Source: an uncultured Spirochaetaceae bacterium (GTDB lineage Bacteria; Spirochaetota; Spirochaetia; Sphaerochaetales; Sphaerochaetaceae). From it: a DNA stretch of 64,000 nucleotides. Where the stretch lies: contig CALXOL010000003.1 of NCBI GenBank assembly GCA_944390015.1, forward strand, positions 1 through 64,000. Reading direction: 5' to 3'. Shown in pieces: positions 1 through 64,000 of the stretch. Below the pieces are notes generated by a model that saw nothing but the letters and a program-made list of their open reading frames with translations, had not been told where the DNA came from and made no database searches. The stretch's first letter is position 1. Every line of letters starts with the position of its first letter. The position numbers and the translations under genes were made by a program.

Positions 1-2
1 CA

Positions 3-245
3 GAAAAACGTCCTGACCTTGTGTCGCTTTATGATGAAATCTATAACAAACACAACCGCAGCTATTTCAAGGCGTTGGAAGAAAAAGCCGAGGAGATGGC
101 CAGGAAATATGACTGCCCCTTTGTTGACAATGAAATGCCCTATGGTAGAGTGCCGCAGGGACATCCGGTCATTGTAGATTATTTCTACCATGAAGAAGTC
201 CGGGGGACAGAGAATACGGGAAAGCGAAACAAGTGTCACATTTAA
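3..245 (+). CDS. 3' end of an unidentified protein (possibly SPL-type radical SAM)
   Basis: The reading frame is open from the window edge to the TAA at 243-245. The GTG at 21 is probably internal, because the frame continues upstream in the same style. The fragment is rich in Tyr, Asp and Glu (LYDEIYNKHNRSYF, then YDCPFVDNEMPYGRVPQGHP). It loosely recalls the C-terminus of SPL/COG1533-type radical SAM proteins, but no catalytic motif is present in the window, so the family is a guess. The last dozen residues are basic and unlike the rest. IS-like terminal repeats start about 30 bp downstream, so the natural C-terminus may have been replaced by element sequence. Confidence 0.45.
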   Translation, partial: EKRPDLVSLYDEIYNKHNRSYFKALEEKAEEMARKYDCPFVDNEMPYGRVPQGHPVIVDYFYHEEVRGTENTGKRNKCHI

Positions 246-337
246 CAATATGGCTTTAAGAGCATCAGTCTGAATCGGTGGATGGCTCAATGTAAATCGG
301 TCTATGGCTCAATCTACTTCGGTCTGGTGGCTCTCAA
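234..337. mobile_element. IS21-like terminal repeat remnant
   Basis: Three direct repeats with a period of about 22 bp follow one another. AATCGGTGGATGGCTCAATG starts near 273, AATCGGTCTATGGCTCAATC near 295, and a degenerate copy TTCGGTCTGGTGGCTC near 318. Serial TCGGT...TGGCTCAA repeats of this kind sit at the ends of IS21-family elements, where they act as transposase-binding repeats. No istA or istB gene is visible. This is therefore either the end of an element whose body lies outside the window or a remnant or miniature element. The left limit (TGTCACA at 234) is a guess. Confidence 0.5.
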
Positions 338-407
338 CTGCCGGCGTACTCACGACAAAGCTGAATGCAATAAATATTGCCAGTAAGAAAACTAATATTT
401 TTTTCAT
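309..407 (-). pseudogene. Exported-protein gene truncated after its signal peptide by IS repeats
   Basis: On the minus strand an ATG at 407 is preceded by an AGGTAGG ribosome binding site. It opens a 32-residue frame that is almost entirely a signal peptide: MKKILVFLLAIFIAFSFVVS followed by TPA, a plausible cleavage site. Immediately afterwards the frame enters the IS-like repeats and stops at 309. The remaining residues (VESHQTEVD) are encoded by repeat sequence. The likely history is insertion of the element just after the signal-peptide codons, which separated the start of a secreted or periplasmic protein gene from its body. The identity of the lost protein cannot be deduced. Confidence 0.6.
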
Positions 408-553
408 AAATACCTACCTTTTTTTACTTTTCTCAGAACAGACAGTTCTGTAGGTGCGATGAAAATCTTTTCTGATTTAAAATCCATAACACCCAGTTAT
501 GAAAGTAGAGTATTTTTTTCTGTCAATATTTATGTTCTATTAGTACAATAAAT

Positions 554-573
554 GCCCTGTTTTTATGCAGGGC
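554..573 (-). terminator. Terminator hairpin of guaB
   Basis: GCCCTG (554-559) pairs with CAGGGC (568-573) directly after the guaB stop codon. The sequence past the hairpin on the minus strand is only moderately T-rich. Confidence 0.5.
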
Positions 574-581
574 AAATGCTT

Positions 582-2093
582 TTATTTCATATTAAGCTGT
601 TGGTTATCTTTTAGTATGACATCATGAGCTCCACCTTCTACGATACTTGTGCTGCTTATTACCGTAAGTTTGGCTTTCTCTTTGAATTCATCAAGAGTGA
701 GGGAGCCACAGTTACACATCGTACTTCTGATTTTCGCAAGAGTAACGGCAAGCGTGTCTTTTAAAGGTCCGGCATATGGAACATAGCTGTCAACACCCTC
801 TACGAAACTGAGCTTCTTTGCCCCTCCCAGGTCATAGCGCTGCCAGTTGCGTGCCCTCTGCGATCCTTCACCCCAGTACTCCTTCAAATAGTTGCCATTA
901 ATATTCACAAGGTTTGATGGAGACTCATCAAAGCGAGCGAAATAGCGTCCGAGCATTATAAAATCAGCACCCATTGCAAGAGCAAGCGTCATATGATAGT
1001 CAAAAACTATACCACCATCAGAGCATACAGGAACATAGATTCCGGTCTCTTTGAAATACTCGTCCCTGGCCTTTGCCACTTCGATAAGGGCACTCGCCTG
1101 CCCTCTTCCAATTCCCTTGGTCTCACGGGTTATGCAGATGCTTCCACCGCCGATTCCAACCTTTACGAAATCTGCACCGGAGTCAGCAAGGAATCTGAAG
1201 CCATCCTTGTCCACGACATTTCCAGCTCCTACCTTCACCTTATCCCCATAGTTTTTCCTGATCCACTCAAGAGTAAGCTTCTGCCATTCTGAAAAGCCCT
1301 CCGATGAATCGATGCAGAGTACGTCCACCCCAGCATCTATCAAAGCCGGTACACGCTCGGCATAATCCCTCGTGTTGATTCCTGCCCCTACCATGTATCT
1401 CTTGTTACTATCCAGAAGCTCAAGTGGATTTGCCTTATGACTGGAATAATCCTTTCTGAATACGAACGACGAGAGTCTGCCATCTTTCGTTATGATTGGA
1501 AGCTGATTTAGCTTATGTTCCCAGATTATGTCGTTTGCCTCACTGAGGGTAATCCCTTCTTCCCCATAAATAAGCTTCTCCCTCGGGGTCATGAATGTGG
1601 AGATCTTAGTATCTGTTGCCATGCGGCTGATTCTGTAGTCCCTGCTTGTGACAACACCCATTAGCACGCCGTTCTCAGTTCCGTCACTGGTTATTGCGAT
1701 AGTGCTGTGCCCTGTCTTCTTTGTAAGATCCAAGACATCCTGAAGGGTATCATCCGGGCGAAGGTTTGAATCAGATGGAACGAAACCTGCCTTGCTGGCT
1801 TTTACCTTCCTGACCATCTCTGCCTCATCTTCTATGCTCTGAGAGCCATAAATGAAACATATGCCACCTTCTTTTGCAAGAGCCTCTCCCATTTTCACAC
1901 CACTGACGGCCTGCATGATCGCACTAACCATAGGTATATTAAGTGTTATAGGACAATCCTCTTCACCCTTCCTGTATCTGACCAGCGGTGTCTTTAAACT
2001 GACATTGTCAGGGATGCAATCTTTTGATGAATAACCAGGAACAAGCAAATATTCACTGAATGTTCTACTTAATTCCTCATAGTAATAAGCCAT
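582..2093 (-). CDS. guaB: Inosine-5'-monophosphate dehydrogenase
   Basis: GuaB oxidises IMP to XMP with NAD+, the committed step of guanine nucleotide synthesis, in the cytoplasm. The 503-residue length is normal for the family. The catalytic loop [19 protein letters not shown] places the nucleophilic Cys at residue 320. The GDG/GGI phosphate-binding region (CSDGGI) follows near 357, and the mobile flap carries the Arg-Tyr dyad at 419-420. A pair of CBS motifs is inserted between residues about 105 and 220 ([19 protein letters not shown]). This is the long variant also seen in anaerobes, with a flap longer than in E. coli. AAGGAG lies 7 nt before the ATG, and TATAAT lies a little further upstream, so the gene appears to have its own promoter. 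Confidence 0.96.
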
Positions 2094-2136
2094 AAAAATC
2101 TCCTTAGAAATTATATAAGAATTTTCTTAAAACCAT

Positions 2137-3969
2137 TCAACAAGTTTTGAAGGAAAAGAGCGCTCCAGATCCAGCTTTAACGCTTATTTTTAGACCTTGG
2201 GAAATCCCGGGGCCGAGAAGAGTGGAACTCTTATTTCCTTTTAAAAGGAATGGCTCTATCTCATAGCTTCTATCTTCTTCAGAGAAATTAGAAACGGCAA
2301 GAAGCGTCTCATCTTCAAGATATCTGAAGATAAGGAGTGTATCCTCATCAAGAGAAGTAATCCTATATGCGGATTTACCAAATCCCCTCTTCTTCCTCAT
2401 CTGGCCAAGGAAAGAGTACCAGAAAAGGTATTTTCTGTTCCATTTTTCTTCATCCCACTGCATGGGGTAGCGTGAGCCTTCTACGCTGTTGATTCTTCCA
2501 TCGAGTTTTATCTCCTCTCCATAATAGATCGAGGGAAACCCTGGAAGCATATATAAGAGAAGGATCAAAGAGAGGTATCTGTCATCATCCATGATTTCAT
2601 CATGGTTATAAAGGCGTGGGGTATCATGACTGTTTATGAGGTTCATCATGAAATATACTGCCTGATCCATGTTTCCGTTGAGGTACTCGTTTATGGCATC
2701 TGAGGCATCATATGCGCTTATTCTCCTCCTCTTCTTTGGTGGAAAGCCCCAGCCCTGGGTAAGGAACCTGTCCTCCTCACCTAATAGGGTTCTGAAGATT
2801 CTTGAAGAGCCGAAATAGTTCATTGTCGAATCCCAGGCATCCCCTTTTAAGTACTTGTAACTGTCGTCCCAGCCCTCTCCTACGAGATAAAGATCCCTTT
2901 TCTCCTCTTTTAAAGAATCCCTTACTTGCCTCCATACATCGAGGCAAAGACTCTCTTCCTCCGTTCTTGCAACCTCAGGAGCGACATCTAGGCGCCAAGC
3001 ATCAATCCCATATGGAGGGCGGAGAAAAGAACGCATCGCACTATCTTCTTTCCGATATATGATATCCCTGAGCTTCTCAGAGTGGTAATCAAGATCGGCA
3101 AGAGTCTTAACGCCATTCCAGTATTTGATGCTTCCATCGCTGTTATGTGTGAAATAGGAGGAGTACTCCTTGTTCCCCTTTAATGCACCCTTATACCACG
3201 CAGAGTCTGTTCCAACGTGGTTTATGGAGATATCGAGCATTATCTTAATGCCCTTCTCATGTGCTTTTTTAATAAGGGAGATCAGCGCTTCATTTCCACC
3301 GAGCTTCTCATCTACGTTGAAGAAGTCAGTGCTGTCGTACCTATGTACTGTGCGAGAGCGGAAAATAGGATTGAGGTATATAAGAGAAATTCCCAAGCAT
3401 TTAAGGTAATCGAGCTTATCCTCTATCCCTTTTAGATCTCCGTTATAGAAATCAAGGCAACGGGACTCTTCAAATTCTCCTGGAAGTTCTGAAAAGTTCT
3501 TTGCCTGAACAAGAGCACCATCAAACTCATATTCACCGCTTTTTACGTCATTTGAGCTATCACCGTTAAAAAAACGGTCAGGAAATATCTGGTAGCAACT
3601 TACATCCGTAATCCATTTGGGCGCATCAAGGGATGGAAGTATCTTGAATCTTGCCTGGTAATTAGGTGGACAATTCTTAACACCCCTTTTCGAGTAATAT
3701 GAGATTCTGCCGTCTTTTTCAATGATGAAGAAGTATGAGAGCATCTCTTTGGAATTGAAAACCCTCATGCTTGCCTTATAAAAATGTGCATTATCCCTGA
3801 AGCCGAGATAAGACATTTGAGAATCAGAAGATAAGCCAGAGTAATCGTCGTAACGCAAAATAGCCTTATCTAAAAGCTCATCTGATGCGATTAAGAGACT
3901 TATCTCATCCCCTTTTTCTGGGAACATGTTTGATACGAATGTATCAGATAATGTATGGAATATGCGCAT
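2137..3969 (-). CDS. GH13 alpha-amylase family glycosidase (neopullulanase/cyclomaltodextrinase type)
   Basis: This is a retaining alpha-glucan hydrolase with an N-terminal beta-sandwich region (about 1-115, CBM34-like) before a TIM barrel beginning at YQIFPDRFFNGD. The four GH13 regions are present: DISINHVG, GIDAWRLDVA with the Asp nucleophile at about 328, LVGEGW with the acid/base Glu at about 365, and NSHDT with the third Asp at about 449. There is no signal peptide, so it probably acts on imported maltodextrins in the cytoplasm. A GTG 21 nt upstream (3990) extends the frame, but it lies in the arm of a terminator hairpin. The ATG at 3969 is the better start, although no strong Shine-Dalgarno site precedes it. 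Confidence 0.9.
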   Translation of the reverse strand: MRIFHTLSDTFVSNMFPEKGDEISLLIASDELLDKAILRYDDYSGLSSDSQMSYLGFRDNAHFYKASMRVFNSKEMLSYFFIIEKDGRISYYSKRGVKNCPPNYQARFKILPSLDAPKWITDVSCYQIFPDRFFNGDSSNDVKSGEYEFDGALVQAKNFSELPGEFEESRCLDFYNGDLKGIEDKLDYLKCLGISLIYLNPIFRSRTVHRYDSTDFFNVDEKLGGNEALISLIKKAHEKGIKIMLDISINHVGTDSAWYKGALKGNKEYSSYFTHNSDGSIKYWNGVKTLADLDYHSEKLRDIIYRKEDSAMRSFLRPPYGIDAWRLDVAPEVARTEEESLCLDVWRQVRDSLKEEKRDLYLVGEGWDDSYKYLKGDAWDSTMNYFGSSRIFRTLLGEEDRFLTQGWGFPPKKRRRISAYDASDAINEYLNGNMDQAVYFMMNLINSHDTPRLYNHDEIMDDDRYLSLILLLYMLPGFPSIYYGEEIKLDGRINSVEGSRYPMQWDEEKWNRKYLFWYSFLGQMRKKRGFGKSAYRITSLDEDTLLIFRYLEDETLLAVSNFSEEDRSYEIEPFLLKGNKSSTLLGPGISQGLKISVKAGSGALFSFKTC

Positions 3970-3981
3970 ATCGTTTAAGAA

Positions 3982-4004
3982 TAAGGCCACAAAACGTGGC
4001 CTTA
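3982..4004 (-). terminator. Perfect 9-bp hairpin after adk
   Basis: TAAGGCCAC (3982-3990) and GTGGCCTTA (3996-4004) form a perfect stem with a 5-nt loop, 5 bp after the adk stop codon. It probably terminates or attenuates adk transcription ahead of the glycosidase gene. Confidence 0.6.
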
Positions 4005-4008
4005 GGAT

Positions 4009-4635
4009 TTATTTGACTACTTTCTTGAACTCTTCAAAAATCTCTTCAGGACTCTTTGAAGCATCAAGATCGATTAATAGCCCCTTCTCCTTGTAGTAAT
4101 TAATCAGAGGAGCCGTGGACTTCTCATAAACATCCAGACGGTTAAGAATCGCCTCTTCCTTGTCATCATCCCTCTGGATTAAAGGCTCTCCCGTCTCATC
4201 ATCAATCCCCTCTACTTTTGGAGGATTATAAAGGATGTGATATGTCCTTCCCGTACTCTTGCAGACCCTGCGGCCTGAAAGCCTCTTTAAGATCGTCTCC
4301 CTGTCGATTACGAAATTAATAACATGATCGACTAAGCTCATCTGAGAGAGCGCATCGGCCTGGGCAATCGTGCGTGGAAATCCATCAAGAATGTATCCAC
4401 TCTTCGCATCGCTCTCGCCAAGACGGTTCTCAACCATCTTGATCGTAACCTCATCTGGAACGAGGTTACCGCTTGCCAGGATCTCTTTTACCATCTTCCC
4501 AAGCTCGGTCTCATTCTTGATATTAGCTCTGAAAAGGTCTCCAGTGGAGATATGTGGGATCTTATAAGCATCCTTTACGATAGCTGCGATTGTTCCCTTT
4601 CCCGCTCCCGGAGGGCCTAAGAAAATAAGATTCAT
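4009..4635 (-). CDS. adk: Adenylate kinase
   Basis: Adk interconverts ATP + AMP and 2 ADP in the cytoplasm. The 208-residue protein opens with the P-loop GPPGAGKGT. It then shows the AMP-binding ISTGDLFR and DGFPRT motifs and a full-length LID domain (about 120-160). The LID has only one Cys (RRVCKSTGRTYH) instead of four, so it is the non-zinc type. The gene diverges from the uracil phosphoribosyltransferase gene at 4731, and a hairpin follows its stop codon. Confidence 0.96.
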   Translation of the reverse strand: MNLIFLGPPGAGKGTIAAIVKDAYKIPHISTGDLFRANIKNETELGKMVKEILASGNLVPDEVTIKMVENRLGESDAKSGYILDGFPRTIAQADALSQMSLVDHVINFVIDRETILKRLSGRRVCKSTGRTYHILYNPPKVEGIDDETGEPLIQRDDDKEEAILNRLDVYEKSTAPLINYYKEKGLLIDLDASKSPEEIFEEFKKVVK

Positions 4636-4684
4636 ACTTCACCTTCCTAAATCCGAAATACTACTAGGAGAATAGCACTAAAGG

Positions 4685-4713
4685 TTGTTAGAAACAAGGT
4701 ATTCATCTATACT
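4685..4713 (+). promoter_or_regulatory. Sigma-70-type promoter of the uracil phosphoribosyltransferase gene
   Basis: TTGTTA (4685-4690) and TATACT (4708-4713) are separated by 17 bp. GAGAGGAAAAGA follows as ribosome binding site before the ATG at 4731. Confidence 0.6.
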
Positions 4714-4730
4714 GTTTCGAGAGGAAAAGA

Positions 4731-5789
4731 ATGAAGGAAAACCAGATTACTTTACATGCTTCCGATCTTGACGGGTATTTAACCGCTGATGATAAAGAGA
4801 ATATAAGAAAGATTGAAAATATGTACTCCATCTCCTTGAAATCATGCGAAGCTCTGGAGAGGAACAGCAGAGATGAGGAGGCACTATCTGCCCTTATTGA
4901 GAATTCAAAGAAAATAGGATGCGAATTAGAGCGTATTACGAAAGAAAACAAAAGGATACACGTTTACTCTTTTGAAACTCCGCCTGAGATGCATGCCGAG
5001 TGCTCAAGAATCATAGCAAAACTCAGAAATCCCACTACGATGCATGAGGAGTTCCTTTACTATGTTCAGCGCTCTTATGAGCTTATGTTCACCCACACTT
5101 TCCTTGACCGGGCACTTATGCATAAGAGAAGTCTTGTTGAAAAGACTCCTGTTACAATTCCCGTGCAGAACTATGCCGTGCATAGGATTCCAGACATAGA
5201 TTGCATGATAAACAACTCAGTAATGTGCGTCATGCTTCGTGGTGCGCTACTTCCCTCCATGATCATCAGCAAAGAGATTGAGGATTACAGCTCAAATCAC
5301 TATGTCAGTCCGTTCGCACTTTTCAAAATCAAAAGGGATGAGAGCAAAAGTGAGAGCGATATGGCCTATATCCTGGACTTCGATAAGAGTTACTTTAGCC
5401 TTGAAATGCTCGATGAAAGGGATCTTATATTCGCAGATCCGATGAATGCCACGGGAGGATCTCTTATTACGATAGTAAACTATCTGAAAGAGAGAGGAAT
5501 TAGACCAAAATCGATTAAATTCATAAACGTCATCGCCGCACTGAAGGGCTCGCTGAGAATCACACGCGCAATAGAGGAAGCAGAAGTCTATACACTCTGG
5601 ATGGATCCAGTTCTAAACAGCAAGGCATACATTCTTCCTGGACTTGGGGATGCGGGTGATAGGCTGAACGGCATAGACAGCAGGGAATACCCACGCAACA
5701 TGATGCAGCTGATTGCCGACTACGGCTCAACCATCGTCAATTTATATCGTAATCAGGTGAGAGAAATTGAAAAGACGGTTCTTAATTAG
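4731..5789 (+). CDS. Uracil phosphoribosyltransferase-like protein with N-terminal extension
   Basis: The C-terminal about 215 residues match the uracil phosphoribosyltransferase fold. The PRPP-binding loop is DPMNATGGS at 236-244, and the uracil-binding tail PGLGDAGDR lies at about 303-311. The expected reaction is uracil + PRPP to UMP in pyrimidine salvage. Typical Upp proteins have about 210 residues. This one carries an extra 130-residue N-terminal region that is charged and probably helical, with no recognised domain, so substrate or regulation could differ from E. coli Upp. The 3' end overlaps the following lipoprotein gene by 23 nt, which implies co-transcription. Confidence 0.85.
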   Translation: MKENQITLHASDLDGYLTADDKENIRKIENMYSISLKSCEALERNSRDEEALSALIENSKKIGCELERITKENKRIHVYSFETPPEMHAECSRIIAKLRNPTTMHEEFLYYVQRSYELMFTHTFLDRALMHKRSLVEKTPVTIPVQNYAVHRIPDIDCMINNSVMCVMLRGALLPSMIISKEIEDYSSNHYVSPFALFKIKRDESKSESDMAYILDFDKSYFSLEMLDERDLIFADPMNATGGSLITIVNYLKERGIRPKSIKFINVIAALKGSLRITRAIEEAEVYTLWMDPVLNSKAYILPGLGDAGDRLNGIDSREYPRNMMQLIADYGSTIVNLYRNQVREIEKTVLN

Positions 5790-6420
5790 CCTAATACTCA
5801 TATTTATTATGGCATCCTGTTCAACATCAGGCGATGAGTATCTAAGCATTGCCGATTCAAGCAGTGACATAAATGAGAGAATTGAGATTTATAAGCAGAG
5901 GATTAAAGAAGATAGCAGTGATTACAGGGCATATTATAACCTAGCATACATGTATCTTTATAATAAGAATTATGAAAATGCCGAGTGCATCCTAAAAGAA
6001 GCTGTCAAACTTTTTCCCAATCACTACAGATTCTACTCGGCTCTCATCTATCTCTATCAGGAGAAGAGAGATGTAGATAAGGAGCTTGAAACAATCTATG
6101 ATGCGCTCTCGTTCATGCCTGCAGATGAAAGACTTAGGGAAAGAGCGCTGGACATACTTCAAATGAGACGGGATGATGCTCTTAACTCTTTTGCTGAAGA
6201 AACCCTATATTACCTTCCCAAAAACCAGAGGGCTATAAACATCCTCTCAGAGAGCTATCCGTTCTTCAAAATCCTCTCAAAAGATGGAGAAAGGGAAAAA
6301 CTCATTAACTTTGAGCTACCACTCTTTAAAGAGAACATCATGATGTTGGTTCATCCTAAGGATTACAAAAACGGAATACTTACACTTTTCAGCGGAACTT
6401 TGAAATCTCAAGCTGGGTAA
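5767..6420 (+). CDS. TPR-containing lipoprotein
   Basis: The N-terminus is a lipoprotein signal (basic KRR, hydrophobic stretch, then MASC at about residues 15-18), so the mature protein is probably lipidated at Cys18 and membrane anchored. Residues about 45-130 contain tetratricopeptide-like helices (YRAYYNLAYMYLYNKNYENA, then HYRFYSALIYLYQEKRDVDK). The start is a TTG inside the end of the upstream gene, preceded by a GGTGAG-like site. The 3' end overlaps the convergent rnhA gene by 32 nt. No specific function can be assigned beyond a probable scaffolding role in the envelope. Confidence 0.75.
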   Translation: MKRRFLISLILIFIMASCSTSGDEYLSIADSSSDINERIEIYKQRIKEDSSDYRAYYNLAYMYLYNKNYENAECILKEAVKLFPNHYRFYSALIYLYQEKRDVDKELETIYDALSFMPADERLRERALDILQMRRDDALNSFAEETLYYLPKNQRAINILSESYPFFKILSKDGEREKLINFELPLFKENIMMLVHPKDYKNGILTLFSGTLKSQAG

Positions 6421-6829
6421 GCTCATCCACACGCTCATTCCACTTTATTCCGGCATGCCCTTTGACCCAGTTCCACTCGAGATTCAGCTCCCTGTTAAGC
6501 TCATCAAGTCTTATCCAGTACTCCTTGTTCTTGACCTCTCCTTTCTGTGAGGTCCGCCATCCGTTCTTCTTCCAGGAGAGTATCCACGTCGTGATTCCGT
6601 TCTTCACGTACTGGCTGTCAGTATAAAGGCTCGCACTCTTTATTCCATTCTCCTTTAAAAAAGAAAGAGCTCCGATTACGGCGCTAAGTTCCATCTTATT
6701 ATTGGTGGTGAGTTCTTCTCCCCCACTTTTCTCAAGTACCAGATTCCCATCGTTTAATACAACGAATGCCCAGCCGCCAGGACCGGGATTTCCAGAACAT
6801 CCACCGTCAGTATAAACAGAATAACTCAT
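6389..6829 (-). CDS. rnhA: Ribonuclease HI
   Basis: RNase HI cleaves the RNA strand of RNA:DNA hybrids (R-loops, Okazaki primers). At 146 residues it has normal length. The carboxylate motifs are visible: YTDGGCSGNPGPGGW near the N-terminus, NNKMEL with the catalytic Glu, YTDSQYV, and the VKGHAG...NERVDEL end with the catalytic His and last Asp. The stop codon lies inside the convergent TPR lipoprotein gene, and the start overlaps the stop of the upstream parvulin gene by 4 nt (ATGA). Confidence 0.95.
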   Translation of the reverse strand: MSYSVYTDGGCSGNPGPGGWAFVVLNDGNLVLEKSGGEELTTNNKMELSAVIGALSFLKENGIKSASLYTDSQYVKNGITTWILSWKKNGWRTSQKGEVKNKEYWIRLDELNRELNLEWNWVKGHAGIKWNERVDELTQLEISKFR

Positions 6830-7104
6830 CCTCGCACCCCCGTCTTCTTTATTATGTGATAGCCGAACTGGGTTCTTACGGGTTTTGAAATGCTCCCAAC
6901 TCCCATGCGTCTGACCTGATTCTCAAACTCCCTTACCATCGCACCTTCCTTGAACCATCCCAAATCTCCACCCTTGCTCTTAGAGGGGCACTTTGAATAC
7001 TGACTGGCAAGGCTGGAAAAAGACTCCCCTTTTCTCACCCTCTCATAGAGGCTTTCTGCAAGACTCTTATCGCTCACTAGTATGTGACTGGCTCTGAATT
7101 CCAT
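6826..7104 (-). CDS. Small parvulin-type peptidyl-prolyl isomerase
   Basis: The 92-residue protein consists of one rotamase (PpiC) domain. It has ASHILVSDKSLAESL at the start, FSSLASQYSKCPSKSKGGDLGW in the middle, and PVRTQFGYHIIKK at the end. There is no signal peptide, so it is a cytosolic stand-alone parvulin like E. coli PpiC. It is translationally coupled to rnhA (ATGA overlap). Its start lies 38 nt inside the upstream CYTH gene, so these genes form one minus-strand transcription unit. Confidence 0.9.
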   Translation of the reverse strand: MEFRASHILVSDKSLAESLYERVRKGESFSSLASQYSKCPSKSKGGDLGWFKEGAMVREFENQVRRMGVGSISKPVRTQFGYHIIKKTGVRG

Positions 7105-7621
7105 TTAATATCATCTCCCTGTAACTCGTGCGTTCTATCTTATTCCTTAATCCGAACCGATCAAGAAGAAAATAGAGTTTCTCCTGTGCTTTTTTCACAT
7201 CGGATGGACTTGAATCGAAATCTAGAAGAGCTTCCATCTCCAAAAATACGCCAAGATCGTTTACTTCAAGTAGTTCAATATGTATGCCATCATAGTACCA
7301 GGAATACCCTCTCTTATGCTTTCTGAAGTACTCCTCAAATCCGAGGCACTTAAAGAAGGAGATGGCATTTTCCCTCTCATCTATGGAAAGAGAGACCTCG
7401 TACTCGAGGTTATCCTCACTGAGCTTTATATTGCGCTGTTTCTTGGCAGTAAACTCCATGCGCCCATTATTGACTCTAATCCGGAGTGCCTGAATCTCCT
7501 CTCTCGGCCTTCTGAAATAGAGATCATCCTTCTCAACGCTCTCCCCTTTATCACCTGTAAGCCTCTCGATCTCAGTTTTTAGAGAAAGCGATGCATGTGC
7601 CTTTATCTCAATCTCTTTCAT
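7067..7621 (-). CDS. CYTH-domain protein (class IV adenylate cyclase / thiamine triphosphatase type)
   Basis: The N-terminal EIEIKAH is the ExExK signature of the CYTH superfamily, whose tunnel folds bind triphosphates with divalent metal. Alternating charged strands follow (LRIRVNNGRMEFTAKK, NLEYEVSLS, LEMEALLDF). The 184-residue length and the C-terminal SYREMIL motif fit the class IV adenylate cyclase (CyaB) subgroup. Whether it makes cAMP or hydrolyses inorganic or thiamine triphosphate cannot be told from sequence. It is the second gene of the unit running from 8396 to 6389. Confidence 0.8.
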   Translation of the reverse strand: MKEIEIKAHASLSLKTEIERLTGDKGESVEKDDLYFRRPREEIQALRIRVNNGRMEFTAKKQRNIKLSEDNLEYEVSLSIDERENAISFFKCLGFEEYFRKHKRGYSWYYDGIHIELLEVNDLGVFLEMEALLDFDSSPSDVKKAQEKLYFLLDRFGLRNKIERTSYREMILNGIQSQSHTSER

Positions 7622-7622
7622 T

Positions 7623-8396
7623 CTATTTCCAGGGGAAGATCATACTCTTGAGAGATCTAGGTCCAATCTTCTCCCTCTCCTCATAAAGAAGGTCATCCCA
7701 TGGGATGTGCTTTCTATCCGCATCCAGATTCTCCTCAAGATAATCATATTTGAACATCAAAAGCTTTACTGCATCCTGCTTTGCAAGCTGCATTCCCGCA
7801 ACTCCAGGAATAAGACCGAAAGTCATCAGAGTAAGAGCAAGGCAAATTAGGTTGTAAATGCCGAAGAAGATTGAAAAGCCGATATTATCCAAGAATACTA
7901 TGAAACACTTCTTAAGCGTTTTAAGCGGCCTGTCCCCGGGAAGCCTCATCATCAGAGGAAAATAATACGGCAATGATAATAAAAGTACGATTTCCACCCA
8001 GAAAAGGACAACCATGATTATAATCGTCACGGCATTCTGTCCACTGGCATAGAATGGAATAATTATAGTAATCATGAAAAACTGGAATATCTGCAAAAAG
8101 AAATAAAGGATGCTATGCCTTATGTTTCTTACAAACCCCTCTTTAAAAGCACTGAAAGTATTACTCCTGTAATCAGACCACTCATAAGTGGCCCCTGCGA
8201 CACCTCCCATCGAAATAGATGAGATGAAAAAGAGCGTGATTAAGAGGACATAAGCGAAAGCATCCATGCTTCCCAAAAGATTCAAAGCCCCCATCATCGC
8301 AAGAAACAGGGCAATGTACACGATATTAAGAACGGCCATGGAAATCAGATTATCCCATCCGTCAAAAAAAGCTTTTTTGATAAAAAATCCTTTCAT
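7623..8396 (-). CDS. Multi-pass membrane protein, YesL/DUF624-like
   Basis: The 257-residue protein has about five to six hydrophobic segments between residues 18 and 205, a short cytoplasmic N-terminus (KKAFFDGWDNLISM) and a charged soluble C-terminus ending in FPWK. The FFDGWDNL...LSMGGVAGATY pattern resembles DUF624/YesL-type membrane proteins of unknown function. It ends 1 nt before the CYTH start, so it heads that transcription unit. It is likely an inner-membrane protein; a transport or sensing role is possible but unproven. Confidence 0.65.
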   Translation of the reverse strand: MKGFFIKKAFFDGWDNLISMAVLNIVYIALFLAMMGALNLLGSMDAFAYVLLITLFFISSISMGGVAGATYEWSDYRSNTFSAFKEGFVRNIRHSILYFFLQIFQFFMITIIIPFYASGQNAVTIIIMVVLFWVEIVLLLSLPYYFPLMMRLPGDRPLKTLKKCFIVFLDNIGFSIFFGIYNLICLALTLMTFGLIPGVAGMQLAKQDAVKLLMFKYDYLEENLDADRKHIPWDDLLYEEREKIGPRSLKSMIFPWK

Positions 8397-8620
8397 ATCA
8401 TGAAATTTAGCCTAAATACGCCATACTTTCAAGTTTCAAAAAAGAGTATGAAAATTATATTATTACTATATACGTTTTGCATAATTCACAGTAAGAAAAC
8501 GAAATAATATATTGAAAACTTATAAGGCAGTTTTATCATCTTCCCATAACACGTTAAAATAAAAGAAGTTACAAAAATTAAAGTTATATAAAAAAACTAA
8601 AAAAATTTATAAAAATTATA

Positions 8621-8649
8621 TTTACAAGTTTAAAATTTAATGATATCTA
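8621..8649 (+). promoter_or_regulatory. Promoter for the argG-leader RNA
   Basis: TTTACA (8621-8626) and TATCTA (8644-8649) are spaced by 17 bp in a very AT-rich stretch. The predicted transcript start (about 8656) coincides with the 5' edge of the structured RNA. Confidence 0.5.
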
Positions 8650-8655
8650 ATAATT

Positions 8656-8792
8656 AGCGGCTTAAAAGGGAAAACCCTGGTTGCCTAGAGAAGAGGGACT
8701 GCCGTAGTCGTTCTGGAGAGGTCCGGAGCGCAATCGCAATGGATGTATTGCCTTAAGCGAAATCCCAGTCTTGATCGGCTGGGAGTTTTTTT
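8656..8792 (+). ncRNA. Unassigned structured RNA / candidate riboswitch upstream of argG
   Basis: This GC-rich island lies in an AT-rich 515-bp gap. A closing stem GCTTAA (8660-8665)/TTAAGC (8753-8758) encloses four hairpins. They are AGGG/CCCT (8667-8678), GACT/AGTC (8697-8709), GTTCTGGA/TCCGGAGC with a GAGG loop (8710-8729), and GCAAT/ATTGC (8736-8751). An intrinsic terminator follows directly: TCCCAG (8763-8768)/CTGGGA (8779-8784) with seven T. A closed multi-helix junction followed by a terminator is the architecture of a riboswitch or a short independent sRNA. I do not recognise the family. Confidence 0.6.
8763..8792 (+). terminator. Intrinsic terminator of the argG-leader RNA
   Basis: A six-bp stem TCCCAG/CTGGGA is followed by a run of seven T. 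It lies 120 bp before the argG start, so it could act as the expression platform of a leader or simply end an sRNA. Confidence 0.8.
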
Positions 8793-8911
8793 GCCCAATT
8801 ATATTCTATTAATATTCAATTTATTTCAACTTTTTTTGAATATTTATACAATATTTTACTTGATTTTATTTAATATTTATGCAATATAAGGAATATGAAG
8901 GAGGAAGCAGC

Positions 8912-10135
8912 ATGAAAGAAAAGATTATTCTTGCTTATTCAGGTGGATTGGATACTTCGGTCATTTTGAAATGGCTATCAAATAAAGGATTTGACGTTAT
9001 AGCGTATGTGGCGGACGTCGGGCAGAAAGAGGATTTCAAGGCAATTGAGGAAAAAGCCTATCAGACGGGAGCCAGCAAGGTTTACATCGAGGATCTGAAA
9101 AAGCCTCTCGTCACGGATTATATCTTCCCTGCCCTGAAGAGCAACTGCATCTACGAAGGAACTTACATGCTCGGAACGAGTCTTGCAAGGCCGATCATCG
9201 CAAAAAGACATATCGAGATTGCGAAGAAAGAAGGTACGAAGTATGTTGCCCACGGTGCAACCGGCAAGGGAAACGACCAGGTGAGGTTCGAGTTCGGCTA
9301 TTATATGAACATGAGCGATGTCAAGATCATCAGCCCTTGGAAGGATGAGAGCTGGCTCAGCGAGTTTGAAGGAAGATCGGACATGCTTGCATATGCTGAG
9401 AAATATAACATCCCTGTAAAGGCTAGCCTAAAAAAACCTTACAGCGAGGATGAGAATCTGATTCACATCTCACATGAGGCGGGAATCCTTGAAGATCCAA
9501 GCCTGAGGTGCCCAGAGGATGTCTTCTCTCTTACACTAAGTGCTAAGGAGGCAAAAGACAAGGAGACACTCCTTACGATAGAATTCAAGGACGGAGTACC
9601 TGTTTCAGTGAAGAACGAGGATGACGGGACTGAGGTTACAGATCCTCTTGATATGATACTCTACCTCAATAAGGTCGGGCACGATAACGCAATCGGACGG
9701 GTAGACATGGTTGAGAACAGGTTCATCGGAATCAAGAGCAGGGGTGTCTACGAGACCCCAGGATGTGAGATCCTCTGGAAGGCCCATCACAATCTCGAAG
9801 GGCTTTGCATGGATAAGGAGGCTATGCATCTGAGGGACATGCTCTCACCTAAATACGCAGAGCTGATCTATAACGGATACTGGGGCGCTCCTGAGTTCAA
9901 CATGCTGACTGCACTCTTTGATGAGAGCCAGAAGGATGTAACGGGTAAGGCTACGGTCGCTCTCTATAAGGGGAATGTAATAAACGCTGGAATTACCAGT
10001 CCAACAAGTCTTTATGATGAGGATCTCGGAAGCATGGATAAATCTGGAGGTTATCATCCTATCGACTGCAAGGGCTTTATAAACATAAATGCTATAAGGC
10101 TTATTGCGGACAGCAAGAGAAAGAATTTCAAATAG
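8912..10135 (+). CDS. argG: Argininosuccinate synthase
   Basis: ArgG condenses citrulline and aspartate with ATP in arginine synthesis. The N-terminal ATP-pyrophosphatase loop AYSGGLDTS and the later [12 protein letters not shown] motif are diagnostic. The length of 407 residues is normal. The ATG at 8912 is chosen because GGAGG sits 8 nt upstream and the protein then starts [12 protein letters not shown]. An in-frame ATG 33 nt earlier lacks a ribosome binding site and adds atypical residues. argH is not nearby. A structured RNA with a terminator precedes the gene, so control by attenuation is possible. Confidence 0.96.
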
Positions 10136-10142
10136 TTTAGAT

Positions 10143-10169
10143 GGGGGTGGATTCCACCCTCTATTTTTT
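10143..10169 (+). terminator. Terminator after argG
   Basis: GGGGGTGG (10143-10150) pairs with CCACCCTC (10154-10161) over a 3-nt loop and is followed by TATTTTTT. It overlaps the end of the convergent SWIM-domain gene. Confidence 0.75.
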
Positions 10170-11039
10170 CATCTCATCGTAAAGCTTTCTCAGCATGTTT
10201 TTATAGTGTTTCTCATCTTTAACAATCTTAAGCTCTGAAGAGACCATGGCCTGTTTATAGCGTCTCAGGAAATCGGACGAATTAAAGCTGTTTAATAGAA
10301 GTGAATACGCACTTTTGCTGAGGATCTTCGTGAAAGATAAAAGGGAGAATGCAGAGTTAATTAGTCGAATCGATACATCCTCGCTACGGTTTTCAGCACA
10401 TCGTCCAATTATATTGTAGAATTCATCAAGTCTTTTCTTGAAGAACCTGAGCGCCCTCTCATAGTCAGAGTCAAGCAAGTCCCCTAGCGCTTCTATCGCC
10501 TCTGGGATTACCTCCTCTGAAAGATATAGAGCGTCTTTATCCTTTATTTTCCCACTTTTAAACGGTGCATAAGAGAGAAAATTCCCTAGCATCTCCTCGA
10601 TATGTTCCGCCTCCCCTTCTTCAATGGCATCAAGCTCATCATGTATCTCGTTCTCCGAGATTAATCCATCACTATAGAAATCGAGTAATGCTGTAACCAA
10701 GGCCGCCTTACTGAGCGCTAACAGCCTATCTTCGATGAGCAATTCATCCTCAGTCATCTCATCATCGGATGAATCCTCGTTATTCAAATAATTAAACAGA
10801 AGAAGAGCTAACGTCTTATGGATGCATTTATCTGCGCTACATGTACAGGAGGAAGAGGTTATAAGACCATCATCATCGGTATGGAAATCAACGGTGAATG
10901 GCTCGCCATCAAGGCAGAACTTTACCTTGTAGTCCACGTTGCTCAGCTGATAGGACTTGAAATCAGAAACCCTGTCGATTATGTTGACTGCCTCATTTGC
11001 CAATGCCTCTGATGAGATGATGTCGATTCCGAAAATCAT
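10161..11039 (-). CDS. SWIM zinc-finger protein
   Basis: This 292-residue protein carries a SWIM-type zinc motif CTCSADKCIH (Cys65, Cys67, Cys72, His74, pattern CxCx4CxH). The segment before it (FCLDGEPFTVDFHTDD) is typical of SWIM proteins. The rest is acidic and helical with no recognised domain. SWIM fingers mediate DNA or protein contacts and often occur beside SNF2 helicases, but none is seen here. The gene is monocistronic and divergent from metY. Its specific role is unknown. Confidence 0.7.
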   Translation of the reverse strand: MIFGIDIISSEALANEAVNIIDRVSDFKSYQLSNVDYKVKFCLDGEPFTVDFHTDDDGLITSSSCTCSADKCIHKTLALLLFNYLNNEDSSDDEMTEDELLIEDRLLALSKAALVTALLDFYSDGLISENEIHDELDAIEEGEAEHIEEMLGNFLSYAPFKSGKIKDKDALYLSEEVIPEAIEALGDLLDSDYERALRFFKKRLDEFYNIIGRCAENRSEDVSIRLINSAFSLLSFTKILSKSAYSLLLNSFNSSDFLRRYKQAMVSSELKIVKDEKHYKNMLRKLYDEMKK

Positions 11040-11124
11040 AAAGCCTCCTGCTTAACATAATGCTAAACGAAAAAAAACTTATAATCCACTTAATTAATAA
11101 GAAAATAAATGATATCGTTGTTCC

Positions 11125-12387
11125 ATGAAAAAAGAAACAATCTGCGTACAGGCAGGATATGAGAGCACAAACGGAGGGCCAAGGGTTCTTCCTATTTATC
11201 AATCGACAACATATTCATACGAGAGTAGCGAGGAGCTTGCAAAGCTCTTTGATTTAAGCAAAGACGGACATATGTACTCAAGAATCAGCAACCCGACTGT
11301 TGAAGCAGTGGAGAAGAAGGTTGCAGCTCTTGAGGGTGGAGTCGGTGCGATGATGACTTCATCAGGACAGGCTGCATCTCTGATTTCGGTAATCAACATA
11401 ACAGCCTCAGGTGAGAACTTTTTATGTTTCTCAAACCTCTATGGAGGAACGACCAACCTTTTTGCAGTCACTTTAAAGAAACTAGGGATTGAGGCACGCT
11501 TCATCACATATGATATGACTGATGCGCAGATTGAAGAGCTTATTGACGATAAGACCAGGCTGATGTTTGCTGAGACCATTGCGAATCCAAGCCTTGAGAT
11601 CCTCGATATCGAGCACTATTCATCACTGGCACATAAGAATGGAATTCCACTGATCGTGGATAACACGTTCGCAACACCTGTCCTCTGTCGTCCTTTTGAA
11701 TTCGGTGCTGATATCGTAGTGCACTCAACGAGTAAATACATGGATGGGCATGCGGAGGTTGTTGGAGGCATGATCGTCGATTCTGGTTCTTTCGATTGGA
11801 AGGACTATCCATGCCTGACATCCCCTGATGAGAGCTATCATGGTGTAATCTACACAGAGCAGTTCGGACGCTCTGCTTATATCACAAAGGCAAGGACCCA
11901 GCTTATGAGGGATCTTGGCTCTACCCCTTCCCCATTTTCAGCATTCCTATTGAACAATGGGCTTGAAACATTACATCTAAGAATGGAGAGGCACAGCAGG
12001 AACGCTCTTGAAGTTGCCAAGCATCTGAAAAAACATGAGAAAGTCGCATGGGTAAACTATCCAGGGCTCGAGGATGACAGACACCACGCTCTTGCCATGA
12101 AATACCTCGATAACGGATACGCAAGCGGTGTAGTATCATTTGGAACGGTGAATGGGAAAAAAGGCGCGACAGTCTTCATGGACAGCCTCAAACTCGCAAA
12201 GATCTGCGTCCATGTCGCCGATTTAAGGACATGCGTGCTACACCCTGCATCCACTACACACAGGCAACTTACGGACGAGCAGCTTGAGAAAGCCGGAATA
12301 AAGCCGGAGTTCATCCGCTTCTCGACAGGAATAGAGAATATCGAAGATATCATTGCGGATATCGACCAGGCATTGGAGAAAGTCTGA
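11125..12387 (+). CDS. metY: O-acetylhomoserine sulfhydrylase
   Basis: MetY is a PLP enzyme of the Cys/Met-metabolism family that makes homocysteine directly from O-acetylhomoserine and sulfide. Family landmarks are YSRISNPT (51-58), the SSGQAA phosphate contact, DNTFATP (179-185), and the PLP lysine in [12 protein letters not shown] (Lys204). The 420-residue length and the [16 protein letters not shown] segment separate it from cystathionine gamma-synthase. It overlaps metA by 1 nt (TGATG), so the pair is coupled. No ribosome binding site is evident before the ATG, and a -10-like TGATAT lies 9 nt upstream, so the message may have almost no leader. Confidence 0.93.
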
Positions 12388-13334
12388 TGCCTATAAAGAT
12401 TCCATCAAATCTTCCTGCATGCACCGTTCTTGAGAAAGAGAACATCTTCGTCATGACCGAAGGAAGAGCCTTCAGGCAGGATATCAGACCACTGCAGATA
12501 GGCATACTCAATTTAATGCCAACGAAGATTGTTACGGAGACGCAGCTTACCAGGCTTTTAGGAAACACCCCGCTTCAGGTCGAGCTGACTCTCATCCAGA
12601 CATCAAGTCACAATTCAAAAAACACCTCAAAGGAGCATATGATTGCCTTTTATAAGTCATTTAATGAGATAAAAGGTAAGTTCTTTGACGGTTTCATTAT
12701 CACTGGCGCACCAGTGGAACACATGGAATTCGAAGAGGTGGAATACTGGGATGAGCTTTGTACAATCATGGAATGGACCAAGACTCATGTACACTCCACC
12801 TTCCATATCTGCTGGGGTGCTCAAGCGGCGTTGTACTACCATTTCGGCATACAGAAATACCCACTGGAAAAGAAACTTTTCGGCGTTTTCAAGCACCGCA
12901 TCGATTATAACAATCCGATTCTTTTCAGAGGATTTGATGATGAGTTCTATGTCCCGCATTCAAGACATACTACGATAAGAATTGAGGATGTGTTTAATGA
13001 ACCGAAGCTTAAGCTCTTCTCTACAAGTGAGGAGGCAGGAGTCTATGCGATGGCGACCGATAAAGGCAAACAGATATTCATCACGGGGCACAGCGAGTAT
13101 GACAGGGATACTCTGAAAATGGAGTATCTGAGGGATATCAGTCAGGGCAAGGAGATTGAAATACCTAAGAACTATTTTCCCGATGACAACCCTGAGAGAG
13201 TCCCGATCATGAGATGGAAGAGCTGTGCGAACCTCCTTTATTCGAACTGGCTGAACTACTTCGTCTACCAGACGACTCCGTTTGATATCAAGACGATCAA
13301 GGATAACAAGGCCACTCCTCTTGAGAGGTTCTAA
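12387..13334 (+). CDS. metA: Homoserine O-acetyltransferase, MetA type
   Basis: MetA activates homoserine for methionine synthesis. The catalytic triad residues align with E. coli numbering: Cys142 in FHICWGAQ, and His235 and Glu237 in TGHSEYD. Glu111 in [11 protein letters not shown] is the residue known in this family to select acetyl-CoA, whereas enzymes with Gly there use succinyl-CoA. The sequence therefore predicts O-acetylhomoserine, exactly the substrate needed by the overlapping metY. Together the two genes give a direct-sulfhydrylation route with no cystathionine intermediate. Confidence 0.95.
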
Positions 13335-13727
13335 ATGAAAACTGTCTTCGTCAGTGCCGCCATAATCCATGATGGCAGGAACATCTACCTTGCAAGGAAG
13401 GCAAAAGGAGAATACAAAGGATTCTGGGAGTTCCCTGGAGGAAAGATCGAGCAGGATGAGAGCGGCGAGATGGCCGTGGTCAGGGAAATAAGAGAGGAGC
13501 TGGGCCTAGACATCTTTGTTGAGCAAAAACTTTTCACCGTTGAGCATGACTTGCCTACCTTTCATCTTAAAATGGATTGCTTTCTTTGCTCAATCTGCTC
13601 AGGAAGAGTAAAGCTAAGTGAGCATGATGATGCAAGGTGGTTCAGCATTGCCCAGCTTGATGACCTTCCTCTCCTTCCTGCGGATGAGAAAGTAAGAGAG
13701 GAACTTAAACTTCTTTTCTCCTCTTGA
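13335..13727 (+). CDS. Nudix hydrolase, MutT-like
   Basis: A complete Nudix box is present (GGKIEQDESGE, then REIREELGL at about 35-57), with WEFPGGK before it. At 130 residues it resembles MutT-type (8-oxo-dGTP) pyrophosphohydrolases. The ATG follows the metA stop codon with no gap, so it is translated as the third gene of the metY-metA unit. Its stop codon overlaps the -35 box of the rpsB promoter. Sanitation of oxidised nucleotides is the likely role, but Nudix substrate specificity cannot be fixed from sequence. Confidence 0.85.
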   Translation: MKTVFVSAAIIHDGRNIYLARKAKGEYKGFWEFPGGKIEQDESGEMAVVREIREELGLDIFVEQKLFTVEHDLPTFHLKMDCFLCSICSGRVKLSEHDDARWFSIAQLDDLPLLPADEKVREELKLLFSS

Positions 13728-13852
13728 ATTAATCTTTTACTTATGTCTATTATATAAGAGCTGCTTTTGGCAGTAATTTCCGCCCGTATGGGTGAGATAT
13801 AGTGTTAGGAAGGAATGGATTTATTCTATTCCATGCGAATGGGAGGATTACT
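13724..13852 (+). promoter_or_regulatory. rpsB promoter and structured leader
   Basis: TTGAAT (13724-13729) and TATTAT (13748-13753) are 18 bp apart and predict a leader of about 90 nt. The leader contains short hairpins (CTGC-TTTT-GGCAG and CGCCC-GTAT-GGGTG) and ends in GGGAGGATTACT before the ATG. S2 operons are often controlled by S2 binding to such leaders; that role here is inference. Confidence 0.5.
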
Positions 13853-14710
13853 ATGGCAGTAGTAACCATGAAGAGCCTGCTTGAGTCAGGCGTACATTTT
13901 GGCCATCAGACAAAGAGGTGGAATCCTAAGATGGCACGTTTCATCTTCACAGAGAGAAACGGTATTCATATCATTGACCTTCAGAAGACATCAGCATGCA
14001 TCGTAGAGGCATATGAGGCAGTAAGAGCACAGGTCAAGAACGGCAAACAGATTCTTTTCGTAGGAACTAAGAAGCAGGCACAGCAGGCTATTGAGGACGA
14101 GGCAAAGAGATGTGGAATGCCTTACGTATCAAACCGCTGGCTCGGTGGTATGCTTACAAACTTCGCAACCATCAAGAAGAGCATCGCTAAGCTCAAGAAA
14201 CTTGAGAGAATGCAGGCAGACGGTTCTTTTGACAGCCTTACAAAGAAGGAAGTCGCATTATATACAAAGCAGATGGCAAAGCTCAGCAAGAACCTTGGTG
14301 GAATCAAGGACATGAAGGAGCTTCCAGGCGCAATCTTCATCATCGATACAAAGAAAGAAGCAACAGCTGTTGCTGAGGCTAAGAGACTTGGAATTCCAGT
14401 AATTGCAGTCGTGGATACGAACTGTGACCCAACCGACATCGACTACCCAATCCCGGGAAACGATGATGCAATCAGAGCAATCAGCCTCTTCGTAGAGATT
14501 ATTGCAAACGCAGTTATCGATGCAGACAGCGAGGGTGGAATCCAGATCATCGAGAGTCTTGATGACGAGGAAGAACTCAATTCCGCTCCTGTAGAGGACA
14601 AGGACAGGGAGATTGAGATCGAGGATTTCGCTAACTATGTTCCTGAGGAAAAGGACGGAAGCATCGAGAGCGAGGAAGATGCTGAGGAAGACGAGAAGGA
14701 CGAGGAGTAA
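13853..14710 (+). CDS. rpsB: 30S ribosomal protein S2
   Basis: S2 is the classic first gene before tsf. The start [20 protein letters not shown] is typical, and the ATG at 13853 has GGGAGGA 6 nt before it. An upstream in-frame GTG (13802) gives an atypical extension and was not used. Family motifs include [22 protein letters not shown] and the AIRAI/LFV C-terminal part. Beyond about residue 225 there is an extra acidic tail of some 55 residues dominated by Glu and Asp, which is longer than standard S2. The gene starts a seven-gene operon reaching to 20045. Confidence 0.97.
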
Positions 14711-14714
14711 TATT

Positions 14715-15566
14715 ATGGCAAATATCAGCGCAAGTGACGTTAAGAAACTAAGAGATTTAACCGGAGCTGGAATGATGGACTGCAAGAAGGCCCTTACAGA
14801 GGCTGATGGAGATTTCCAGGCCGCTGAGAAGATCCTCAAGGAGATGGGTCTTGCCGCAGTTGCAAAGAGACAGGACAGAGCTACTGAGAACGGTAGGGTT
14901 TTCGTTAAGAGCAATGGAGAGAAGGTTGTTCTTCTTTCCCTCTCCTGCGAGACGGATTTCGTAGCTAAGAACGCAGATTTCGCAAAGCTTGGTGAGGATA
15001 TGTGCAGTGTTATTCTTGAAAAGGGATACACGGAAATCAACGACGAGCTCAAGGGCATGGTCGATGGACTTATCGCAATCATCAAGGAGAACATGAACAT
15101 CGTAAAGTTCACTGTTGTTCCTGTAGCAACATATGCTTCAACATATGTACATGGTGAGGGTTCTGTTGCTGTATGCGTAAACCTTGAGAGTGACAAGAAG
15201 GAGATCTTCAAGAATGAGGATGTTAAGGAACTCGCTCATGATCTTGCTCTTCACGTAGCAGCATTCAAGCCACAGTACCTTGATGAGACATCCGTTTCCA
15301 AGGAGTTTGAGGCAGAGCAGCTTTCAATCTTCAAGGCTCAGGTAGACAGCGATGAGAAGCTTGCCAGCAAGCCAGATAAGGTTAAAGATGGCATTGTAAG
15401 AGGAAAACTCTCAAAGCTCTACAAGGAGATCTGCTTCCTCTCCCAGGCATTCGTAAAGGACGATTCCAAGAGCGTTAGCCAGGCTGTAAGCGATGTTGCA
15501 AAGAAATATCAGGCTCAGATCAAGGTAGTTGGATATGTCGTCTACCAGGCAGGAGTTACTGCTTAA
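14715..15566 (+). CDS. tsf: Elongation factor Ts
   Basis: EF-Ts is the nucleotide exchange factor for EF-Tu. The N-terminal UBA-like region (ASDVKKLRDLTGAGMMDCKK) and the TDFVAKN motif (in LSCETDFVAKNADF) that contacts EF-Tu are both present. The length is 283 residues. The ATG at 14715 lies 4 nt after the rpsB stop codon; upstream in-frame codons would read through the rpsB acidic tail. Position and order rpsB-tsf-frr-uppS are conserved across bacteria. Confidence 0.97.
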   Translation: MANISASDVKKLRDLTGAGMMDCKKALTEADGDFQAAEKILKEMGLAAVAKRQDRATENGRVFVKSNGEKVVLLSLSCETDFVAKNADFAKLGEDMCSVILEKGYTEINDELKGMVDGLIAIIKENMNIVKFTVVPVATYASTYVHGEGSVAVCVNLESDKKEIFKNEDVKELAHDLALHVAAFKPQYLDETSVSKEFEAEQLSIFKAQVDSDEKLASKPDKVKDGIVRGKLSKLYKEICFLSQAFVKDDSKSVSQAVSDVAKKYQAQIKVVGYVVYQAGVTA

Positions 15567-15575
15567 GGAGGAGCT

Positions 15576-16130
15576 ATGCAGCAGATTATTTCCAACTGCG
15601 AGGAGAGGATGAAGAAATGTGTCGCCTCTCTCGAAGGTGAATACCAGAATCTGAGAACGGGAAGGGCTTCAACTGCCCTTTTCGATAAGATCAAGGTTGA
15701 CTATTATGGAGCAGAGACACCACTTAATCAGGTGGCATCCCTCTCTGTTCCTGAGGCACGCCTTGTCGTAATCCAGCCATGGGATAAATCACTTCTTCCT
15801 GCAATTGAGAAGGCGATTCAGAAGTCAGAGCTCGGACTTAATCCAAACAATGATGGAAAGCTTATCAGGGTCAACTTCCCTTCTCTCACAGAACAGAGGA
15901 GGAAGGAGCTTGCAAAGCAGAGCAAGCAGATGGCCGAGCAGAGCAAGGTCGCAGTACGTAATGTACGCCGTGACGCCATGGATGATTTGAAGAAGAAGCA
16001 GAAGGCAGGTGAAATCAGCGAGGATGAGCAGAAGGAAGGAGAGACGAAGATCCAGAAGCTCACAGACAATTACGTAGCTGAGGTCCAGAAGATTGCCGAT
16101 GCTAAAGAAAAAGAGATAATGGAAATATAA
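15576..16130 (+). CDS. frr: Ribosome recycling factor
   Basis: RRF splits post-termination ribosomes together with EF-G. The 184-residue length is standard. Recognisable blocks are LRTGRAS near residue 27, DYYGAETPLNQVAS, IQPWDKS, GLNPNNDGKLIRV, and the C-terminal helix with NVRRDA. AAGGAGGAGCT precedes the ATG, and the gene is nested between tsf and uppS with 1-9 nt gaps. Confidence 0.98.
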   Translation: MQQIISNCEERMKKCVASLEGEYQNLRTGRASTALFDKIKVDYYGAETPLNQVASLSVPEARLVVIQPWDKSLLPAIEKAIQKSELGLNPNNDGKLIRVNFPSLTEQRRKELAKQSKQMAEQSKVAVRNVRRDAMDDLKKKQKAGEISEDEQKEGETKIQKLTDNYVAEVQKIADAKEKEIMEI

Positions 16131-16131
16131 T

Positions 16132-16815
16132 ATGTCCGGTCTTGTACACTTAGGAATCATCATGGATGGCAACGGAAGGTGGGCGAAGATGAGGAATCTT
16201 CCCCGTGTTGCGGGACATCTTGAAGGACTTAAAAGCCTTAAAAAGGTAATTAAGGGCTGCATAGATGAAGAGATAAGGTACTTGACCGTATATTGTTTTT
16301 CTACTGAGAACTGGAAGAGGCCTGCATCTGAGGTCAACTACCTCATGGCACTCTTTACGAACAAAGTCTACGGGGAGATTAAGGCTATCAGTTCACTTGG
16401 GGTTCAGGTAAGACTTCTTGGAAACCGATCAGCTCTTCCCGAGGCTGCTTTAAAAGCACTAGACCGTACGAGAGAAGAGACTAAGAACAATGACAAACTT
16501 ATCTTACAGCTCGCAATAAACTATGGTGGGCATGATGAGATAGTAAGAGCTGTCAATAGTCTTATTAAAGACGGAATAAAGGAAGTAAGTGCTGAATTAA
16601 TCCGCTCCAGGTTTGACAATCCCGATATTCCCCCTGTTGATTTTATTGTACGTTCAGCCGGGGAAGAGAGGCTTTCAAACTTCCTGCTTTTCGATTCTGC
16701 CTATTCAGAACTCGGTTTTTATGATAAACTTTGGCCAGATTGGGATGAAGATATGATAAAAACCGTAAAGCAGGATTTTCTTAAACGCACTCGACGTTTT
16801 GGAGGATTGACTTGA
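16132..16815 (+). CDS. uppS: Isoprenyl (undecaprenyl) diphosphate synthase
   Basis: This cis-prenyltransferase makes the C55 lipid carrier for peptidoglycan synthesis. The N-terminal MDGNGRWA motif carries the catalytic Asp. TVYCFSTENWKRP, LQLAINYGGHDEI and the final RSAGEERLSNFLLF...LWPDW are all characteristic of the family. The 227-residue length is slightly short but complete. It starts 1 nt after frr and overlaps cdsA by 4 nt. Confidence 0.95.
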   Translation: MSGLVHLGIIMDGNGRWAKMRNLPRVAGHLEGLKSLKKVIKGCIDEEIRYLTVYCFSTENWKRPASEVNYLMALFTNKVYGEIKAISSLGVQVRLLGNRSALPEAALKALDRTREETKNNDKLILQLAINYGGHDEIVRAVNSLIKDGIKEVSAELIRSRFDNPDIPPVDFIVRSAGEERLSNFLLFDSAYSELGFYDKLWPDWDEDMIKTVKQDFLKRTRRFGGLT

Positions 16816-17651
16816 AATCCATTACAAAAAGAGTTCTAACAGCTGTAGTCGCACTCCCAATCCTGTTTCTATCGGCATTTCTGTTTGAAGAGTACAACCA
16901 TCCATTATTGATGGTTATTTTCTTTGCCGCAATCTGTTTTGGAACCTATGAGATGTCCGAGATGGTAAGGAAAAAGGGTGCAATATCGCCTATTTCTTAC
17001 CTTGCTCCCATTCTTCCGCTTATCGCATACCTTGAGAGGACATTCATCGGTGAGGATGTATTCGTATTCTTCATATACGTCGTACTTGCAGCCATTGCAT
17101 TCTCTCTTGAGGTGTTCAAAGGAGGTGGGAACGATTTCAAAGACAGCATAGACAATCTTGGAAGATCATTGCTTGTACTCTCCTATCCCGCACTTCTTTC
17201 AATATTTTTAGTAAACATATTGTTCCTTGAGAATTCCTCAGCACATATCGCGCTTTATTTCGTACTTGTGTTCGGAGAGGATACTTTCGCCTATTTTTCT
17301 GGAATGCTCTTTGGAAAGAACAACAGGGGAATCATCAAGGTATCCCCTAAGAAAAGTGTTGCGGGCTTCATAGGTGGCATCCTCATTCCCGCCATATTCG
17401 GTCTATCCGCCCCACTACTCTTTCCATCTACATTCCCGTTCTCACCTATTGCAGGTGCCATCTTGGGTGCAGTAACCGCTCTCTTTGGGGCATTGGGAGA
17501 TCTTGTAGAGTCAACATTCAAACGCAGTGCTGATGTAAAGGATTCAGGAATAATCGTTCCAGGTCGAGGAGGTATTCTTGACAGCCTTGATAGCCTTCTG
17601 TTCGCTGCTGCACCATTTTCAATCCTAACAACAATTTTTGAATTGATATGA
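16812..17651 (+). CDS. cdsA: Phosphatidate cytidylyltransferase
   Basis: CdsA forms CDP-diacylglycerol from phosphatidate and CTP in the inner membrane. The 279-residue protein has about seven to eight membrane spans and the C-terminal CDS signature region KRSADVKDSGIIVPGRGGILDSLDS. The usual PxHGGxxDRxD consensus is altered: His is Arg and the Arg after Asp is Ser. The rest is well conserved, and the gene order uppS-cdsA-dxr supports the call. The start overlaps uppS by 4 nt, and the end overlaps dxr by 4 nt. Confidence 0.93.
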   Translation: MKSITKRVLTAVVALPILFLSAFLFEEYNHPLLMVIFFAAICFGTYEMSEMVRKKGAISPISYLAPILPLIAYLERTFIGEDVFVFFIYVVLAAIAFSLEVFKGGGNDFKDSIDNLGRSLLVLSYPALLSIFLVNILFLENSSAHIALYFVLVFGEDTFAYFSGMLFGKNNRGIIKVSPKKSVAGFIGGILIPAIFGLSAPLLFPSTFPFSPIAGAILGAVTALFGALGDLVESTFKRSADVKDSGIIVPGRGGILDSLDSLLFAAAPFSILTTIFELI

Positions 17652-18745
17652 GAAAGATAATCATATTAGGCTCCTCTGGCTCCATCGGGCAGACGGCGAT
17701 TAGGACGATAAAAGAAAAGAAACTCGATTTTTCCGTTCAGGCTCTAGTTGCTTTTTCATCCCGGAGCATAATCGCAGATGCAGAATATTTTTCCTGTCCA
17801 TACCTTTTAACTGAAGGAAAAAGCATCGATGAGATACGTACTTTCCTTTCATCAATCGATGCTGATATCGCATTAAACGGAGTAAGCGGTTCTGACGGTC
17901 TTATCTTCTCCTCCATTCTTATTGAACTCGGAATTGATATCGCCCTTGCAAATAAGGAGACTGTCGTTCTTGGAGGTGAGTTCATCTTCAAGGAGGCTGA
18001 AAGAAGGAATGTCAGGATCATCCCGGTCGATAGTGAGCACAGCGCGTTATACAATCTCATAAATGGATATAAGAGTGATGTCAAATCCTTGATAATAACG
18101 GCATCCGGTGGCCCGTTCGTCGATCGAAAGGACCTTGAGAACGTCACGGTTGAAGAGGCTCTTCACCATCCTACATGGAAGATGGGGAGGAAAATCACAA
18201 TCGACAGTGCAAGCTTTGCTAATAAAGGGCTTGAGGTTATCGAAGCTGGATATCTTTTTAATTTTGATGCATCAGATATACACGTTACGGTTCATCGGCA
18301 GAGTATCGTGCACTCCCTTATTGAACTACATAACGGTGCCATCTACGCTCAGCTTAGTCCTCCGGATATGGCTCTTCCAATTATAAGTGCGCTTTCTGAT
18401 GGTATTTTAGAGCTTAATGAAATTGTGCGCCCTCTTGATTTTAGTAATCTGACTCTGACTTTCGAGAAGTGGGATAAAAAGAGATTCCCGATGCTCGGCC
18501 TTGCATATGATGCCCTTGAAAGAAAAAGAGCCTATCCGATTGCATATAACATAGCAGATGAAGTTGCGGTAAACGCATTTTTGGAAAATAGAATCTCTTT
18601 TACTGACATTGCTTATGTAGTAAAAAAGACCATGGATGATGATTTCTCATTTCCTGTTCCATCAATAAATGAAGCACAGGACGAGATAAAAAGAGCAAGA
18701 AGAATCGCAGAGGAAATCATAAGAGATGATCTTTCGCGTCTTTGA
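17648..18745 (+). CDS. dxr: 1-deoxy-D-xylulose 5-phosphate reductoisomerase
   Basis: Dxr (IspC) commits DXP to the MEP isoprenoid pathway. The NADPH loop ILGSSGSIGQTA is at the N-terminus. The metal-binding PVDSEHSA, ITASGGPF, the HPTWKMGRKITIDSA catalytic segment, and the VHRQSIVHS motif are all intact in 365 residues. The 3' end overlaps rseP by 20 nt. Dxr and UppS together show that undecaprenyl carriers here derive from the MEP pathway. Confidence 0.97.
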   Translation: MRKIIILGSSGSIGQTAIRTIKEKKLDFSVQALVAFSSRSIIADAEYFSCPYLLTEGKSIDEIRTFLSSIDADIALNGVSGSDGLIFSSILIELGIDIALANKETVVLGGEFIFKEAERRNVRIIPVDSEHSALYNLINGYKSDVKSLIITASGGPFVDRKDLENVTVEEALHHPTWKMGRKITIDSASFANKGLEVIEAGYLFNFDASDIHVTVHRQSIVHSLIELHNGAIYAQLSPPDMALPIISALSDGILELNEIVRPLDFSNLTLTFEKWDKKRFPMLGLAYDALERKRAYPIAYNIADEVAVNAFLENRISFTDIAYVVKKTMDDDFSFPVPSINEAQDEIKRARRIAEEIIRDDLSRL

Positions 18746-20045
18746 GTTCCTCTTTGGATTTCTTGCAATCGGCTTTATTGTTTTTCTTCACGAGCTTGGG
18801 CATTATTTCTTTGCACGACTCTTCAATGTCGAGGTCGAAGTCCTCAGTTACGGTATGGGACCGAGGTTGTTCTCAATCTACGGAAGGAACACGGAATTCA
18901 GAATTTCTCTCTTTCCTTTCGGCGGATATTGCAGGATGAAAGGATCCATAGATCTTGAGAAAGCCCTGAGGGACAACAAGGACAGGATGCATCTTAAAGA
19001 GAACGGCTCTTATTTCGCAGCCTCCCCTATTGTGAGAATCATGATATACCTCGCAGGACCTCTGACGAACTATATAATTGCTTTTCTCCTTTTACTTGCT
19101 GCATCAATAATCCCAGTTGAAAGGATATCTAACGAGGCCTCGATAACACCTATTTCCGAATATCCTGATCTTTTCACTCTCTGCGTCAACCAGGATGGTA
19201 TCCAAAAAGGTGATATCGTCTTATCTTTGGATGGATATGATATCCAAGATTGGCAGATGCTGAGAGACATGCTCTCAAACATGGATGATAAATGTATTCT
19301 CACCATACTCAGAAACGGGGATAAAATATATGTGGAGATAGCTCCTACATATATTGACGGAAATCCTTCTTACGGCCTTACGCTTTATCAGGAGGCTATA
19401 ATAGGAGAATCAAGTGATCCTGCTTTGAAAAGAGGTGATAAGATAGTCAAGGTAAACGGAGAGGATGTATACTCGACTCTGGATGTGTACGAGAAAGGTA
19501 ACGCCTTAGCAGAGTATTCACTTGTTATAGAGCGTGGAGATGAGAGTTTTTCATATTTCATCGATTCAAATATTTTTCCATTCTCATGGGATGCAGAGAT
19601 AGTTAAGCGCTCTGATGTGCCTTTTTTCCGCTCCTTTTCCTATGCATTCAAAGAGACGAATGATTTTTTCTTTACGACTCTTAGGGCATTAGCCTCACTC
19701 GTTACATTTCACATCAACGATGCAAGAGAGGTAATCACAGGGCCTGTAAATGCGGCAGAGACGATTGCAAGCATTTCTACAGAGGCATTCAAGGTATCTA
19801 AGACATCAGGATTCAGAACACTATTATACCTTCTGGCAATAGTATCCATAAGCCTCTCGATTGGAAACATACTTCCAATTCCTACATTCGACGGAGGCCA
19901 GATATTGATTTGTATAGCAGAGATCATTAGAAAAGGAAATCTGAAGACCAGAACATACCTTCGCCTTCAGATAATCGGAATGATCCTAGCCATTTTTATA
20001 ATGATAGGAATGTATTATTTCGATATAAAGGATTATTTCTTCTAA
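18726..20045 (+). CDS. rseP: Site-2 membrane metalloprotease RseP
   Basis: This M50-family intramembrane protease has the zinc motif HELGH at residues 22-26 in the first membrane segment and the second active-site motif NILPIPTFDGGQ near residue 385. Between them lie two PDZ-like regions, at roughly 140-200 and 215-270. At 439 residues it is full length. RseP-type proteases cleave membrane-anchored anti-sigma factors or signal-peptide remnants. It starts 20 nt inside dxr, and its stop codon overlaps the convergent dnaB stop codon by 4 nt. Confidence 0.95.
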   Translation: MIFRVFEFLFGFLAIGFIVFLHELGHYFFARLFNVEVEVLSYGMGPRLFSIYGRNTEFRISLFPFGGYCRMKGSIDLEKALRDNKDRMHLKENGSYFAASPIVRIMIYLAGPLTNYIIAFLLLLAASIIPVERISNEASITPISEYPDLFTLCVNQDGIQKGDIVLSLDGYDIQDWQMLRDMLSNMDDKCILTILRNGDKIYVEIAPTYIDGNPSYGLTLYQEAIIGESSDPALKRGDKIVKVNGEDVYSTLDVYEKGNALAEYSLVIERGDESFSYFIDSNIFPFSWDAEIVKRSDVPFFRSFSYAFKETNDFFFTTLRALASLVTFHINDAREVITGPVNAAETIASISTEAFKVSKTSGFRTLLYLLAIVSISLSIGNILPIPTFDGGQILICIAEIIRKGNLKTRTYLRLQIIGMILAIFIMIGMYYFDIKDYFF

Positions 20046-21469
20046 TTCTTTTTCTTGTTCATCTGATCCCTGCTGGGCTCGATGAACAGGGACTTATCCT
20101 GTGCTACGGTCTCAAAACTCGTAATATCCCCGATATAACCGACATAGATCGTACCGGTCTTACCGTTCCTGTTCTTTGCGACAAGGAGCTTTGAGTATTG
20201 AACTCTCTGCTGTCCAGAACTGTCAGTCTGGAGCTTAGCCTTATCCTCATCACTGAGATCCGTAAGGTTGGTCTTACGATGTATGAACATTACGAGATCG
20301 GCATCCTGCTCGATTGATCCCGAGTCCCTTAGATTATTCAACTGCGGTTCCTGATCAGCGGTATCGCGACTTACCTGGCAAAGTACTACTACCGGTATGT
20401 TCAACTCCCTTGCAAGCTGTTTTAGTGCCTTTGATATATAACCTACCTGCTCATGACGCGGAGTCCTGATATCGAGTCCCGATTCAATAAGACCGATATA
20501 GTCTATGAAGATGATTTCTATCTTCTTCTCACGCACAAGCATCCTTGCCCTGCTCCTTAGATCACTGAGCTTCATGTTAGGCTCATCAACAAGATAGAGC
20601 TCGCTCTGGAAGATCTTATCCGCAGCAGAGTTTATATGTGATACTTCACGTTCTGTAAGATTGCCGGTAAAGAGCTTGGATAGTTCTACCCGGCTGGTAC
20701 ATGATAGAAGTCTCGTTATTATCTGAGTAGAGGGCATTTCAAGAGAGAAAAATGCTACGCTCTTATTCTTTTTTATCATGTTCCTTATAAGGGAGACTGC
20801 GAATGCGGTCTTTCCAACACTTGGACGGGCTGCAACAATGATATAATCGCTCTTCTGGAAACCACCGTTCGTATATTTATCCAGTAGGTCTATTCCAGTC
20901 TCAACATTCTCATTCTTATATTCTCCTTCAAGCTTCTCAAGCATGACGCCAATTACATCACTGAGTTTGTTTGCAACCTTATAGCTCTCTGCAGTCTCTG
21001 GATTTGAATTAATGCTTATCTCACTGAGCCTCCTCTCACTGCTCTGGATCAGATCGAAGACATCTATGCTCTCCTCATAAGCATCACTGGAAATATTTGA
21101 ACTGGTCTGGATTAAAGCCCTTCGTACGCTCGTCTCTTTTATAAGCTTGGCATAATACTCGATGTTCGAATATATGGTATAGGCATCACTTAACTCAGCA
21201 AGATAGGCTGCACCACCAGCTTTTTCTGAAAGGCTCTTCTTCTGAAGGTAATCATATAAGGTTACCTGATCTACGGCTACAGTGTTCATGATTTTCATAT
21301 CACTGATTGCCGAATATATCACCCTGTTAGCCGGATGATAGAAATCGGAAGCACTGATAATCGAAGAAATCTTATCAAATGCTTCCTGATTCATCATGAG
21401 CGCACTGAGGACAGCTCTCTCTGCCTCGTCATTATGTGGAAGTGTCCTTCTGTCCCCAGTATTCGCCAT
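20042..21469 (-). CDS. dnaB: Replicative DNA helicase DnaB
   Basis: DnaB is the hexameric helicase of the replication fork. It has the N-terminal DnaB domain (PHNDEAERAVLSALM...) and a RecA-like domain with Walker A ARPSVGKTAF at about 218-227. The helicase motifs FFSLEM, IFIDYIGLI and QVSRDTADQEP...LRDSGSIEQDADLV are all present. The length of 475 residues is slightly long because of a C-terminal Lys/Asn tail. It follows rplI with no gap in the conserved rpsF-ssb-rpsR-rplI-dnaB order. Confidence 0.97.
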   Translation of the reverse strand: MANTGDRRTLPHNDEAERAVLSALMMNQEAFDKISSIISASDFYHPANRVIYSAISDMKIMNTVAVDQVTLYDYLQKKSLSEKAGGAAYLAELSDAYTIYSNIEYYAKLIKETSVRRALIQTSSNISSDAYEESIDVFDLIQSSERRLSEISINSNPETAESYKVANKLSDVIGVMLEKLEGEYKNENVETGIDLLDKYTNGGFQKSDYIIVAARPSVGKTAFAVSLIRNMIKKNKSVAFFSLEMPSTQIITRLLSCTSRVELSKLFTGNLTEREVSHINSAADKIFQSELYLVDEPNMKLSDLRSRARMLVREKKIEIIFIDYIGLIESGLDIRTPRHEQVGYISKALKQLARELNIPVVVLCQVSRDTADQEPQLNNLRDSGSIEQDADLVMFIHRKTNLTDLSDEDKAKLQTDSSGQQRVQYSKLLVAKNRNGKTGTIYVGYIGDITSFETVAQDKSLFIEPSRDQMNKKKN

Positions 21470-22093
21470 TTATTCCTCTTTTGCCTCTGTCTCAGCCTCA
21501 GCAACAGGAGCTGCTTCCTCCTCTGCCTTAGCCTCATTCTCAGCTTCCGCTGCAGCTGCTGCCTCAGCCTCTGCTTTAGCTTTCGCCTCTGCCTCAGCCT
21601 TTGCTCTTGCCTCTTCCGCAGCCTTTTTAGCCCTCTCCTTAAGCTCTGCATCGCTTACAACGTTAAGCTTGATGTGGCTTGCCTCGTTCTCATAGAGGTG
21701 GACTGTGATAGTATATGATCCAGTCATCTTGATTGCATGAGTCTGAACCTCGATCTTCTTCCTCTCAATCTCGAATCCAAGCTTGCCAAGAGCTTCCTGT
21801 ACCATGCTCGATGTTACAGAACCGAAAAGCTTTCCAGACTCACCCGCTGGAACAACAATCTCAAGTGTTACAGCATCAAGCTTCTCCTTAAGACTTGCAG
21901 CCTCCGCCCTCTTAGCGACCTTTCTCTTCTCAATTGCTTCCGCACGGCTTGCAAAAAGAGCTGCATTAGCCTTGTTGTAGATTACGGCAGCACCAGTTGG
22001 AAGGAGGTAGTTTCTTGCATATCCGTCCTTTACAACGCATACATCTCCTTCCTCTCCAAGATTTACGACATCCTGATTAAGAATAATCTTCAT
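21470..22093 (-). CDS. rplI: 50S ribosomal protein L9 with Ala/Glu-rich tail
   Basis: Residues 1-148 are a normal L9: the N-terminal rRNA-binding domain with LGEEGDVCVVKDGYARNYLLP, a connecting helix, and a C-terminal domain with GKLFGSVTS. A further 58 residues form a low-complexity Ala-Lys-Glu tail (AEAEAKAKAEAEAAAAAEAE and so on) not found in standard L9 of about 150 residues. The tail is encoded by near-repetitive GCxGAxGCx codons, so it is likely length-variable between strains. The gene is directly joined to dnaB. Confidence 0.95.
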   Translation of the reverse strand: MKIILNQDVVNLGEEGDVCVVKDGYARNYLLPTGAAVIYNKANAALFASRAEAIEKRKVAKRAEAASLKEKLDAVTLEIVVPAGESGKLFGSVTSSMVQEALGKLGFEIERKKIEVQTHAIKMTGSYTITVHLYENEASHIKLNVVSDAELKERAKKAAEEARAKAEAEAKAKAEAEAAAAAEAENEAKAEEEAAPVAEAETEAKEE

Positions 22094-22103
22094 CTTTTCT
22101 CTC

Positions 22104-23054
22104 CTATCTTCTTAACTCGATAAAAGTCTCAAGCACTCCAATTAAAGGGAGTCCTAGGACTATTATGAAATTTATCCCCGGAATGAACAGCGCTATAGCA
22201 AGCAGGATAAGAAAGAGTGTATAACTCTTTAATTTCCTTCCCTTCTTACGCATATTGTAATACAGTACGGAAAAACCCTGTACGGCATACAGTATCGTGT
22301 AAGACAGTGTTACGTTGAATAGAGCTACGACCGCTATAGTAGGCACGGAAATAAAGCGAAATAAGAGTACCAAGACCCATAAGGCCAGGAAAATCCAGAT
22401 AGCCCTCCCGTCCAACTCGAGACGGGCCACCCTATCCTCCCAATCACTTTCTCTTGAATGCAGCACGCTCTCAAATGAGAAACATGTAGCACAGACGAAG
22501 CAGAGCACCAGAGGGATTATCAAAGAGGCTATGACAAGTAGGATCGTCTCGATTATGAAACTCACCAGAGTACCGTCCATTGCCCCGAAATTGATAAACG
22601 GACTGAGCAATGCTTCAAACACATCCTCAGCAAGTATTAGAAAACTATCAAGGAGTGCCGGTTCCTGCTCTAGAAACACATATAGGATGATAAAGAAGAG
22701 AATGGACGGCAATAATGCTAATAAAAGCCTTATTCCAATCCTTTTTCCCTCGCTTATCAGCCAAGTCATACCAGCCGCTAACAGCGACAAAGGGATATAA
22801 AGTTCAAACAACATTAAAAGAAGGCTTAGCTCCCCTTCAGCCCTGTTAAGATATGTGTAGAAAACTACGATGAAAGCCTCAACAAGGATTGCAAGAGCAC
22901 TTACCTTCTTTTTAAACCTGGTAGATAAGAGGAGGAGCGGAAAAACGAAGATGAACTCGCCAAAACCGAGGTAGAAGAAAAAGAATGACACTACCACGGC
23001 AACGGCGCCATCTCTAAGCGCTAACAACGCATTATTTTCTCTTTCCACTCCCAT
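22104..23054 (-). CDS. YybS-like multi-pass membrane protein (DUF2232-like)
   Basis: The protein has 316 residues and about eight hydrophobic helices throughout, and the C-terminus has two Gly/Pro-containing spans (ALFIPGINFIIVLGLPLIGVL). Position between rpsR and rplI matches the yybS-type DUF2232 membrane gene found in the same neighbourhood in Firmicutes and spirochaetes. The function of that family is not settled. It lies 10 nt from rplI and 13 nt from rpsR, so it is part of the operon. Confidence 0.65.
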   Translation of the reverse strand: MGVERENNALLALRDGAVAVVVSFFFFYLGFGEFIFVFPLLLLSTRFKKKVSALAILVEAFIVVFYTYLNRAEGELSLLLMLFELYIPLSLLAAGMTWLISEGKRIGIRLLLALLPSILFFIILYVFLEQEPALLDSFLILAEDVFEALLSPFINFGAMDGTLVSFIIETILLVIASLIIPLVLCFVCATCFSFESVLHSRESDWEDRVARLELDGRAIWIFLALWVLVLLFRFISVPTIAVVALFNVTLSYTILYAVQGFSVLYYNMRKKGRKLKSYTLFLILLAIALFIPGINFIIVLGLPLIGVLETFIELRR

Positions 23055-23067
23055 CTCCTATATCGCC

Positions 23068-23349
23068 TTACTTCTTCTCAAAAGGAAGGTATGCAAGGAC
23101 TCTTGCCCTCTTGATCTCCCTGTTAAGAGCTCTCTGATGCTTTGCACATGTACCTGTGATACGTGCAGGAAGAATCTTTCCGCGCTCTGTGATATAGCGC
23201 TTTAAAGCATCTGGGTTCTTATAGTCTGCTGGAGCAGCGCCCTGGCAGAATTTGCAGACCTTCTTCTTAAAGCTCTGCTTCCTAGCTCCCATCTTCCTAT
23301 CCTTGAGAGCATTCTTATCCATCTCGTTGAAATCTTTATCTTCACGCAT
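23068..23349 (-). CDS. rpsR: 30S ribosomal protein S18 (zinc-ribbon form)
   Basis: The S18 core is clear ([29 protein letters not shown]). Unlike many S18 proteins, it retains a CKFC pair at about 32-35 and TGTCAKH near 68-71, a ligand set typical of zinc-binding (C+) ribosomal protein forms. The 93 residues include a lysine-rich N-terminal extension. It sits between ssb and the YybS-like gene. Confidence 0.95.
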
Positions 23350-23366
23350 TTTTCTTTTCTCCTAAA

Positions 23367-23867
23367 TTAAAATGGAATATCATCATCCTGGAAATCCTCT
23401 GGCCCGTCTGATAGCGGCATCTGAGGCTCTCTAGGTCTGACATCACTCCTGTCATTGTAGCCACGGTTGAAAGAAGAGGTTTGGGCATTATTGTTGCTCT
23501 GCCTCGAAAGCTGTGGAGCGTTCGGATCCCTCTGTCCTCCACCGATAAAGGTAAGTGTATTAACGAAAATCTCAACCCTGCTCCTCGTCTGACCTTCCTG
23601 ATCTGTCCAGCGATTCTGTCTGAGCTCTCCCTGAATGGCCACCTGTCTGCCTTTTTCCAGATACTGACTGACATTCTCAGCACTCTTTCCTGCATAAAGG
23701 CAATCAAAGTAACTAGGCTCCTCATTCCATGAGCCGTCATTCATCCTCCTGTTGCGATTAACCGCAATAGAGAAACGTACCATGGCTGCACCTGAAGAGG
23801 TATACTTGACTTCTGCTTCCCTCACAAGACGACCGACAATTGCGACAACGTTAAGATCATTTGCCAT
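23367..23867 (-). CDS. ssb: Single-stranded DNA-binding protein
   Basis: The OB fold spans residues about 1-110 (MANDLNVVAIVGRLVREAEV, FSIAVNRN, DCLYAGKSAENVSQYLEKG). A glutamine/asparagine-rich linker follows, and the acidic tip EDFQDDDIPF recruits partner proteins. The length of 166 residues is normal. Its location between rpsF and rpsR is the universal one. Confidence 0.97.
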   Translation of the reverse strand: MANDLNVVAIVGRLVREAEVKYTSSGAAMVRFSIAVNRNRRMNDGSWNEEPSYFDCLYAGKSAENVSQYLEKGRQVAIQGELRQNRWTDQEGQTRSRVEIFVNTLTFIGGGQRDPNAPQLSRQSNNNAQTSSFNRGYNDRSDVRPREPQMPLSDGPEDFQDDDIPF

Positions 23868-23882
23868 AACTACTTCCTTATC

Positions 23883-24167
23883 TTATTTCTCCGGGTTTAC
23901 GAAAAGGAACTTAAGGACATGTGAACTGAGCTGGAAAACCCTTGAGATCTTTACGATGCTCTGAGTATCCACACTTAATTCAAAGTAAACATAGTGTCCC
24001 TTGTTCTGCTTTGCGATTTCATATGCGAGTGTCTTGACTCCCAAATCTTCCTGCTTGGTGATTGTAGCACCAGCCTTCTCAAGCTCGGCATTAACAAATG
24101 CGAGAGCTTCTTTCATCTTCTCCTCATCTGAAGGGAGGATGACGGTGAACTCATAATTTGCGATCAT
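23883..24167 (-). CDS. rpsF: 30S ribosomal protein S6
   Basis: This 94-residue protein shows the S6 ferredoxin-like fold (NYEFTVILPS, the KQEDLGVKTLAYEIAKQNKG loop, GHYVYFEL, and the HVLKFLFV end). It is the first gene of the operon that runs down to dnaB. The ATG has GGAGGAAC just before it. Confidence 0.96.
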   Translation of the reverse strand: MIANYEFTVILPSDEEKMKEALAFVNAELEKAGATITKQEDLGVKTLAYEIAKQNKGHYVYFELSVDTQSIVKISRVFQLSSHVLKFLFVNPEK

Positions 24168-24204
24168 GGTTCCTCCTTGTGGTCTTAGATTTTTACATCC
24201 TTTG

Positions 24205-24221
24205 ATCCGATAACATCGGAT
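24205..24221 (-). promoter_or_regulatory. Hairpin in the rpsF leader
   Basis: ATCCGAT (24205-24211) and ATCGGAT (24215-24221) form a 7-bp stem with a 3-nt loop in the rpsF 5' UTR, downstream of a TATATT -10 box. rpsF leaders are known sites of S6:S18 autoregulation through a CCG-containing hairpin. Whether this small hairpin serves that role is uncertain. Confidence 0.35.
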
Positions 24222-24286
24222 AAAGAGGCTTTACTAATATAGCATTTTTATTTCATTTAAGTCTAGCACTTTTGGCTTATCATAAG

Positions 24287-24847
24287 CTAGAAAGAGATTA
24301 GTCCGAGATGTTCCAGTAAAATCTTAAGACCAATAAGGATAAGTATTATTCCACCGACAAGGCACGCACCACGCCGACTCCTGGAACCAAGACGGCATCC
24401 CGCTTTAACTCCTATAGCACTTAAAATGAACGTTATCACACCGATTAAAGCTGCAGATGTGAAAATATCGACATTGAGTAATGCAAAAGAGATTCCCACG
24501 GCAAGAGCATCTATACTCGTTGCGATAGCCAGCACGATCATCGTCTTAAAATCATAACTGTCATCGCCCTCACCTTCTTCTCGGGATTCCTTTATCATGC
24601 TTAGACCAATCAGTGCGAGCAATATGAACGCTATCCAATGGTCGATGGCGGAAATAGCTTCCTGGAAATTATATCCCAGAAAATAACCGGCAACAGGCAT
24701 CAATGCCTGGAACAAACCAAAATAAAGTCCGACAATCAGAGAGTGCTTAAGTCTGACATCCTTAGTCGAAAGACCTTTGCAGATGCTTACTGCGAAAGCA
24801 TCCATGCTAAGACCGATTGCTGTCAAGATAATCTCTAACAAGCCCAT
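24287..24847 (-). CDS. mntP: Manganese efflux pump MntP
   Basis: The 186-residue protein has six membrane helices in two homologous halves. Each half carries the conserved acidic motif: LSMDAFAVS near the N-terminus and TSIDALAVG near residue 115. The ATG at 24847 is used because AGGGAG lies 7 nt upstream; a GTG 27 nt earlier (24874) lies inside the regulatory hairpin. A yybP-ykoY manganese riboswitch directly upstream supports both the start and the metal specificity. Confidence 0.93.
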   Translation of the reverse strand: MGLLEIILTAIGLSMDAFAVSICKGLSTKDVRLKHSLIVGLYFGLFQALMPVAGYFLGYNFQEAISAIDHWIAFILLALIGLSMIKESREEGEGDDSYDFKTMIVLAIATSIDALAVGISFALLNVDIFTSAALIGVITFILSAIGVKAGCRLGSRSRRGACLVGGIILILIGLKILLEHLGLISF

Positions 24848-24864
24848 ATTAAATCTCCCTTTTA

Positions 24865-24990
24865 GGATGGGCACAAAAAAAGACCCACCCGATTACTCAG
24901 ATAAGTCTCGTCTTTTAAGTCTTGGCCAGGATTAATCCAGTCTGTTGACCAAGTCACGCCGATGGGCGCTGACTACTCCCTTATTCGCAG
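24865..24990 (-). promoter_or_regulatory. yybP-ykoY manganese riboswitch controlling mntP
   Basis: Read on the minus strand, the element begins AAGGGAGTAG, continues through GGCGTGACTTGGTCAACAGA, and ends with GGCCAAGACTTAAAAGACGAGACTT. These are the conserved pieces of the yybP-ykoY aptamer, which senses Mn2+. The downstream switch region has GGGTGGG (24884-24890) pairing with CCCATCC (24865-24871) just before the ribosome binding site. Manganese binding is expected to increase mntP expression. Confidence 0.92.
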
Positions 24991-25032
24991 TTTTCTTAAT
25001 TGAAATATATTAAAAAGTCAACTGGTTTCGGC

Positions 25033-25668
25033 TATACTTATTCCATGTTCGATTTCCATGCACACCCTGGAGATGATAACAGAGATGCTTTCATCACCAT
25101 ATTAAAAGAAGATGAGATAGGCTTTATAAACGACAGATCATCAATAGGACTACTTCCCTGGCTTGATATGATGGATAGAGAGATGATTGAAAACCTCATA
25201 AAAGAGAACAGCAGTCTGATGGTAGGAGAATTCGGACTCGATAAATTCAAAGGTGACAAGGATAAGGACATGGATAGCTTCTTATTCATGGCCATGATGG
25301 CGAGAAGTTATGACCGCTTGGCGGTAATCCACAGCGTAAGATACACGGATCTTATATTAAAAAAGCTGAAAGAGATGGGAATAAAGAGAGCAATCTTTCA
25401 TAGCTATAGCGGAAGTTATGAGATGGCACGGGATATTGAGAGGGCCGGTTATCTGATTTCGCTATCTCCTAGATCTTTTATGACGAGGGACATAGAGAGG
25501 CTTCTGAAGCTCGATTTCCTTTTGGAGACGGACGAGAGGACGGGAGAAAAAGAGAAAACGGATTTATTAGATCTTTACCAGAAGGCTCAGATGATTACAG
25601 GCATAGATCCAGAGGAGAGACTTGAGAGGAGAAAGAGGGAGATATGGCAAGAGAATTCATACGTCTAG
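25033..25668 (+). CDS. TatD-family metal-dependent hydrolase
   Basis: The TIM-barrel metal ligands of the TatD family are visible: FHAH at the N-terminus, GEFGLDK, IHSVR, FHSYSG and LLETDE. The ATG at 25045 starts MFDFHAH. TatD proteins are usually 255-265 residues, so at 208 this is a short member, possibly with reduced loops. Known members are nucleases or D-tyrosyl-tRNA-type hydrolases; the substrate here is unknown. TATACT (25033-25038, included in these coordinates) is only 6 nt before the ATG and no ribosome binding site is seen, which suggests a leaderless message. The 3' end overlaps tcdA by 25 nt. Confidence 0.8.
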   Translation, partial: YTYSMFDFHAHPGDDNRDAFITILKEDEIGFINDRSSIGLLPWLDMMDREMIENLIKENSSLMVGEFGLDKFKGDKDKDMDSFLFMAMMARSYDRLAVIHSVRYTDLILKKLKEMGIKRAIFHSYSGSYEMARDIERAGYLISLSPRSFMTRDIERLLKLDFLLETDERTGEKEKTDLLDLYQKAQMITGIDPEERLERRKREIWQENSYV

Positions 25669-26438
25669 AGCGCTTCATCGGGAAAGAGAGTATTGAAGAG
25701 CTAAAAAAGAAGCGTGTCGCTATTGTCGGACTTGGAGCTGTCGGGGGCTTTGCGCTGGAAGCCCTTGCACGAAGCGCAATAGGAAATTTCACTCTTGTTG
25801 ATTTTGATGTTGTAAGCGAGACGAACATAAACAGGCAGGTTCTCGCTCTCCACTCCACTATAGGGAAAAAGAAGACAGAGATCGCCGCAGAACGGGTAAA
25901 GGACATCAACCCTGATGTATCACTAAGGATATTTGACATGTTCGCAGATAAGAGCAACTACGATCTAATATTCTCGGATGCGGATCTCATAATTGATGCA
26001 ATCGACAGTCTTTCCGCGAAAGTAGGCCTTTTGGAGAGCGCATATAAAGCGGGCATTCCTATAATATCATCAATGGGAGCAGCCCTTAGAAGGGATCCAA
26101 GCCTCATAAGGACTGCGGATCTTTATGACAGCTGGGGATGTCCACTTGCAAGAGAGGTAAGAAGCAGGCTTAGGCGAAGAGGTGTTGGAAGGGGCATAGA
26201 TGTTGTATTCTCCCCTGAGAAGGTCAACTTCAATTACATTCCCCCAGAGGAGGACGATGAGATTGAAGCTGATGATAAAATCCTTGAAAGAGGTAGGAAG
26301 CGTGTCATGCTTGGCTCCCTTGCCACAGTGACTGCCATCTTCGGAGAGACTTTAGCTCATCTGGCACTTAAAAAACTTTTAAAAGAAGGGATGCTCGATG
26401 CAGTACCTGAGTGGAATCCTGCTATGGAGAAACACTGA
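25644..26438 (+). CDS. tcdA: tRNA threonylcarbamoyladenosine dehydratase (TcdA/CsdL)
   Basis: This is a ThiF/E1-like ATP-dependent enzyme that cyclises t6A37 of tRNAs. The nucleotide-binding loop VGLGAVGGFALEALARS is at about 30-46. DFDVVSETNINRQVLA, the DINPDV motif and IDAIDSLSAK are typical of TcdA rather than MoeB or ThiF, and the N-terminus RLERFIGKESIEEL fits too. The 264-residue length is normal. The start is coupled to the TatD gene, and the end overlaps a convergent unknown gene by 17 nt. Confidence 0.92.
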   Translation: MAREFIRLERFIGKESIEELKKKRVAIVGLGAVGGFALEALARSAIGNFTLVDFDVVSETNINRQVLALHSTIGKKKTEIAAERVKDINPDVSLRIFDMFADKSNYDLIFSDADLIIDAIDSLSAKVGLLESAYKAGIPIISSMGAALRRDPSLIRTADLYDSWGCPLAREVRSRLRRRGVGRGIDVVFSPEKVNFNYIPPEEDDEIEADDKILERGRKRVMLGSLATVTAIFGETLAHLALKKLLKEGMLDAVPEWNPAMEKH

Positions 26439-26679
26439 CTAGACGGTCAAATTCGACCTTTAGCGTAAAGATCGTCCTCTTGTTCGTATTCTCATGGAGG
26501 ATAAGGCTTACTGATGCGAAAGGACAATCCGTTTTAAGAGCTGTGAACCAATATCTCTTTTTGTCAACATCAAGGCTGATGCGGTAATCCCTCTCATCAT
26601 TCATACGATAAAACAGCCTGCACTCATCGTGTATGAGGACAACAGTTTTTCCATCCATCTCTTTTTTTTCTATCTGCAT
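26422..26679 (-). CDS. Hypothetical protein, 85 residues
   Basis: This small soluble protein has alternating charged and hydrophobic residues (DGKTVVLIHDECRLFYRMND, RYWFTALKTDCPFASVSL), suggesting a beta-rich fold. I recognise no family. Support for it as a gene comes from its coding-like composition and from filling the gap between two other genes. It overlaps tcdA convergently by 17 nt. Confidence 0.5.
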   Translation of the reverse strand: MQIEKKEMDGKTVVLIHDECRLFYRMNDERDYRISLDVDKKRYWFTALKTDCPFASVSLILHENTNKRTIFTLKVEFDRLVSVSP

Positions 26680-26766
26680 AGAAAGAAAGATAACATATTT
26701 TCATTTTTTTCTCAGGTAAAACTTAATCACTCTTCAACTTTTGTCATTAATAAGTGAGGAGAAAAA

Positions 26767-27639
26767 ATGAAAAGACTAATATATTTTGCAATCACCATCC
26801 TTTTATTCGTATCATCATGTACGGAAAATCCCACGACGCTAAACATCACTCTTCCAGTACAAAATGGAGAATACCATCTCATTATCTCCGGCAGAAACGG
26901 CTATAGAAAAGAAATAACTAGTACTCTAAATAGCTTGACAATAAACATGCCGGAGCCAGGGGTTTATGATATCAATTGCTCCTTGTTCATTTCTGGAAAG
27001 CTTGAAAAGGAAGAGAGAATAACTACGAGGATAAAAGAGGGAGTAAATGAGATATCCATCCCCCTTAGTGACAGCATTGCGCATCTCGTAATTGATTTAG
27101 AAGGATATGAGGAATATGCATCATCGATAATCAGGCTAAAAGTAAAGGGGGAAAGCGGCAGAATAAAAGAGATGGAAAGCACCATAGATGATAAAGCAAC
27201 GCAGATCATCTTCAATGACATTGAAATGGGCTTGAATGAACTAAAAGTCGAGATTATAGAAAAAGATGGGGAAATAATATTTTGCAAGAAGGAAAACCTC
27301 ATGATAGAAGAAGGTATAAACAGGATAAGCCTCCTTTTGGAAAGTGAAAGCATTGAAAATGATGAGATGGGATTTAAAATCGAGAACATGAGCGCTCTTC
27401 CGATAGAAGGAAGAATAGAAATTACTGAAATAGACATGAAGAAAGGAGAGATAGCATTATCCTTCGTTCTTTACACTGAAGTCTTTGATGACATCACGAT
27501 ACTCTGGTATGAAAACGGCAAGTTCATCCATGAAGGAGAGAAATTAATAATCGAGAGTAATTCAAGTCCAAAGAGAATAGATGCTATCGCATATTCGGAA
27601 AAACCAGGTTCTGCGGGATCTTTCACATTCAAGCTATGA
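26767..27639 (+). CDS. Lipoprotein of unknown function
   Basis: The N-terminus MKRLIYFAITILLFVSSC is a lipoprotein signal with the lipobox Cys at residue 18. The mature 270-residue part is made of beta-strand-like stretches (EYHLIISGRNGYRKEITSTL, VNEISIPLSDSIAHLVIDL, GINRISLLLESE) with recurring GVNEI/GINRI turns that hint at two or three immunoglobulin-like repeats. AGTGAGGAG lies before the ATG. It is probably displayed on a membrane surface; no known family was identified. Confidence 0.7.
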   Translation: MKRLIYFAITILLFVSSCTENPTTLNITLPVQNGEYHLIISGRNGYRKEITSTLNSLTINMPEPGVYDINCSLFISGKLEKEERITTRIKEGVNEISIPLSDSIAHLVIDLEGYEEYASSIIRLKVKGESGRIKEMESTIDDKATQIIFNDIEMGLNELKVEIIEKDGEIIFCKKENLMIEEGINRISLLLESESIENDEMGFKIENMSALPIEGRIEITEIDMKKGEIALSFVLYTEVFDDITILWYENGKFIHEGEKLIIESNSSPKRIDAIAYSEKPGSAGSFTFKL

Positions 27640-27645
27640 AAAAAA

Positions 27646-27667
27646 CCACCAGCTTTTAAACTGGTGG
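27646..27667 (-). terminator. Terminator after the AURKAIP1-type gene
   Basis: CCACCAG (27646-27652) pairs with CTGGTGG (27661-27667); on the minus strand the stem is followed by six T. It also separates the gene from the convergent lipoprotein gene. Confidence 0.75.
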
Positions 27668-27692
27668 CCTCATTAACTGATTGCAAGAGAAA

Positions 27693-27782
27693 TTACTTCT
27701 TCTTATGTCTGTTCATTCTCAGTCTTTTCTTTCTCTTATGCGTTGCAATCTTATGCTTTTTTCTTTTCTTACCACAAGGCAC
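27693..27782 (-). CDS. AURKAIP1/COX24-domain small basic protein (29 residues)
   Basis: A GTG at 27782 preceded by AAGGAG 8 nt upstream encodes a 29-residue, extremely basic peptide: MPCGKKRKKHKIATHKRKKR followed by LRMNRHKKK. The GKKRKKHKI...HKRKKRLR pattern is the short AURKAIP1/COX24 domain, present in spirochaetes and Bacteroidetes and in mitochondrial small-subunit proteins. It is probably a ribosome-associated protein; that role is inferred from the mitochondrial homologues. It has its own terminator. Genes this short are commonly missed in annotation. Confidence 0.85.
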   Translation of the reverse strand: MPCGKKRKKHKIATHKRKKRLRMNRHKKK

Positions 27783-27956
27783 AGTGCTAGCTCCTTATAA
27801 ACAATATATTGTTTTTGTAATTACCTTGCTATTATCATCGGAATCGTGATTCATCGTCAAGTGGTATTGGAAAAAAAGAATCATTGAATGATTACTTTGG
27901 GATCCATGATGCGAAATTAGTTAATTTTAACCTGTGAATTTTTTGCCTTCCTGAGC

Positions 27957-29275
27957 TATAATACTTATGCATGAAAATACTCGTCTTAGGTTTTGGCCCT
28001 CACGGATCAGGCATTGATGCCGCAGAATATTATAAAAGCTACGGTCATGATGTAACGCTTATGGACTCCAGCGATAAGGAACTGGTGGCGAATCTGCATG
28101 ACAAACTCTCATCACTTGGCGTAAACGTCATAAGTGGGGAGATAACAGCAAAGGATATCAAGACCTATGACATTGTCGTCAAAGCTCCGACAATTCCACT
28201 CTCTCAGAGTATTTTACGCTCTGCTAATGAGATAACAAACGATCTAGCAGCACTGCTCAAAGATGACAAAATTGAAAAAATGAAGAAAATCGTGATTGTC
28301 GGCAGGATGGGAAAGACGAGTATCGCATCTGCTGTAATGCACGCCCTCAATCTACTTGGCGAGCGCAGTCTCATGTGCGGCTCTATCGGCATGTCTGGCT
28401 TTAATATCCTGCAGGATGTAAATGAGAATGGGGATGACTGTTACAGTCACATCATAATAGAGATGACGAACTGGCAGATAAGCGATACATGCTATGCCCT
28501 CTATGATAGATGGCCGAATCTCGACATTGTCCTTCTTACAAGGAAAGCGAATGAGAAAAAAGCTGATAAGAAGGAGACCTACTCCATCTTTGGGCCATGG
28601 GTGAAAAAAGCAATAGTTGATAAAAAGGCAAAAGATGTCTTTCTCAGAAACATAAATATGCGTCCAGAGAAAACCATATATGCACCTACCTCGTTCAACC
28701 CTTATAGGAACGTGGAACCTCTTGAGTCCGCATATGAGATTCTTAAGGCTCTCGGCTACCATAAAAGGGATATAGAAAAGGCACTTTCAACATATAAAGG
28801 CATACCCAACAGAACTGAACAGGTTGCATTCAAGGACAGCATTCTTTATATAAACGATAGTGCGGCAACGATTCCTGAAGCGGTTGCTTTCACGATTAAA
28901 ATGATTGGACAGGCTTCAATCCATCTTATCTGCGGTGGCTCAGATAAGACAGGAGAGATAGATCCATCGGGTATGAAGATACCATTTAAGATGGCAAGCA
29001 GTATAACACTGCTATCGGGATCATTTACAAAGAAACTCATTGCATATCTGGAAAAGAACAACATCCCCTACTCCGGGCCTTTTGATAACATGATGGATGC
29101 CGTATCCAGTGCAAAAGAGAAGGCAGATGAAATGCTCAAAAGAAGCAGCAACTCCCAGATAATCCTACTCTCTCCAGGCTCTGGCAGCCATGTCTATTTT
29201 GAGAATGAATTCGACAGGGGAAATAAGTTCAAAGAGAGCGTTTACTCAATTACTGGGATTAGGAAAAACGACTAA
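27957..29275 (+). CDS. murD: UDP-N-acetylmuramoylalanine--D-glutamate ligase, divergent
   Basis: MurD adds D-Glu to UDP-MurNAc-L-Ala in peptidoglycan synthesis. The 434-residue protein (ATG 27971) has the N-terminal Rossmann-like domain (ILVLGFGPHGSG), a central ATPase domain and the C-terminal domain with NDSAATIPEA, ICGGSDKTG and LLSPGSGS. The P-loop reads GRMGKTS (111-117) instead of GTNGKST/T, and the central ELSSFQL motif is EMTNWQI, so it is divergent but colinear. TATAAT (27957-27962, included in these coordinates) lies 8 nt before the ATG with no ribosome binding site, predicting a leaderless transcript. Confidence 0.85.
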
Positions 29276-29328
29276 AAAAGAAGGCCTCAAAATAAGAGAC
29301 CTTCTTAGTTTGCTTTCAGATATAAATC

Positions 29329-30783
29329 TTACTTACAAAGTTTCTTGAACTCATCGGCAACAAACTGAACCTTTGGTCCGATAATTACCTGTACAGAGTT
29401 CTTTGCAGGGCGAAGAACGCCCTTGACTCCTGCGCTCTTGATCTTCTTCTCATCAACAGCGAGGCGGTTCTTAACCTCCAAGCGGAGACGTGTGATACAG
29501 TTATCAACTGTAGCAACATTGGATGCTCCACCAACTCCCTCAAGGATGATTCTTGCAATTTCCGTGTAGTCATTGCTTGCAAGCTCGATTGTAAGCTCTG
29601 CATCCTGGTCATCCTCTCTTCCTGGTGTCTTAAGATCAAATTTCTTAATGACAAAATAGAATACTACAAAGTAGATTGCAGCAAATACGAGTCCGATCGG
29701 GATGATGTAGAGTGGGTTCACTGCGTTCGGTGCGTTGAAGGAAAGGAACCAGTCAACGAATCCTGCTGAGAAGTTGAATCCTGCTCTGACAGGAAGAACG
29801 GCACATACAGCAACAGAGATGGCTGTAAGGAGAGCATGCACAAGGTAGAGACCCGGTGCGAGGAACATGAATGAGAATTCGAATGGCTCTGTAACTCCAG
29901 TAAAGAATGAAGAGAGAGCAGCTGCAAGAAGAATACCTGCCGTTGCCTTTCTCTTGCTATCCTTGGCTGTGAAGTACATCGCAAGAGCTCCAGCTGGGAG
30001 ACCGAACATCATAACAGGGAAGAATCCTGTCTGGTAAATACCTGTTACCTGGAAATCGCCGTTCCAGAGAACATCAGCAGGTGTACCCCAGAATCTTGCG
30101 ATGTCGTTGATTCCAGCAACATCGAACCAGAATACGCTGTTAAGGGCGTGGTGCAGACCAACAGGAATCAAGAGTCTGTTGAAGAATGCATAGATACCTG
30201 CTCCGATAGGTCCAAGACTGATCATCGCCTCACCGAATGCAACAAGTGCGCCGTAGATGAACGGCCAGAGGAAAATCATCGGGATACAGATAACGAGAGT
30301 GACTCCTGCTGTTACAATAGCGACAGAACGGCGGCCTGAGAAGAATCCAAGGAACTCAGGAAGCTGTGTTTTTGAGAACCTATTGTAACACGCAGCACCG
30401 ATGATACCGGAAAGGATACCGATGAACTGGTTGTTAACCTTAGCGAATGCAGCAGAATCGAGCCAAGAGATGTCACCGACGATTGTTGGAGCTACCTTTC
30501 CAAGAATCGTCTGGAAGATAAACCAAGCAACAAGGCCAGCTAGTCCTGACGTACCCTCCTGATCTTTTGACATACCGACGGCAACGCCGATTGCGAAAAG
30601 AACAGACATGTTATCGATGATGGAGCTTCCAGCAGAATAGAGGATGTTGGAAATAACGTTGCTTCCAGCACCCCAACCGGATGGATCGATCCAGTATCCG
30701 ATACCAACGAGAATACCAGCTACAGGAAGACATGCTACAGGGAGCATGAGAGACTTACCGAGTCTCTGTAAAAATTTCATCAT
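29329..30783 (-). CDS. PTS glucose/N-acetylglucosamine-type EIICB
   Basis: This sugar-specific PTS permease has an EIIC domain (about 1-385, around ten membrane helices, with KSLMLPVACLPVAGILVGIG at the start and GVTEPFEFSFMF in the sugar-binding part). A linker and a C-terminal EIIB domain follow, with the phosphorylated Cys429 in DNCITRLRL. It belongs to the Glc superfamily; glucose, GlcNAc or maltose specificity cannot be decided. EIIA is separate (crr at 32718). It is the last gene of the crr-ptsI-ptsH unit, so phosphate flow PEP-EI-HPr-EIIA-EIIB is fully encoded here. Confidence 0.92.
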   Translation of the reverse strand: MMKFLQRLGKSLMLPVACLPVAGILVGIGYWIDPSGWGAGSNVISNILYSAGSSIIDNMSVLFAIGVAVGMSKDQEGTSGLAGLVAWFIFQTILGKVAPTIVGDISWLDSAAFAKVNNQFIGILSGIIGAACYNRFSKTQLPEFLGFFSGRRSVAIVTAGVTLVICIPMIFLWPFIYGALVAFGEAMISLGPIGAGIYAFFNRLLIPVGLHHALNSVFWFDVAGINDIARFWGTPADVLWNGDFQVTGIYQTGFFPVMMFGLPAGALAMYFTAKDSKRKATAGILLAAALSSFFTGVTEPFEFSFMFLAPGLYLVHALLTAISVAVCAVLPVRAGFNFSAGFVDWFLSFNAPNAVNPLYIIPIGLVFAAIYFVVFYFVIKKFDLKTPGREDDQDAELTIELASNDYTEIARIILEGVGGASNVATVDNCITRLRLEVKNRLAVDEKKIKSAGVKGVLRPAKNSVQVIIGPKVQFVADEFKKLCK

Positions 30784-30831
30784 AGGATGACCTCCAAATA
30801 TTAAGCGCCTAATGACGCTGTTGGTAACAAA

Positions 30832-31095
30832 TTAGAAATTCTCCTTAAAGAACTGCTCGATTTCAGCAACGGCAGCATCCTCATCCTCACCTTCGACGGT
30901 TACGGTTACTGTATCCCCCTGCTTCACAGCCATCTTCATTACTGCCATCAGGCGTTTTGCATCGGCACTCTTGTCCTTTGCTTTAACGGCGATTGTAACG
31001 GAGCTCTTGACTGCTGCGAGCTTCTTTACGAGAATTCCAGCGGGACGAGCGTGTATTCCAAGCTCATCCTTGATTACATAATCAAAACTTTTCAT
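30832..31095 (-). CDS. ptsH: Phosphocarrier protein HPr lacking the regulatory serine
   Basis: HPr carries phosphate from EI to EIIA. The 87-residue protein has the active-site motif GIHARPAG with His15. The regulatory region that reads KSxxAKS in most HPr proteins reads KSADAKRLM here, so the residue equivalent to Ser46 is Arg48. HPr kinase could not phosphorylate this position. It starts directly after ptsI with no gap. The substitution suggests a transport-only HPr. Confidence 0.95.
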   Translation of the reverse strand: MKSFDYVIKDELGIHARPAGILVKKLAAVKSSVTIAVKAKDKSADAKRLMAVMKMAVKQGDTVTVTVEGEDEDAAVAEIEQFFKENF

Positions 31096-32721
31096 TTATA
31101 CCTCACTTTCAATTACATTCTTTCTAAGGGCAAGAACTCTTGAAGGTGCTACTGATAACTCGTCATACCCCATCTTCAAGAATTCATCGGTAAGGGATAA
31201 ATCCCCTGCCAGCTCTCCGCATATGCCGGCCCATATCCCTTCTTTATGGGCATTTGACGCAATTAGCGCCAAAAAGCGCATGATCGCCTCATGATGTGGA
31301 TCATAGAAGGAATCGAGCTTCTCATTCTGACGGTCTATTGCAAGAGTATACTGCGTCAGATCGTTTGTTCCGACAGAAAAGAAATCAACCTCTTTTGCAA
31401 GCAGATCGCTTATCAAGGCGGCGGCAGGAGTTTCAATCATGATTCCTAGCTCAACTGGATTAAGGCACACGCCCTCCCCTTCGAGTTCCTTTACGATCTC
31501 AGCACAGAACTCCTTGATTGCTCTTACTTCGGAGACTGAAATGATCATGGGGAACATTATAGCGACCTTCCCATATGCACTAGATCTATATATGGCCCTG
31601 AGCTGTGTCCTGAAGATATCACGCTGGGTAAGACAGATTCTTATTCCCCTATAACCGAGTGCGGGATTTTCTTCTGCGGCAAGGTTGAAATAATCAACCT
31701 TCTTATCCGCTCCGATATCAAGTGTTCTGATGACAACCTTCTTTCCCCCCATCGTCTCAACAACCTTACGGTATGCCTCAAAAAGCTCGTCCTCTGTCGG
31801 AAAATCATCACGGCCAAGGTATAGGAACTCACTTCTTAGAAGCCCTATTCCCTCAGCATCTCCTGAGATGACATACTTTAGATCATCCGGGCTTCCGATG
31901 TTTGCGAAGAGAGAGACATGCTGTCCTTTTTTCGTAACACTCTCAAACCCTCTGAACTTCTCAAGCTCAGCCTTGTACTCACCTGCGCTTTTCTTCTTCT
32001 CAAGCATCTGAGCCATGGTCTCATCATCTGGATCGATATAGTAGTTTCCTTCAAACCCATCAACGATCATCGTCCTTCCATTAAGAGCAGAATCAATATC
32101 GATATCAGTCCTAATGAGAGAAGGAATGTTCATGACCCTTGCAAGGATGGCGGTATGTGAATTCGATGAGCCCTGGCGTATTACGAAGGCCAGGATCTTA
32201 TCCTTATCTAGAGAGACGGTCTCACTGGGAGTAAGATCTTCAGAAACAATTATTCCAGGCTCGTCCATCCTGAAGCTCTGATCAGCTCCAGTAAGAATCC
32301 TTATAAGGCGATCCGAGATGTCCCTTATATCAGTTGCACGGGCCTTCATATATTCATCATCAAGGGATGCAAAAGCAGTAGCCTGCGCATCACCTATCTC
32401 ATGGACGGAGAAAGCTGCGTCACTGCCGCTTTTTATCATATCCTCGATGCCCTCGATATAATCCAGATCCTCTAAAAACAGCGACTGAACCTCTATGATA
32501 GCAGCCTGCTCCTCACCGATTTCCCTGAGCGTCTTATCATAAAGTACGCCAAGCTCCTCTTTGGCTTTCTCCTGGGCCTGATGGAAACGTTCAAGTTCTT
32601 TTTCTATATCTGAACATTTCGTATTCGTAATCTCATGTTCCTTGCTGAGAACATAAATGCGCCCTATGGCAACACCCTCATAAACAGGTCTTCCATTACC
32701 CTTGATCATTACTTTCCTCAT
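31096..32721 (-). CDS. ptsI: PTS enzyme I
   Basis: Enzyme I autophosphorylates from PEP and passes phosphate to HPr. The phosphohistidine is His189 in GSSNSHTAILAR, and the C-terminal PEP-binding barrel has IRTLDIGADK, NPALGYRGIR, MIETPAA, GTNDLTQYTLAIDR and ICGELAGD. At 541 residues it is slightly shorter than E. coli EI. It overlaps crr by 4 nt and is fused end to start with ptsH, so the stoichiometry is probably set by coupling. Confidence 0.97.
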   Translation of the reverse strand: MRKVMIKGNGRPVYEGVAIGRIYVLSKEHEITNTKCSDIEKELERFHQAQEKAKEELGVLYDKTLREIGEEQAAIIEVQSLFLEDLDYIEGIEDMIKSGSDAAFSVHEIGDAQATAFASLDDEYMKARATDIRDISDRLIRILTGADQSFRMDEPGIIVSEDLTPSETVSLDKDKILAFVIRQGSSNSHTAILARVMNIPSLIRTDIDIDSALNGRTMIVDGFEGNYYIDPDDETMAQMLEKKKSAGEYKAELEKFRGFESVTKKGQHVSLFANIGSPDDLKYVISGDAEGIGLLRSEFLYLGRDDFPTEDELFEAYRKVVETMGGKKVVIRTLDIGADKKVDYFNLAAEENPALGYRGIRICLTQRDIFRTQLRAIYRSSAYGKVAIMFPMIISVSEVRAIKEFCAEIVKELEGEGVCLNPVELGIMIETPAAALISDLLAKEVDFFSVGTNDLTQYTLAIDRQNEKLDSFYDPHHEAIMRFLALIASNAHKEGIWAGICGELAGDLSLTDEFLKMGYDELSVAPSRVLALRKNVIESEV

Positions 32722-33212
32722 TTCTCAAGTGAGAGAATATTATCTCCCTTCTTAACATCAACTCCAGTTACCGGCTTGATAGAAGAATAGGAATCACTAT
32801 TACAGATTACGATTGGTATTATGGTATCAAATCCCTCATTAGCGATCTCCTCACGCTCAAATTCAATAAGAGCGTCACCTTTCTTAACCTTATCACCTGT
32901 ATTTTTGAGCGTCTTGAAATGCTTTCCTTTGAGAGATACGGTATCAAGTCCGATATGTATGAGGATCTCAATTCCAGAATCAGAGATAAGATTAACGGCA
33001 TGTCCTGTGTCAAACATTAGATCGATAGTTCCGTCACACGGACTATAAACAGTATTTGAAGATGGCTTGATTGCAAGTCCTTTTCCAAGAATCTCCTCAG
33101 AAAAAGTAGGATCCGAGACCTCAGAGATGGCAACAGCTTTTCCATCGACCGGAGAGACCAGTGTATTGGCAGGATCCTCCCCTCCTTTAAAAAGCTTACT
33201 GAAAAAACCCAT
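32718..33212 (-). CDS. crr: PTS EIIA component, glucose family
   Basis: This stand-alone 164-residue EIIA of the Glc family has VSPVDGKAVAISEV near the start, the two active-site histidines at His71 (GHAVNL) and His86 (ILIHIGLDTV), and the KKGDALIEF strand. It probably serves the EIICB of the same operon and perhaps others. It is the promoter-proximal gene of the PTS operon. Confidence 0.93.
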   Translation of the reverse strand: MGFFSKLFKGGEDPANTLVSPVDGKAVAISEVSDPTFSEEILGKGLAIKPSSNTVYSPCDGTIDLMFDTGHAVNLISDSGIEILIHIGLDTVSLKGKHFKTLKNTGDKVKKGDALIEFEREEIANEGFDTIIPIVICNSDSYSSIKPVTGVDVKKGDNILSLEK

Positions 33213-33247
33213 AATTCATTAAACCCCTTTTGCAGTGTTATTTAATA

Positions 33248-33277
33248 ATTATATCATAGGTATTAGACAAAGTGAAA
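33248..33277 (-). promoter_or_regulatory. Promoter of the PTS operon
   Basis: On the minus strand TTTCAC (33272-33277) and TATAAT (33248-33253) are 18 bp apart, with a TG immediately before the -10 box (extended -10). The leader to crr is about 35 nt. The rest of the 190-bp gap to metG is AT-rich and shows no other clear element. Confidence 0.55.
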
Positions 33278-33376
33278 GAAAATAATGTCTAAAAGGATAA
33301 AAAAATATCTATTGAGAAAGAATTTATGAATTTATATTAACAATTCTTTAACATTCAAGGAATTATGTAAATGAAA

Positions 33377-33398
33377 AACGGAGCCGCCAAGCTCCGTT
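33377..33398 (-). terminator. Terminator of metG
   Basis: AACGGAGC (33377-33384) and GCTCCGTT (33391-33398) form an 8-bp stem; on the minus strand the hairpin is followed by TTTTTCAT. Confidence 0.8.
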
Positions 33399-33404
33399 TC
33401 CCAA

Positions 33405-35600
33405 TTAACCGACGTTTCCATCGATATACTTATAAACTTTGAGGTGCTTTCCTCCGTATCCAAGGGGATTGCCCTCCACGCAAACCGTACCGTCTATTAC
33501 CTTAATCGGAAGAGCGAAGAAGTGCTCTGCCTTAAGATACGTCGTTATCTTCTCAACCGGCTCCTGGTTATCGAACTCGATGACGGCCCCGACAGGAAGA
33601 TCATCGGCGAATATGAGCTCGCATGTCTTATGCTCCTCATCCCCCTTCTCGCTAGCGGCAAGCAGCATGCCGTTGGACTTCACGCCGCGGAAGTTCGCAG
33701 GCTTTAAGTTGCTTACAATGACGATGTTGCGTCCGAGAAGCTCATCCTCCCTGTAGTACGGGACGATGGAAGAGACGATCTGGCGCCTCTCAGCCTCCCC
33801 TGTGTCAAGCTGGAGGATGTAGAGCTTGTCCCCACCCGGATGCCTCTGGACATCGACGATCTTCGAGACCTTGAGAATCACCTTCTTCTTGAACTGCTCT
33901 ACGATGCTCTCCTCTTTCTTATCCTCTTTCCTTACTTCCTCTTTCTCTTTCCTCTCAGCCTGAGTTCCAGAATATCTGATTCTCAACTCATCAATCAGCT
34001 TGTCTTCAAGCTTAGTGAATAAGAGTTCAACCTTCTCAACGGAGACATCACCATCGGTATTCCCGATATCCTTCCATACTGAGTTATTTCGTCCAAGGAA
34101 TGAGAGGATTTTTTCTCCTGTTGAAGGAATATACGGTGTAACCATTACACCAAGATCCCTTATGAGGAAATAAAGCGTGGAAAGAAGCTTCTTTGCCTCC
34201 TCAGGACTCTCTGTCCTCTTCTTCCACGGCTCAGCATCCTGGAACGCCTTGTTTCCAAGATCTGAGAGTGCGAATATCTCATGTAGGGCATCCTTTTCCT
34301 CTGCATGCTCAAGAAGATCGGTAATCTTTTTCTCCCTCTCTCTTATCTGAGAAATAAGAGCATCATCGATTTCAGGATTTTCAATCTTTCCATCATAGAA
34401 TCTCTTTATGAAGGAGAGCGTCCTATTTACAAGATTGGAAAGGTTTCCAATGAGCTCCTTATTTACCTTATCCTGGAAATCCTTCCATGTGAATGTGAAA
34501 TCACTCTTCTCAGGGCGGTTATAGAACATGTAGAATCTCCAGCAGTCAGCAGGAATACCAGTATCCTCAACATCGTTACCGAATACGCCTATTCCTCTGC
34601 TCTTACTGAACTTTCCACCTTCGTAATTCAGATACTCGGTACTGCTCATATGATGAAGCATCGTCCATTTCTCACCGGTTGCAAGAAGGCTTGACGGGAA
34701 TATGACGGTATGGAATGGGATATTATCCTTGCCTATGAACTGGAAGAGCTCTGTGTTCTCCGGATCCCTCCACCAGTACTGCCAGTCCTTTACGGCATTA
34801 GCAGTGATGGAAATATACCCGATAGGCGCATCGAACCATACATAGAACACCTTGTCCTCATAACCTGGCTTTGGAACAGGGATTCCCCATTTCAAATCAC
34901 GGGTGATGCACCTCTCCTGGAGGCCATCACGTATCCAGGAATTGGTAATCTGAATCGCATTATTCGCCCAGAATCCATCCTTTGATGCCTTATCCATCCA
35001 CTCTTTAAGAAGTGGAAGCGCCTTCGGCAGGTTGATAAAAAGATGCTTTGTCGTCCTTACCTCGGGAGTGGAGCCGCAGACAGAGCATCTTGGATTGATA
35101 AGCTCCGTAGGATCTAAAAGCTTACCACAGTTATCACACTGGTCTCCTCTGGCATCCTCACTATGACAGTTAGGACACTCACCGTTTACGAACCTGTCCG
35201 CAAGGAATCTCTTACATGTAGGGCAATAGAGCTGGGTCATCTCCTTTTCAGAGATATAGCCATTCTCATCGACCTTATTGAAGATGTGCTGTACAATCTC
35301 CGTCTGTTTGGCGGTACTGGTACGTCCGAAATAATCAAAACTTATATTGAACCATTTATAAATGGCCTTGTGGATCTCATGGTATTTATCACATAACTCT
35401 CTCGGACTCATCCCTTCCTGAAGAGCCTTGGTCTCACTTGCAGTCCCGTACTCATCCGTTCCACAGATATAAAGCGTCTCATATCCCATCAAACGGCAGA
35501 AACGTGCGAATACGTCTGCAGAGAGAACCTGTGTAAGATTTCCAAGATGAGGAACATTGTTTACATATGGAAGAGCCGAAGTAACTAATCTCTTTTTCAC
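33405..35600 (-). CDS. metG: Methionyl-tRNA synthetase with C-terminal tRNA-binding domain
   Basis: MetG charges tRNA-Met. The class I motifs are HLGN near the start and KFSKSRG near residue 330. A double zinc knuckle lies at about 130-175 (CPTCKRFL, CPNCHSED, CDNCGKL, CSVCGS). The last 110 residues form an EMAP/Trbp111-like OB domain (VDVQRHPGGDKLYILQLDTG). The start is a GTG at 35600 that gives MKKRLVTSALPYVNN, with AGGTGGG just upstream; an earlier in-frame ATG at 35627 lies at the probable transcription start and is unlikely. Length is 731 residues. Confidence 0.95.
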   Translation of the reverse strand: MKKRLVTSALPYVNNVPHLGNLTQVLSADVFARFCRLMGYETLYICGTDEYGTASETKALQEGMSPRELCDKYHEIHKAIYKWFNISFDYFGRTSTAKQTEIVQHIFNKVDENGYISEKEMTQLYCPTCKRFLADRFVNGECPNCHSEDARGDQCDNCGKLLDPTELINPRCSVCGSTPEVRTTKHLFINLPKALPLLKEWMDKASKDGFWANNAIQITNSWIRDGLQERCITRDLKWGIPVPKPGYEDKVFYVWFDAPIGYISITANAVKDWQYWWRDPENTELFQFIGKDNIPFHTVIFPSSLLATGEKWTMLHHMSSTEYLNYEGGKFSKSRGIGVFGNDVEDTGIPADCWRFYMFYNRPEKSDFTFTWKDFQDKVNKELIGNLSNLVNRTLSFIKRFYDGKIENPEIDDALISQIREREKKITDLLEHAEEKDALHEIFALSDLGNKAFQDAEPWKKRTESPEEAKKLLSTLYFLIRDLGVMVTPYIPSTGEKILSFLGRNNSVWKDIGNTDGDVSVEKVELLFTKLEDKLIDELRIRYSGTQAERKEKEEVRKEDKKEESIVEQFKKKVILKVSKIVDVQRHPGGDKLYILQLDTGEAERRQIVSSIVPYYREDELLGRNIVIVSNLKPANFRGVKSNGMLLAASEKGDEEHKTCELIFADDLPVGAVIEFDNQEPVEKITTYLKAEHFFALPIKVIDGTVCVEGNPLGYGGKHLKVYKYIDGNVG

Positions 35601-35671
35601 TTTTACCCACCTAACTGAAATTTCCACATTATTATAATTAATTTGATTGATTCAGGGAACAGGTTTTCCCT

Positions 35672-36449
35672 TATAATGAACGGGATGATTGAGCCAGTAA
35701 TAGTCTCACACAATGATAGGATAAAAGTAATTGACGAACTAAAGAGGAATGAGGATGAAAACCATTTTCTCCTTACCTATATGCACAATCTTGCTTTTGA
35801 AAAGGATTATACTCTTATTAAATACGGCTCATCATACGTACTGAACATCAAAAACCTGATTCTGTCCCTCTCATATTCAATAGAACCGCCCGAGGGTCTA
35901 AAAGAATATATAAGTGATATGAATGTAAGAATGGTGATAGCACCAGGGGTAGAGAACATAAGAGAGCTTGAGCACATTGCCGCTGATGAGAAAAAAAGGG
36001 AGTCTCTCATGGCGATAAGAAGGGACAGCATAGAAAGCTGCTATGAGAATACTGTGAGAAATGATTATAGGACTTATAAGGAACTCATATCGTTTTACAA
36101 CTCAATAAAGGAATACAAAGGCTTTTACAGCACAGAGGATATGAAAAAGAAACAAAAGAGCCATGATGACTCCCATTTCGCCTCCTCTCTCACTGATGAG
36201 GATGGGATAGTATCGGCACTTTTCGTGAACTCCGGCCTCCTTGCAAGCGTTGCTACGAAAGAGGATAAGAGAGAAAGAGGATATGCAACGAGAAACATAA
36301 TCTCTGCGCTTTCATACTATTTTGAAAACAACAAAGCTGAAAAGAAAGCATATCTGTTCTATAATGATGAAAAAGCGGAAAGACTGTATAAAAAGATTGG
36401 ATTCTATAACGTCTGTCCGTTCCTAATACTAAAGAGGAGGTGCATGTAA
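35672..36449 (+). CDS. GNAT-family acetyltransferase
   Basis: The C-terminal half carries the acetyl-CoA-binding GNAT motif (VATKEDKRERGYATRNIISAL, then ERLYKKIGFYNV), resembling FR47-type proteins. The N-terminal about 120 residues are a divergent half with no motif. The ATG at 35685 gives MIEPVIVSH. TATAAT (35672-35677, included here) lies 7 nt before it with no ribosome binding site, so the message looks leaderless. The acceptor substrate is unknown. The 3' end overlaps the FAH gene by 10 nt. Confidence 0.75.
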
Positions 36450-37198
36450 AATACGTAAGATACATTAAAGACGGAGTTATCGGATACGGCGTTCTTCAAT
36501 GCGATCAGATTGAGGTACTATCCTCTAATTTTCTCGACGGAGTATTTAAAACAGATGAGAGAATAGAGATTGCTTCTGTACATCTTTTATCCCCTGTCAG
36601 CCCTAAAAAGGCACTATGCATAGGACTTAATTACCGCGAACATATCGGAGAGCTTGAAATGGAGAGACCAGATAAACCGGTTGTCTTCATAAAGCCCACA
36701 AGTGCACTTCTTAACCCAGAGGAGCATATTGTAAGACCAGATGTGTCACAAAGGGTCGATTACGAGGCCGAACTCTGCGTCGTAATCGGGAAAAAAGCAA
36801 AGAACGTGAAAATAGAGGATGCTTATTCCTATGTTCTCGGTTATACGATAGCAAATGACGTTACTGCAAGGGATCTTCAGGAAAAAGGTGGGCAGTGGAC
36901 AATCTGCAAGGGTTTTGACACGTTCATGCCGATAGGCCCATATATCTCTGATGAGGTGAATCCTGGAAATCTGAGAATACAGAGCAGGCTCAACGGAAAA
37001 ATCATGCAGGACTCAAGCACGAGCCTTCTCATATTCAAAATCGATTATCTAATCAGCTATCTTTCATCCGTAATGACCCTTGAAAAGGGAGATGTCATTC
37101 TTACAGGAACTCCCAAAGGGGTATCGGGAATGAAGAAAGGTGATGTCATCGAGTGTGAGATTGAGGGGCTTGGAGTTCTTAGGAACAATGTGATGTAA
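36440..37198 (+). CDS. Fumarylacetoacetate hydrolase-family protein
   Basis: This 252-residue protein of the FAH superfamily (YcgM/YisK type) has LCIGLNYREHI near residue 60, then YEAELCVVIGKKAKNV, GYTIANDVTARDLQ, KGFDTFMPIGPYI, and the end GDVILTGTPKGV. The acidic metal ligands typical of the fold (E-x-E in DYEAELC and the ANDVTARD Asp) are present. Members act as acylpyruvate hydrolases, oxaloacetate decarboxylases or hydratases; the substrate is unknown. It starts with a GTG inside the GNAT gene, directly behind AGAGGAG, so the spacing is unusually tight. Confidence 0.85.
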   Translation: MHVKYVRYIKDGVIGYGVLQCDQIEVLSSNFLDGVFKTDERIEIASVHLLSPVSPKKALCIGLNYREHIGELEMERPDKPVVFIKPTSALLNPEEHIVRPDVSQRVDYEAELCVVIGKKAKNVKIEDAYSYVLGYTIANDVTARDLQEKGGQWTICKGFDTFMPIGPYISDEVNPGNLRIQSRLNGKIMQDSSTSLLIFKIDYLISYLSSVMTLEKGDVILTGTPKGVSGMKKGDVIECEIEGLGVLRNNVM

Positions 37199-37302
37199 AA
37201 TTTACAATCCTTCCATCTCCTTTTCTTAAAGAAAAATAACACTATGAAAAACTCAGTTCAAAAAAACAACACATTAAAAGTCATCACATTTGGCTTTTCC
37301 CA

Positions 37303-37836
37303 TACTATCTTTTAGATATGAGAGATGTTGAAGAAAAGAAAGGAAAGCTGATTAATCTGAAAGATGAGCTTGAATCTCTTAATCGAAGAGAGCTTAACAT
37401 ATTTCTCTTCGATTTCATAAAAGAACCATGCGCTTATGTAAGTGGAAGATTCTCAGATGCGATAAGTTTTGAAGAGATAAAAAAGTGTGCTTTTGACTAT
37501 TCATCAGGCATTACGGAAAAACAGGAGTTACTCAATCATATAGACAGGCTTCTTCAGCTCATAGTTTCTATAGATGATGCGTATGATAGGGAAATTCTAT
37601 ATTCAATCGCATCGGCATTCCTTGCCTTCATAGATAGAGCGCATGCATTTGATGCAGTCCTTCATGATATAGATGCGATTGTCTTGGATGTCGGCTTTGA
37701 AGAGAGCCTGGCCGTAATACCGCTTAGAATCGACCATCATCACTCTACAATAGCAAAAGCACGAGATCAGTACAGCTCAGAGGAATACTCATCGGCTAAA
37801 GAAGGCAGTGTTATATTGAGCTCAACTCTCTTATAG
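37303..37836 (+). CDS. Hypothetical protein, 172 residues
   Basis: This is a soluble, helix-rich acidic protein (KGKLINLKDELESLNRRELN, LLNHIDRLLQLIVSIDDAYD, ILYSIASAFLAFIDRAHAFD) with no domain I recognise. ATG 37318 follows a TACTAT box at 37303-37308 (included here) by 9 nt, without a ribosome binding site, so translation may start at or near the 5' end of the mRNA. It stands alone between the FAH gene and the GntP permease. Confidence 0.6.
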   Translation, partial: YYLLDMRDVEEKKGKLINLKDELESLNRRELNIFLFDFIKEPCAYVSGRFSDAISFEEIKKCAFDYSSGITEKQELLNHIDRLLQLIVSIDDAYDREILYSIASAFLAFIDRAHAFDAVLHDIDAIVLDVGFEESLAVIPLRIDHHHSTIAKARDQYSSEEYSSAKEGSVILSSTLL

Positions 37837-37946
37837 CAAGGTTTTTCACCACCAAAAGAGCGAGTATAACTTAGATTATATTTTTTTCTTTACTATGCCC
37901 TCCTCTAAGTCTAAAATGACAGACAATAAAAAAACAGGAGGCTTAT

Positions 37947-39320
37947 ATGTCAGGCATAGGCTTAATGATTTCGCTCATCGTAGCAATCATTGTTATCATT
38001 GTCTCAATTTCCAAATGGAAAGTGCATCCGTTCCTTGCACTCATGGGTGTATCTCTCATTCTGGCAATCGTCGTAGGAATTCCTCTGCAGACGATTCCTA
38101 ACATGATCGGTTCCGGTTTCTCAGGTACGTTCACCAGCATCGGTATCGTTATCATCCTCGGAGCCCTTATCGGATCTATTCTCGAAAAGACGGGAGGAGC
38201 TTTAAAGCTTGCTGAGGTCGTCGTAAAAATCGTTGGAAAGAAACACCCGGACCTAGCGATGGAACTCATGGGGTGGATAGTTTCCATTCCAGTTTTCTGT
38301 GATTCAGGTTTCGTTATCCTCGATCCGATCAGAAGCTCACTTCAGAAAAAGACAGGTTACTCATCTGTTGCAATGTCGATGTGTCTCTCTGCAGGACTTT
38401 ACACATCTCATGTATTCATTCCACCTACCCCAGGTCCTATCGCAGCTGCGAATACTCTCGGCGTAGGCAATAGCCTCCTGCTCGTAATCGGAATCGGAGC
38501 TCTCGTCTCCATTCCTTGTCTCATCGTCGCTTACTTCTATGCTAACTACATCGGAAAGAAAGTTAAGACGGAAGAGGATATGCAGGATAAGAGCGAAGAG
38601 AGCTACAACGCTCTTTTAAAGAGCTTTGGAAAGCTTCCTAGCGGTTTCTTATCATTTGCTCCTATCATCGTTCCAATTATCGCGATGGCTCTCGGTTCAA
38701 TCTCCGACATGGCAGGATGGACAGGAGCGCTCGATATCTTCCTCAACTTCATCGGAACACCTATTATCGCACTTACCATCGGCGTTATCTTCGCAATCAT
38801 TCTCATGATTTCAACGAAGACGCTCAATCAGTTCTACGATATTACGAATGAGACGCTCAAGGTTGTTGGACCTATCCTCTTCATCACAGCAGCAGGTGGA
38901 GTTCTCGGAAAGGTCATCAGCGAAGCAGGTTTCGTAGGTTATATGCAGGAGCATGCAGCTGTTCTCGCTACAATCGGAATCTTCTTCCCGTTCATCGTAT
39001 CTGCAATTCTCAAGACTGCTCAGGGATCTTCAACAGTCGCTCTTACAACAACTGCAGGTATCATGGGAAGTATCGCAGATCCAGGCAGCATGATGAATCT
39101 TCTCGGATTAAATACCCCATTAGCCGGTGTTCTCACTGTTATGGCTATCGCAGCAGGTGCTATGACAGTATCACATGCTAATGACTCTTACTTCTGGGTT
39201 GTAACGAACTTCGGAAAAATCAAGATGGAAGACGGTTACAAGACACAGTCCGCAATTACAGGAATCATGGGTGTCGTAGGTATCATATTCACCTTCATCC
39301 TCACCTTGATTCTCCTCTAA
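37947..39320 (+). CDS. GntP-family gluconate/organic acid permease
   Basis: The 457-residue membrane protein has about twelve helices and the hallmarks of the GntP family: PVFCDSGFVILDP, FIPPTPGPIAAAN, AQGSSTVALTTTAG and SHANDSYFWVV. Family members import gluconate, glycerate or related hydroxyacids with protons. AGGAGG is 7 nt before the ATG. No kinase or dehydrogenase partner lies beside it, so the substrate cannot be inferred from context. A strong terminator follows. Confidence 0.92.
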   Translation: MSGIGLMISLIVAIIVIIVSISKWKVHPFLALMGVSLILAIVVGIPLQTIPNMIGSGFSGTFTSIGIVIILGALIGSILEKTGGALKLAEVVVKIVGKKHPDLAMELMGWIVSIPVFCDSGFVILDPIRSSLQKKTGYSSVAMSMCLSAGLYTSHVFIPPTPGPIAAANTLGVGNSLLLVIGIGALVSIPCLIVAYFYANYIGKKVKTEEDMQDKSEESYNALLKSFGKLPSGFLSFAPIIVPIIAMALGSISDMAGWTGALDIFLNFIGTPIIALTIGVIFAIILMISTKTLNQFYDITNETLKVVGPILFITAAGGVLGKVISEAGFVGYMQEHAAVLATIGIFFPFIVSAILKTAQGSSTVALTTTAGIMGSIADPGSMMNLLGLNTPLAGVLTVMAIAAGAMTVSHANDSYFWVVTNFGKIKMEDGYKTQSAITGIMGVVGIIFTFILTLILL

Positions 39321-39328
39321 AGCATTTT

Positions 39329-39357
39329 GCCCAGGTCAAACGGCCTGGGCATTTTTA
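39329..39357 (+). terminator. Terminator of the GntP permease gene
   Basis: GCCCAGG (39329-39335) pairs with CCTGGGC (39344-39350), followed by ATTTTTAT. Confidence 0.85.
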
Positions 39358-39358
39358 T

Positions 39359-41959
39359 CTACCTGGAAATTGTTAAACTTCCAAAGTTTTCTATTATCAC
39401 ATACTCTAAATTCCAGTAATCCTTAAGTGTCTCGCTATCTCCTGGATCAAGGCTTCTACTTGAATAGCCGTATCCATTATCGTGTCCAGCCATAATTCTT
39501 ATGAAGGAATTATCTTTTACTGAATCCGATGAAAGAGTCAGCCCCATCAGTTTCTCAATATCATCAGATGTAAAGATTACCGGCTCATAGTCTTTAGATG
39601 CTTTAACTACAACTGGAAGCGAAATATCTGAGAAATCGATGAATGTGATTAATTCACGCTCTTCATCCCTAATTTCTCTTAAAGTTAGATTGACATCTCC
39701 ACTGCCAACTAGCTCAAGCAGTACAGGACCATTAATCTTACCTACATACAGCAGGGAATTCTCCTTATTAATGGAGAAGAAATATGGCACGTGCATTCCA
39801 TTTGATGCATATGTCACATCGCCATCAATACTGTAGCTGAAAGAAGAGCCATCCATTTCAAGCACATACTCAGTCTCTTTTTTTCCTTCAATTCTTAGCA
39901 TGCTGCTATCTTTAATGCCCGCTAGCTTACCCTCTTCTACACATATTGGATATTTCACTTGAAGAGAGTATTTAAAATCAGGATCTCCGCCATTTACCTC
40001 GATTCTCAAAACCAAATAAATACTTTCAGAGTCTATATTTTCAAGTGACAGAGGCAAGACGTATTCATACTCTTCTCCACTTTTCGCATCGAGCAGATAT
40101 GTATTTGTTTTAATCGGGGTATCATCATTATCAATATTGACAAAATTCTCATATAGCACAGGATAATCACCTTCTATATCAGATATCTCGATTGGGATGC
40201 AGAGTAAATAGAATAATCCCTGCTCATTCTCATACCTTATTTTGATTTCATTTTTAGAAACTTCCATAGCGTTGGAAAGTGGCATTTTCAAAGCCTTGAA
40301 AGTACCAGAGCTCGAAGAAAAATCAAAATCAGAGAATTTAAATTCCCTACTCCCTTCATTTGCAATGAAACAATAGAAATGTGGAGAGACACGGTTCAGT
40401 CCTCTCAATCCCGTATCATTGTTATCAGGAAGATAGATGCCATAGAGAGTTCCCATCTCAAGATTTTCAAGGATTACCGAGTCTTTAAATTCAAGCGTTC
40501 TTCCTTCACTTGGTATCTCATCTTGCAAAGAAGCTGCGTCAATCTTATAGACATTTCCATCTTCGATATCAAAAGAACCATCATAGGAGAAATGAAGTAT
40601 TACCTTTCCGCTTGAACCATTAGGATTGCGCAGTACTCCATAGACAAGTTTTTCACTATCCGTAAAGACGGCTTCCCTCTTAGCAGAACGAACAGAATCA
40701 GCAGTGTATCCAAGCCCTCCATCGTGAGAAAGCCCAAAGCGGACATCAACATCGTTTGAAGAGAATTCAGCATATACCGATACGCCTTTCAAATCTCTTT
40801 CGTTTTCAGAACTAAAGATCATCGGGATGAAATAATCATCTTTTGTAAAGATAATTTCTACTTTCCCCTCTTTCGGATCTACTGATTTTATCAGAGACTT
40901 CTCCTCGGCTTTGATTTCTCTTAACTGAGCCGTCTCATCTGCAACATCAGACTGCTTAAATAACGGCAATACGATATTATCATCGACCTTTCCGATATAA
41001 AGCAGAGCATTACCTGTTGCACTGTCATAAGAGAGAGGGAAAATGTAAGGATAGCAATCGCCTCTGAGATCGCCCTCTGCATATTCAGCATCAACCATGC
41101 TACTTGAGAAATCATAACATGAAACTTTATCGGTTAGCTTCATATCAAGTACCAACTCCTTCCCCGGAGCTGCTTCTATCTCGTAAATCTGAGGAAAATC
41201 AACAGAGAAAGTTTCATTTTGATTAATCACATCAGGACTCTCTATGAATACCTGAAAACTTGTTTGCCCGTAGCTTCCATCCTTTTTCCTCCCAGATTTC
41301 ACTTGATTGAAAAAGCTTATTTCGTCTACATCGCTTAAGTCGAATATTCCCATGTATCTCCTGTTTCCAGAAAGAGTCGGACTTGTTGGATCAATTATTC
41401 CCGCATCGTGGGAATACACTCCGCCTCCACTTCTATTTTTCTGATATGTTGTCAACGATACACGGGATTTATCATCCAAATTCAAATCATCTAAATTGAT
41501 TCTATAATACTCTTCGTAAATCTTCTCATCACCAATCATATATAAAGGTTCAGCTGCACTATCAATAGTTAGATCTGAGGTCTCGCCCACATCCTGGGAA
41601 TACTTAATCAGATTAATCTTTCCATCAGTCTGAATTCCTACCTCATCAGCATAGAAAGATACGGTTGACGATTGCGCAGGAAGAAGATAAGTACCGCCAC
41701 GAGTTGAGATGAAACGAGAATTATTATTTCTACTAAAACTCCTGCTACTACCAAGAGAGGAAGGAAATATTCCATAGAGAGCGCCACTTTCAAGATTGGA
41801 TAGGTTAATCTGTGTATCTTTTGAGACCTCATAACTTGAAGAAATACTCTCAGAAACATTATCGATATTATGTCTATCTTGAATAATTTTATTATTATCA
41901 GAGCAAGAGAACAAACAAACTAACAACAGACAGCTTAAAACGATAATGATTTTCCTCAT
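39359..41959 (-). CDS. Large lipoprotein made of two homologous halves
   Basis: The start MRKIIIVLSCLLLVCLFSC is a lipoprotein signal with Cys at residue 19 (ATG 41959; an ATG 15 nt earlier is less likely). The mature 848 residues consist of two related modules, about 52-475 and 493-866. Matching landmarks are LESGALYGIF against LEMGTLYGIY, NALLYIGKV against NSLLYVGKI, LREIKAEEKSLI against LREIRDEERELI, and HDGGLGYTADSV against HDNGYGYSSRSL. The modules are beta-rich and Ser/Asp-rich, typical of surface-exposed proteins. No catalytic motif or known family was recognised. It is likely an adhesin-like or surface-layer lipoprotein; that is inference. Confidence 0.7.
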   Translation of the reverse strand: MRKIIIVLSCLLLVCLFSCSDNNKIIQDRHNIDNVSESISSSYEVSKDTQINLSNLESGALYGIFPSSLGSSRSFSRNNNSRFISTRGGTYLLPAQSSTVSFYADEVGIQTDGKINLIKYSQDVGETSDLTIDSAAEPLYMIGDEKIYEEYYRINLDDLNLDDKSRVSLTTYQKNRSGGGVYSHDAGIIDPTSPTLSGNRRYMGIFDLSDVDEISFFNQVKSGRKKDGSYGQTSFQVFIESPDVINQNETFSVDFPQIYEIEAAPGKELVLDMKLTDKVSCYDFSSSMVDAEYAEGDLRGDCYPYIFPLSYDSATGNALLYIGKVDDNIVLPLFKQSDVADETAQLREIKAEEKSLIKSVDPKEGKVEIIFTKDDYFIPMIFSSENERDLKGVSVYAEFSSNDVDVRFGLSHDGGLGYTADSVRSAKREAVFTDSEKLVYGVLRNPNGSSGKVILHFSYDGSFDIEDGNVYKIDAASLQDEIPSEGRTLEFKDSVILENLEMGTLYGIYLPDNNDTGLRGLNRVSPHFYCFIANEGSREFKFSDFDFSSSSGTFKALKMPLSNAMEVSKNEIKIRYENEQGLFYLLCIPIEISDIEGDYPVLYENFVNIDNDDTPIKTNTYLLDAKSGEEYEYVLPLSLENIDSESIYLVLRIEVNGGDPDFKYSLQVKYPICVEEGKLAGIKDSSMLRIEGKKETEYVLEMDGSSFSYSIDGDVTYASNGMHVPYFFSINKENSLLYVGKINGPVLLELVGSGDVNLTLREIRDEERELITFIDFSDISLPVVVKASKDYEPVIFTSDDIEKLMGLTLSSDSVKDNSFIRIMAGHDNGYGYSSRSLDPGDSETLKDYWNLEYVIIENFGSLTISR

Positions 41960-42019
41960 AATCCAACTCTCCATTAAAATATATAATATTAGGAAAATGA
42001 ATTATTGAAAATAAAAAAA

Positions 42020-42036
42020 CTGGCCTTTTAAGCCAG
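42020..42036 (-). terminator. Terminator of the tRNA-Met gene
   Basis: CTGGC (42020-42024) and GCCAG (42032-42036) form a stem followed on the minus strand by a run of seven T. Confidence 0.7.
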
Positions 42037-42044
42037 CTTTACTA

Positions 42045-42117
42045 TAGCAAGAGAGGGACTCGGACCCCCGACCGACCGGATATGAGCCGGTTGCTCTACC
42101 AACTGAGCTATCTTGCC
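42045..42117 (-). tRNA. tRNA-Met (anticodon CAT)
   Basis: All four arms fold. The acceptor stem is GGCAAGA/TCTTGCT (1-72 is G-U), the D arm is GCTC-AGTTGGTA-GAGC, the anticodon stem is ACCGG/CCGGT around CTCATAT, and the T stem is GGGGG/CCCTC. The 3' CCA is not encoded. The paired G1-U72 argues against initiator tRNA, so it is elongator Met or, if the C34 is lysidinylated, Ile2. The T loop reads TCCGAGT, with C where U55 is nearly invariant. Confidence 0.9.
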
Positions 42118-42233
42118 ATCTGCTTTATTCACAAGCTTGGTTATTATGCCTAATATTTAAGACTTTGTAAATACTGTTTAAAAAGTTTTTTTAATATTGA
42201 GAATCGGTGTATACTTAAACAATGAGGTTTATT

Positions 42234-43609
42234 ATGAAACGAAGATTTTTATTCATGTTTTTAATTATCGCATCTATTTTTCTTTTCACATCTTGTCCTC
42301 AGGATATCGAATCACTTCCAGATGAAGAAGTTGATGGCGATGAAACCATCTCATTCTATCTTCCTACTTTTGCAACTGCAGAAGTTAGCGGGGGGGGGTA
42401 GCTAGAGGACTTATGGACATGGGAGTTTTCACAGGAGAGAACATGCTCGCAGGCTGTTCGATCATGAGTTATATACCGGTCATTCAGGCTCTAGAAAGCG
42501 CAGAGATGACGGTTTCTGACTTAAGAGAAACTATCTTTACCAGGTATGTAAACTTTACTGCCTATGGTTTCGACTGCAGTCTGTACAAGGATTCAATAAA
42601 AATAACTAAAGACTTTCTATATCTGAGATTTTACGTACAAAATGATGTGAGCATAGTGGGAGTTGTGGACTACGCTTTAGACATACGAAACAAAAGATTC
42701 TCATTCAGGGAAATAATGACTCTCACATTAGATTTTCCTGATTTTGGTTATCAGAATACGTCACTTCTTGTAATTGAATATAACGATATCCCTGTAAACT
42801 GGGATGGAAGTTTCACCACAGCCGAATTCCTTGACGATGGAAGCTTGAAGAAAAATGTAATTACAGACCTTCTATCGGTAGGAAATAATCAAAACCATGA
42901 TGTTTTCCTACAACGGTATTATGCTGTTGCAAAATCCGATAACGACATTATTTCAATATTCCTTCGTCCTTATGACAAAGAGTCATATGCCGTTAATATC
43001 GGAGATAATGCAAGAAAAGTACTAATAGAGGCAATTGGAGATAACTTAAAAGTTGATAACGATGACGAAGCATCTAAATTCTCGCATATAATCTGTCAAC
43101 ATCTTTTACCTGAATATTATGAAAATGGCAGGTCTCTTACCCATCATGATCCAAGAAACGGCTATGAAGACTATAAGGTATATGGTAGCTATGAAGAATA
43201 TCAAGCTGATAGTATATCAAAGTTAAAAAAGTTGAATGAAGAGCAAGAAGCTTTTAATAATGGTGAGGAATTCATTATTTTTAACTATAAAAATTTAGAG
43301 AATGCTACTCTCAGAACAGGTTCAAGCATTACAGATCCATATCAGAACTATCTAAGAGGAAATCTTACAAAAGAAGAACTCGAGGAAAAAGGATTTGCCA
43401 AATTCTATCCAGAATTATTCTCTTCTGAGGATTTCACTATTGAGAAGTTCATTGAAACACACCTTAGAGCATGTGGTATAGAAGATGAAAACTATATAAG
43501 TAATTTCATCTCGGCCTGGAAAGAGGCTTACTCTGGAATAGATTACAACGAACATTCGCAATATCCTAAATGGGAGAGTATTGTTACAAATATGCCTATT
43601 GTAAATTAG
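42234..43609 (+). pseudogene. Lipoprotein gene broken at a poly-G tract (candidate phase-variable, off state)
   Basis: ATG 42234 has a GAGG site and a TATACT box upstream. It encodes a lipoprotein signal ending FTSC (Cys21) and runs 55 residues to a TAG at the end of nine consecutive G (42390-42398). From 42399 a second frame stays open for more than 400 codons to the TAA at 43607-43609 (398 of them after the first ATG at 42413). Ten or seven G would join the two parts into one protein of about 458 residues (SGGG-VARGLMDMG). The downstream part is soluble and rich in Asp, Asn and Tyr, with no recognised family. The layout is that of a contingency gene switched by slipped-strand mispairing; a decayed gene or a sequencing error in the homopolymer are the alternatives. 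Confidence 0.75.
42390..42398. repeat. Homopolymeric tract of nine G
   Basis: This is the only long mononucleotide G run in the window. It lies at codons 53-55 of a lipoprotein gene and coincides exactly with the point where the reading frame breaks. Confidence 0.95.
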
Positions 43610-43638
43610 CTGGTAAAACAACAGTACTGTCAAAGAGA

Positions 43639-43682
43639 GAGGGGGCTTTTTAAAGCCTATGTTTTAAAATAGCCCCTTTAAA
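43639..43682 (-). terminator. Possible terminator of the PanE-like gene
   Basis: On the minus strand GGGGCT pairs with AGCCCC across a loop of about 25 nt that itself contains AGGCTTTAAAAAGCC. It is a plausible end for the yhcH-cyclase-panE unit. Confidence 0.4.
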
Positions 43683-43685
43683 CAT

Positions 43686-44594
43686 TCAAGCTTTTTCCTC
43701 AAGTGCATGTACCAGTGAAATGGCCATATCATGATAGGGAACAGGAATTCCAAGCTCCTCTGCTTTTGCTTTTACCGCGCCGCTTATGGTATCCACCTCG
43801 GTTCTCCTACCATTCTTTATATCCATCATGATACTCGTATAACCACCTTTGTTGTTCGCACTTGTTCTGAGTACTTTTTCCCTCACTTTGTCATAATCAA
43901 ATGAAAGATTCATACCATTTGCTACGCTAACAGCCTCTTCTATCAGTTTTTCACAAAGATGGCGGGCGTAATCGTTACTGCTTATATAGCTCATATCGCA
44001 ACCTAAAATCGCAGTAAGGATTGAAAGGGATGTGTTCGTCATTAGCTTATCCCAGATGAGCTGTTCAATATTGTCATGAATCCTCACATCAAAACCTGCT
44101 GCGTCAAAAGATGTCTTTATACGCTCTAAAATGGATGTATCCCTCTTATCAAGCATTCCGATGTTTGTAACCCCGCTACCACCATGGTGTATTTTTCCTC
44201 TCTCCAGCACCGCACCATTATCCTCTGTAGTACCGATAATGATGTGGTCAAGACCAACAAATGATGATAGAAGCTTTTCATGCCCTGCCCCATTTTGGAG
44301 TGTCATGAGATATGTATCCTCCCCGATAGCACTCTTTACCCCATTAAGCGCATCAAAGGAATAGAGTGCTTTGGTAAAGAGGATTATAAGATCCGCATCA
44401 AGATTATCAACATGGCTCTGTGCTCTAGGAGAGAAATGATGTAGCTCTCCATTCTCTTCTAAAATAACACCATCGTGGTTTATCTTATCGATGATGCTTT
44501 GATTAGTATCTATCAATGTAACATCATTGCAGGTACTCAGTCTCGAGCCGTATATACTTCCCATGGCCCCTGCACCGATAACGAGTATTCTCAT
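43686..44594 (-). CDS. 2-dehydropantoate 2-reductase-like (PanE/ApbA family)
   Basis: This NAD(P)-dependent ketoacid reductase starts MRILVIGAGAMGSIYGSRLS, with the Rossmann loop GAGAMG. It has the catalytic-region pattern QNGAGHEKLL and LIWDKLMTNTSLSILTAI with the conserved Lys, plus the C-terminal RRTEVDTISGAV block. The 302-residue length is normal. It could be the pantothenate enzyme. However, it is the last gene of a unit with a cyclase and a YhcH protein under LacI-type operators, so a role reducing another 2-ketoacid in sugar-acid metabolism is at least as likely. Confidence 0.88.
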   Translation of the reverse strand: MRILVIGAGAMGSIYGSRLSTCNDVTLIDTNQSIIDKINHDGVILEENGELHHFSPRAQSHVDNLDADLIILFTKALYSFDALNGVKSAIGEDTYLMTLQNGAGHEKLLSSFVGLDHIIIGTTEDNGAVLERGKIHHGGSGVTNIGMLDKRDTSILERIKTSFDAAGFDVRIHDNIEQLIWDKLMTNTSLSILTAILGCDMSYISSNDYARHLCEKLIEEAVSVANGMNLSFDYDKVREKVLRTSANNKGGYTSIMMDIKNGRRTEVDTISGAVKAKAEELGIPVPYHDMAISLVHALEEKA

Positions 44595-44660
44595 AAACAC
44601 CTCTTAAAAAAAATCCGGCGACATGAGGTTGCCGGAAAAAGAAACAAAATGCCTATATCC

Positions 44661-45347
44661 TCACTCTGAGAACTCAGAGAGTCCCTCAATCGCATATGCT
44701 CTGACAGGACAGGAATCAAGACCCTTAATCGGAAGTGGAGCATAACTCATGAAGAAAACATCTTTTTCAAGCTTATCAAGATTCTTTAGAACCTCCAAGA
44801 ATACGATATTCTCTGCAAGAAGAATGTCGTGGAAAGGCTTTACATCATCATTGGAACTCTCAATGGATACTCCATCTCCGAATGCAACGCACTTAGCCTT
44901 ATGCTCTTTGAACCATTTTGCAGTCTCTGCATTAACAAATAGCCTCTTATCCTCCTTAGTATTTGTCTTTTCCGTAAAAGGAGCAATCCTATGAGGGCTG
45001 TCGATTATGACAATCGTATCATCCTTCATTCGTGGAAGGCAGTACTTATCGAGAAGCTCCGGTGTGATGTAGCTGTTCGGCTCTGCCTCTATGTTCACGT
45101 AAATCGCTCTTCCGAAGAACGTGGTGAGAGGGAGATCTGCAACACTCGGCCAGTTATCATCATGATGATAAGGGCACTCGCAATGCGTTCCAAGATGACT
45201 TGTAAGATCCATGATTGTATGGAAATCTGGTATCGGTCCACCTGTGTTGAAACGGTAAAGGTGGCACCTTCTTGATTCACTCTTAGGATCAAGTACCTTT
45301 GTCAGGTCAACGATCCTTAAATTTCCTAAGCTGTAGACAACATCCAT
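44661..45347 (-). CDS. Cyclase-family (kynurenine formamidase-like) metal hydrolase
   Basis: The 228-residue protein has the cyclase-family metal motif SHLGTHCECPYHHDDNWPS at about 50-68, resembling the HxGTHxDxPxH pattern, and the IIDSPHRIAPF region later. Family members hydrolyse N-formylkynurenine or open lactone and amide rings. It lies 2 nt downstream of yhcH and is co-transcribed with the PanE-like gene. The substrate is probably a ring compound or lactone of the pathway encoded here, which is inference. Confidence 0.8.
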   Translation of the reverse strand: MDVVYSLGNLRIVDLTKVLDPKSESRRCHLYRFNTGGPIPDFHTIMDLTSHLGTHCECPYHHDDNWPSVADLPLTTFFGRAIYVNIEAEPNSYITPELLDKYCLPRMKDDTIVIIDSPHRIAPFTEKTNTKEDKRLFVNAETAKWFKEHKAKCVAFGDGVSIESSNDDVKPFHDILLAENIVFLEVLKNLDKLEKDVFFMSYAPLPIKGLDSCPVRAYAIEGLSEFSE

Positions 45348-45349
45348 TT

Positions 45350-45823
45350 TTAATTCTCCTTAAGTTTATTAACTCTTACTTTAATAACGACTTTCCTGCA
45401 TTTATCAGACTCCCCTGTTTTGATATCAGGGCGATGGATATCAGAAGGAAAAAGAATCATGTAATCCCCCTTCCTAACTTCTATGAACCTCTCTTCTGCA
45501 GGGTCATCTTTTAAAAGAAAAAGATCACCCTCAGCAGAGAAAAGCTCATAATCCATGCTTCTACGGGCTAGCCAGCCCATGAGGGCTGTTCCACTTAACC
45601 AGTACTGTATATCTATGTACTCATCATGGTACTCAGGATGGCTGTCCTTCATCTCACGGTTCTCAAGACGGAAAATGCGAGCATAGACATCCCTTCCATC
45701 AAGCTCGTACTCTCCATCCTCCAGAGAGGAGAAATTCGTATTTCTCAGATAGCTTAGAGCCTTTTTAATCGCTTCTGGATAGCTTGAGTCCAATAGTGTT
45801 GAATCCAAGGTCTGTAAAATCAT
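45350..45823 (-). CDS. YhcH/YjgK/YiaL-family protein
   Basis: This cupin-like protein of about 157 residues shows family blocks: EDGEYELDGRDVYARIF, ESHPEYHDEYIDIQYWL-like SHPEYHDEYIDIQYWLSG, FLLKDDP, and FPSDIHRPDI with metal-binding His residues. Family members act as sugar anomerases or mutarotases in sialic acid and other sugar-acid operons. GGAGG precedes two adjacent ATGs; the second has the better spacing. It is the first gene behind the promoter with two LacI-type palindromes. Confidence 0.85.
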   Translation of the reverse strand: MILQTLDSTLLDSSYPEAIKKALSYLRNTNFSSLEDGEYELDGRDVYARIFRLENREMKDSHPEYHDEYIDIQYWLSGTALMGWLARRSMDYELFSAEGDLFLLKDDPAEERFIEVRKGDYMILFPSDIHRPDIKTGESDKCRKVVIKVRVNKLKEN

Positions 45824-45840
45824 CATTCCTCCGAAATACC

Positions 45841-45860
45841 TTTTGCAATCGATTGCAAAA
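45841..45860. promoter_or_regulatory. LacI-type operator O1 (20-bp perfect palindrome)
   Basis: TTTTGCAATCGATTGCAAAA is a perfect palindrome with the central CG and the half-site TGCAATCG typical of LacI/GalR-family operators. It lies between the promoter and the yhcH ribosome binding site. Confidence 0.8.
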
Positions 45861-45870
45861 CTATTACATT

Positions 45871-45902
45871 AATATATTCGTGCAGAAAAAAAGAATTGTC
45901 AA
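45871..45902 (-). promoter_or_regulatory. Promoter of the yhcH-cyclase-panE unit
   Basis: On the minus strand TTGACA (45897-45902) is followed by AT-rich -10 candidates (GAATAT at 45874-45879 with a 17-bp spacer, or TATATT at 45871-45876 with 20 bp). It lies between the two LacI-type palindromes. Confidence 0.6.
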
Positions 45903-45909
45903 GAAAAAA

Positions 45910-45925
45910 TTCAATCGATTGCAAA
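45910..45925. promoter_or_regulatory. LacI-type operator O2
   Basis: TTCAATCGATTGCAAA shares the core CAATCGATTG with O1; its centre is 66 bp from that of O1, just upstream of the -35 box. Paired operators on both sides of a promoter suggest repression with DNA looping. Confidence 0.7.
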
Positions 45926-45965
45926 GAATATTAAATTTCTTAATATTTGATTTTATTATAAAAAA

Positions 45966-46937
45966 TTATAACAGGCTTCCCAAAATCGCATCATCAACTC
46001 CGTCTTTTATCGTCCTATAACTCTTCTTTTCTACTATGTTCTTTATAATCGTAGCAATTCCAATCTCATCATCATTTAGATTTACCGGATAGAACGGATT
46101 AACATATACGTTCTTTCCTCCCAGCGTTATATGGGAAATCGTCATATTGGAATTCCATGTAACGCTGTCTCGATGTATTACAAACGGAATATAATCATGA
46201 AAGCCCATGCTGTTTACCACTCTTAACCCATCGAGTGTAAGAATACCGTTATCCCCTCTTATCTCAAGGCTCTTCGGAATAAGGTAATTATGGTACTGAT
46301 TAGTCGAGAAATCATGAAGGAATATGGATGAGTTGAACCTTAGAAGCCTGAGTCTCCTTGTGTATTCCTCTTTTGCTCCACCCACGATCATACTATCGCG
46401 TTTTCCCGTCTCTGTTATCTGGGAGGGAAAATCGTAGAAAAGCACTTCCTTTGGAAGCTCATCTTTCAGATTAAGTATGACTCGTGCAAGAGCTGCCGAG
46501 TGATGGTTATGAAGACCTGATATCATAAGCTGATCTATATTGCCCAAATACTTAGAAGCTTCTATCGCAGCGGCATAAACAGGATCATAAGGATACTGCT
46601 CCATGACCGCTCCATCCAAAAAGGAAAGCTCTGCCCGCTCTTCCTCGCTTAAAGATAGGAAAGTGGTCTCAGAGAGAATGAACTCACCTCTTTTTCCCAG
46701 CTCCATCATCAGTGGATAGAAACGCTCCTTTCCTGTCGCCACTATCACGGCATCATGATCCGTATCTAAAGCCTCATTTAAAGATGATACACAGTTAAGA
46801 CCTTTTTTTCTCATCTCATCAGCTCTATCCCTTGAAGATGAATAGATCGATGTTATCTTCAAAAGGGAAGGAAGAAGATTTGCTATCCTGATGTAAAACG
46901 ATGCACGCCACCCTGTGCCACATAAAACTACCTTCAT
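45966..46937 (-). CDS. Gfo/Idh/MocA-family oxidoreductase
   Basis: The N-terminal Rossmann region reads MKVVLCGTGWRASFY, with SSSRDRADEM and AVIVATGKE, as in Gfo/Idh/MocA dehydrogenases acting on sugars or cyclitols. The catalytic Lys-Pro motif (EKP) is missing: the equivalent segment reads FILSETTFLSL. The protein may therefore be non-catalytic or use another residue. Its length is 323 residues. It is upstream of, and on the same strand as, the operator-controlled unit, so it may belong to the same pathway with separate control. Confidence 0.75.
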   Translation of the reverse strand: MKVVLCGTGWRASFYIRIANLLPSLLKITSIYSSSRDRADEMRKKGLNCVSSLNEALDTDHDAVIVATGKERFYPLMMELGKRGEFILSETTFLSLSEEERAELSFLDGAVMEQYPYDPVYAAAIEASKYLGNIDQLMISGLHNHHSAALARVILNLKDELPKEVLFYDFPSQITETGKRDSMIVGGAKEEYTRRLRLLRFNSSIFLHDFSTNQYHNYLIPKSLEIRGDNGILTLDGLRVVNSMGFHDYIPFVIHRDSVTWNSNMTISHITLGGKNVYVNPFYPVNLNDDEIGIATIIKNIVEKKSYRTIKDGVDDAILGSLL

Positions 46938-46979
46938 ATTAAAATTCTACATCCTAAGTCTCTTTTCTCAAGAGAAAAA

Positions 46980-47858
46980 TCAAACAGAAGCTCTGATTAA
47001 TGAAACGAACTCATTTAAAAGAGGAGAGATATATTTATCCTTATGGCATACGATGCGGAATTTTCTCTCAAAGTCCATTTTATCTACATTGAAGGAGATT
47101 ACCCTCCCCTCTTCCAGCGCCCTCTCAACCAGACGGTAAGGAAGAACGGAGACTCCAAGTCCTCCAGCGACCGCTTCTATTAACGCACTCGTGCTTATGG
47201 ATTCCCATAACACATGAGGAATGAAACCTGCCTTTCTTGCTGCAATTTCAAACTCTTCCCGAGTACCACTGCCCTTCTCCCTTAATAGGAAACGACATCT
47301 GCTGAAATCAGATAGACTTACGCTCTCGTCCTTCTTGAAAAAACCTCTTGGAGCGCAGATTGCAGCAAGTGAATCATCCATATACTCTTCTTCTAGCAGA
47401 GCATCACTTGAAGTAAGCCCCTCCATCAAGGCAAGATCTACCCTGTCTTCAATCAACATCTGCTCCAAATGCATAGACTGATCCACAAAGACCTTGACCT
47501 CCACATGGGGATGAAGAGCTGTAAAGCTTTTCACATATTCCGTCATGAACCTGGTTCCAATTGTTACCGATGCACCTATCCTTATAATCCCTTCCTCGCT
47601 CCAATTCTGACTTCGTCTCTCCATCTGGTCAAAAAGAGTTACTATATGACGGGCAGTATCAGAATACATTTTTCCAGCTTCTGTTATGTAAAGATGTCTA
47701 CCAAGTCGCTCGAAGAATTTCAAGCCGTAGTAGCTTTCCATCTCATTTATTGCAATAGAAACAGCCGGCTGCGTCATGTTTAGGGCTTTAGCGCACCTTG
47801 TCATGTTTGCATCATTATCTATTAATGATAGGAATATTCTTAAATGCCTTATCGTCAT
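46980..47858 (-). CDS. LysR-family transcriptional regulator
   Basis: The N-terminal helix-turn-helix is clear (IRHLRIFLSLIDNDANMTRC, LNMTQPAVSIAINEME, RHLYITEAG). The effector domain has GASVTIGTRFM and the C-terminal GLGVSVLPYRLV. At 292 residues it is full length. It is divergent from the split ChrA genes with an 84-bp spacer, the usual arrangement for a regulator of its neighbour. TATAAT lies 6 nt before the ATG with no ribosome binding site, so its own mRNA may be leaderless. Confidence 0.92.
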   Translation of the reverse strand: MTIRHLRIFLSLIDNDANMTRCAKALNMTQPAVSIAINEMESYYGLKFFERLGRHLYITEAGKMYSDTARHIVTLFDQMERRSQNWSEEGIIRIGASVTIGTRFMTEYVKSFTALHPHVEVKVFVDQSMHLEQMLIEDRVDLALMEGLTSSDALLEEEYMDDSLAAICAPRGFFKKDESVSLSDFSRCRFLLREKGSGTREEFEIAARKAGFIPHVLWESISTSALIEAVAGGLGVSVLPYRLVERALEEGRVISFNVDKMDFERKFRIVCHKDKYISPLLNEFVSLIRASV

Positions 47859-47930
47859 ACTGTTATTATATAAGTAAAAACCTATTAATTCTATTAAATA
47901 ATATTATTTTATTAATTTATCTTAAATTCA

Positions 47931-48515
47931 TATAATCCAGACATGAACAGTAAATTAAAGAGATACCTGATACTCTTTTTCTCTACATTCAAGATAAGCG
48001 CATTCACATTCGGAGGAGGTTTTGTAATCATTCCCCTGATGCGTAAGCAGTTCGTACATAAGCTTAAATGGATTGATGATGACGAGATGCTCGATCTGGC
48101 TGCAATCGCACAGTCAAGTCCAGGAGCGATTGCCGTTAACGCATCCATACTCGTCGGTTATAAGGCAGCCGGTGTACCTGGCGCTATTATAAGTATACTG
48201 GCAACGATAATTCCCCCTTTTATCATAATTTCAATTATATCTGGATTCTACATAGCATTCAGAGACAACAAATATGTCTCCCTTATCATGGAAGGAATGC
48301 TTGTAGCTGTTGCAGCAGTGCTTGCGGATCTTGTTATCTCCATGGCATGGGACATATTGAAAAAGAGAAGAGCAGTTGAGATAGCAATGCTGATTCTTTC
48401 CTTTATTCTTCTTGAATTCTTCAATCTCAACATCATCCTCCTTATATTCATAGCAGGATTTATCGGTTTCATGGACTACAAAGTAGCTAAAAGGAGGCAG
48501 AATGGTTTATCTTGA
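47931..48515 (+). CDS. Chromate transporter ChrA, N-terminal-type half
   Basis: This short-chain CHR family protein of 190 residues (ATG 47943) has FKISAFTFGGGFVIIPLMRKQFV and the AQSSPGAIAVNASILVGYKAAG motif followed by four to five membrane helices. Short CHR proteins occur as adjacent pairs that work together in anion (chromate or sulfate-like) efflux. The next gene is the partner and overlaps by 14 nt. TATAAT (47931-47936, included here) lies 6 nt before the ATG. The natural substrate in a gut-type anaerobe may not be chromate. Confidence 0.88.
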   Translation, partial: YNPDMNSKLKRYLILFFSTFKISAFTFGGGFVIIPLMRKQFVHKLKWIDDDEMLDLAAIAQSSPGAIAVNASILVGYKAAGVPGAIISILATIIPPFIIISIISGFYIAFRDNKYVSLIMEGMLVAVAAVLADLVISMAWDILKKRRAVEIAMLILSFILLEFFNLNIILLIFIAGFIGFMDYKVAKRRQNGLS

Positions 48516-49047
48516 ACTTATCTGGAGTTTCATTCAGATCGGCCTCTTCAGCATTGGAGGTGGCTACGCGGCAATGCCTCTTATTCAGCATCAGGCTTGC
48601 GAAGTACATAATTGGCTCAGCATGGAGGAATTTGGTGATATCCTTACGATATCTGAAATGACTCCAGGGCCTATTACGATAAACAGTGCCACCTTCGTAG
48701 GCATCCAAGTGGCAGGAATCCCAGGAGCACTCTGCGCCACTATTGGATGCATAATACCATCATCAATCATCGTAACAATCCTTGCCTTCATTTATTACCG
48801 ATTCAAAGGTTTAAACAGTGTTCAAAGCGTACTCAAGGGATTAAGACCTGCGGTGATTGCCATGATAGCCACAGCATGGATATCGATAATGAGAATGGCA
48901 TTTTTCCCAGAAGGGGCAAAACAGATTGATCTGGTATCGATTACTCTCTTTCTCTTAGCATTCATAACACTGAAAAAATGGAAGATTAATCCTATTTTCG
49001 TAATGCTTGCATCAGGTTTGATTAATCTGCTTATAGGAGTAATCTAA
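48502..49047 (+). CDS. Chromate transporter ChrA, C-terminal-type half
   Basis: The second short CHR protein (181 residues) has FIQIGLFSIGGGYAAMPLIQ and the SEMTPGPITINSATFVGIQVAG motif, then hydrophobic helices to the C-terminus. It starts 14 nt inside the first chrA gene behind AAAAGGAGG, so the two subunits are translationally coupled. The pair corresponds to the two halves of long ChrA proteins. Confidence 0.88.
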   Translation: MVYLELIWSFIQIGLFSIGGGYAAMPLIQHQACEVHNWLSMEEFGDILTISEMTPGPITINSATFVGIQVAGIPGALCATIGCIIPSSIIVTILAFIYYRFKGLNSVQSVLKGLRPAVIAMIATAWISIMRMAFFPEGAKQIDLVSITLFLLAFITLKKWKINPIFVMLASGLINLLIGVI

Positions 49048-49162
49048 TTTTTGACCAGTAGCTTTGCTGTTGGATTCATTTGAATCTTTAAGGATACTTA
49101 TGTGCTATTTTATTATTGTTTGGGAAACAACGCCAATATTTTTAAAATTTTCTTAAATACTA

Positions 49163-49192
49163 TTGACGAGAACATGAAAAATAAGCTACATT
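49163..49192 (+). promoter_or_regulatory. Promoter of tRNA-Leu
   Basis: TTGACG (49163-49168) and TACATT (49187-49192) are separated by 18 bp; the tRNA begins 33 bp downstream of the -10 box. The rest of the gap from 49048 shows nothing else. Confidence 0.6.
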
Positions 49193-49224
49193 CTCTTTGT
49201 GCCAAATGAAGGCCACTAAAATAT

Positions 49225-49308
49225 GCGGTCGTGGTGGAATTGGTAGACACGCTAGCTTGAGGTGCTAGTGCTTGAAAGGGCTTGGAGATTCGAGTTCTCT
49301 CGGCCGCA
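49225..49308 (+). tRNA. tRNA-Leu (anticodon GAG)
   Basis: This class II tRNA of 84 nt has acceptor stem GCGGTCG/CGGCCGC, D arm with GGTAGACACGC, anticodon stem GCTAG/CTAGT-like around CTTGAGG (anticodon GAG), a long variable arm, and T loop TTCGAGT. The CCA end is not encoded. A strong terminator follows 7 nt after. Confidence 0.95.
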
Positions 49309-49315
49309 AAAAGAT

Positions 49316-49352
49316 TCCTCTTGTTACAAGAACGTAACAGGAGGATTTTTTA
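49316..49352 (+). terminator. Terminator of tRNA-Leu
   Basis: TCCTCTTGTTAC (49316-49327) pairs with GTAACAGGAGGA (49334-49345), a 12-bp stem with one G-U pair, followed by TTTTTTATTT. Confidence 0.93.
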
Positions 49353-49419
49353 TTTCTTCTAATTAAAAAATGAGAATTCGCCACACTAAGAGAGAAAATG
49401 AAATCAATTTGCTATATTG

Positions 49420-49548
49420 ACAGCAATAAACAGTTGTTGCTGTTTCTCTTTTCCTCTGGAACAATAATAAATTTGTTTCAAGCTGTAAAAGAAATCCGCC
49501 CTACTCGCGTAGGTGCGACTGCCAGGAAGCACCAAGAAGCAGGACGGA
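49420..49548. ncRNA. Structured intergenic element downstream of asnA (unassigned)
   Basis: ACAGCAA (49420-49426) and TTGCTGT (49437-49443) form one hairpin. About 50 bp further on, TCCGCCC (49495-49501) pairs with GGACGGA (49542-49548) and encloses CTAC-TCGC-GTAG and GGTGC/GCACC stems. On the minus strand the last element precedes TTTCTTTT and could serve as an elaborate asnA terminator. As an independent RNA it matches no family I recognise. The strand is undetermined. Confidence 0.4.
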
Positions 49549-49580
49549 AATGTCGATACTAAAACAAAAGCAAAAGTATA

Positions 49581-50609
49581 TTATATTAGATATATACCCT
49601 TCTCCCCAGCTTCCCTTCTCGTCTCAGCAGACCAGACAGAGGCCTGAACCTCACCGATATGGCACTTATGGAGCAGAAGCATGCAAAGCCTGGACTGCCC
49701 TATTCCACCTCCGATGGTCTGAGGATACTCACCATTAAGCAGTCTCTTATGCCAATAAAGATCCTTTCTCTCGTTGAGACCTTTCATCTCAAGCTGTCGT
49801 AAAAGAGATTCCTTATTTACGCGGATACCCATGCTTGAAAGCTCCAATGAGTCATTACGGACACGGTCATATACGATAATGTCTCCATTTAGCCCGTGAT
49901 AGCCCTCCTTTGATAAAGTGGACCAGTCATCATAGTCTGGAGCTCTGAGGGAATGTGGTTCCCCTTGAGAGAGAGGATAGCCGATTCCGATAATGAAAAC
50001 AGCACCATATTTCCTTGCCGCCTCCCTCTCCCTCTGCTGAGGACTCAAAGATGGATATTCCCTCTCAAGATCCTCGGAGTGAATGAATGTTATCTCATCA
50101 GGAAGATAATCCTCTAAGGCCGAATATGTCTCGCATAACATGAAACTTGTCCTCTTAATAGCCGCATAGATCTCTCTTACCGTGGCCTTAAGAGCCTCAA
50201 GATTACGCTCATCATCAGAAATTACCTTTTCCCAGTCCCACTGATCGACATAAACGGAGTGTATCGCATCGACCGTATCATCAGGGCGAAGTGCGTTCAT
50301 ATCCGTATAAATTCCACGCCCGATGGGATAGCCATAATCAGCAAGTGCCATCCTCTTCCATTTTGCAAGGGACTGCACGATTTCCATCTTCATACCGCCA
50401 AGAGCGGTAACGGAGAAGCTAACAGGTTTCTCAACACCGTTCAAATCATCATTTATACCACTTCCTGATGCAACGAATAATGGACTGGTAAGCCTTGTAA
50501 GGCGAAGTGAAGAGGCCAGTTCCTTCTCGAAAGTGTCTTTGGTAAGCTTGATCGCCTTCTCAGTATCCTTGGGACTGAGCAGGCTTTTATATCCTTCTAC
50601 AAATTCCAT
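49581..50609 (-). CDS. asnA: Aspartate--ammonia ligase
   Basis: AsnA makes asparagine from aspartate, ammonia and ATP, and is related to class II aminoacyl-tRNA synthetases. Family blocks include LTRLTSPLFVASGSGINDDL, SVTALGGMKMEIVQSLAKWKRMAL, YTDMNALRPDD, YVDQWDWEK, and the C-terminal TIGGGIGQSRLCMLLL. The 342-residue length is typical. It stands alone. Together with asnS at 55991 the window covers asparagine synthesis and charging. Confidence 0.96.
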   Translation of the reverse strand: MEFVEGYKSLLSPKDTEKAIKLTKDTFEKELASSLRLTRLTSPLFVASGSGINDDLNGVEKPVSFSVTALGGMKMEIVQSLAKWKRMALADYGYPIGRGIYTDMNALRPDDTVDAIHSVYVDQWDWEKVISDDERNLEALKATVREIYAAIKRTSFMLCETYSALEDYLPDEITFIHSEDLEREYPSLSPQQREREAARKYGAVFIIGIGYPLSQGEPHSLRAPDYDDWSTLSKEGYHGLNGDIIVYDRVRNDSLELSSMGIRVNKESLLRQLEMKGLNERKDLYWHKRLLNGEYPQTIGGGIGQSRLCMLLLHKCHIGEVQASVWSAETRREAGEKGIYLI

Positions 50610-50682
50610 AAAACCTTCCCTATTGATATTTTCTTAAATAATATATAAAAATACTGCAGAAATTTAAATGGAGATTAAATAA

Positions 50683-51120
50683 ATGAGTAGTAAATTTTTT
50701 GGCGAATTTAAAAAATTCATCGCACGTGGAAATGTTATTGATCTTGCAGTAGGCGTTATTATCGGTGCTGCATTCACCGCTATCACGAACAGCGTAGTGA
50801 ATGACATCATCATGCCGATCATCGGCCTCATCACAGGAGGAATGGATTTTGCTGAGATGAGAATCATTCTCAAGCCTGCTACAGAAGCGACTGCAGAGGT
50901 TGCCATCAGGTACGGTCTTTTAATCAATGCAATCATCAACTTCCTTCTTGTTGCCCTTGTTCTTTTCTTCATCGTTAAGGCTTTCAATACACTTAAAGAA
51001 AAGACAAAGAAGGAAGAAGAGGCAAAGGCAGCTGCAGCTCCTGCACCAGAGCCAGTAAAGAGTGCTGACGTACTTCTTCTCGAGGAGATAAGGGATTTAC
51101 TCAAGGCAAAACAGAACTAA
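50683..51120 (+). CDS. mscL: Large-conductance mechanosensitive channel
   Basis: MscL is the pentameric emergency valve for osmotic downshock. The N-terminal amphipathic helix FFGEFKKFIARGNVIDLAVGVIIGAAF is followed by TM1, the periplasmic loop, TM2 (INFLLVALVLFFIVKAF) and a C-terminal helical bundle. The linker KKEEEAKAAAAPAPEPV is Ala/Pro-rich. Length is 145 residues. GGAGATTAA precedes the ATG. Confidence 0.96.
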   Translation: MSSKFFGEFKKFIARGNVIDLAVGVIIGAAFTAITNSVVNDIIMPIIGLITGGMDFAEMRIILKPATEATAEVAIRYGLLINAIINFLLVALVLFFIVKAFNTLKEKTKKEEEAKAAAAPAPEPVKSADVLLLEEIRDLLKAKQN

Positions 51121-51193
51121 TCAGTTTTTCATCCTTCATTTTCTTTATTAACAAAGAATTAACGAGATTATATAATTTATTTTATATCACCTA

Positions 51194-51222
51194 TTGACAT
51201 ATTGATATGAAAGAATTATATT
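51194..51222 (+). promoter_or_regulatory. Consensus-like promoter upstream of the 99-residue unknown gene
   Basis: TTGACA (51194-51199) and TATATT (51217-51222) with a 17-bp spacer form a near-consensus sigma-70 promoter. Confidence 0.7.
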
Positions 51223-51269
51223 CTCGTTGAACAAAAAGAGGTTATCTTAAATTTTGGAGTTGAACTGGT

Positions 51270-51569
51270 ATGAAAAAGATCAATGAGATTCTGATTAATA
51301 AGAAGACCAAAGGTGTGTTTAAGAAGGAAGAGATACCATCTGTATATGCTCTGGTAGAGTGTTACAGAAGATATCAGAAGGATGTCTATGGAAGAAACCT
51401 TGATTTCAGAAAGGCTCTTTCAGAATTCGTAGAATTAGTATATCTACCTATTGCAAATGATATAAAAAGCAAGGGATGTAAGAATTTCTACAGAGAATTC
51501 CTATCTGAGACCTTCTCGACTTTAGAAAGAAACAAGAAAGCCTCAGAGCTGAAAATGATTACGGCCTAG
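51270..51569 (+). CDS. Hypothetical protein, 99 residues
   Basis: This is a small basic soluble protein, probably all-helical (SVYALVECYRRYQKDVYGRN, FRKALSEFVELVYLPIANDI, FYREFLSETFSTLERNKKAS). It has no signal peptide and no family I recognise. GGAG lies about 13 nt before the ATG, and a strong promoter is upstream, so the gene looks genuinely expressed. Its stop codon overlaps that of the convergent DJ-1 gene by 4 nt. Confidence 0.6.
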   Translation: MKKINEILINKKTKGVFKKEEIPSVYALVECYRRYQKDVYGRNLDFRKALSEFVELVYLPIANDIKSKGCKNFYREFLSETFSTLERNKKASELKMITA

Positions 51570-52117
51570 CGCCTGTAATAGACGGCAGATGATACCTCAT
51601 CTACCTTTTCTTTTGATATTGCATTCTCGATTACGGCAAATGCTAGTTCAAAAGCGTAAGCAGCGCTCTTTGCTGTAATTATATTGCCATCTACGACAAC
51701 ACCTTCTGCTAAAAAGTCCTTTTTAGACGAATACTTCTCCGTTCCGGGGAAACACGTTGCATTTCTTCCATCAAGAAGCCCGGCATTTGCAAGAACAACA
51801 GCTGGGGATGCACAGATAGCACTGATAATCTTGCCCTCAGATGCCATTTTTATTATTCGCTCATTTACCGCCCATGACTGCGCAAGATTCACGGCACCGG
51901 GCATTCCACCGGGAAGGAATACGATATCGTAATTCTCATTATTGCTTTCGCTAACATCCATATCAGCGATGATTTGGATGCCATGAGAGCCGGTCACTCT
52001 CTTTTCTTGATCAACAGAAGAGAGAGTGACATCAATTCCAGCACGCCTGAACATGTCTATTGGGATTATGGCCTCCGCCTCTTCAAAACCGCTAGCAAGA
52101 TAAACAATCGCCTTCAT
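51566..52117 (-). CDS. DJ-1/PfpI-family protein
   Basis: This 183-residue class I glutamine amidotransferase-like protein has the nucleophile elbow AICASPAVVL (Cys102) and the acidic partner Glu14 in GFEEAEA, as in DJ-1/ThiJ/YajL. Such proteins act as redox-sensing chaperones or glyoxalase/deglycase-like enzymes. Its ATG overlaps the stop of the DAHP synthase gene by 4 nt, so both are translated from one mRNA. Confidence 0.9.
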   Translation of the reverse strand: MKAIVYLASGFEEAEAIIPIDMFRRAGIDVTLSSVDQEKRVTGSHGIQIIADMDVSESNNENYDIVFLPGGMPGAVNLAQSWAVNERIIKMASEGKIISAICASPAVVLANAGLLDGRNATCFPGTEKYSSKKDFLAEGVVVDGNIITAKSAAYAFELAFAVIENAISKEKVDEVSSAVYYRR

Positions 52118-53193
52118 AGTACCTCCAGAACCCCACCTGCCTCAGCAGCCTTATCAAGGATTGATGCGGCATTTATTAGTATCCTCTCAGTCTCAGCCCA
52201 CCCTATGCATGCATCAGTTACGGAGACGCCGTATCTGAGATCCGCCTTATTCTCAGGAATCTTCTGAGAGCCCTCAAAAAGGTTCGACTCAATCATGAAA
52301 CCCTTGATTTTGTCATTACCCCATACCACCTGGTCTATGACGCTCCTTAAAACCCTCTTTTCCCTGGTATAGTCCTTTCTGCTATTGGCATGGGAGCAGT
52401 CGATTATAACCGCCTCCCTCAGACCGTTCTCCCTTAATAGGGCAAGGGCATGCTCAACCTCATCCTCATAGTAGTTCGGACCGTCCTCACCGCCACGCAG
52501 GATGAGATGACCCTCATCATTTCCTGTTGTTCTGTAGACAGAACTTAAACCGTCCTTATTAATTCCAATGAAGGAAGCCTCTCCCTTTGCGCTCTTTATC
52601 GCATTGATCGCACTCATGAGATCTCCGCTTGTTCCGTTTTTAAAGCCGACAGCAACTGATAGTCCGGATGCCAGATTCCGATGCGTCTGGCTTTCCGTGG
52701 TACGGGCTCCAATACTGGACCAGCTCATAATCTCATCGATGTACTGTGGAATAATGGGATCAAGCACCTCACATCCGACAGGAAGGCCGATCTCGGTAAT
52801 ATCGATAAGAAGCTTTCTTGCCACCATTATCCCCTTTTCGATATTTCCGCTTCCATCCATATCGGGATCAAGAATGAGGCCCTTCCAGCCGAGATTCGTC
52901 CTCGGCTTTTCAAAGTATGTCCTCATGACTATGAAGAAGTGCCTGCTAAGCTTATCGGAAAGTTCCTTTAATTTACGTGCATAATCGATTGCGGCATCTG
53001 GGTCATGTATGCTGCATGGTCCGACAATGGCAAGAAGCCTATTGTCATTGCCAGAGAGTATGTCATTAACACGTTTCCTGAAGGAAAGAATCCTTTTTCT
53101 ATCATCGTCGGACAGTGGTATAAGCTCAGCAATCTCCCTTGGAGTCCTGAGCTTCTCTATCTTCTTAATTCTAATATCTTGAGAATCCAACAT
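52114..53193 (-). CDS. 3-deoxy-7-phosphoheptulonate (DAHP) synthase, class I
   Basis: The first enzyme of the shikimate pathway joins PEP and erythrose 4-phosphate. The E. coli AroG/F/H-type pattern is clear: LLAIVGPCSIHDPDAAIDYA, MRTYFEKPRTNLGWKGLI, GARTTESQTHRNLASGLS, GFKNGTSG, IDCSHANS, and ESNLFEGSQ. At 359 residues it is full length with the N-terminal regulatory extension, so feedback control by an aromatic amino acid is expected but the effector is uncertain. No other shikimate genes are nearby. Confidence 0.95.
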   Translation of the reverse strand: MLDSQDIRIKKIEKLRTPREIAELIPLSDDDRKRILSFRKRVNDILSGNDNRLLAIVGPCSIHDPDAAIDYARKLKELSDKLSRHFFIVMRTYFEKPRTNLGWKGLILDPDMDGSGNIEKGIMVARKLLIDITEIGLPVGCEVLDPIIPQYIDEIMSWSSIGARTTESQTHRNLASGLSVAVGFKNGTSGDLMSAINAIKSAKGEASFIGINKDGLSSVYRTTGNDEGHLILRGGEDGPNYYEDEVEHALALLRENGLREAVIIDCSHANSRKDYTREKRVLRSVIDQVVWGNDKIKGFMIESNLFEGSQKIPENKADLRYGVSVTDACIGWAETERILINAASILDKAAEAGGVLEVL

Positions 53194-53231
53194 GCCTTCA
53201 TTATAAGAAAAACCAAAGTTTTTAGAAAGAA

Positions 53232-55031
53232 TTATTCCTTCTTTCCATCTTTTTTCTTCTTAGGATAGAGGAACCTCTTTATCTTCTGCGTAGGTGTTCT
53301 TTCGAACGGCTCCTTCTGAAGCGCCGTCTCATTGATTCTCGAATAGGCAGAAAGCTGTGCGTTAACCGTTTTCCTTATTTCCTTCACATATTTCTCAGCT
53401 TCTTTTCTTGCCGTATCGATATCTATCTTAAGCTTCTTACTCATAAGCTCTATGTCTATCTTTATAAGAGCAAGCAGACCACCCTTGGATGGAACGACAA
53501 GGCTCTCTTCAACAAACTCCTGGGCATTAATCAGATTCTCTATCGGCTCTGGATAGATGTTCTCACCAGCAGGCCCGAGAATCATGGTCTTGCATCTGCC
53601 TTTGATGGATAAGAAGCCCTTCTTATCCATATATCCAAGATCCCCTGTCCTGAAATATCCATCCTCCGTAAAGACCTCGCTGTTAAGGTCATCCCTCAGA
53701 TAATACCCCTGCATGACGTTCGGCCCCTTTACAAGTATCTCTCCAACACCCTCACTGTTCTTATCATCCAGTATTACGCTGTCATCCTCAACGACCTTGC
53801 CGACGAAAGAGAGCTTATGCATGCTCTTTTTCGGCCCGCAACCTGCGATAAGAGGACTTGTTTCTGTAAGCCCATATCCGATTGCATATGGGAAAGATGC
53901 GCGATAGAGGAAATACTCGACCTCGCTATCAAGAGGGGCCCCTCCGATTCCGAAGAATTTCAACCTGTGTCCGAATGTGGAAAGAATCTTACGCCCTATT
54001 ACCTGATATACGAAAGAGCCGATAATCGGGTATTTTATAAGCTTCTTTATCTTCTCATTGCCGTTAAGAACCGGAGCGACGGCTGAGCGGTAGACCTTCT
54101 CAATCAGAAGAGGAACGGTGAGCATGATATGAGGGCGTACCTCGCTAAGGGCTGGAAGCAGGATTGAGACTGCTGGCGGCTTTCCAAGAAACGTAATCTC
54201 AACACCCTGTAAAAGAGGTAGGATCTGTCCGATTGTGAACTCATATACATGGCTCATCGGCAGAATTGAAAGTGCCTTATAACCCGGCTTGACCTTGACA
54301 TATACATCTGTGTTGAGATCTGCACATCTAAGGATGTTGAAATGAGTAAGCATGACACCTTTACTTGAGCCGGTGGTACCGCTTGTATAGATGATGGAGG
54401 CAAGGTCCTCCTCTTTAGGCTTATTTGCATCAAGAAGAGCCGGCTCCGCCTTCATATTCATAAGCGATATTCCAGGAGTCAGACTGAATGCCTTATCACT
54501 CTCTATGACGATGTTCTTTGGAATATGGAATAGATCCTCGATTCTGAAAAGCTCAAGAGCGTTTTCCTCTATCGAGCTTTTTATCTTCGCATACTGCTTC
54601 TGGTTGACGAAAATTCCTTTAGCCTCGCTATGCTTTAAAATCCCATCCGCTTCAAGAAGGGAGAAATCGGGAAGAATAGGAACAGCGACCATCCCCACCG
54701 AGGTCAAAGCGACATATGCGACCATCCAGTTCGGACAGCTTTCCGCCATTATGGCAATCTTATCACCCTTGTTAAAGCCTAGTTTCAACAAGTATGTGGA
54801 GGCAGATCTCACATAGTGTGCAAACTGTGAGAAAGTAATTGACTCCTCAGTTCTGAAAACCCTGTACATCACCCTCTTCGGGTATCTAGATTCAATCACC
54901 TCGTAGAAATTCCTGAACGTATATTCGCTCATGAATTTCATCTTATAACCATCATTTCTGCGGACTTTCCGGCAGACACTCTCACTTATTACTTTTTTCT
55001 TCTCTTTTTTCTTTCCTTTTTCCTTACTCAT
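53232..55031 (-). CDS. Long-chain acyl-CoA synthetase (AMP-binding)
   Basis: This adenylate-forming ligase of 599 residues has the phosphate loop YTSGTTGSSKGVMLTH, the YGLTETSP motif, YFRTGDLGYMDKKGFLSIKGR, and a C-terminal Lys-containing PTQKIKRFLYPKKKKDGKKE. It activates fatty acids as acyl-AMP, then acyl-CoA. The start is the ATG at 55031, which overlaps the MBL gene by 8 nt. The protein has Lys-rich N- and C-termini (MSKEKGKKKEKKK and the end), which may bind membrane lipids. It is a more distant relative of the tandem pair at 60362-63916. Confidence 0.9.
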   Translation of the reverse strand: MSKEKGKKKEKKKVISESVCRKVRRNDGYKMKFMSEYTFRNFYEVIESRYPKRVMYRVFRTEESITFSQFAHYVRSASTYLLKLGFNKGDKIAIMAESCPNWMVAYVALTSVGMVAVPILPDFSLLEADGILKHSEAKGIFVNQKQYAKIKSSIEENALELFRIEDLFHIPKNIVIESDKAFSLTPGISLMNMKAEPALLDANKPKEEDLASIIYTSGTTGSSKGVMLTHFNILRCADLNTDVYVKVKPGYKALSILPMSHVYEFTIGQILPLLQGVEITFLGKPPAVSILLPALSEVRPHIMLTVPLLIEKVYRSAVAPVLNGNEKIKKLIKYPIIGSFVYQVIGRKILSTFGHRLKFFGIGGAPLDSEVEYFLYRASFPYAIGYGLTETSPLIAGCGPKKSMHKLSFVGKVVEDDSVILDDKNSEGVGEILVKGPNVMQGYYLRDDLNSEVFTEDGYFRTGDLGYMDKKGFLSIKGRCKTMILGPAGENIYPEPIENLINAQEFVEESLVVPSKGGLLALIKIDIELMSKKLKIDIDTARKEAEKYVKEIRKTVNAQLSAYSRINETALQKEPFERTPTQKIKRFLYPKKKKDGKKE

Positions 55032-55800
55032 CGATGTAACCCTCATAGCTCTCCCCTCTTTCACATACTGTAAGGAATATGCCGCTTCTAAGTTTTTCAG
55101 ACGAGCATCTCCTAGCTTTTTCGGGAGTATTATTATTCTCACTCAGATGTATCAGATACACCTGAGCCCTCAGTTTTGCATGTTGTTTTAAAAAGAAGGA
55201 TGCCTCATCATTGCTCAGATGACCATATCCTCCTGATATCCTATCTTGAAGCCGCTTTGGATAAGGCCCATTTCGAAGCATGTCCACATCATAGTTGCTC
55301 TCAAGAAAGATAACATCCGCATCATCTGCCGCTGCATGAGCCTCATATGGAATCTGTCCCGTATCGGTCAACAAGAAAATCTTCTTTCCTGCATTCTCAA
55401 TAATGTAAAAAGAACTTCCCGGACAGTCATGGTAGCTTCTATGAGCTGTAATGAGGAAATCTCCTATTTTAATAGTCTCCCCATGATGAAAAGACCTAAG
55501 CAGATCGCTGCTCATCCTCATCTTCGCTATGACATCCTGGCTCATTTTTAAAGAGATGTCAGAAAGAAAGGCAGGGATATTCAGCTTCCTTTGTGTCGCC
55601 CCCACCCCCTTACTATGGTCAGGATGAAGGTGTGTTAGGAATATCGCCCTGACAGAGGATGGCGGGATTTCATGGGAAAGGAGTCGCTTTGTGAAACCTG
55701 TAAAAGTCAGTCCCTGGTCTATGACTATGGTATCAGTTCCATCATAGAATGCATAACTGTTTCCACAACTGCCAGATGAGAGAACAAGAAAATGAACCAA
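55024..55800 (-). CDS. MBL-fold metallo-hydrolase (YycJ/WalJ-like)
   Basis: The metal motif FLTHLHPDHSKGV (HxHxDH) is followed by an SYHDCPGSSFYI strand, a LLTDTGQIP segment with a metal Asp, ESNYDVDML, and VYLIHLSENNNTPE with the last His. The start LVLSSGSCGNSYAF matches the YycJ/WalJ group of beta-lactamase-fold hydrolases linked to DNA repair or cell-wall signalling. The start is TTG at 55800 with GGGGGA upstream. The gene is coupled to the acyl-CoA synthetase. Confidence 0.88.
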   Translation of the reverse strand: MVHFLVLSSGSCGNSYAFYDGTDTIVIDQGLTFTGFTKRLLSHEIPPSSVRAIFLTHLHPDHSKGVGATQRKLNIPAFLSDISLKMSQDVIAKMRMSSDLLRSFHHGETIKIGDFLITAHRSYHDCPGSSFYIIENAGKKIFLLTDTGQIPYEAHAAADDADVIFLESNYDVDMLRNGPYPKRLQDRISGGYGHLSNDEASFFLKQHAKLRAQVYLIHLSENNNTPEKARRCSSEKLRSGIFLTVCERGESYEGYIDE

Positions 55801-55932
55801 AGCGTCCCCCTTTTTTAAACTATTTTAAAAAAAAAGCAATTATTCCTCAACAAAAGATTTCGTGAAGAATATTAATTATTTTTGCTTAAGCAGGCGACTA
55901 TGCCATAGTAAGACATTACTATAGCACTCATA

Positions 55933-55961
55933 TTGACCGAAAAAAGAAGTAATGATAAATT
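55933..55961 (+). promoter_or_regulatory. Promoter of asnS
   Basis: TTGACC (55933-55938) and TAAATT (55956-55961) with a 17-bp spacer. AAGGAGAT precedes the asnS ATG. Confidence 0.6.
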
Positions 55962-55990
55962 TTCTGCAATGTGTATCAAGGAGATGTTTT

Positions 55991-57376
55991 ATGAAAGAGA
56001 GAATTAAGGCTATTCGTGAGATGAATCCGAGCAATGAGATCATCACGGCAGAAGGCTGGGTAAGAACTAAGAGAGACGGCAAGAATGTCTGCTTCTTAGA
56101 AATCAATGACGGTTCATGTCTGAAAGGACTACAGGCTGTAATAGATAAGAGCACTTTCACCGACAATAATCTCCTTGACCAGATCACCACAGGTGCTGCC
56201 ATCAAAGCGATGGGAAAAATCGTGGAGAGCCAGGGAGGAGAACAGGGAGTCGAGCTAAGCGTAACGGCTCTCGAGCTTGTAGGACCTTGCCCTCAGGACT
56301 ATCCTCTTCAGAAGAAAAGGCATACGGTGGAATTCCTACGTGAGAAGGCACACTTAAGACCTAGGACAAACCTCTTCGGAGCAGTTACAAGGGTAAGAAA
56401 CACCATGGCATACGCCATCCATTCATTCTTCCAGGAGAACGGATTTGTATATGTCAACACACCTTTAATCACCGCCAGTGACTGCGAAGGAGCGGGAGAG
56501 ATGTTCCAAGTCACCACTTTGGATCTTGAGAATCCACCGAGAACCAAGGATGGAAAGATCGATTACACCAAGGATTTCTTCGGCAAGATGGCAAAGCTCA
56601 CCGTTTCCGGTCAGTTAAACGGAGAGACTTATGCGATGGCGATGAAAAACATATACACGTTCGGACCTACGTTCCGTGCCGAGAACAGTAACACAGCCCG
56701 TCATCTTGCAGAGTTCTGGATGGTTGAGCCAGAGATGGCGTTCTGTGACCTATACGGGGACATGGAAGTTGCAGAAAGCTTCCTTAAATATATTTTCAAG
56801 GCCGTTCTGGATAAGAATGCTGAGGATATGGCTTTCTTCGATAACTTCGTGGAAAAAGGTGTCATCTCCACACTTGAGCATGTCATCAACTCACCTTTTG
56901 AGCATATGACATATACGGATGCGATAAAACTTCTGGAAAAGGAGAACTCACGTTTTGATTTCCCCGTCCACTGGGGTTCTGATATCCAGAGTGAGCACGA
57001 GAGGTATCTGACTGAGGTAATCGCCCAGCGCCCTGTGATTGTCACGGACTATCCAAAAGAGATCAAGGCTTTCTATATGAAGATGAATGAGGATGGAAAG
57101 ACCGTTCGCGGAATGGATGTTCTCGCTCCAAGACTCGGAGAGATTATAGGAGGAAGTGAGAGGGAATACCGTCTTGATGTTCTTCTAGAGAGGATGAAAG
57201 AGCTTGGATTAAAAGAAGAGGACTACTGGTGGTATCTTGAGCTGAGAAAGTTCGGAAGCGCACCACATGCGGGATTCGGTCTCGGTTTTGAGCGTGCGGT
57301 GCAGTATGTCACGGGTGTTGCCAACATCAGGGATGTAATTCCTTATCCTCGCTATGTGAAGAATGCTGATTTCTAA
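55991..57376 (+). CDS. asnS: Asparaginyl-tRNA synthetase
   Basis: This class IIb synthetase has an N-terminal OB anticodon-binding domain (AEGWVRTKRDGKNVCFLEINDG). The catalytic domain shows motif 2 (TFGPTFRAENSNTARHLAEFWMVEPEM) and motif 3 (GFGLGFERAVQYVTG). The PxxFRAENSNT form and the NSP insert indicate Asn rather than Asp specificity. The ATG at 55991 is preceded by AAGGAGAT; an in-frame ATG 39 nt earlier has none. Length is 461 residues. Confidence 0.97.
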   Translation: MKERIKAIREMNPSNEIITAEGWVRTKRDGKNVCFLEINDGSCLKGLQAVIDKSTFTDNNLLDQITTGAAIKAMGKIVESQGGEQGVELSVTALELVGPCPQDYPLQKKRHTVEFLREKAHLRPRTNLFGAVTRVRNTMAYAIHSFFQENGFVYVNTPLITASDCEGAGEMFQVTTLDLENPPRTKDGKIDYTKDFFGKMAKLTVSGQLNGETYAMAMKNIYTFGPTFRAENSNTARHLAEFWMVEPEMAFCDLYGDMEVAESFLKYIFKAVLDKNAEDMAFFDNFVEKGVISTLEHVINSPFEHMTYTDAIKLLEKENSRFDFPVHWGSDIQSEHERYLTEVIAQRPVIVTDYPKEIKAFYMKMNEDGKTVRGMDVLAPRLGEIIGGSEREYRLDVLLERMKELGLKEEDYWWYLELRKFGSAPHAGFGLGFERAVQYVTGVANIRDVIPYPRYVKNADF

Positions 57377-57383
57377 ATCAGAT

Positions 57384-57412
57384 GGGGTCGGATTGTTTCC
57401 GACCTCATTTTT
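57384..57412 (+). terminator. Terminator of asnS
   Basis: GGGGTCGG (57384-57391) pairs with CCGACCTC (57399-57406), followed by ATTTTTTC. Confidence 0.85.
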
Positions 57413-57493
57413 TCATAAAAAAATCATTTTTTTACCGCAATTTCCTCAAATTTTCTTATTGCATGATAAAAAGGAAACAAGTATTATTAACTC

Positions 57494-57645
57494 ATAAGAG
57501 CAGGTTTCTCTTATATGGGAATCTATATCCTGGATTTTACTTCTTTAATTGGAGTTTGGATTGCCTGCTTTTATTGAACCGACCTAGCTGCGGTAATGCC
57601 ATACTACCCCAGAAATCCAAATCAGCTGTAGCTAGGCGGTCTTAT
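57494..57645 (+). ncRNA. Unassigned structured RNA with interleaved helices between asnS and yaiI
   Basis: The stretch holds many complementary segments. ATAAGAG (57494-57500)/CTCTTAT (57508-57514) and CTGCGGTA (57588-57595)/TACCCCAG (57605-57612, one mismatch) are local hairpins. TTTGGATT (57555-57562)/AATCCAAA (57614-57621) and ACCGACCTAGCT (57578-57589)/AGCTAGGCGGT (57630-57640) are long-range and interleave, giving a pseudoknot or two alternative states. TATTTTT follows the last arm, as in a terminator on the plus strand. The last arm overlaps the yaiI stop codon. No known family recognised; strand chosen from the T-run. Confidence 0.5.
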
Positions 57646-58216
57646 TTTTGCCTGTAAGAATCTTATCCAGGGAATTAGAGAAGTTCTGATAGTCCTTCTC
57701 CTTCAGGCCCTTCTGTTTCAAATCGTTTATACCCATCTCCCTGAAAGCCTTCATGTAATCGCGCTCTGAGACCCTTTCTCTTATATTCTCAGAGGTATAT
57801 ACAGCCCCCCTGTCATCTATTGCGATCGCACCTTTTGCTATGGCACGCTCACATAGGCCTACATCATGGCTTATTACCACGTCACCATGGGTAACCATGC
57901 TGACGATCTTATCATCTGCGCTGTTCTCCCCTGTCGGAACAATGAGCATGGATATACTTGACCTTATTCTTCTAAGATCGCTCTTATCAAGAGTATTTCT
58001 CATCGGAGCTCTAAGTGAGGCAGTATGCTCTTCTATTTTCTCCATGACATCAGGAAGACTTCTGTCTGCGATGAAAAAAGTCTCTATATTTTCCTTTACT
58101 GCCCTATTTAGTATTATTTTCCTAAGCCTCTGAGCAAGACTGTCTGCATCTACGAAGAGAGTGAACATGTGAATAATGCTAAACTCAAAGGGAGATTTTC
58201 TCAATATCGTTTTCAT
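57632..58216 (-). CDS. YaiI/YqxD-family protein (DUF188, PIN-like)
   Basis: The family pattern is clear: [64 protein letters not shown] and [13 protein letters not shown]. The conserved Asp residues suggest a PIN-like nuclease fold, but no activity is established for the family. The usual N-terminus corresponds to the ATG at 58168 ([10 protein letters not shown]). The upstream ATG at 58216 adds 16 residues; neither has a clear ribosome binding site, so the start is uncertain. The stop codon lies inside the structured RNA region. Confidence 0.85.
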
Positions 58217-58287
58217 CGCTTGCTACCAATGTTGCTAAAAGCAACGCTAATAAGCTAAACTGTGAAAAGAAAAAACAGGAGATGAAC

Positions 58288-59943
58288 ATGGAATTATCAC
58301 CACTACAGATAGCACGTTACAGCTACCAGCCAAAACTGCCGGAAATCTTGAAAAACGATATTTCAAAGATCAAGGCGGTTGAGGGAGAAATCACAGCCTC
58401 AGTCAGTGACCAAGAGGAGATTAAAAAGCTATTCCCGAATACATACGGCATGAGGGAGGTTTCTTTTGCAGAAGGAGAGAACCACGCCGCAGACAGAGTT
58501 CTCACAGTTGGAGTAATCCTCTCAGGAGGACAAGCGCCTGGTGGACATAACGTCATTACGGGATTGTATGATGCACTGAAAAAGACGAGAAAAGACAATA
58601 TTCTCATAGGCTTCAAGAACGGGCCATCGGGTCTACTTAACGATGATTATATCGTCTTTGATGATGAGTATATCGACCAGTTTAGAAACACGGGAGGATT
58701 CGACATTATTGGAAGCGGAAGAACCAAGCTTGAGAGCGAGGAGCAGTTCGAGGTTGCAAAAGCCGTCGCAGAGAAGCACGCCCTTGATGCCGTTGTTATT
58801 ATTGGAGGAGATGACTCCAATACAAATGCAGCAGTACTTGCAGAGTACTTCAAGGCACATGGCTCCTGCGTTCAGGTAATCGGATGCCCAAAGACGATCG
58901 ATGGAGACCTTAAGAACGACGTAATTGAAATCTCTTTCGGTTTTGATACGGCGACAAAGACATATTCAGAGCTAATCGGAAACATAGAGCGTGATGCTAA
59001 CAGTGCAAAGAAATATTGGCACTTTGTACGTGTCATGGGAAGAAGCGCAAGCCATATAGCATTGGAGTGTGCCCTCCAGACACAGCCTAACATCTGTTTC
59101 ATCTCTGAAGAGGTAGAGCAAAAGAAGATGAGTCTTTCCACTATCGCAGATCAGATTGTATCCAGCATCGTGAAGAGAAGTGAAAACGGTGAGAACTTCG
59201 GTGTTGCAATCATCCCTGAGGGGCTCATTGAATTCGTGCCGGAAGTAAAGAAGCTCATAAGCGAACTCAATGATCTGATGGCACTGAAGCAGGAGGAGTT
59301 CAATGCCCTTACTGAATGGGAGGACAAATACTCATTCATGGAGAAGAACCTTACCAAAGAGAGTTTCGCCGTATTCTCCATCCTTCCAATCGACATCGAG
59401 AAGCAGCTTCTTATGGACAGAGATCCTCATGGAAACGTACAGGTATCGAGGATTGAGACTGAAAAGCTGCTTATAAGCATCGTCGAAACGAAGCTAAAAA
59501 AACTCAAGGAAGAGGGAAAGTATAAAGGAAAGTTCAGCGCTCTTAATCATTTCTTCGGCTATGAGGGAAGATGCGCATTCCCTTCCAACTTCGATGCTGA
59601 CTACTGCTATTCACTCGGCTATAACGCATTCATGCTTATAAGCTACGGATACACAGGTTATCTTTCTACGATTACGAACCTCTCAAAACCAGCTACAGAG
59701 TGGAAGGCAGGAGGTATGCCAATTACGAAGATGATGAACCTTGAGCAGAGGCATGGCGCTAAGAAGCCTGTAATCAGGAAGGCACTTGTAGAGCTTGATG
59801 GCAAGCCATTCAAGTACTTTGAATCTCATCGTGATGAATGGGCGGAAAAGACCTCGTTTAAATATCCAGGAGCAATCCAGTACTACGGTCCGGCAAGCGT
59901 CTGTGATATAACAACAAGAACACTTGCTCTTGAAAAAGAGTAA
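58288..59943 (+). CDS. pfp: Pyrophosphate--fructose 6-phosphate 1-phosphotransferase
   Basis: PPi-dependent phosphofructokinase catalyses reversible phosphorylation of fructose 6-phosphate with pyrophosphate, saving ATP in glycolysis. It is the long-form (551 residues) enzyme. [16 protein letters not shown] is the nucleotide-like loop, [10 protein letters not shown] has the Asp typical of PPi use, [10 protein letters not shown] carries the PPi-specific Lys and catalytic Asp, and VMGRSASH binds substrate. GGAG stands 6 nt before the ATG at 58288 (an ATG two codons earlier is too close). Spirochaetes commonly rely on this enzyme. Confidence 0.95.
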
Positions 59944-59955
59944 CTGAGGTTATTG

Positions 59956-59985
59956 ATGGAGTGCATTTTTGCACTCCATTTATTA
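59956..59985 (+). terminator. Terminator of pfp
   Basis: ATGGAGTGCA (59956-59965) and TGCACTCCAT (59970-59979) form a perfect 10-bp stem with a TTTT loop, followed by TTATTATAT. Confidence 0.8.
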
Positions 59986-59992
59986 TATAAAA

Positions 59993-60016
59993 AAAGACGG
60001 AGAATTTTCCGTCTTT
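59993..60016 (-). terminator. Terminator of yhbY
   Basis: AAAGACGG (59993-60000) pairs with CCGTCTTT (60009-60016); on the minus strand the stem runs into further T residues. Confidence 0.75.
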
Positions 60017-60021
60017 GCTTT

Positions 60022-60315
60022 TTAAATCTTATAGATTCTTTCAGGATCTTTTGAATCCTGTCTGAAGAATACGGCTGTAAAGCCAGTAGTCGCGACCAAT
60101 GTAGAGCCGGTCTTCTCTTCCAGATATCTTGAAAGGGAATCGACTTCATCCTTGAAAGAATGAAAGCGAACCTTTACAAGCTCATGTACAGTCAGTGCAT
60201 CATCCAATGCCTTGACGACACTATCGCTAGCACCATCTTTTCCTACGCTGACAACAGGATCCAACGCCTGTGCATGTGAGCGCAGGAATGCCCTCTGATA
60301 ACTCTTTAATTCCAT
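60022..60315 (-). CDS. yhbY: YhbY-family CRM-domain RNA-binding protein
   Basis: The 97-residue single CRM domain has SYQRAFLRSHAQALDPVVSVGKDG with the GxxG-like loop region, ALDDALTVHELVKVRFHSFK, and GSTLVATTGFTAVFFRQDS. In other bacteria YhbY associates with pre-50S ribosomal particles, so a ribosome-assembly role is expected. It lies downstream of and on the same strand as the tandem acyl-CoA synthetases but 46 nt away with its own start region. Confidence 0.92.
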   Translation of the reverse strand: MELKSYQRAFLRSHAQALDPVVSVGKDGASDSVVKALDDALTVHELVKVRFHSFKDEVDSLSRYLEEKTGSTLVATTGFTAVFFRQDSKDPERIYKI

Positions 60316-60361
60316 AATTTAAATCTACTATAGATACCCTGATTAGTCAAACTAAGACACA

Positions 60362-62083
60362 TCAGGCATCAAAAAGCTTCATTACCTCGTTACGCTTAAT
60401 CTTCTTCGTACTTGTCATAGGTAGAGGCACTGGGGAGATATCAAGTCTGGTAATCTTCTTATAGCTCTGAAGTTCCTTATTTACCTCACTGATGATGAAA
60501 TCGATTCTATTTTTGAGCTCATTCTCATCATGATAGGCCTTTTTCGCTGCATCACTTGGATAGACTATAGCCCTGATTCCCTCGGCCTTCGTATCCTTAT
60601 CTATGAGATAACCGATGATACAGATCTGCTCTATCTCATCATAGAGCTGGAAATGATCTTCGATCTCCTCCGGGAAAACGTTCTTGCCTCCATCGGTTAC
60701 AATAACGCTCTTTGCCCTTCCGGTAAGATAAAGGTAGTGCTCCGCATCCTCATGTCCAACATCCCCAGTGTTAAGCCATCCATCTGAAGAGAGGACCTCT
60801 CTCGTCGCCTCCTCGTTCTTATAGTATCCCTTCATTACCATCGGGCCTTTTATATAGATGACACCGTTGCCCTCATCATCGGGATCTACTATCTTAACCT
60901 GGCACTCTGGAAGAGCCTTTCCTACCGAGCTCTCCTTATAGGCATACGGAGGGTTCAAATGCGTTACAGGACTTGTCTCGGTAAGACCATACCCCTGAAC
61001 GAAATTCACTCCGATCTGGTTGAACCTTTTGAACGTCGAAGAAGGCAGAGGACCGCCTCCGCAGATGCACGTTCTGATATTCTCAAGACTCAGCTTCTTT
61101 AAAAGGAAAGAGAACATCTTCTTTCCAAGATTGACACCCGTAAGCTTCTTTATAGCCCCACTGAAAGCCATCAATGCGCGAATTAGCCCGTAAACCAGTA
61201 TCCCCTTCTCTCTTACACCCTTCATAAGGGCTGCTATCATCTTGTTAAAGAGCATCGGAACAGCAAGGAATTGTGTGATTCTTCCCTCCCTCAGCTCTTT
61301 GAGCATCTGGGACATCACGAGCTTTTTCCCAAAAACGGTACAAGCTCCCACACTGAGAGACTCAAACATGACGGCAAGCATCGTATAGGAGTGATGAATC
61401 GGAAGGATTGCATAGAAAACATCATCAGGATGGAATGTGATATGTCCCTGTGCAAGAAAACAGTCAGAGACTATGTTCTCATTTGTAAGCATTACACCTT
61501 TTGGTGTTCCCGTAGTACCGGATGTAAAGAGTATTGCTGCAACATCATCACTCTTAACTTCATAAGGCTCTCTATCTTCCCCATCGAGATCCAGAATGAA
61601 CTTATAACCTTCCTTAGGCTCAAGCGATATCTTCTCAACAAGACCTACCTTGCCATCATTATCGATATTGTCAATCCTATCGGAATCAATGAAAAGCATC
61701 TTCACATCTCCGAATTTAAGGAAAGTCTCCATCTCATTGTCTTTTAAGAGGATATCGAGAGGAACGACGATACAGCCGGAATAGATAATACCGAAATAAG
61801 CAAACGCCCACTCAGGGCTGTTCTTCCCGCTTACCGCAATCTTATCGCCTTTTTTAACCCCTTGGGAGAGCAGATAATTTGAAATCTCCCTGATCTTCCT
61901 CTCAGCCTCAGCGTAAGTGAAGACCTCCTCCTTCGGAGAAAAAGCCTTAAAACATTCATTATCAGGATAACGAAGCGCGGAGATGTGGAACATCTTGCTT
62001 ATGCTGGGCCATTTACCCTCGAACTCCCTTCCCCTATATTCGTCAAGAAAGCTCCATGCTGTTGAATCTGACTTCTTGGACAT
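60362..62083 (-). CDS. Acyl-CoA synthetase (AMP-binding), tandem copy A
   Basis: This 573-residue adenylate-forming enzyme has LFTSGTTGTPKGVMLTNE, the GYGLTETSPVTHL motif, GWLNTGDVGHEDAEHYLYLTGR, and the C-terminal catalytic Lys region STKKIKRNEV. It is predicted to activate fatty acids, anchored or associated at the inner face of the membrane. It is clearly a paralogue of copy B just upstream, of equal length and with long identical blocks, so a recent tandem duplication is likely. The TTTACAT-TTT-ATGTAAA palindrome lies 26 bp before its ATG. Confidence 0.9.
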   Translation of the reverse strand: MSKKSDSTAWSFLDEYRGREFEGKWPSISKMFHISALRYPDNECFKAFSPKEEVFTYAEAERKIREISNYLLSQGVKKGDKIAVSGKNSPEWAFAYFGIIYSGCIVVPLDILLKDNEMETFLKFGDVKMLFIDSDRIDNIDNDGKVGLVEKISLEPKEGYKFILDLDGEDREPYEVKSDDVAAILFTSGTTGTPKGVMLTNENIVSDCFLAQGHITFHPDDVFYAILPIHHSYTMLAVMFESLSVGACTVFGKKLVMSQMLKELREGRITQFLAVPMLFNKMIAALMKGVREKGILVYGLIRALMAFSGAIKKLTGVNLGKKMFSFLLKKLSLENIRTCICGGGPLPSSTFKRFNQIGVNFVQGYGLTETSPVTHLNPPYAYKESSVGKALPECQVKIVDPDDEGNGVIYIKGPMVMKGYYKNEEATREVLSSDGWLNTGDVGHEDAEHYLYLTGRAKSVIVTDGGKNVFPEEIEDHFQLYDEIEQICIIGYLIDKDTKAEGIRAIVYPSDAAKKAYHDENELKNRIDFIISEVNKELQSYKKITRLDISPVPLPMTSTKKIKRNEVMKLFDA

Positions 62084-62108
62084 TCACACCCCCTCTTTTA
62101 CTAACACT

Positions 62109-62125
62109 TTTACATTTTATGTAAA
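62109..62125. promoter_or_regulatory. Palindromic operator before acyl-CoA synthetase copy A
   Basis: TTTACATTTTATGTAAA is a perfect inverted repeat of 7-bp arms with a TTT centre; it extends to 19 bp with flanking T and A (62108-62126). The same sequence stands before copy B at 63943-63959. Confidence 0.7.
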
Positions 62126-62165
62126 AAAGTTCCTAAAAATCAATTACATAAGAGAAAAAGACATA

Positions 62166-62187
62166 GCCCTTCCAGGAAAGGAAGGGC
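62166..62187 (-). terminator. Terminator after acyl-CoA synthetase copy B
   Basis: GCCCTTCC (62166-62173) and GGAAGGGC (62180-62187) form an 8-bp stem; on the minus strand TATGTCTTTTTC follows. It separates the transcripts of copies B and A. Confidence 0.65.
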
Positions 62188-62194
62188 AAAATCG

Positions 62195-63916
62195 TCAGTC
62201 TTTAAATAGTTTTACGACTTCGTTTCTCTTAATCTTTTTAGTACTTGTCATAGGAAGAGGCTCATTGGAGATATCCATCCTGGTTATCTTCTTGTAGCTC
62301 TGAAGCTCCTTGTTAACCTCACTGATGATATCATTCATCCTTGCTTTAAGTGTATCATCCGTGCTGTAAGTTTTCTTCGCATTGGCACTGGGATAGATGA
62401 TTGCCCTGATCCCCTCGGCCTTGGTCTCCTTATTTACCAGGTATCCTATGATACAGATCTGGTCAATCTCATCATAAAGCTGGAAATGATCCTCGATCTC
62501 TTCTGGGAATACATTCTTTCCCCCATCGGTTACGATCACGCTCTTTGCCCTACCCGTAAGATAGAGATAATGGTTCTTATCCTCGTGTCCTACGTCTCCG
62601 GTATTCAACCAACCATCCTCTGAGAGAACCTCCTTGGTCGCCTCCTCATTATTGTAATAGCCCTTCATGACCATTGGTCCCTTGATGTAGATTGTTCCAT
62701 TTCCCTCATCATCTGGATCAACGATCTTAACCTGACACTCTGGAATCGACTTTCCAACCGAGCTCTCAATATAGGCATAAGTAGGATTGAGGTGTGTTAT
62801 CGGGCTAGTTTCAGTTAGGCCATAGCCCTGTACGAAATCTATACCGAGCTGATTGAACATCTTGAATGTGGATGCAGGAAGTGGTCCACCGCCGCAGATA
62901 CAGATTCTGTTGTTCTCAAGACTGAGATTCTTAAGAAGGAATGAAAACATCTTCTTTCCGATGTTAACTCCGAATATCTTCTTAATAGCACCAGAGACGC
63001 TCATCAGGAATCTGATTAACCCATATACTACGATTCCCTTCTTTCTTATTCCGCTCATTAAAGCTGCGATCATCTTGTTAAAAAGCATAGGAACAGCGAG
63101 GAACATCGTTACCTTGCCCTCCCTGAGTTCCTTGAGAATCTGCGTTACAACCAGTTTCTTTCCAAAGACAGTACAAGCACCTACGCTGAATGACTCATAC
63201 ATTACCGCAAGCATCGTATAGGCATGATGGATTGGAAGAATCGCATAGAAGACATCAGTTGAATAGATGTTCATGTTCCCCTGTGCAAGATAGCAGTCCG
63301 CAACAAGGTTCTCGTTAGTAAGCATTACGCCCTTTGGAGTACCAGTTGTTCCCGAAGTAAAGAGAATGGCTGCAACCTCATCGCTCTTTGCCTCAAATCC
63401 CTCTCTCTCCTCTCCATCAAGATCAAGCACGTATTTATACTCATTATCTGGCTCGAGAGAGAGCTTCTCGATAAGACCTACGCTTCCATCCTTGTCTATG
63501 TTGCGGATTCTGTCCGAATCAATGAAAAGTCTTGATACCCCTCCGAACTTCATAAGAGTCTCCATCTCTGAATCCTTTAGAAGGATATCGAGAGGAACGA
63601 CGATGCATCCTGCATAAATGATGCCAAGGTATGCAATCGCCCATTCAGGGCTGTTCTTTCCGCTAACAGCTATCTTATCCCCTTTCTTCACCCCTTGGGA
63701 AAGAAGGTAGTACGATACCTCTTTAATCTTCTTCTCAGCCTCAGCATAAGTAAAAGAAATCTCTTTTGGAGAGAACGCCTTAAAACAGTTGTTGTTCGGA
63801 TATCTTAAAACGGAAATATGGAACATGGTCTTTACGTTAGGCCATTTTCCTTCAAACTCTTTTCCGCGGTATTCATCTAAAAAATTCCATGGCTGCGGGT
63901 TGTCCTTCTTCGACAT
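62195..63916 (-). CDS. Acyl-CoA synthetase (AMP-binding), tandem copy B
   Basis: This is the second 573-residue member of the pair, with the same motifs at the same positions: LFTSGTTGTPKGVMLTNE, GYGLTETSPITHL, GWLNTGDVGHEDKNHYLYLTGR and STKKIKRNEV. Differences from copy A are scattered and conservative, concentrated in the N-terminal 200 residues and near the C-terminus. Different acyl preference is possible. It has its own palindrome 27 bp before the ATG and its own terminator, so the copies are separate units that probably share one regulator. Confidence 0.9.
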   Translation of the reverse strand: MSKKDNPQPWNFLDEYRGKEFEGKWPNVKTMFHISVLRYPNNNCFKAFSPKEISFTYAEAEKKIKEVSYYLLSQGVKKGDKIAVSGKNSPEWAIAYLGIIYAGCIVVPLDILLKDSEMETLMKFGGVSRLFIDSDRIRNIDKDGSVGLIEKLSLEPDNEYKYVLDLDGEEREGFEAKSDEVAAILFTSGTTGTPKGVMLTNENLVADCYLAQGNMNIYSTDVFYAILPIHHAYTMLAVMYESFSVGACTVFGKKLVVTQILKELREGKVTMFLAVPMLFNKMIAALMSGIRKKGIVVYGLIRFLMSVSGAIKKIFGVNIGKKMFSFLLKNLSLENNRICICGGGPLPASTFKMFNQLGIDFVQGYGLTETSPITHLNPTYAYIESSVGKSIPECQVKIVDPDDEGNGTIYIKGPMVMKGYYNNEEATKEVLSEDGWLNTGDVGHEDKNHYLYLTGRAKSVIVTDGGKNVFPEEIEDHFQLYDEIDQICIIGYLVNKETKAEGIRAIIYPSANAKKTYSTDDTLKARMNDIISEVNKELQSYKKITRMDISNEPLPMTSTKKIKRNEVVKLFKD

Positions 63917-63942
63917 ATAAAAACTCCTTGAAATGAATTTCC

Positions 63943-63959
63943 TTTACATTTTATGTAAA
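63943..63959. promoter_or_regulatory. Palindromic operator before acyl-CoA synthetase copy B
   Basis: This is a second exact copy of TTTACATTTTATGTAAA, starting 27 bp upstream of the ATG at 63916 (26 bp in copy A). Confidence 0.7.
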
Positions 63960-64000
63960 CCAAGGTATTTTTACCACCCAGAAGCCATGGTTAATATTAA

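Follow-up and report, generated by a model that had tools for sequence, protein, structure and literature searches.

The window, as we call the 64-kb stretch of DNA analyzed here, contains a lipoprotein gene that is divided by a run of nine Gs, and we consider it very probable that this run acts as a translational on/off contingency switch for a surface lipoprotein and belongs to a large, lipoprotein-centered set of G-tract switches in this spirochete genus. Similar runs lie at control points of the gene's own family and of many lipoprotein genes, and the G9 is therefore most likely a random on/off switch. Like other translational homopolymer contingency loci, it combines an in-frame tract of at least about 8, longer than chance would provide, with two frames that belong to a single gene.

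Organization of the divided gene

Read from the sequence, the G9 homopolymer (42390-42398; GGGGGGGGG) directly precedes a TAG codon (42399-42401). The part of the gene upstream of it encodes, again by reading, a signal peptide with a lipobox (MKRRFLFMFLIIASIFLFTSC; ending in LFTSC), and from this lipobox the product is predicted to be of the surface or envelope type; it may well be exposed at the cell surface. The open downstream frame begins at about 42389, and its first internal ATG, at 42413, would give a product of 398 amino acids. A first-pass annotation, made from the letters alone, had described a lipoprotein signal and 55 codons closed by a stop right behind nine Gs, and this is what is seen at 42234-42401. 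The long second frame that it placed downstream, with more than 400 codons, has 406 open codons up to 43609; its figure of 458 residues for the fused product is correct, and the tract does separate leader from body exactly at the frame break. Its statement that the tract is unique holds for the window, where this is the sole G run of at least 6, but not for the genome, which has 14 other runs of at least 9. In the 64-kb window, there are no other G runs longer than 5 and no C runs longer than 6.

The features of the locus and its surroundings are collected in Table 1. The TATACT listed there is a weak candidate for a −10 element because the consensus scan did not report it. The divergently encoded 871-aa lipoprotein (39359-41974) appears to be built from two halves that are related to each other (LSNLESGALYGIF and LENLEMGTLYGIY).

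Table 1. Features of the switch locus and its neighbors, and other genes of the source genome whose frame is broken at a tract
Feature	Position	Strand	Basis
5′ part of lipoprotein gene	42234..42398	+	ATG 42234, 55 codons, ends at TAG 42399-42401
G9 homopolymer at frame break, probable switch	42390..42398	+	Sequence, run counts, genome-wide excess
3′ part, same gene, other frame	42389..43609	+	406 open codons, stop 43607-43609
TATACT, candidate −10 of the gene's own promoter, no G tract	42210..42215	+	Read from sequence
GAGG, candidate ribosome-binding site, 6 nt upstream of ATG 42234	42224..42227	+	Read from sequence
Weak terminator-like hairpin 3′ of the gene	43643..43658	+	Consensus scan only
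tRNA gene upstream, neighbor outside the switch	42045..42117	−	Rfam RF00005, 65 bits
871-aa lipoprotein gene, divergent neighbor, without tract	39359..41974	−	Open frames
Wzi-like beta-barrel, frame broken at tract	C2:53756		Wzi match E 1.5e-4, below Pfam cutoff
Lipoprotein with InlB-type repeat, broken within signal peptide	C10:76832		
Acyltransferase-3, frame broken at tract	C5:52427		N-terminal domain part visible in other frame

Homology and predicted fold

Among the 48 genomes of the genus, 10 others carry homologs of the window gene. The leader and the body were searched as separate halves. Against the intact gene of genome G002, the leader aligns to the N terminus with 29% identity (E 0.002) and the body with 39% identity over 384 columns (E 4e-82); because both halves align to this one intact gene, leader and body constitute one gene. 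No Pfam or NCBIfam profile matched the family above its cutoff. The AlphaFold model of the body (pTM 0.77, mean pLDDT 71.3) shows a core of beta-sheet (residues 47-194) and is helical in its C-terminal part. Foldseek returned no match for this model at E 0.001 or better, and the best VIA score was a Z of 7.5 to TamA, with OspA entries at a Z of 5.0 and below, which is the level of common arrangements. Hence, we claim no function from the fold.

Tracts at several control points of one family

Tract lengths were also examined in related genomes, and independent G/C tracts were found in members of this gene family, at sites where a switch could work. The intact gene of G002 has a G9 upstream, directly before TATAAT. 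Of two paralogs in G007, one has a G9 between TTGACA and TATCTT with a spacer of 18 nt, and the other has a G6 between TTGACT and TATCCT with a spacer of 14 nt. In the G063 homolog, the promoter has a C10 that is flanked by TTGACT and an AT-rich −10 region. In G068, a G8 lies right behind the lipobox cysteine, and the frame is broken there as well, while in the G017 homolog, a G9 occupies the codon position that it has in the window gene. Thus, promoter tracts are found in three genes of the family, plus the one with G6; one gene has its tract after the lipobox, and one has it at the codon seen in the window gene. We take this to mean that the family has acquired G/C tracts at three control points, which neither random decay nor assembly error would produce. 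Not every member of the family would switch, since several homologs (in G064, G065, G015, G013, and G010) have no tract. In G017, the leader is missing, and the copy directly follows the end of a livF-like gene; given the missing leader, this homolog may no longer be functional or may reflect a misassembly. The stop codon of the livF-like gene and a hairpin directly precede the G017 tract (L023:1410-1520), an arrangement that raises the question of recombination at the tract or misassembly.

Excess of long tracts in the source genome

The source genome is a 2.19-Mb assembly in 34 contigs. By exact length, its G/C runs number 6 at length 7, 2 at length 8, 9 at length 9, and 6 at length 10, with none longer, against about 30, 6, 1, and 0.2, respectively, expected by extrapolation from short runs. 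The distribution is therefore bimodal, with the middle lengths depleted and lengths 9 and 10 in excess. This is how it should look if particular sites preserve long tracts. For runs of at least 9, the 15 observed compare with about 1.3 under the geometric extrapolation from short runs (P about 1e-11) and with 3.6 under a first-order Markov model (P about 6e-6).

We inspected the surroundings of all 15 of these runs. The frame is broken at the tract in four, the window gene included (Table 1). Seven tracts lie in frame within genes for an exported 741-aa protein, two acyltransferase-3 proteins, a sugar transferase, a PlsC-type acyltransferase, a glycosyltransferase, and an IS605-type TnpB. Another two are just upstream of lipoproteins (one with BspA-type leucine-rich repeats and an LpoB), one is upstream of that sugar transferase, and the last is at the end of a possibly phage-derived gene with no Pfam match. 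Judging from these 15 contexts, the genes that bear tracts mostly have surface or envelope functions. The in-frame G9 of the IS605-type TnpB gene (L015:2924-4126) is located near the N terminus of the protein.

A promoter cassette across the genus

The pattern TTGAC-N5..13-G7+-TA occurs 217 times in the 48 genomes of the genus, compared to once for a reversed control. As this pattern limits spacers to 19, a wider one was used for the spacer range; it gives spacers of 14-23 nt with a peak at 18-19 and G counts of 6-12 with a peak at 9. This wider pattern, TTGACA-N6..22-G6+-TAnnnT, is present in 34 of the 48 genomes, with no match for its reversed control. When one locus is taken per genome, the sixth base of the −10 element, which the pattern leaves free, is T at 28 of 30 loci. 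A lipoprotein signal was recognized in 25 of the 27 readable downstream genes by a simple motif test, a few of whose calls are doubtful. In three sampled genomes, such promoters contain 18 of 40 tracts of at least 9. The motif is rare outside the genus, recurring in a few genera of the class (e.g., g64 and g11). The promoter-spacer architecture of the tp0126 and porA type is found in homologs of the window gene as well as in other lipoproteins of the genus. In the window's own genome, there is no copy of the strict promoter motif and only two related upstream tracts are present; switching there would therefore operate mainly in coding regions.

Where promoters with identical flanks occur within a single genome, tract length is unequal in 29 of 48 pairs, which indicates that it evolves faster than the neighboring bases. 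In G064 and G004, the copies are near-identical from the −35 element through the signal peptide, while the mature proteins differ. A cassette of TTGACA, G8-12, TAnnnT, and a signal peptide near-identical within each genome is likewise seen before different lipoproteins at loci L049-L108 and L149-L166. Contigs of G004 and G064 (L154, L155, L157, L158, L164, and L165) end about 30-140 bases from the cassette, which suggests that the repeated cassette disrupts assembly and that its copy count is too low. In G061, a repeat is seen at three contig ends (L113, L118, and L129), where identical bases (gtctaccttcagggggttagttcaa) immediately precede a G9 tract. In other families of the class, five genomes (G043, G054, G115, G126, and G143) have hundreds of G9 matches, overlaps counted, far above the rest.

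Proposed mechanism and alternative explanations

We propose that slipped-strand mispairing during replication would insert Gs into the tract or delete them from it. In one of the three resulting phases, leader and body would be translated jointly and the lipoprotein made; in the two others, translation would stop early past the tract, leaving only a short leader peptide. The assembled G9 would then represent the OFF state, and slippage at the locus would be reversible. Most tracts of the genus, by comparison, would act on transcription through altered −35/−10 spacing. The benefit may be variation of an antigen or receptor in the face of immunity, phages, or competitors. This agrees with the phase-variable lipoprotein suggested by the first-pass annotation, which gains support from the unity of leader and body, from the relatives' own tracts, and from the tract set of the genome and genus.

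A miscount in sequencing or assembly, such that the true tract has another length and the gene is intact and always on, is unlikely in our view. The assembly is MAG-like, homopolymers are the usual site of indel errors, and one miscounted base is enough for the observed picture. Nevertheless, of the 33 homopolymer runs of at least 7 in the window, the G9 is the sole one at a frame break; the A or T runs of 7-9 (n = 32) are intergenic, at gene edges, or within intact frames, so errors are not general. Even were the tract miscounted, its placement, the parallel tracts of the homologs, and the genome-wide set would argue for a switch.

Less probable still is a decaying pseudogene, in which a slip in an incidental G run would have killed the gene for good. 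The missing leader of the G017 copy, directly behind the livF-like gene, could be cited for this, as could the G015 copy, which is broken without a tract. In the window gene, by contrast, 406 codons have stayed open at 39% identity to a distant homolog, and no second lesion or other inactivating change was found in the downstream frame besides the break at the tract. The position of the tract at that break and the tracts of homologs at other control points are also unlike decay.

Long homopolymers can make a polymerase slip, and transcriptional or ribosomal slippage on the tract might yield a constant partial supply of full-length protein, making it a level setter rather than a heritable switch; this seems to us very improbable, as it leaves unexplained both the promoter tracts, for which the code is irrelevant, and the length differences among copies. 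The least probable account makes the G9 a promoter spacer for the downstream ORF, like most tracts of the genus: the window G9 is followed by TAGCTA, in keeping with the genus pattern of a G tract and then TA, but the closest hexamer (TTGCAA, 42370-42375) lies at a distance of 23 nt, whereas TTGACA in the genus is mostly 18-19 nt from TAnnnT, the sixth base of TAGCTA is A and not T, the ORF from 42413 has no signal peptide, and the leader ahead of the tract shows homology to an intact gene. An internal promoter at this tract was rejected on spacing and leader homology, the tract being within the coding region.

Scope and implications

Records from the same genus (uncultured Spirochaetales/Spirochaetaceae MAGs, including RUG14846, whose RUG prefix we take to stand for rumen) suggest an animal gut or rumen habitat. 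In the literature searched, mainly openly accessible papers, we found no comparable system described for spirochetes of the gut or rumen; the mechanism is of a known kind, while the lineage and extent look undescribed in these papers. Beyond the window locus, we lean toward a broader reading, in which an uncultured gut spirochete genus varies its lipoprotein coat cell by cell through a cassette that is used repeatedly (TTGACA, short spacer, G8-G12, TAnnnT, ribosome-binding site, and a signal peptide, near-identical within a genome, before different mature lipoproteins) and also by tracts inside coding regions.

If this is correct, with many genomes each carrying about 5-15 independent promoter switches, populations would be large mosaics of surface types. 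The gain of tracts by a single family at differing control points would then document, in nature, that switching has been selected for repeatedly. Homopolymer phase variation has mainly been described in pathogens; here, it would operate on a large scale in uncultured spirochetes whose named relatives include rumen MAGs. Surface mosaics may hence be routine in gut commensals facing phage, immune, or competitor pressure, and many apparent pseudogenes of such MAGs may be switched-off genes. The proposal predicts mixed tract lengths at every listed site in existing metagenome reads.

Comparison with known phase-variable systems

The closest parallel by lineage is Treponema pallidum, in which the tpr genes and tp0126 are described, in the portions of the sources consulted, as undergoing phase variation by poly-G tracts of about 7-11 at genes for the outer surface (PMC7864442 and work cited there); G-tract counts of cultivable treponemes are tabulated in PMC8049484. 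The two systems share a spirochete host, G tracts of about 7-11, and outer-surface genes. The tp0126 tract lies between −35 and −10, with 17-nt spacing being optimal (PMC7864442), and the promoter-type tracts of the genus studied here are likewise placed. The comparison with T. pallidum made in the first-pass annotation is thus a fair one for the kind of system, but it does not extend to the site, since the T. pallidum tracts are described in promoters, before putative porins or other outer-membrane proteins (PMC7864442), whereas that of the window is intragenic and in a lipoprotein without a Pfam match.

With respect to the site, the window gene instead resembles those of Neisseria, Campylobacter, and Helicobacter, for which the consulted parts of the reports (PMC5084427, PMC5953494, and PMC2823697) describe intragenic homopolymers causing on/off translation of surface genes. 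As far as those parts go, the differences are that these bacteria belong to other phyla, that the window tract is 55 codons into the gene, and that relatives of the window gene switch the family by promoter tracts. For the promoter tracts themselves, the nearest model is porA of Neisseria meningitidis, where, in the portion of the source consulted, a poly-G between −35 and −10 sets transcription through their spacing, 17 nt being optimal (PMC7864442). The tracts of the genus are situated in the same manner and, by analogy, most likely work by spacing control of the porA type. Relative to what that portion describes for porA, the genus repeats the arrangement at more than 200 sites in 48 genomes, mostly before lipoproteins, whereas the window gene, without it, carries its tract within the reading frame.
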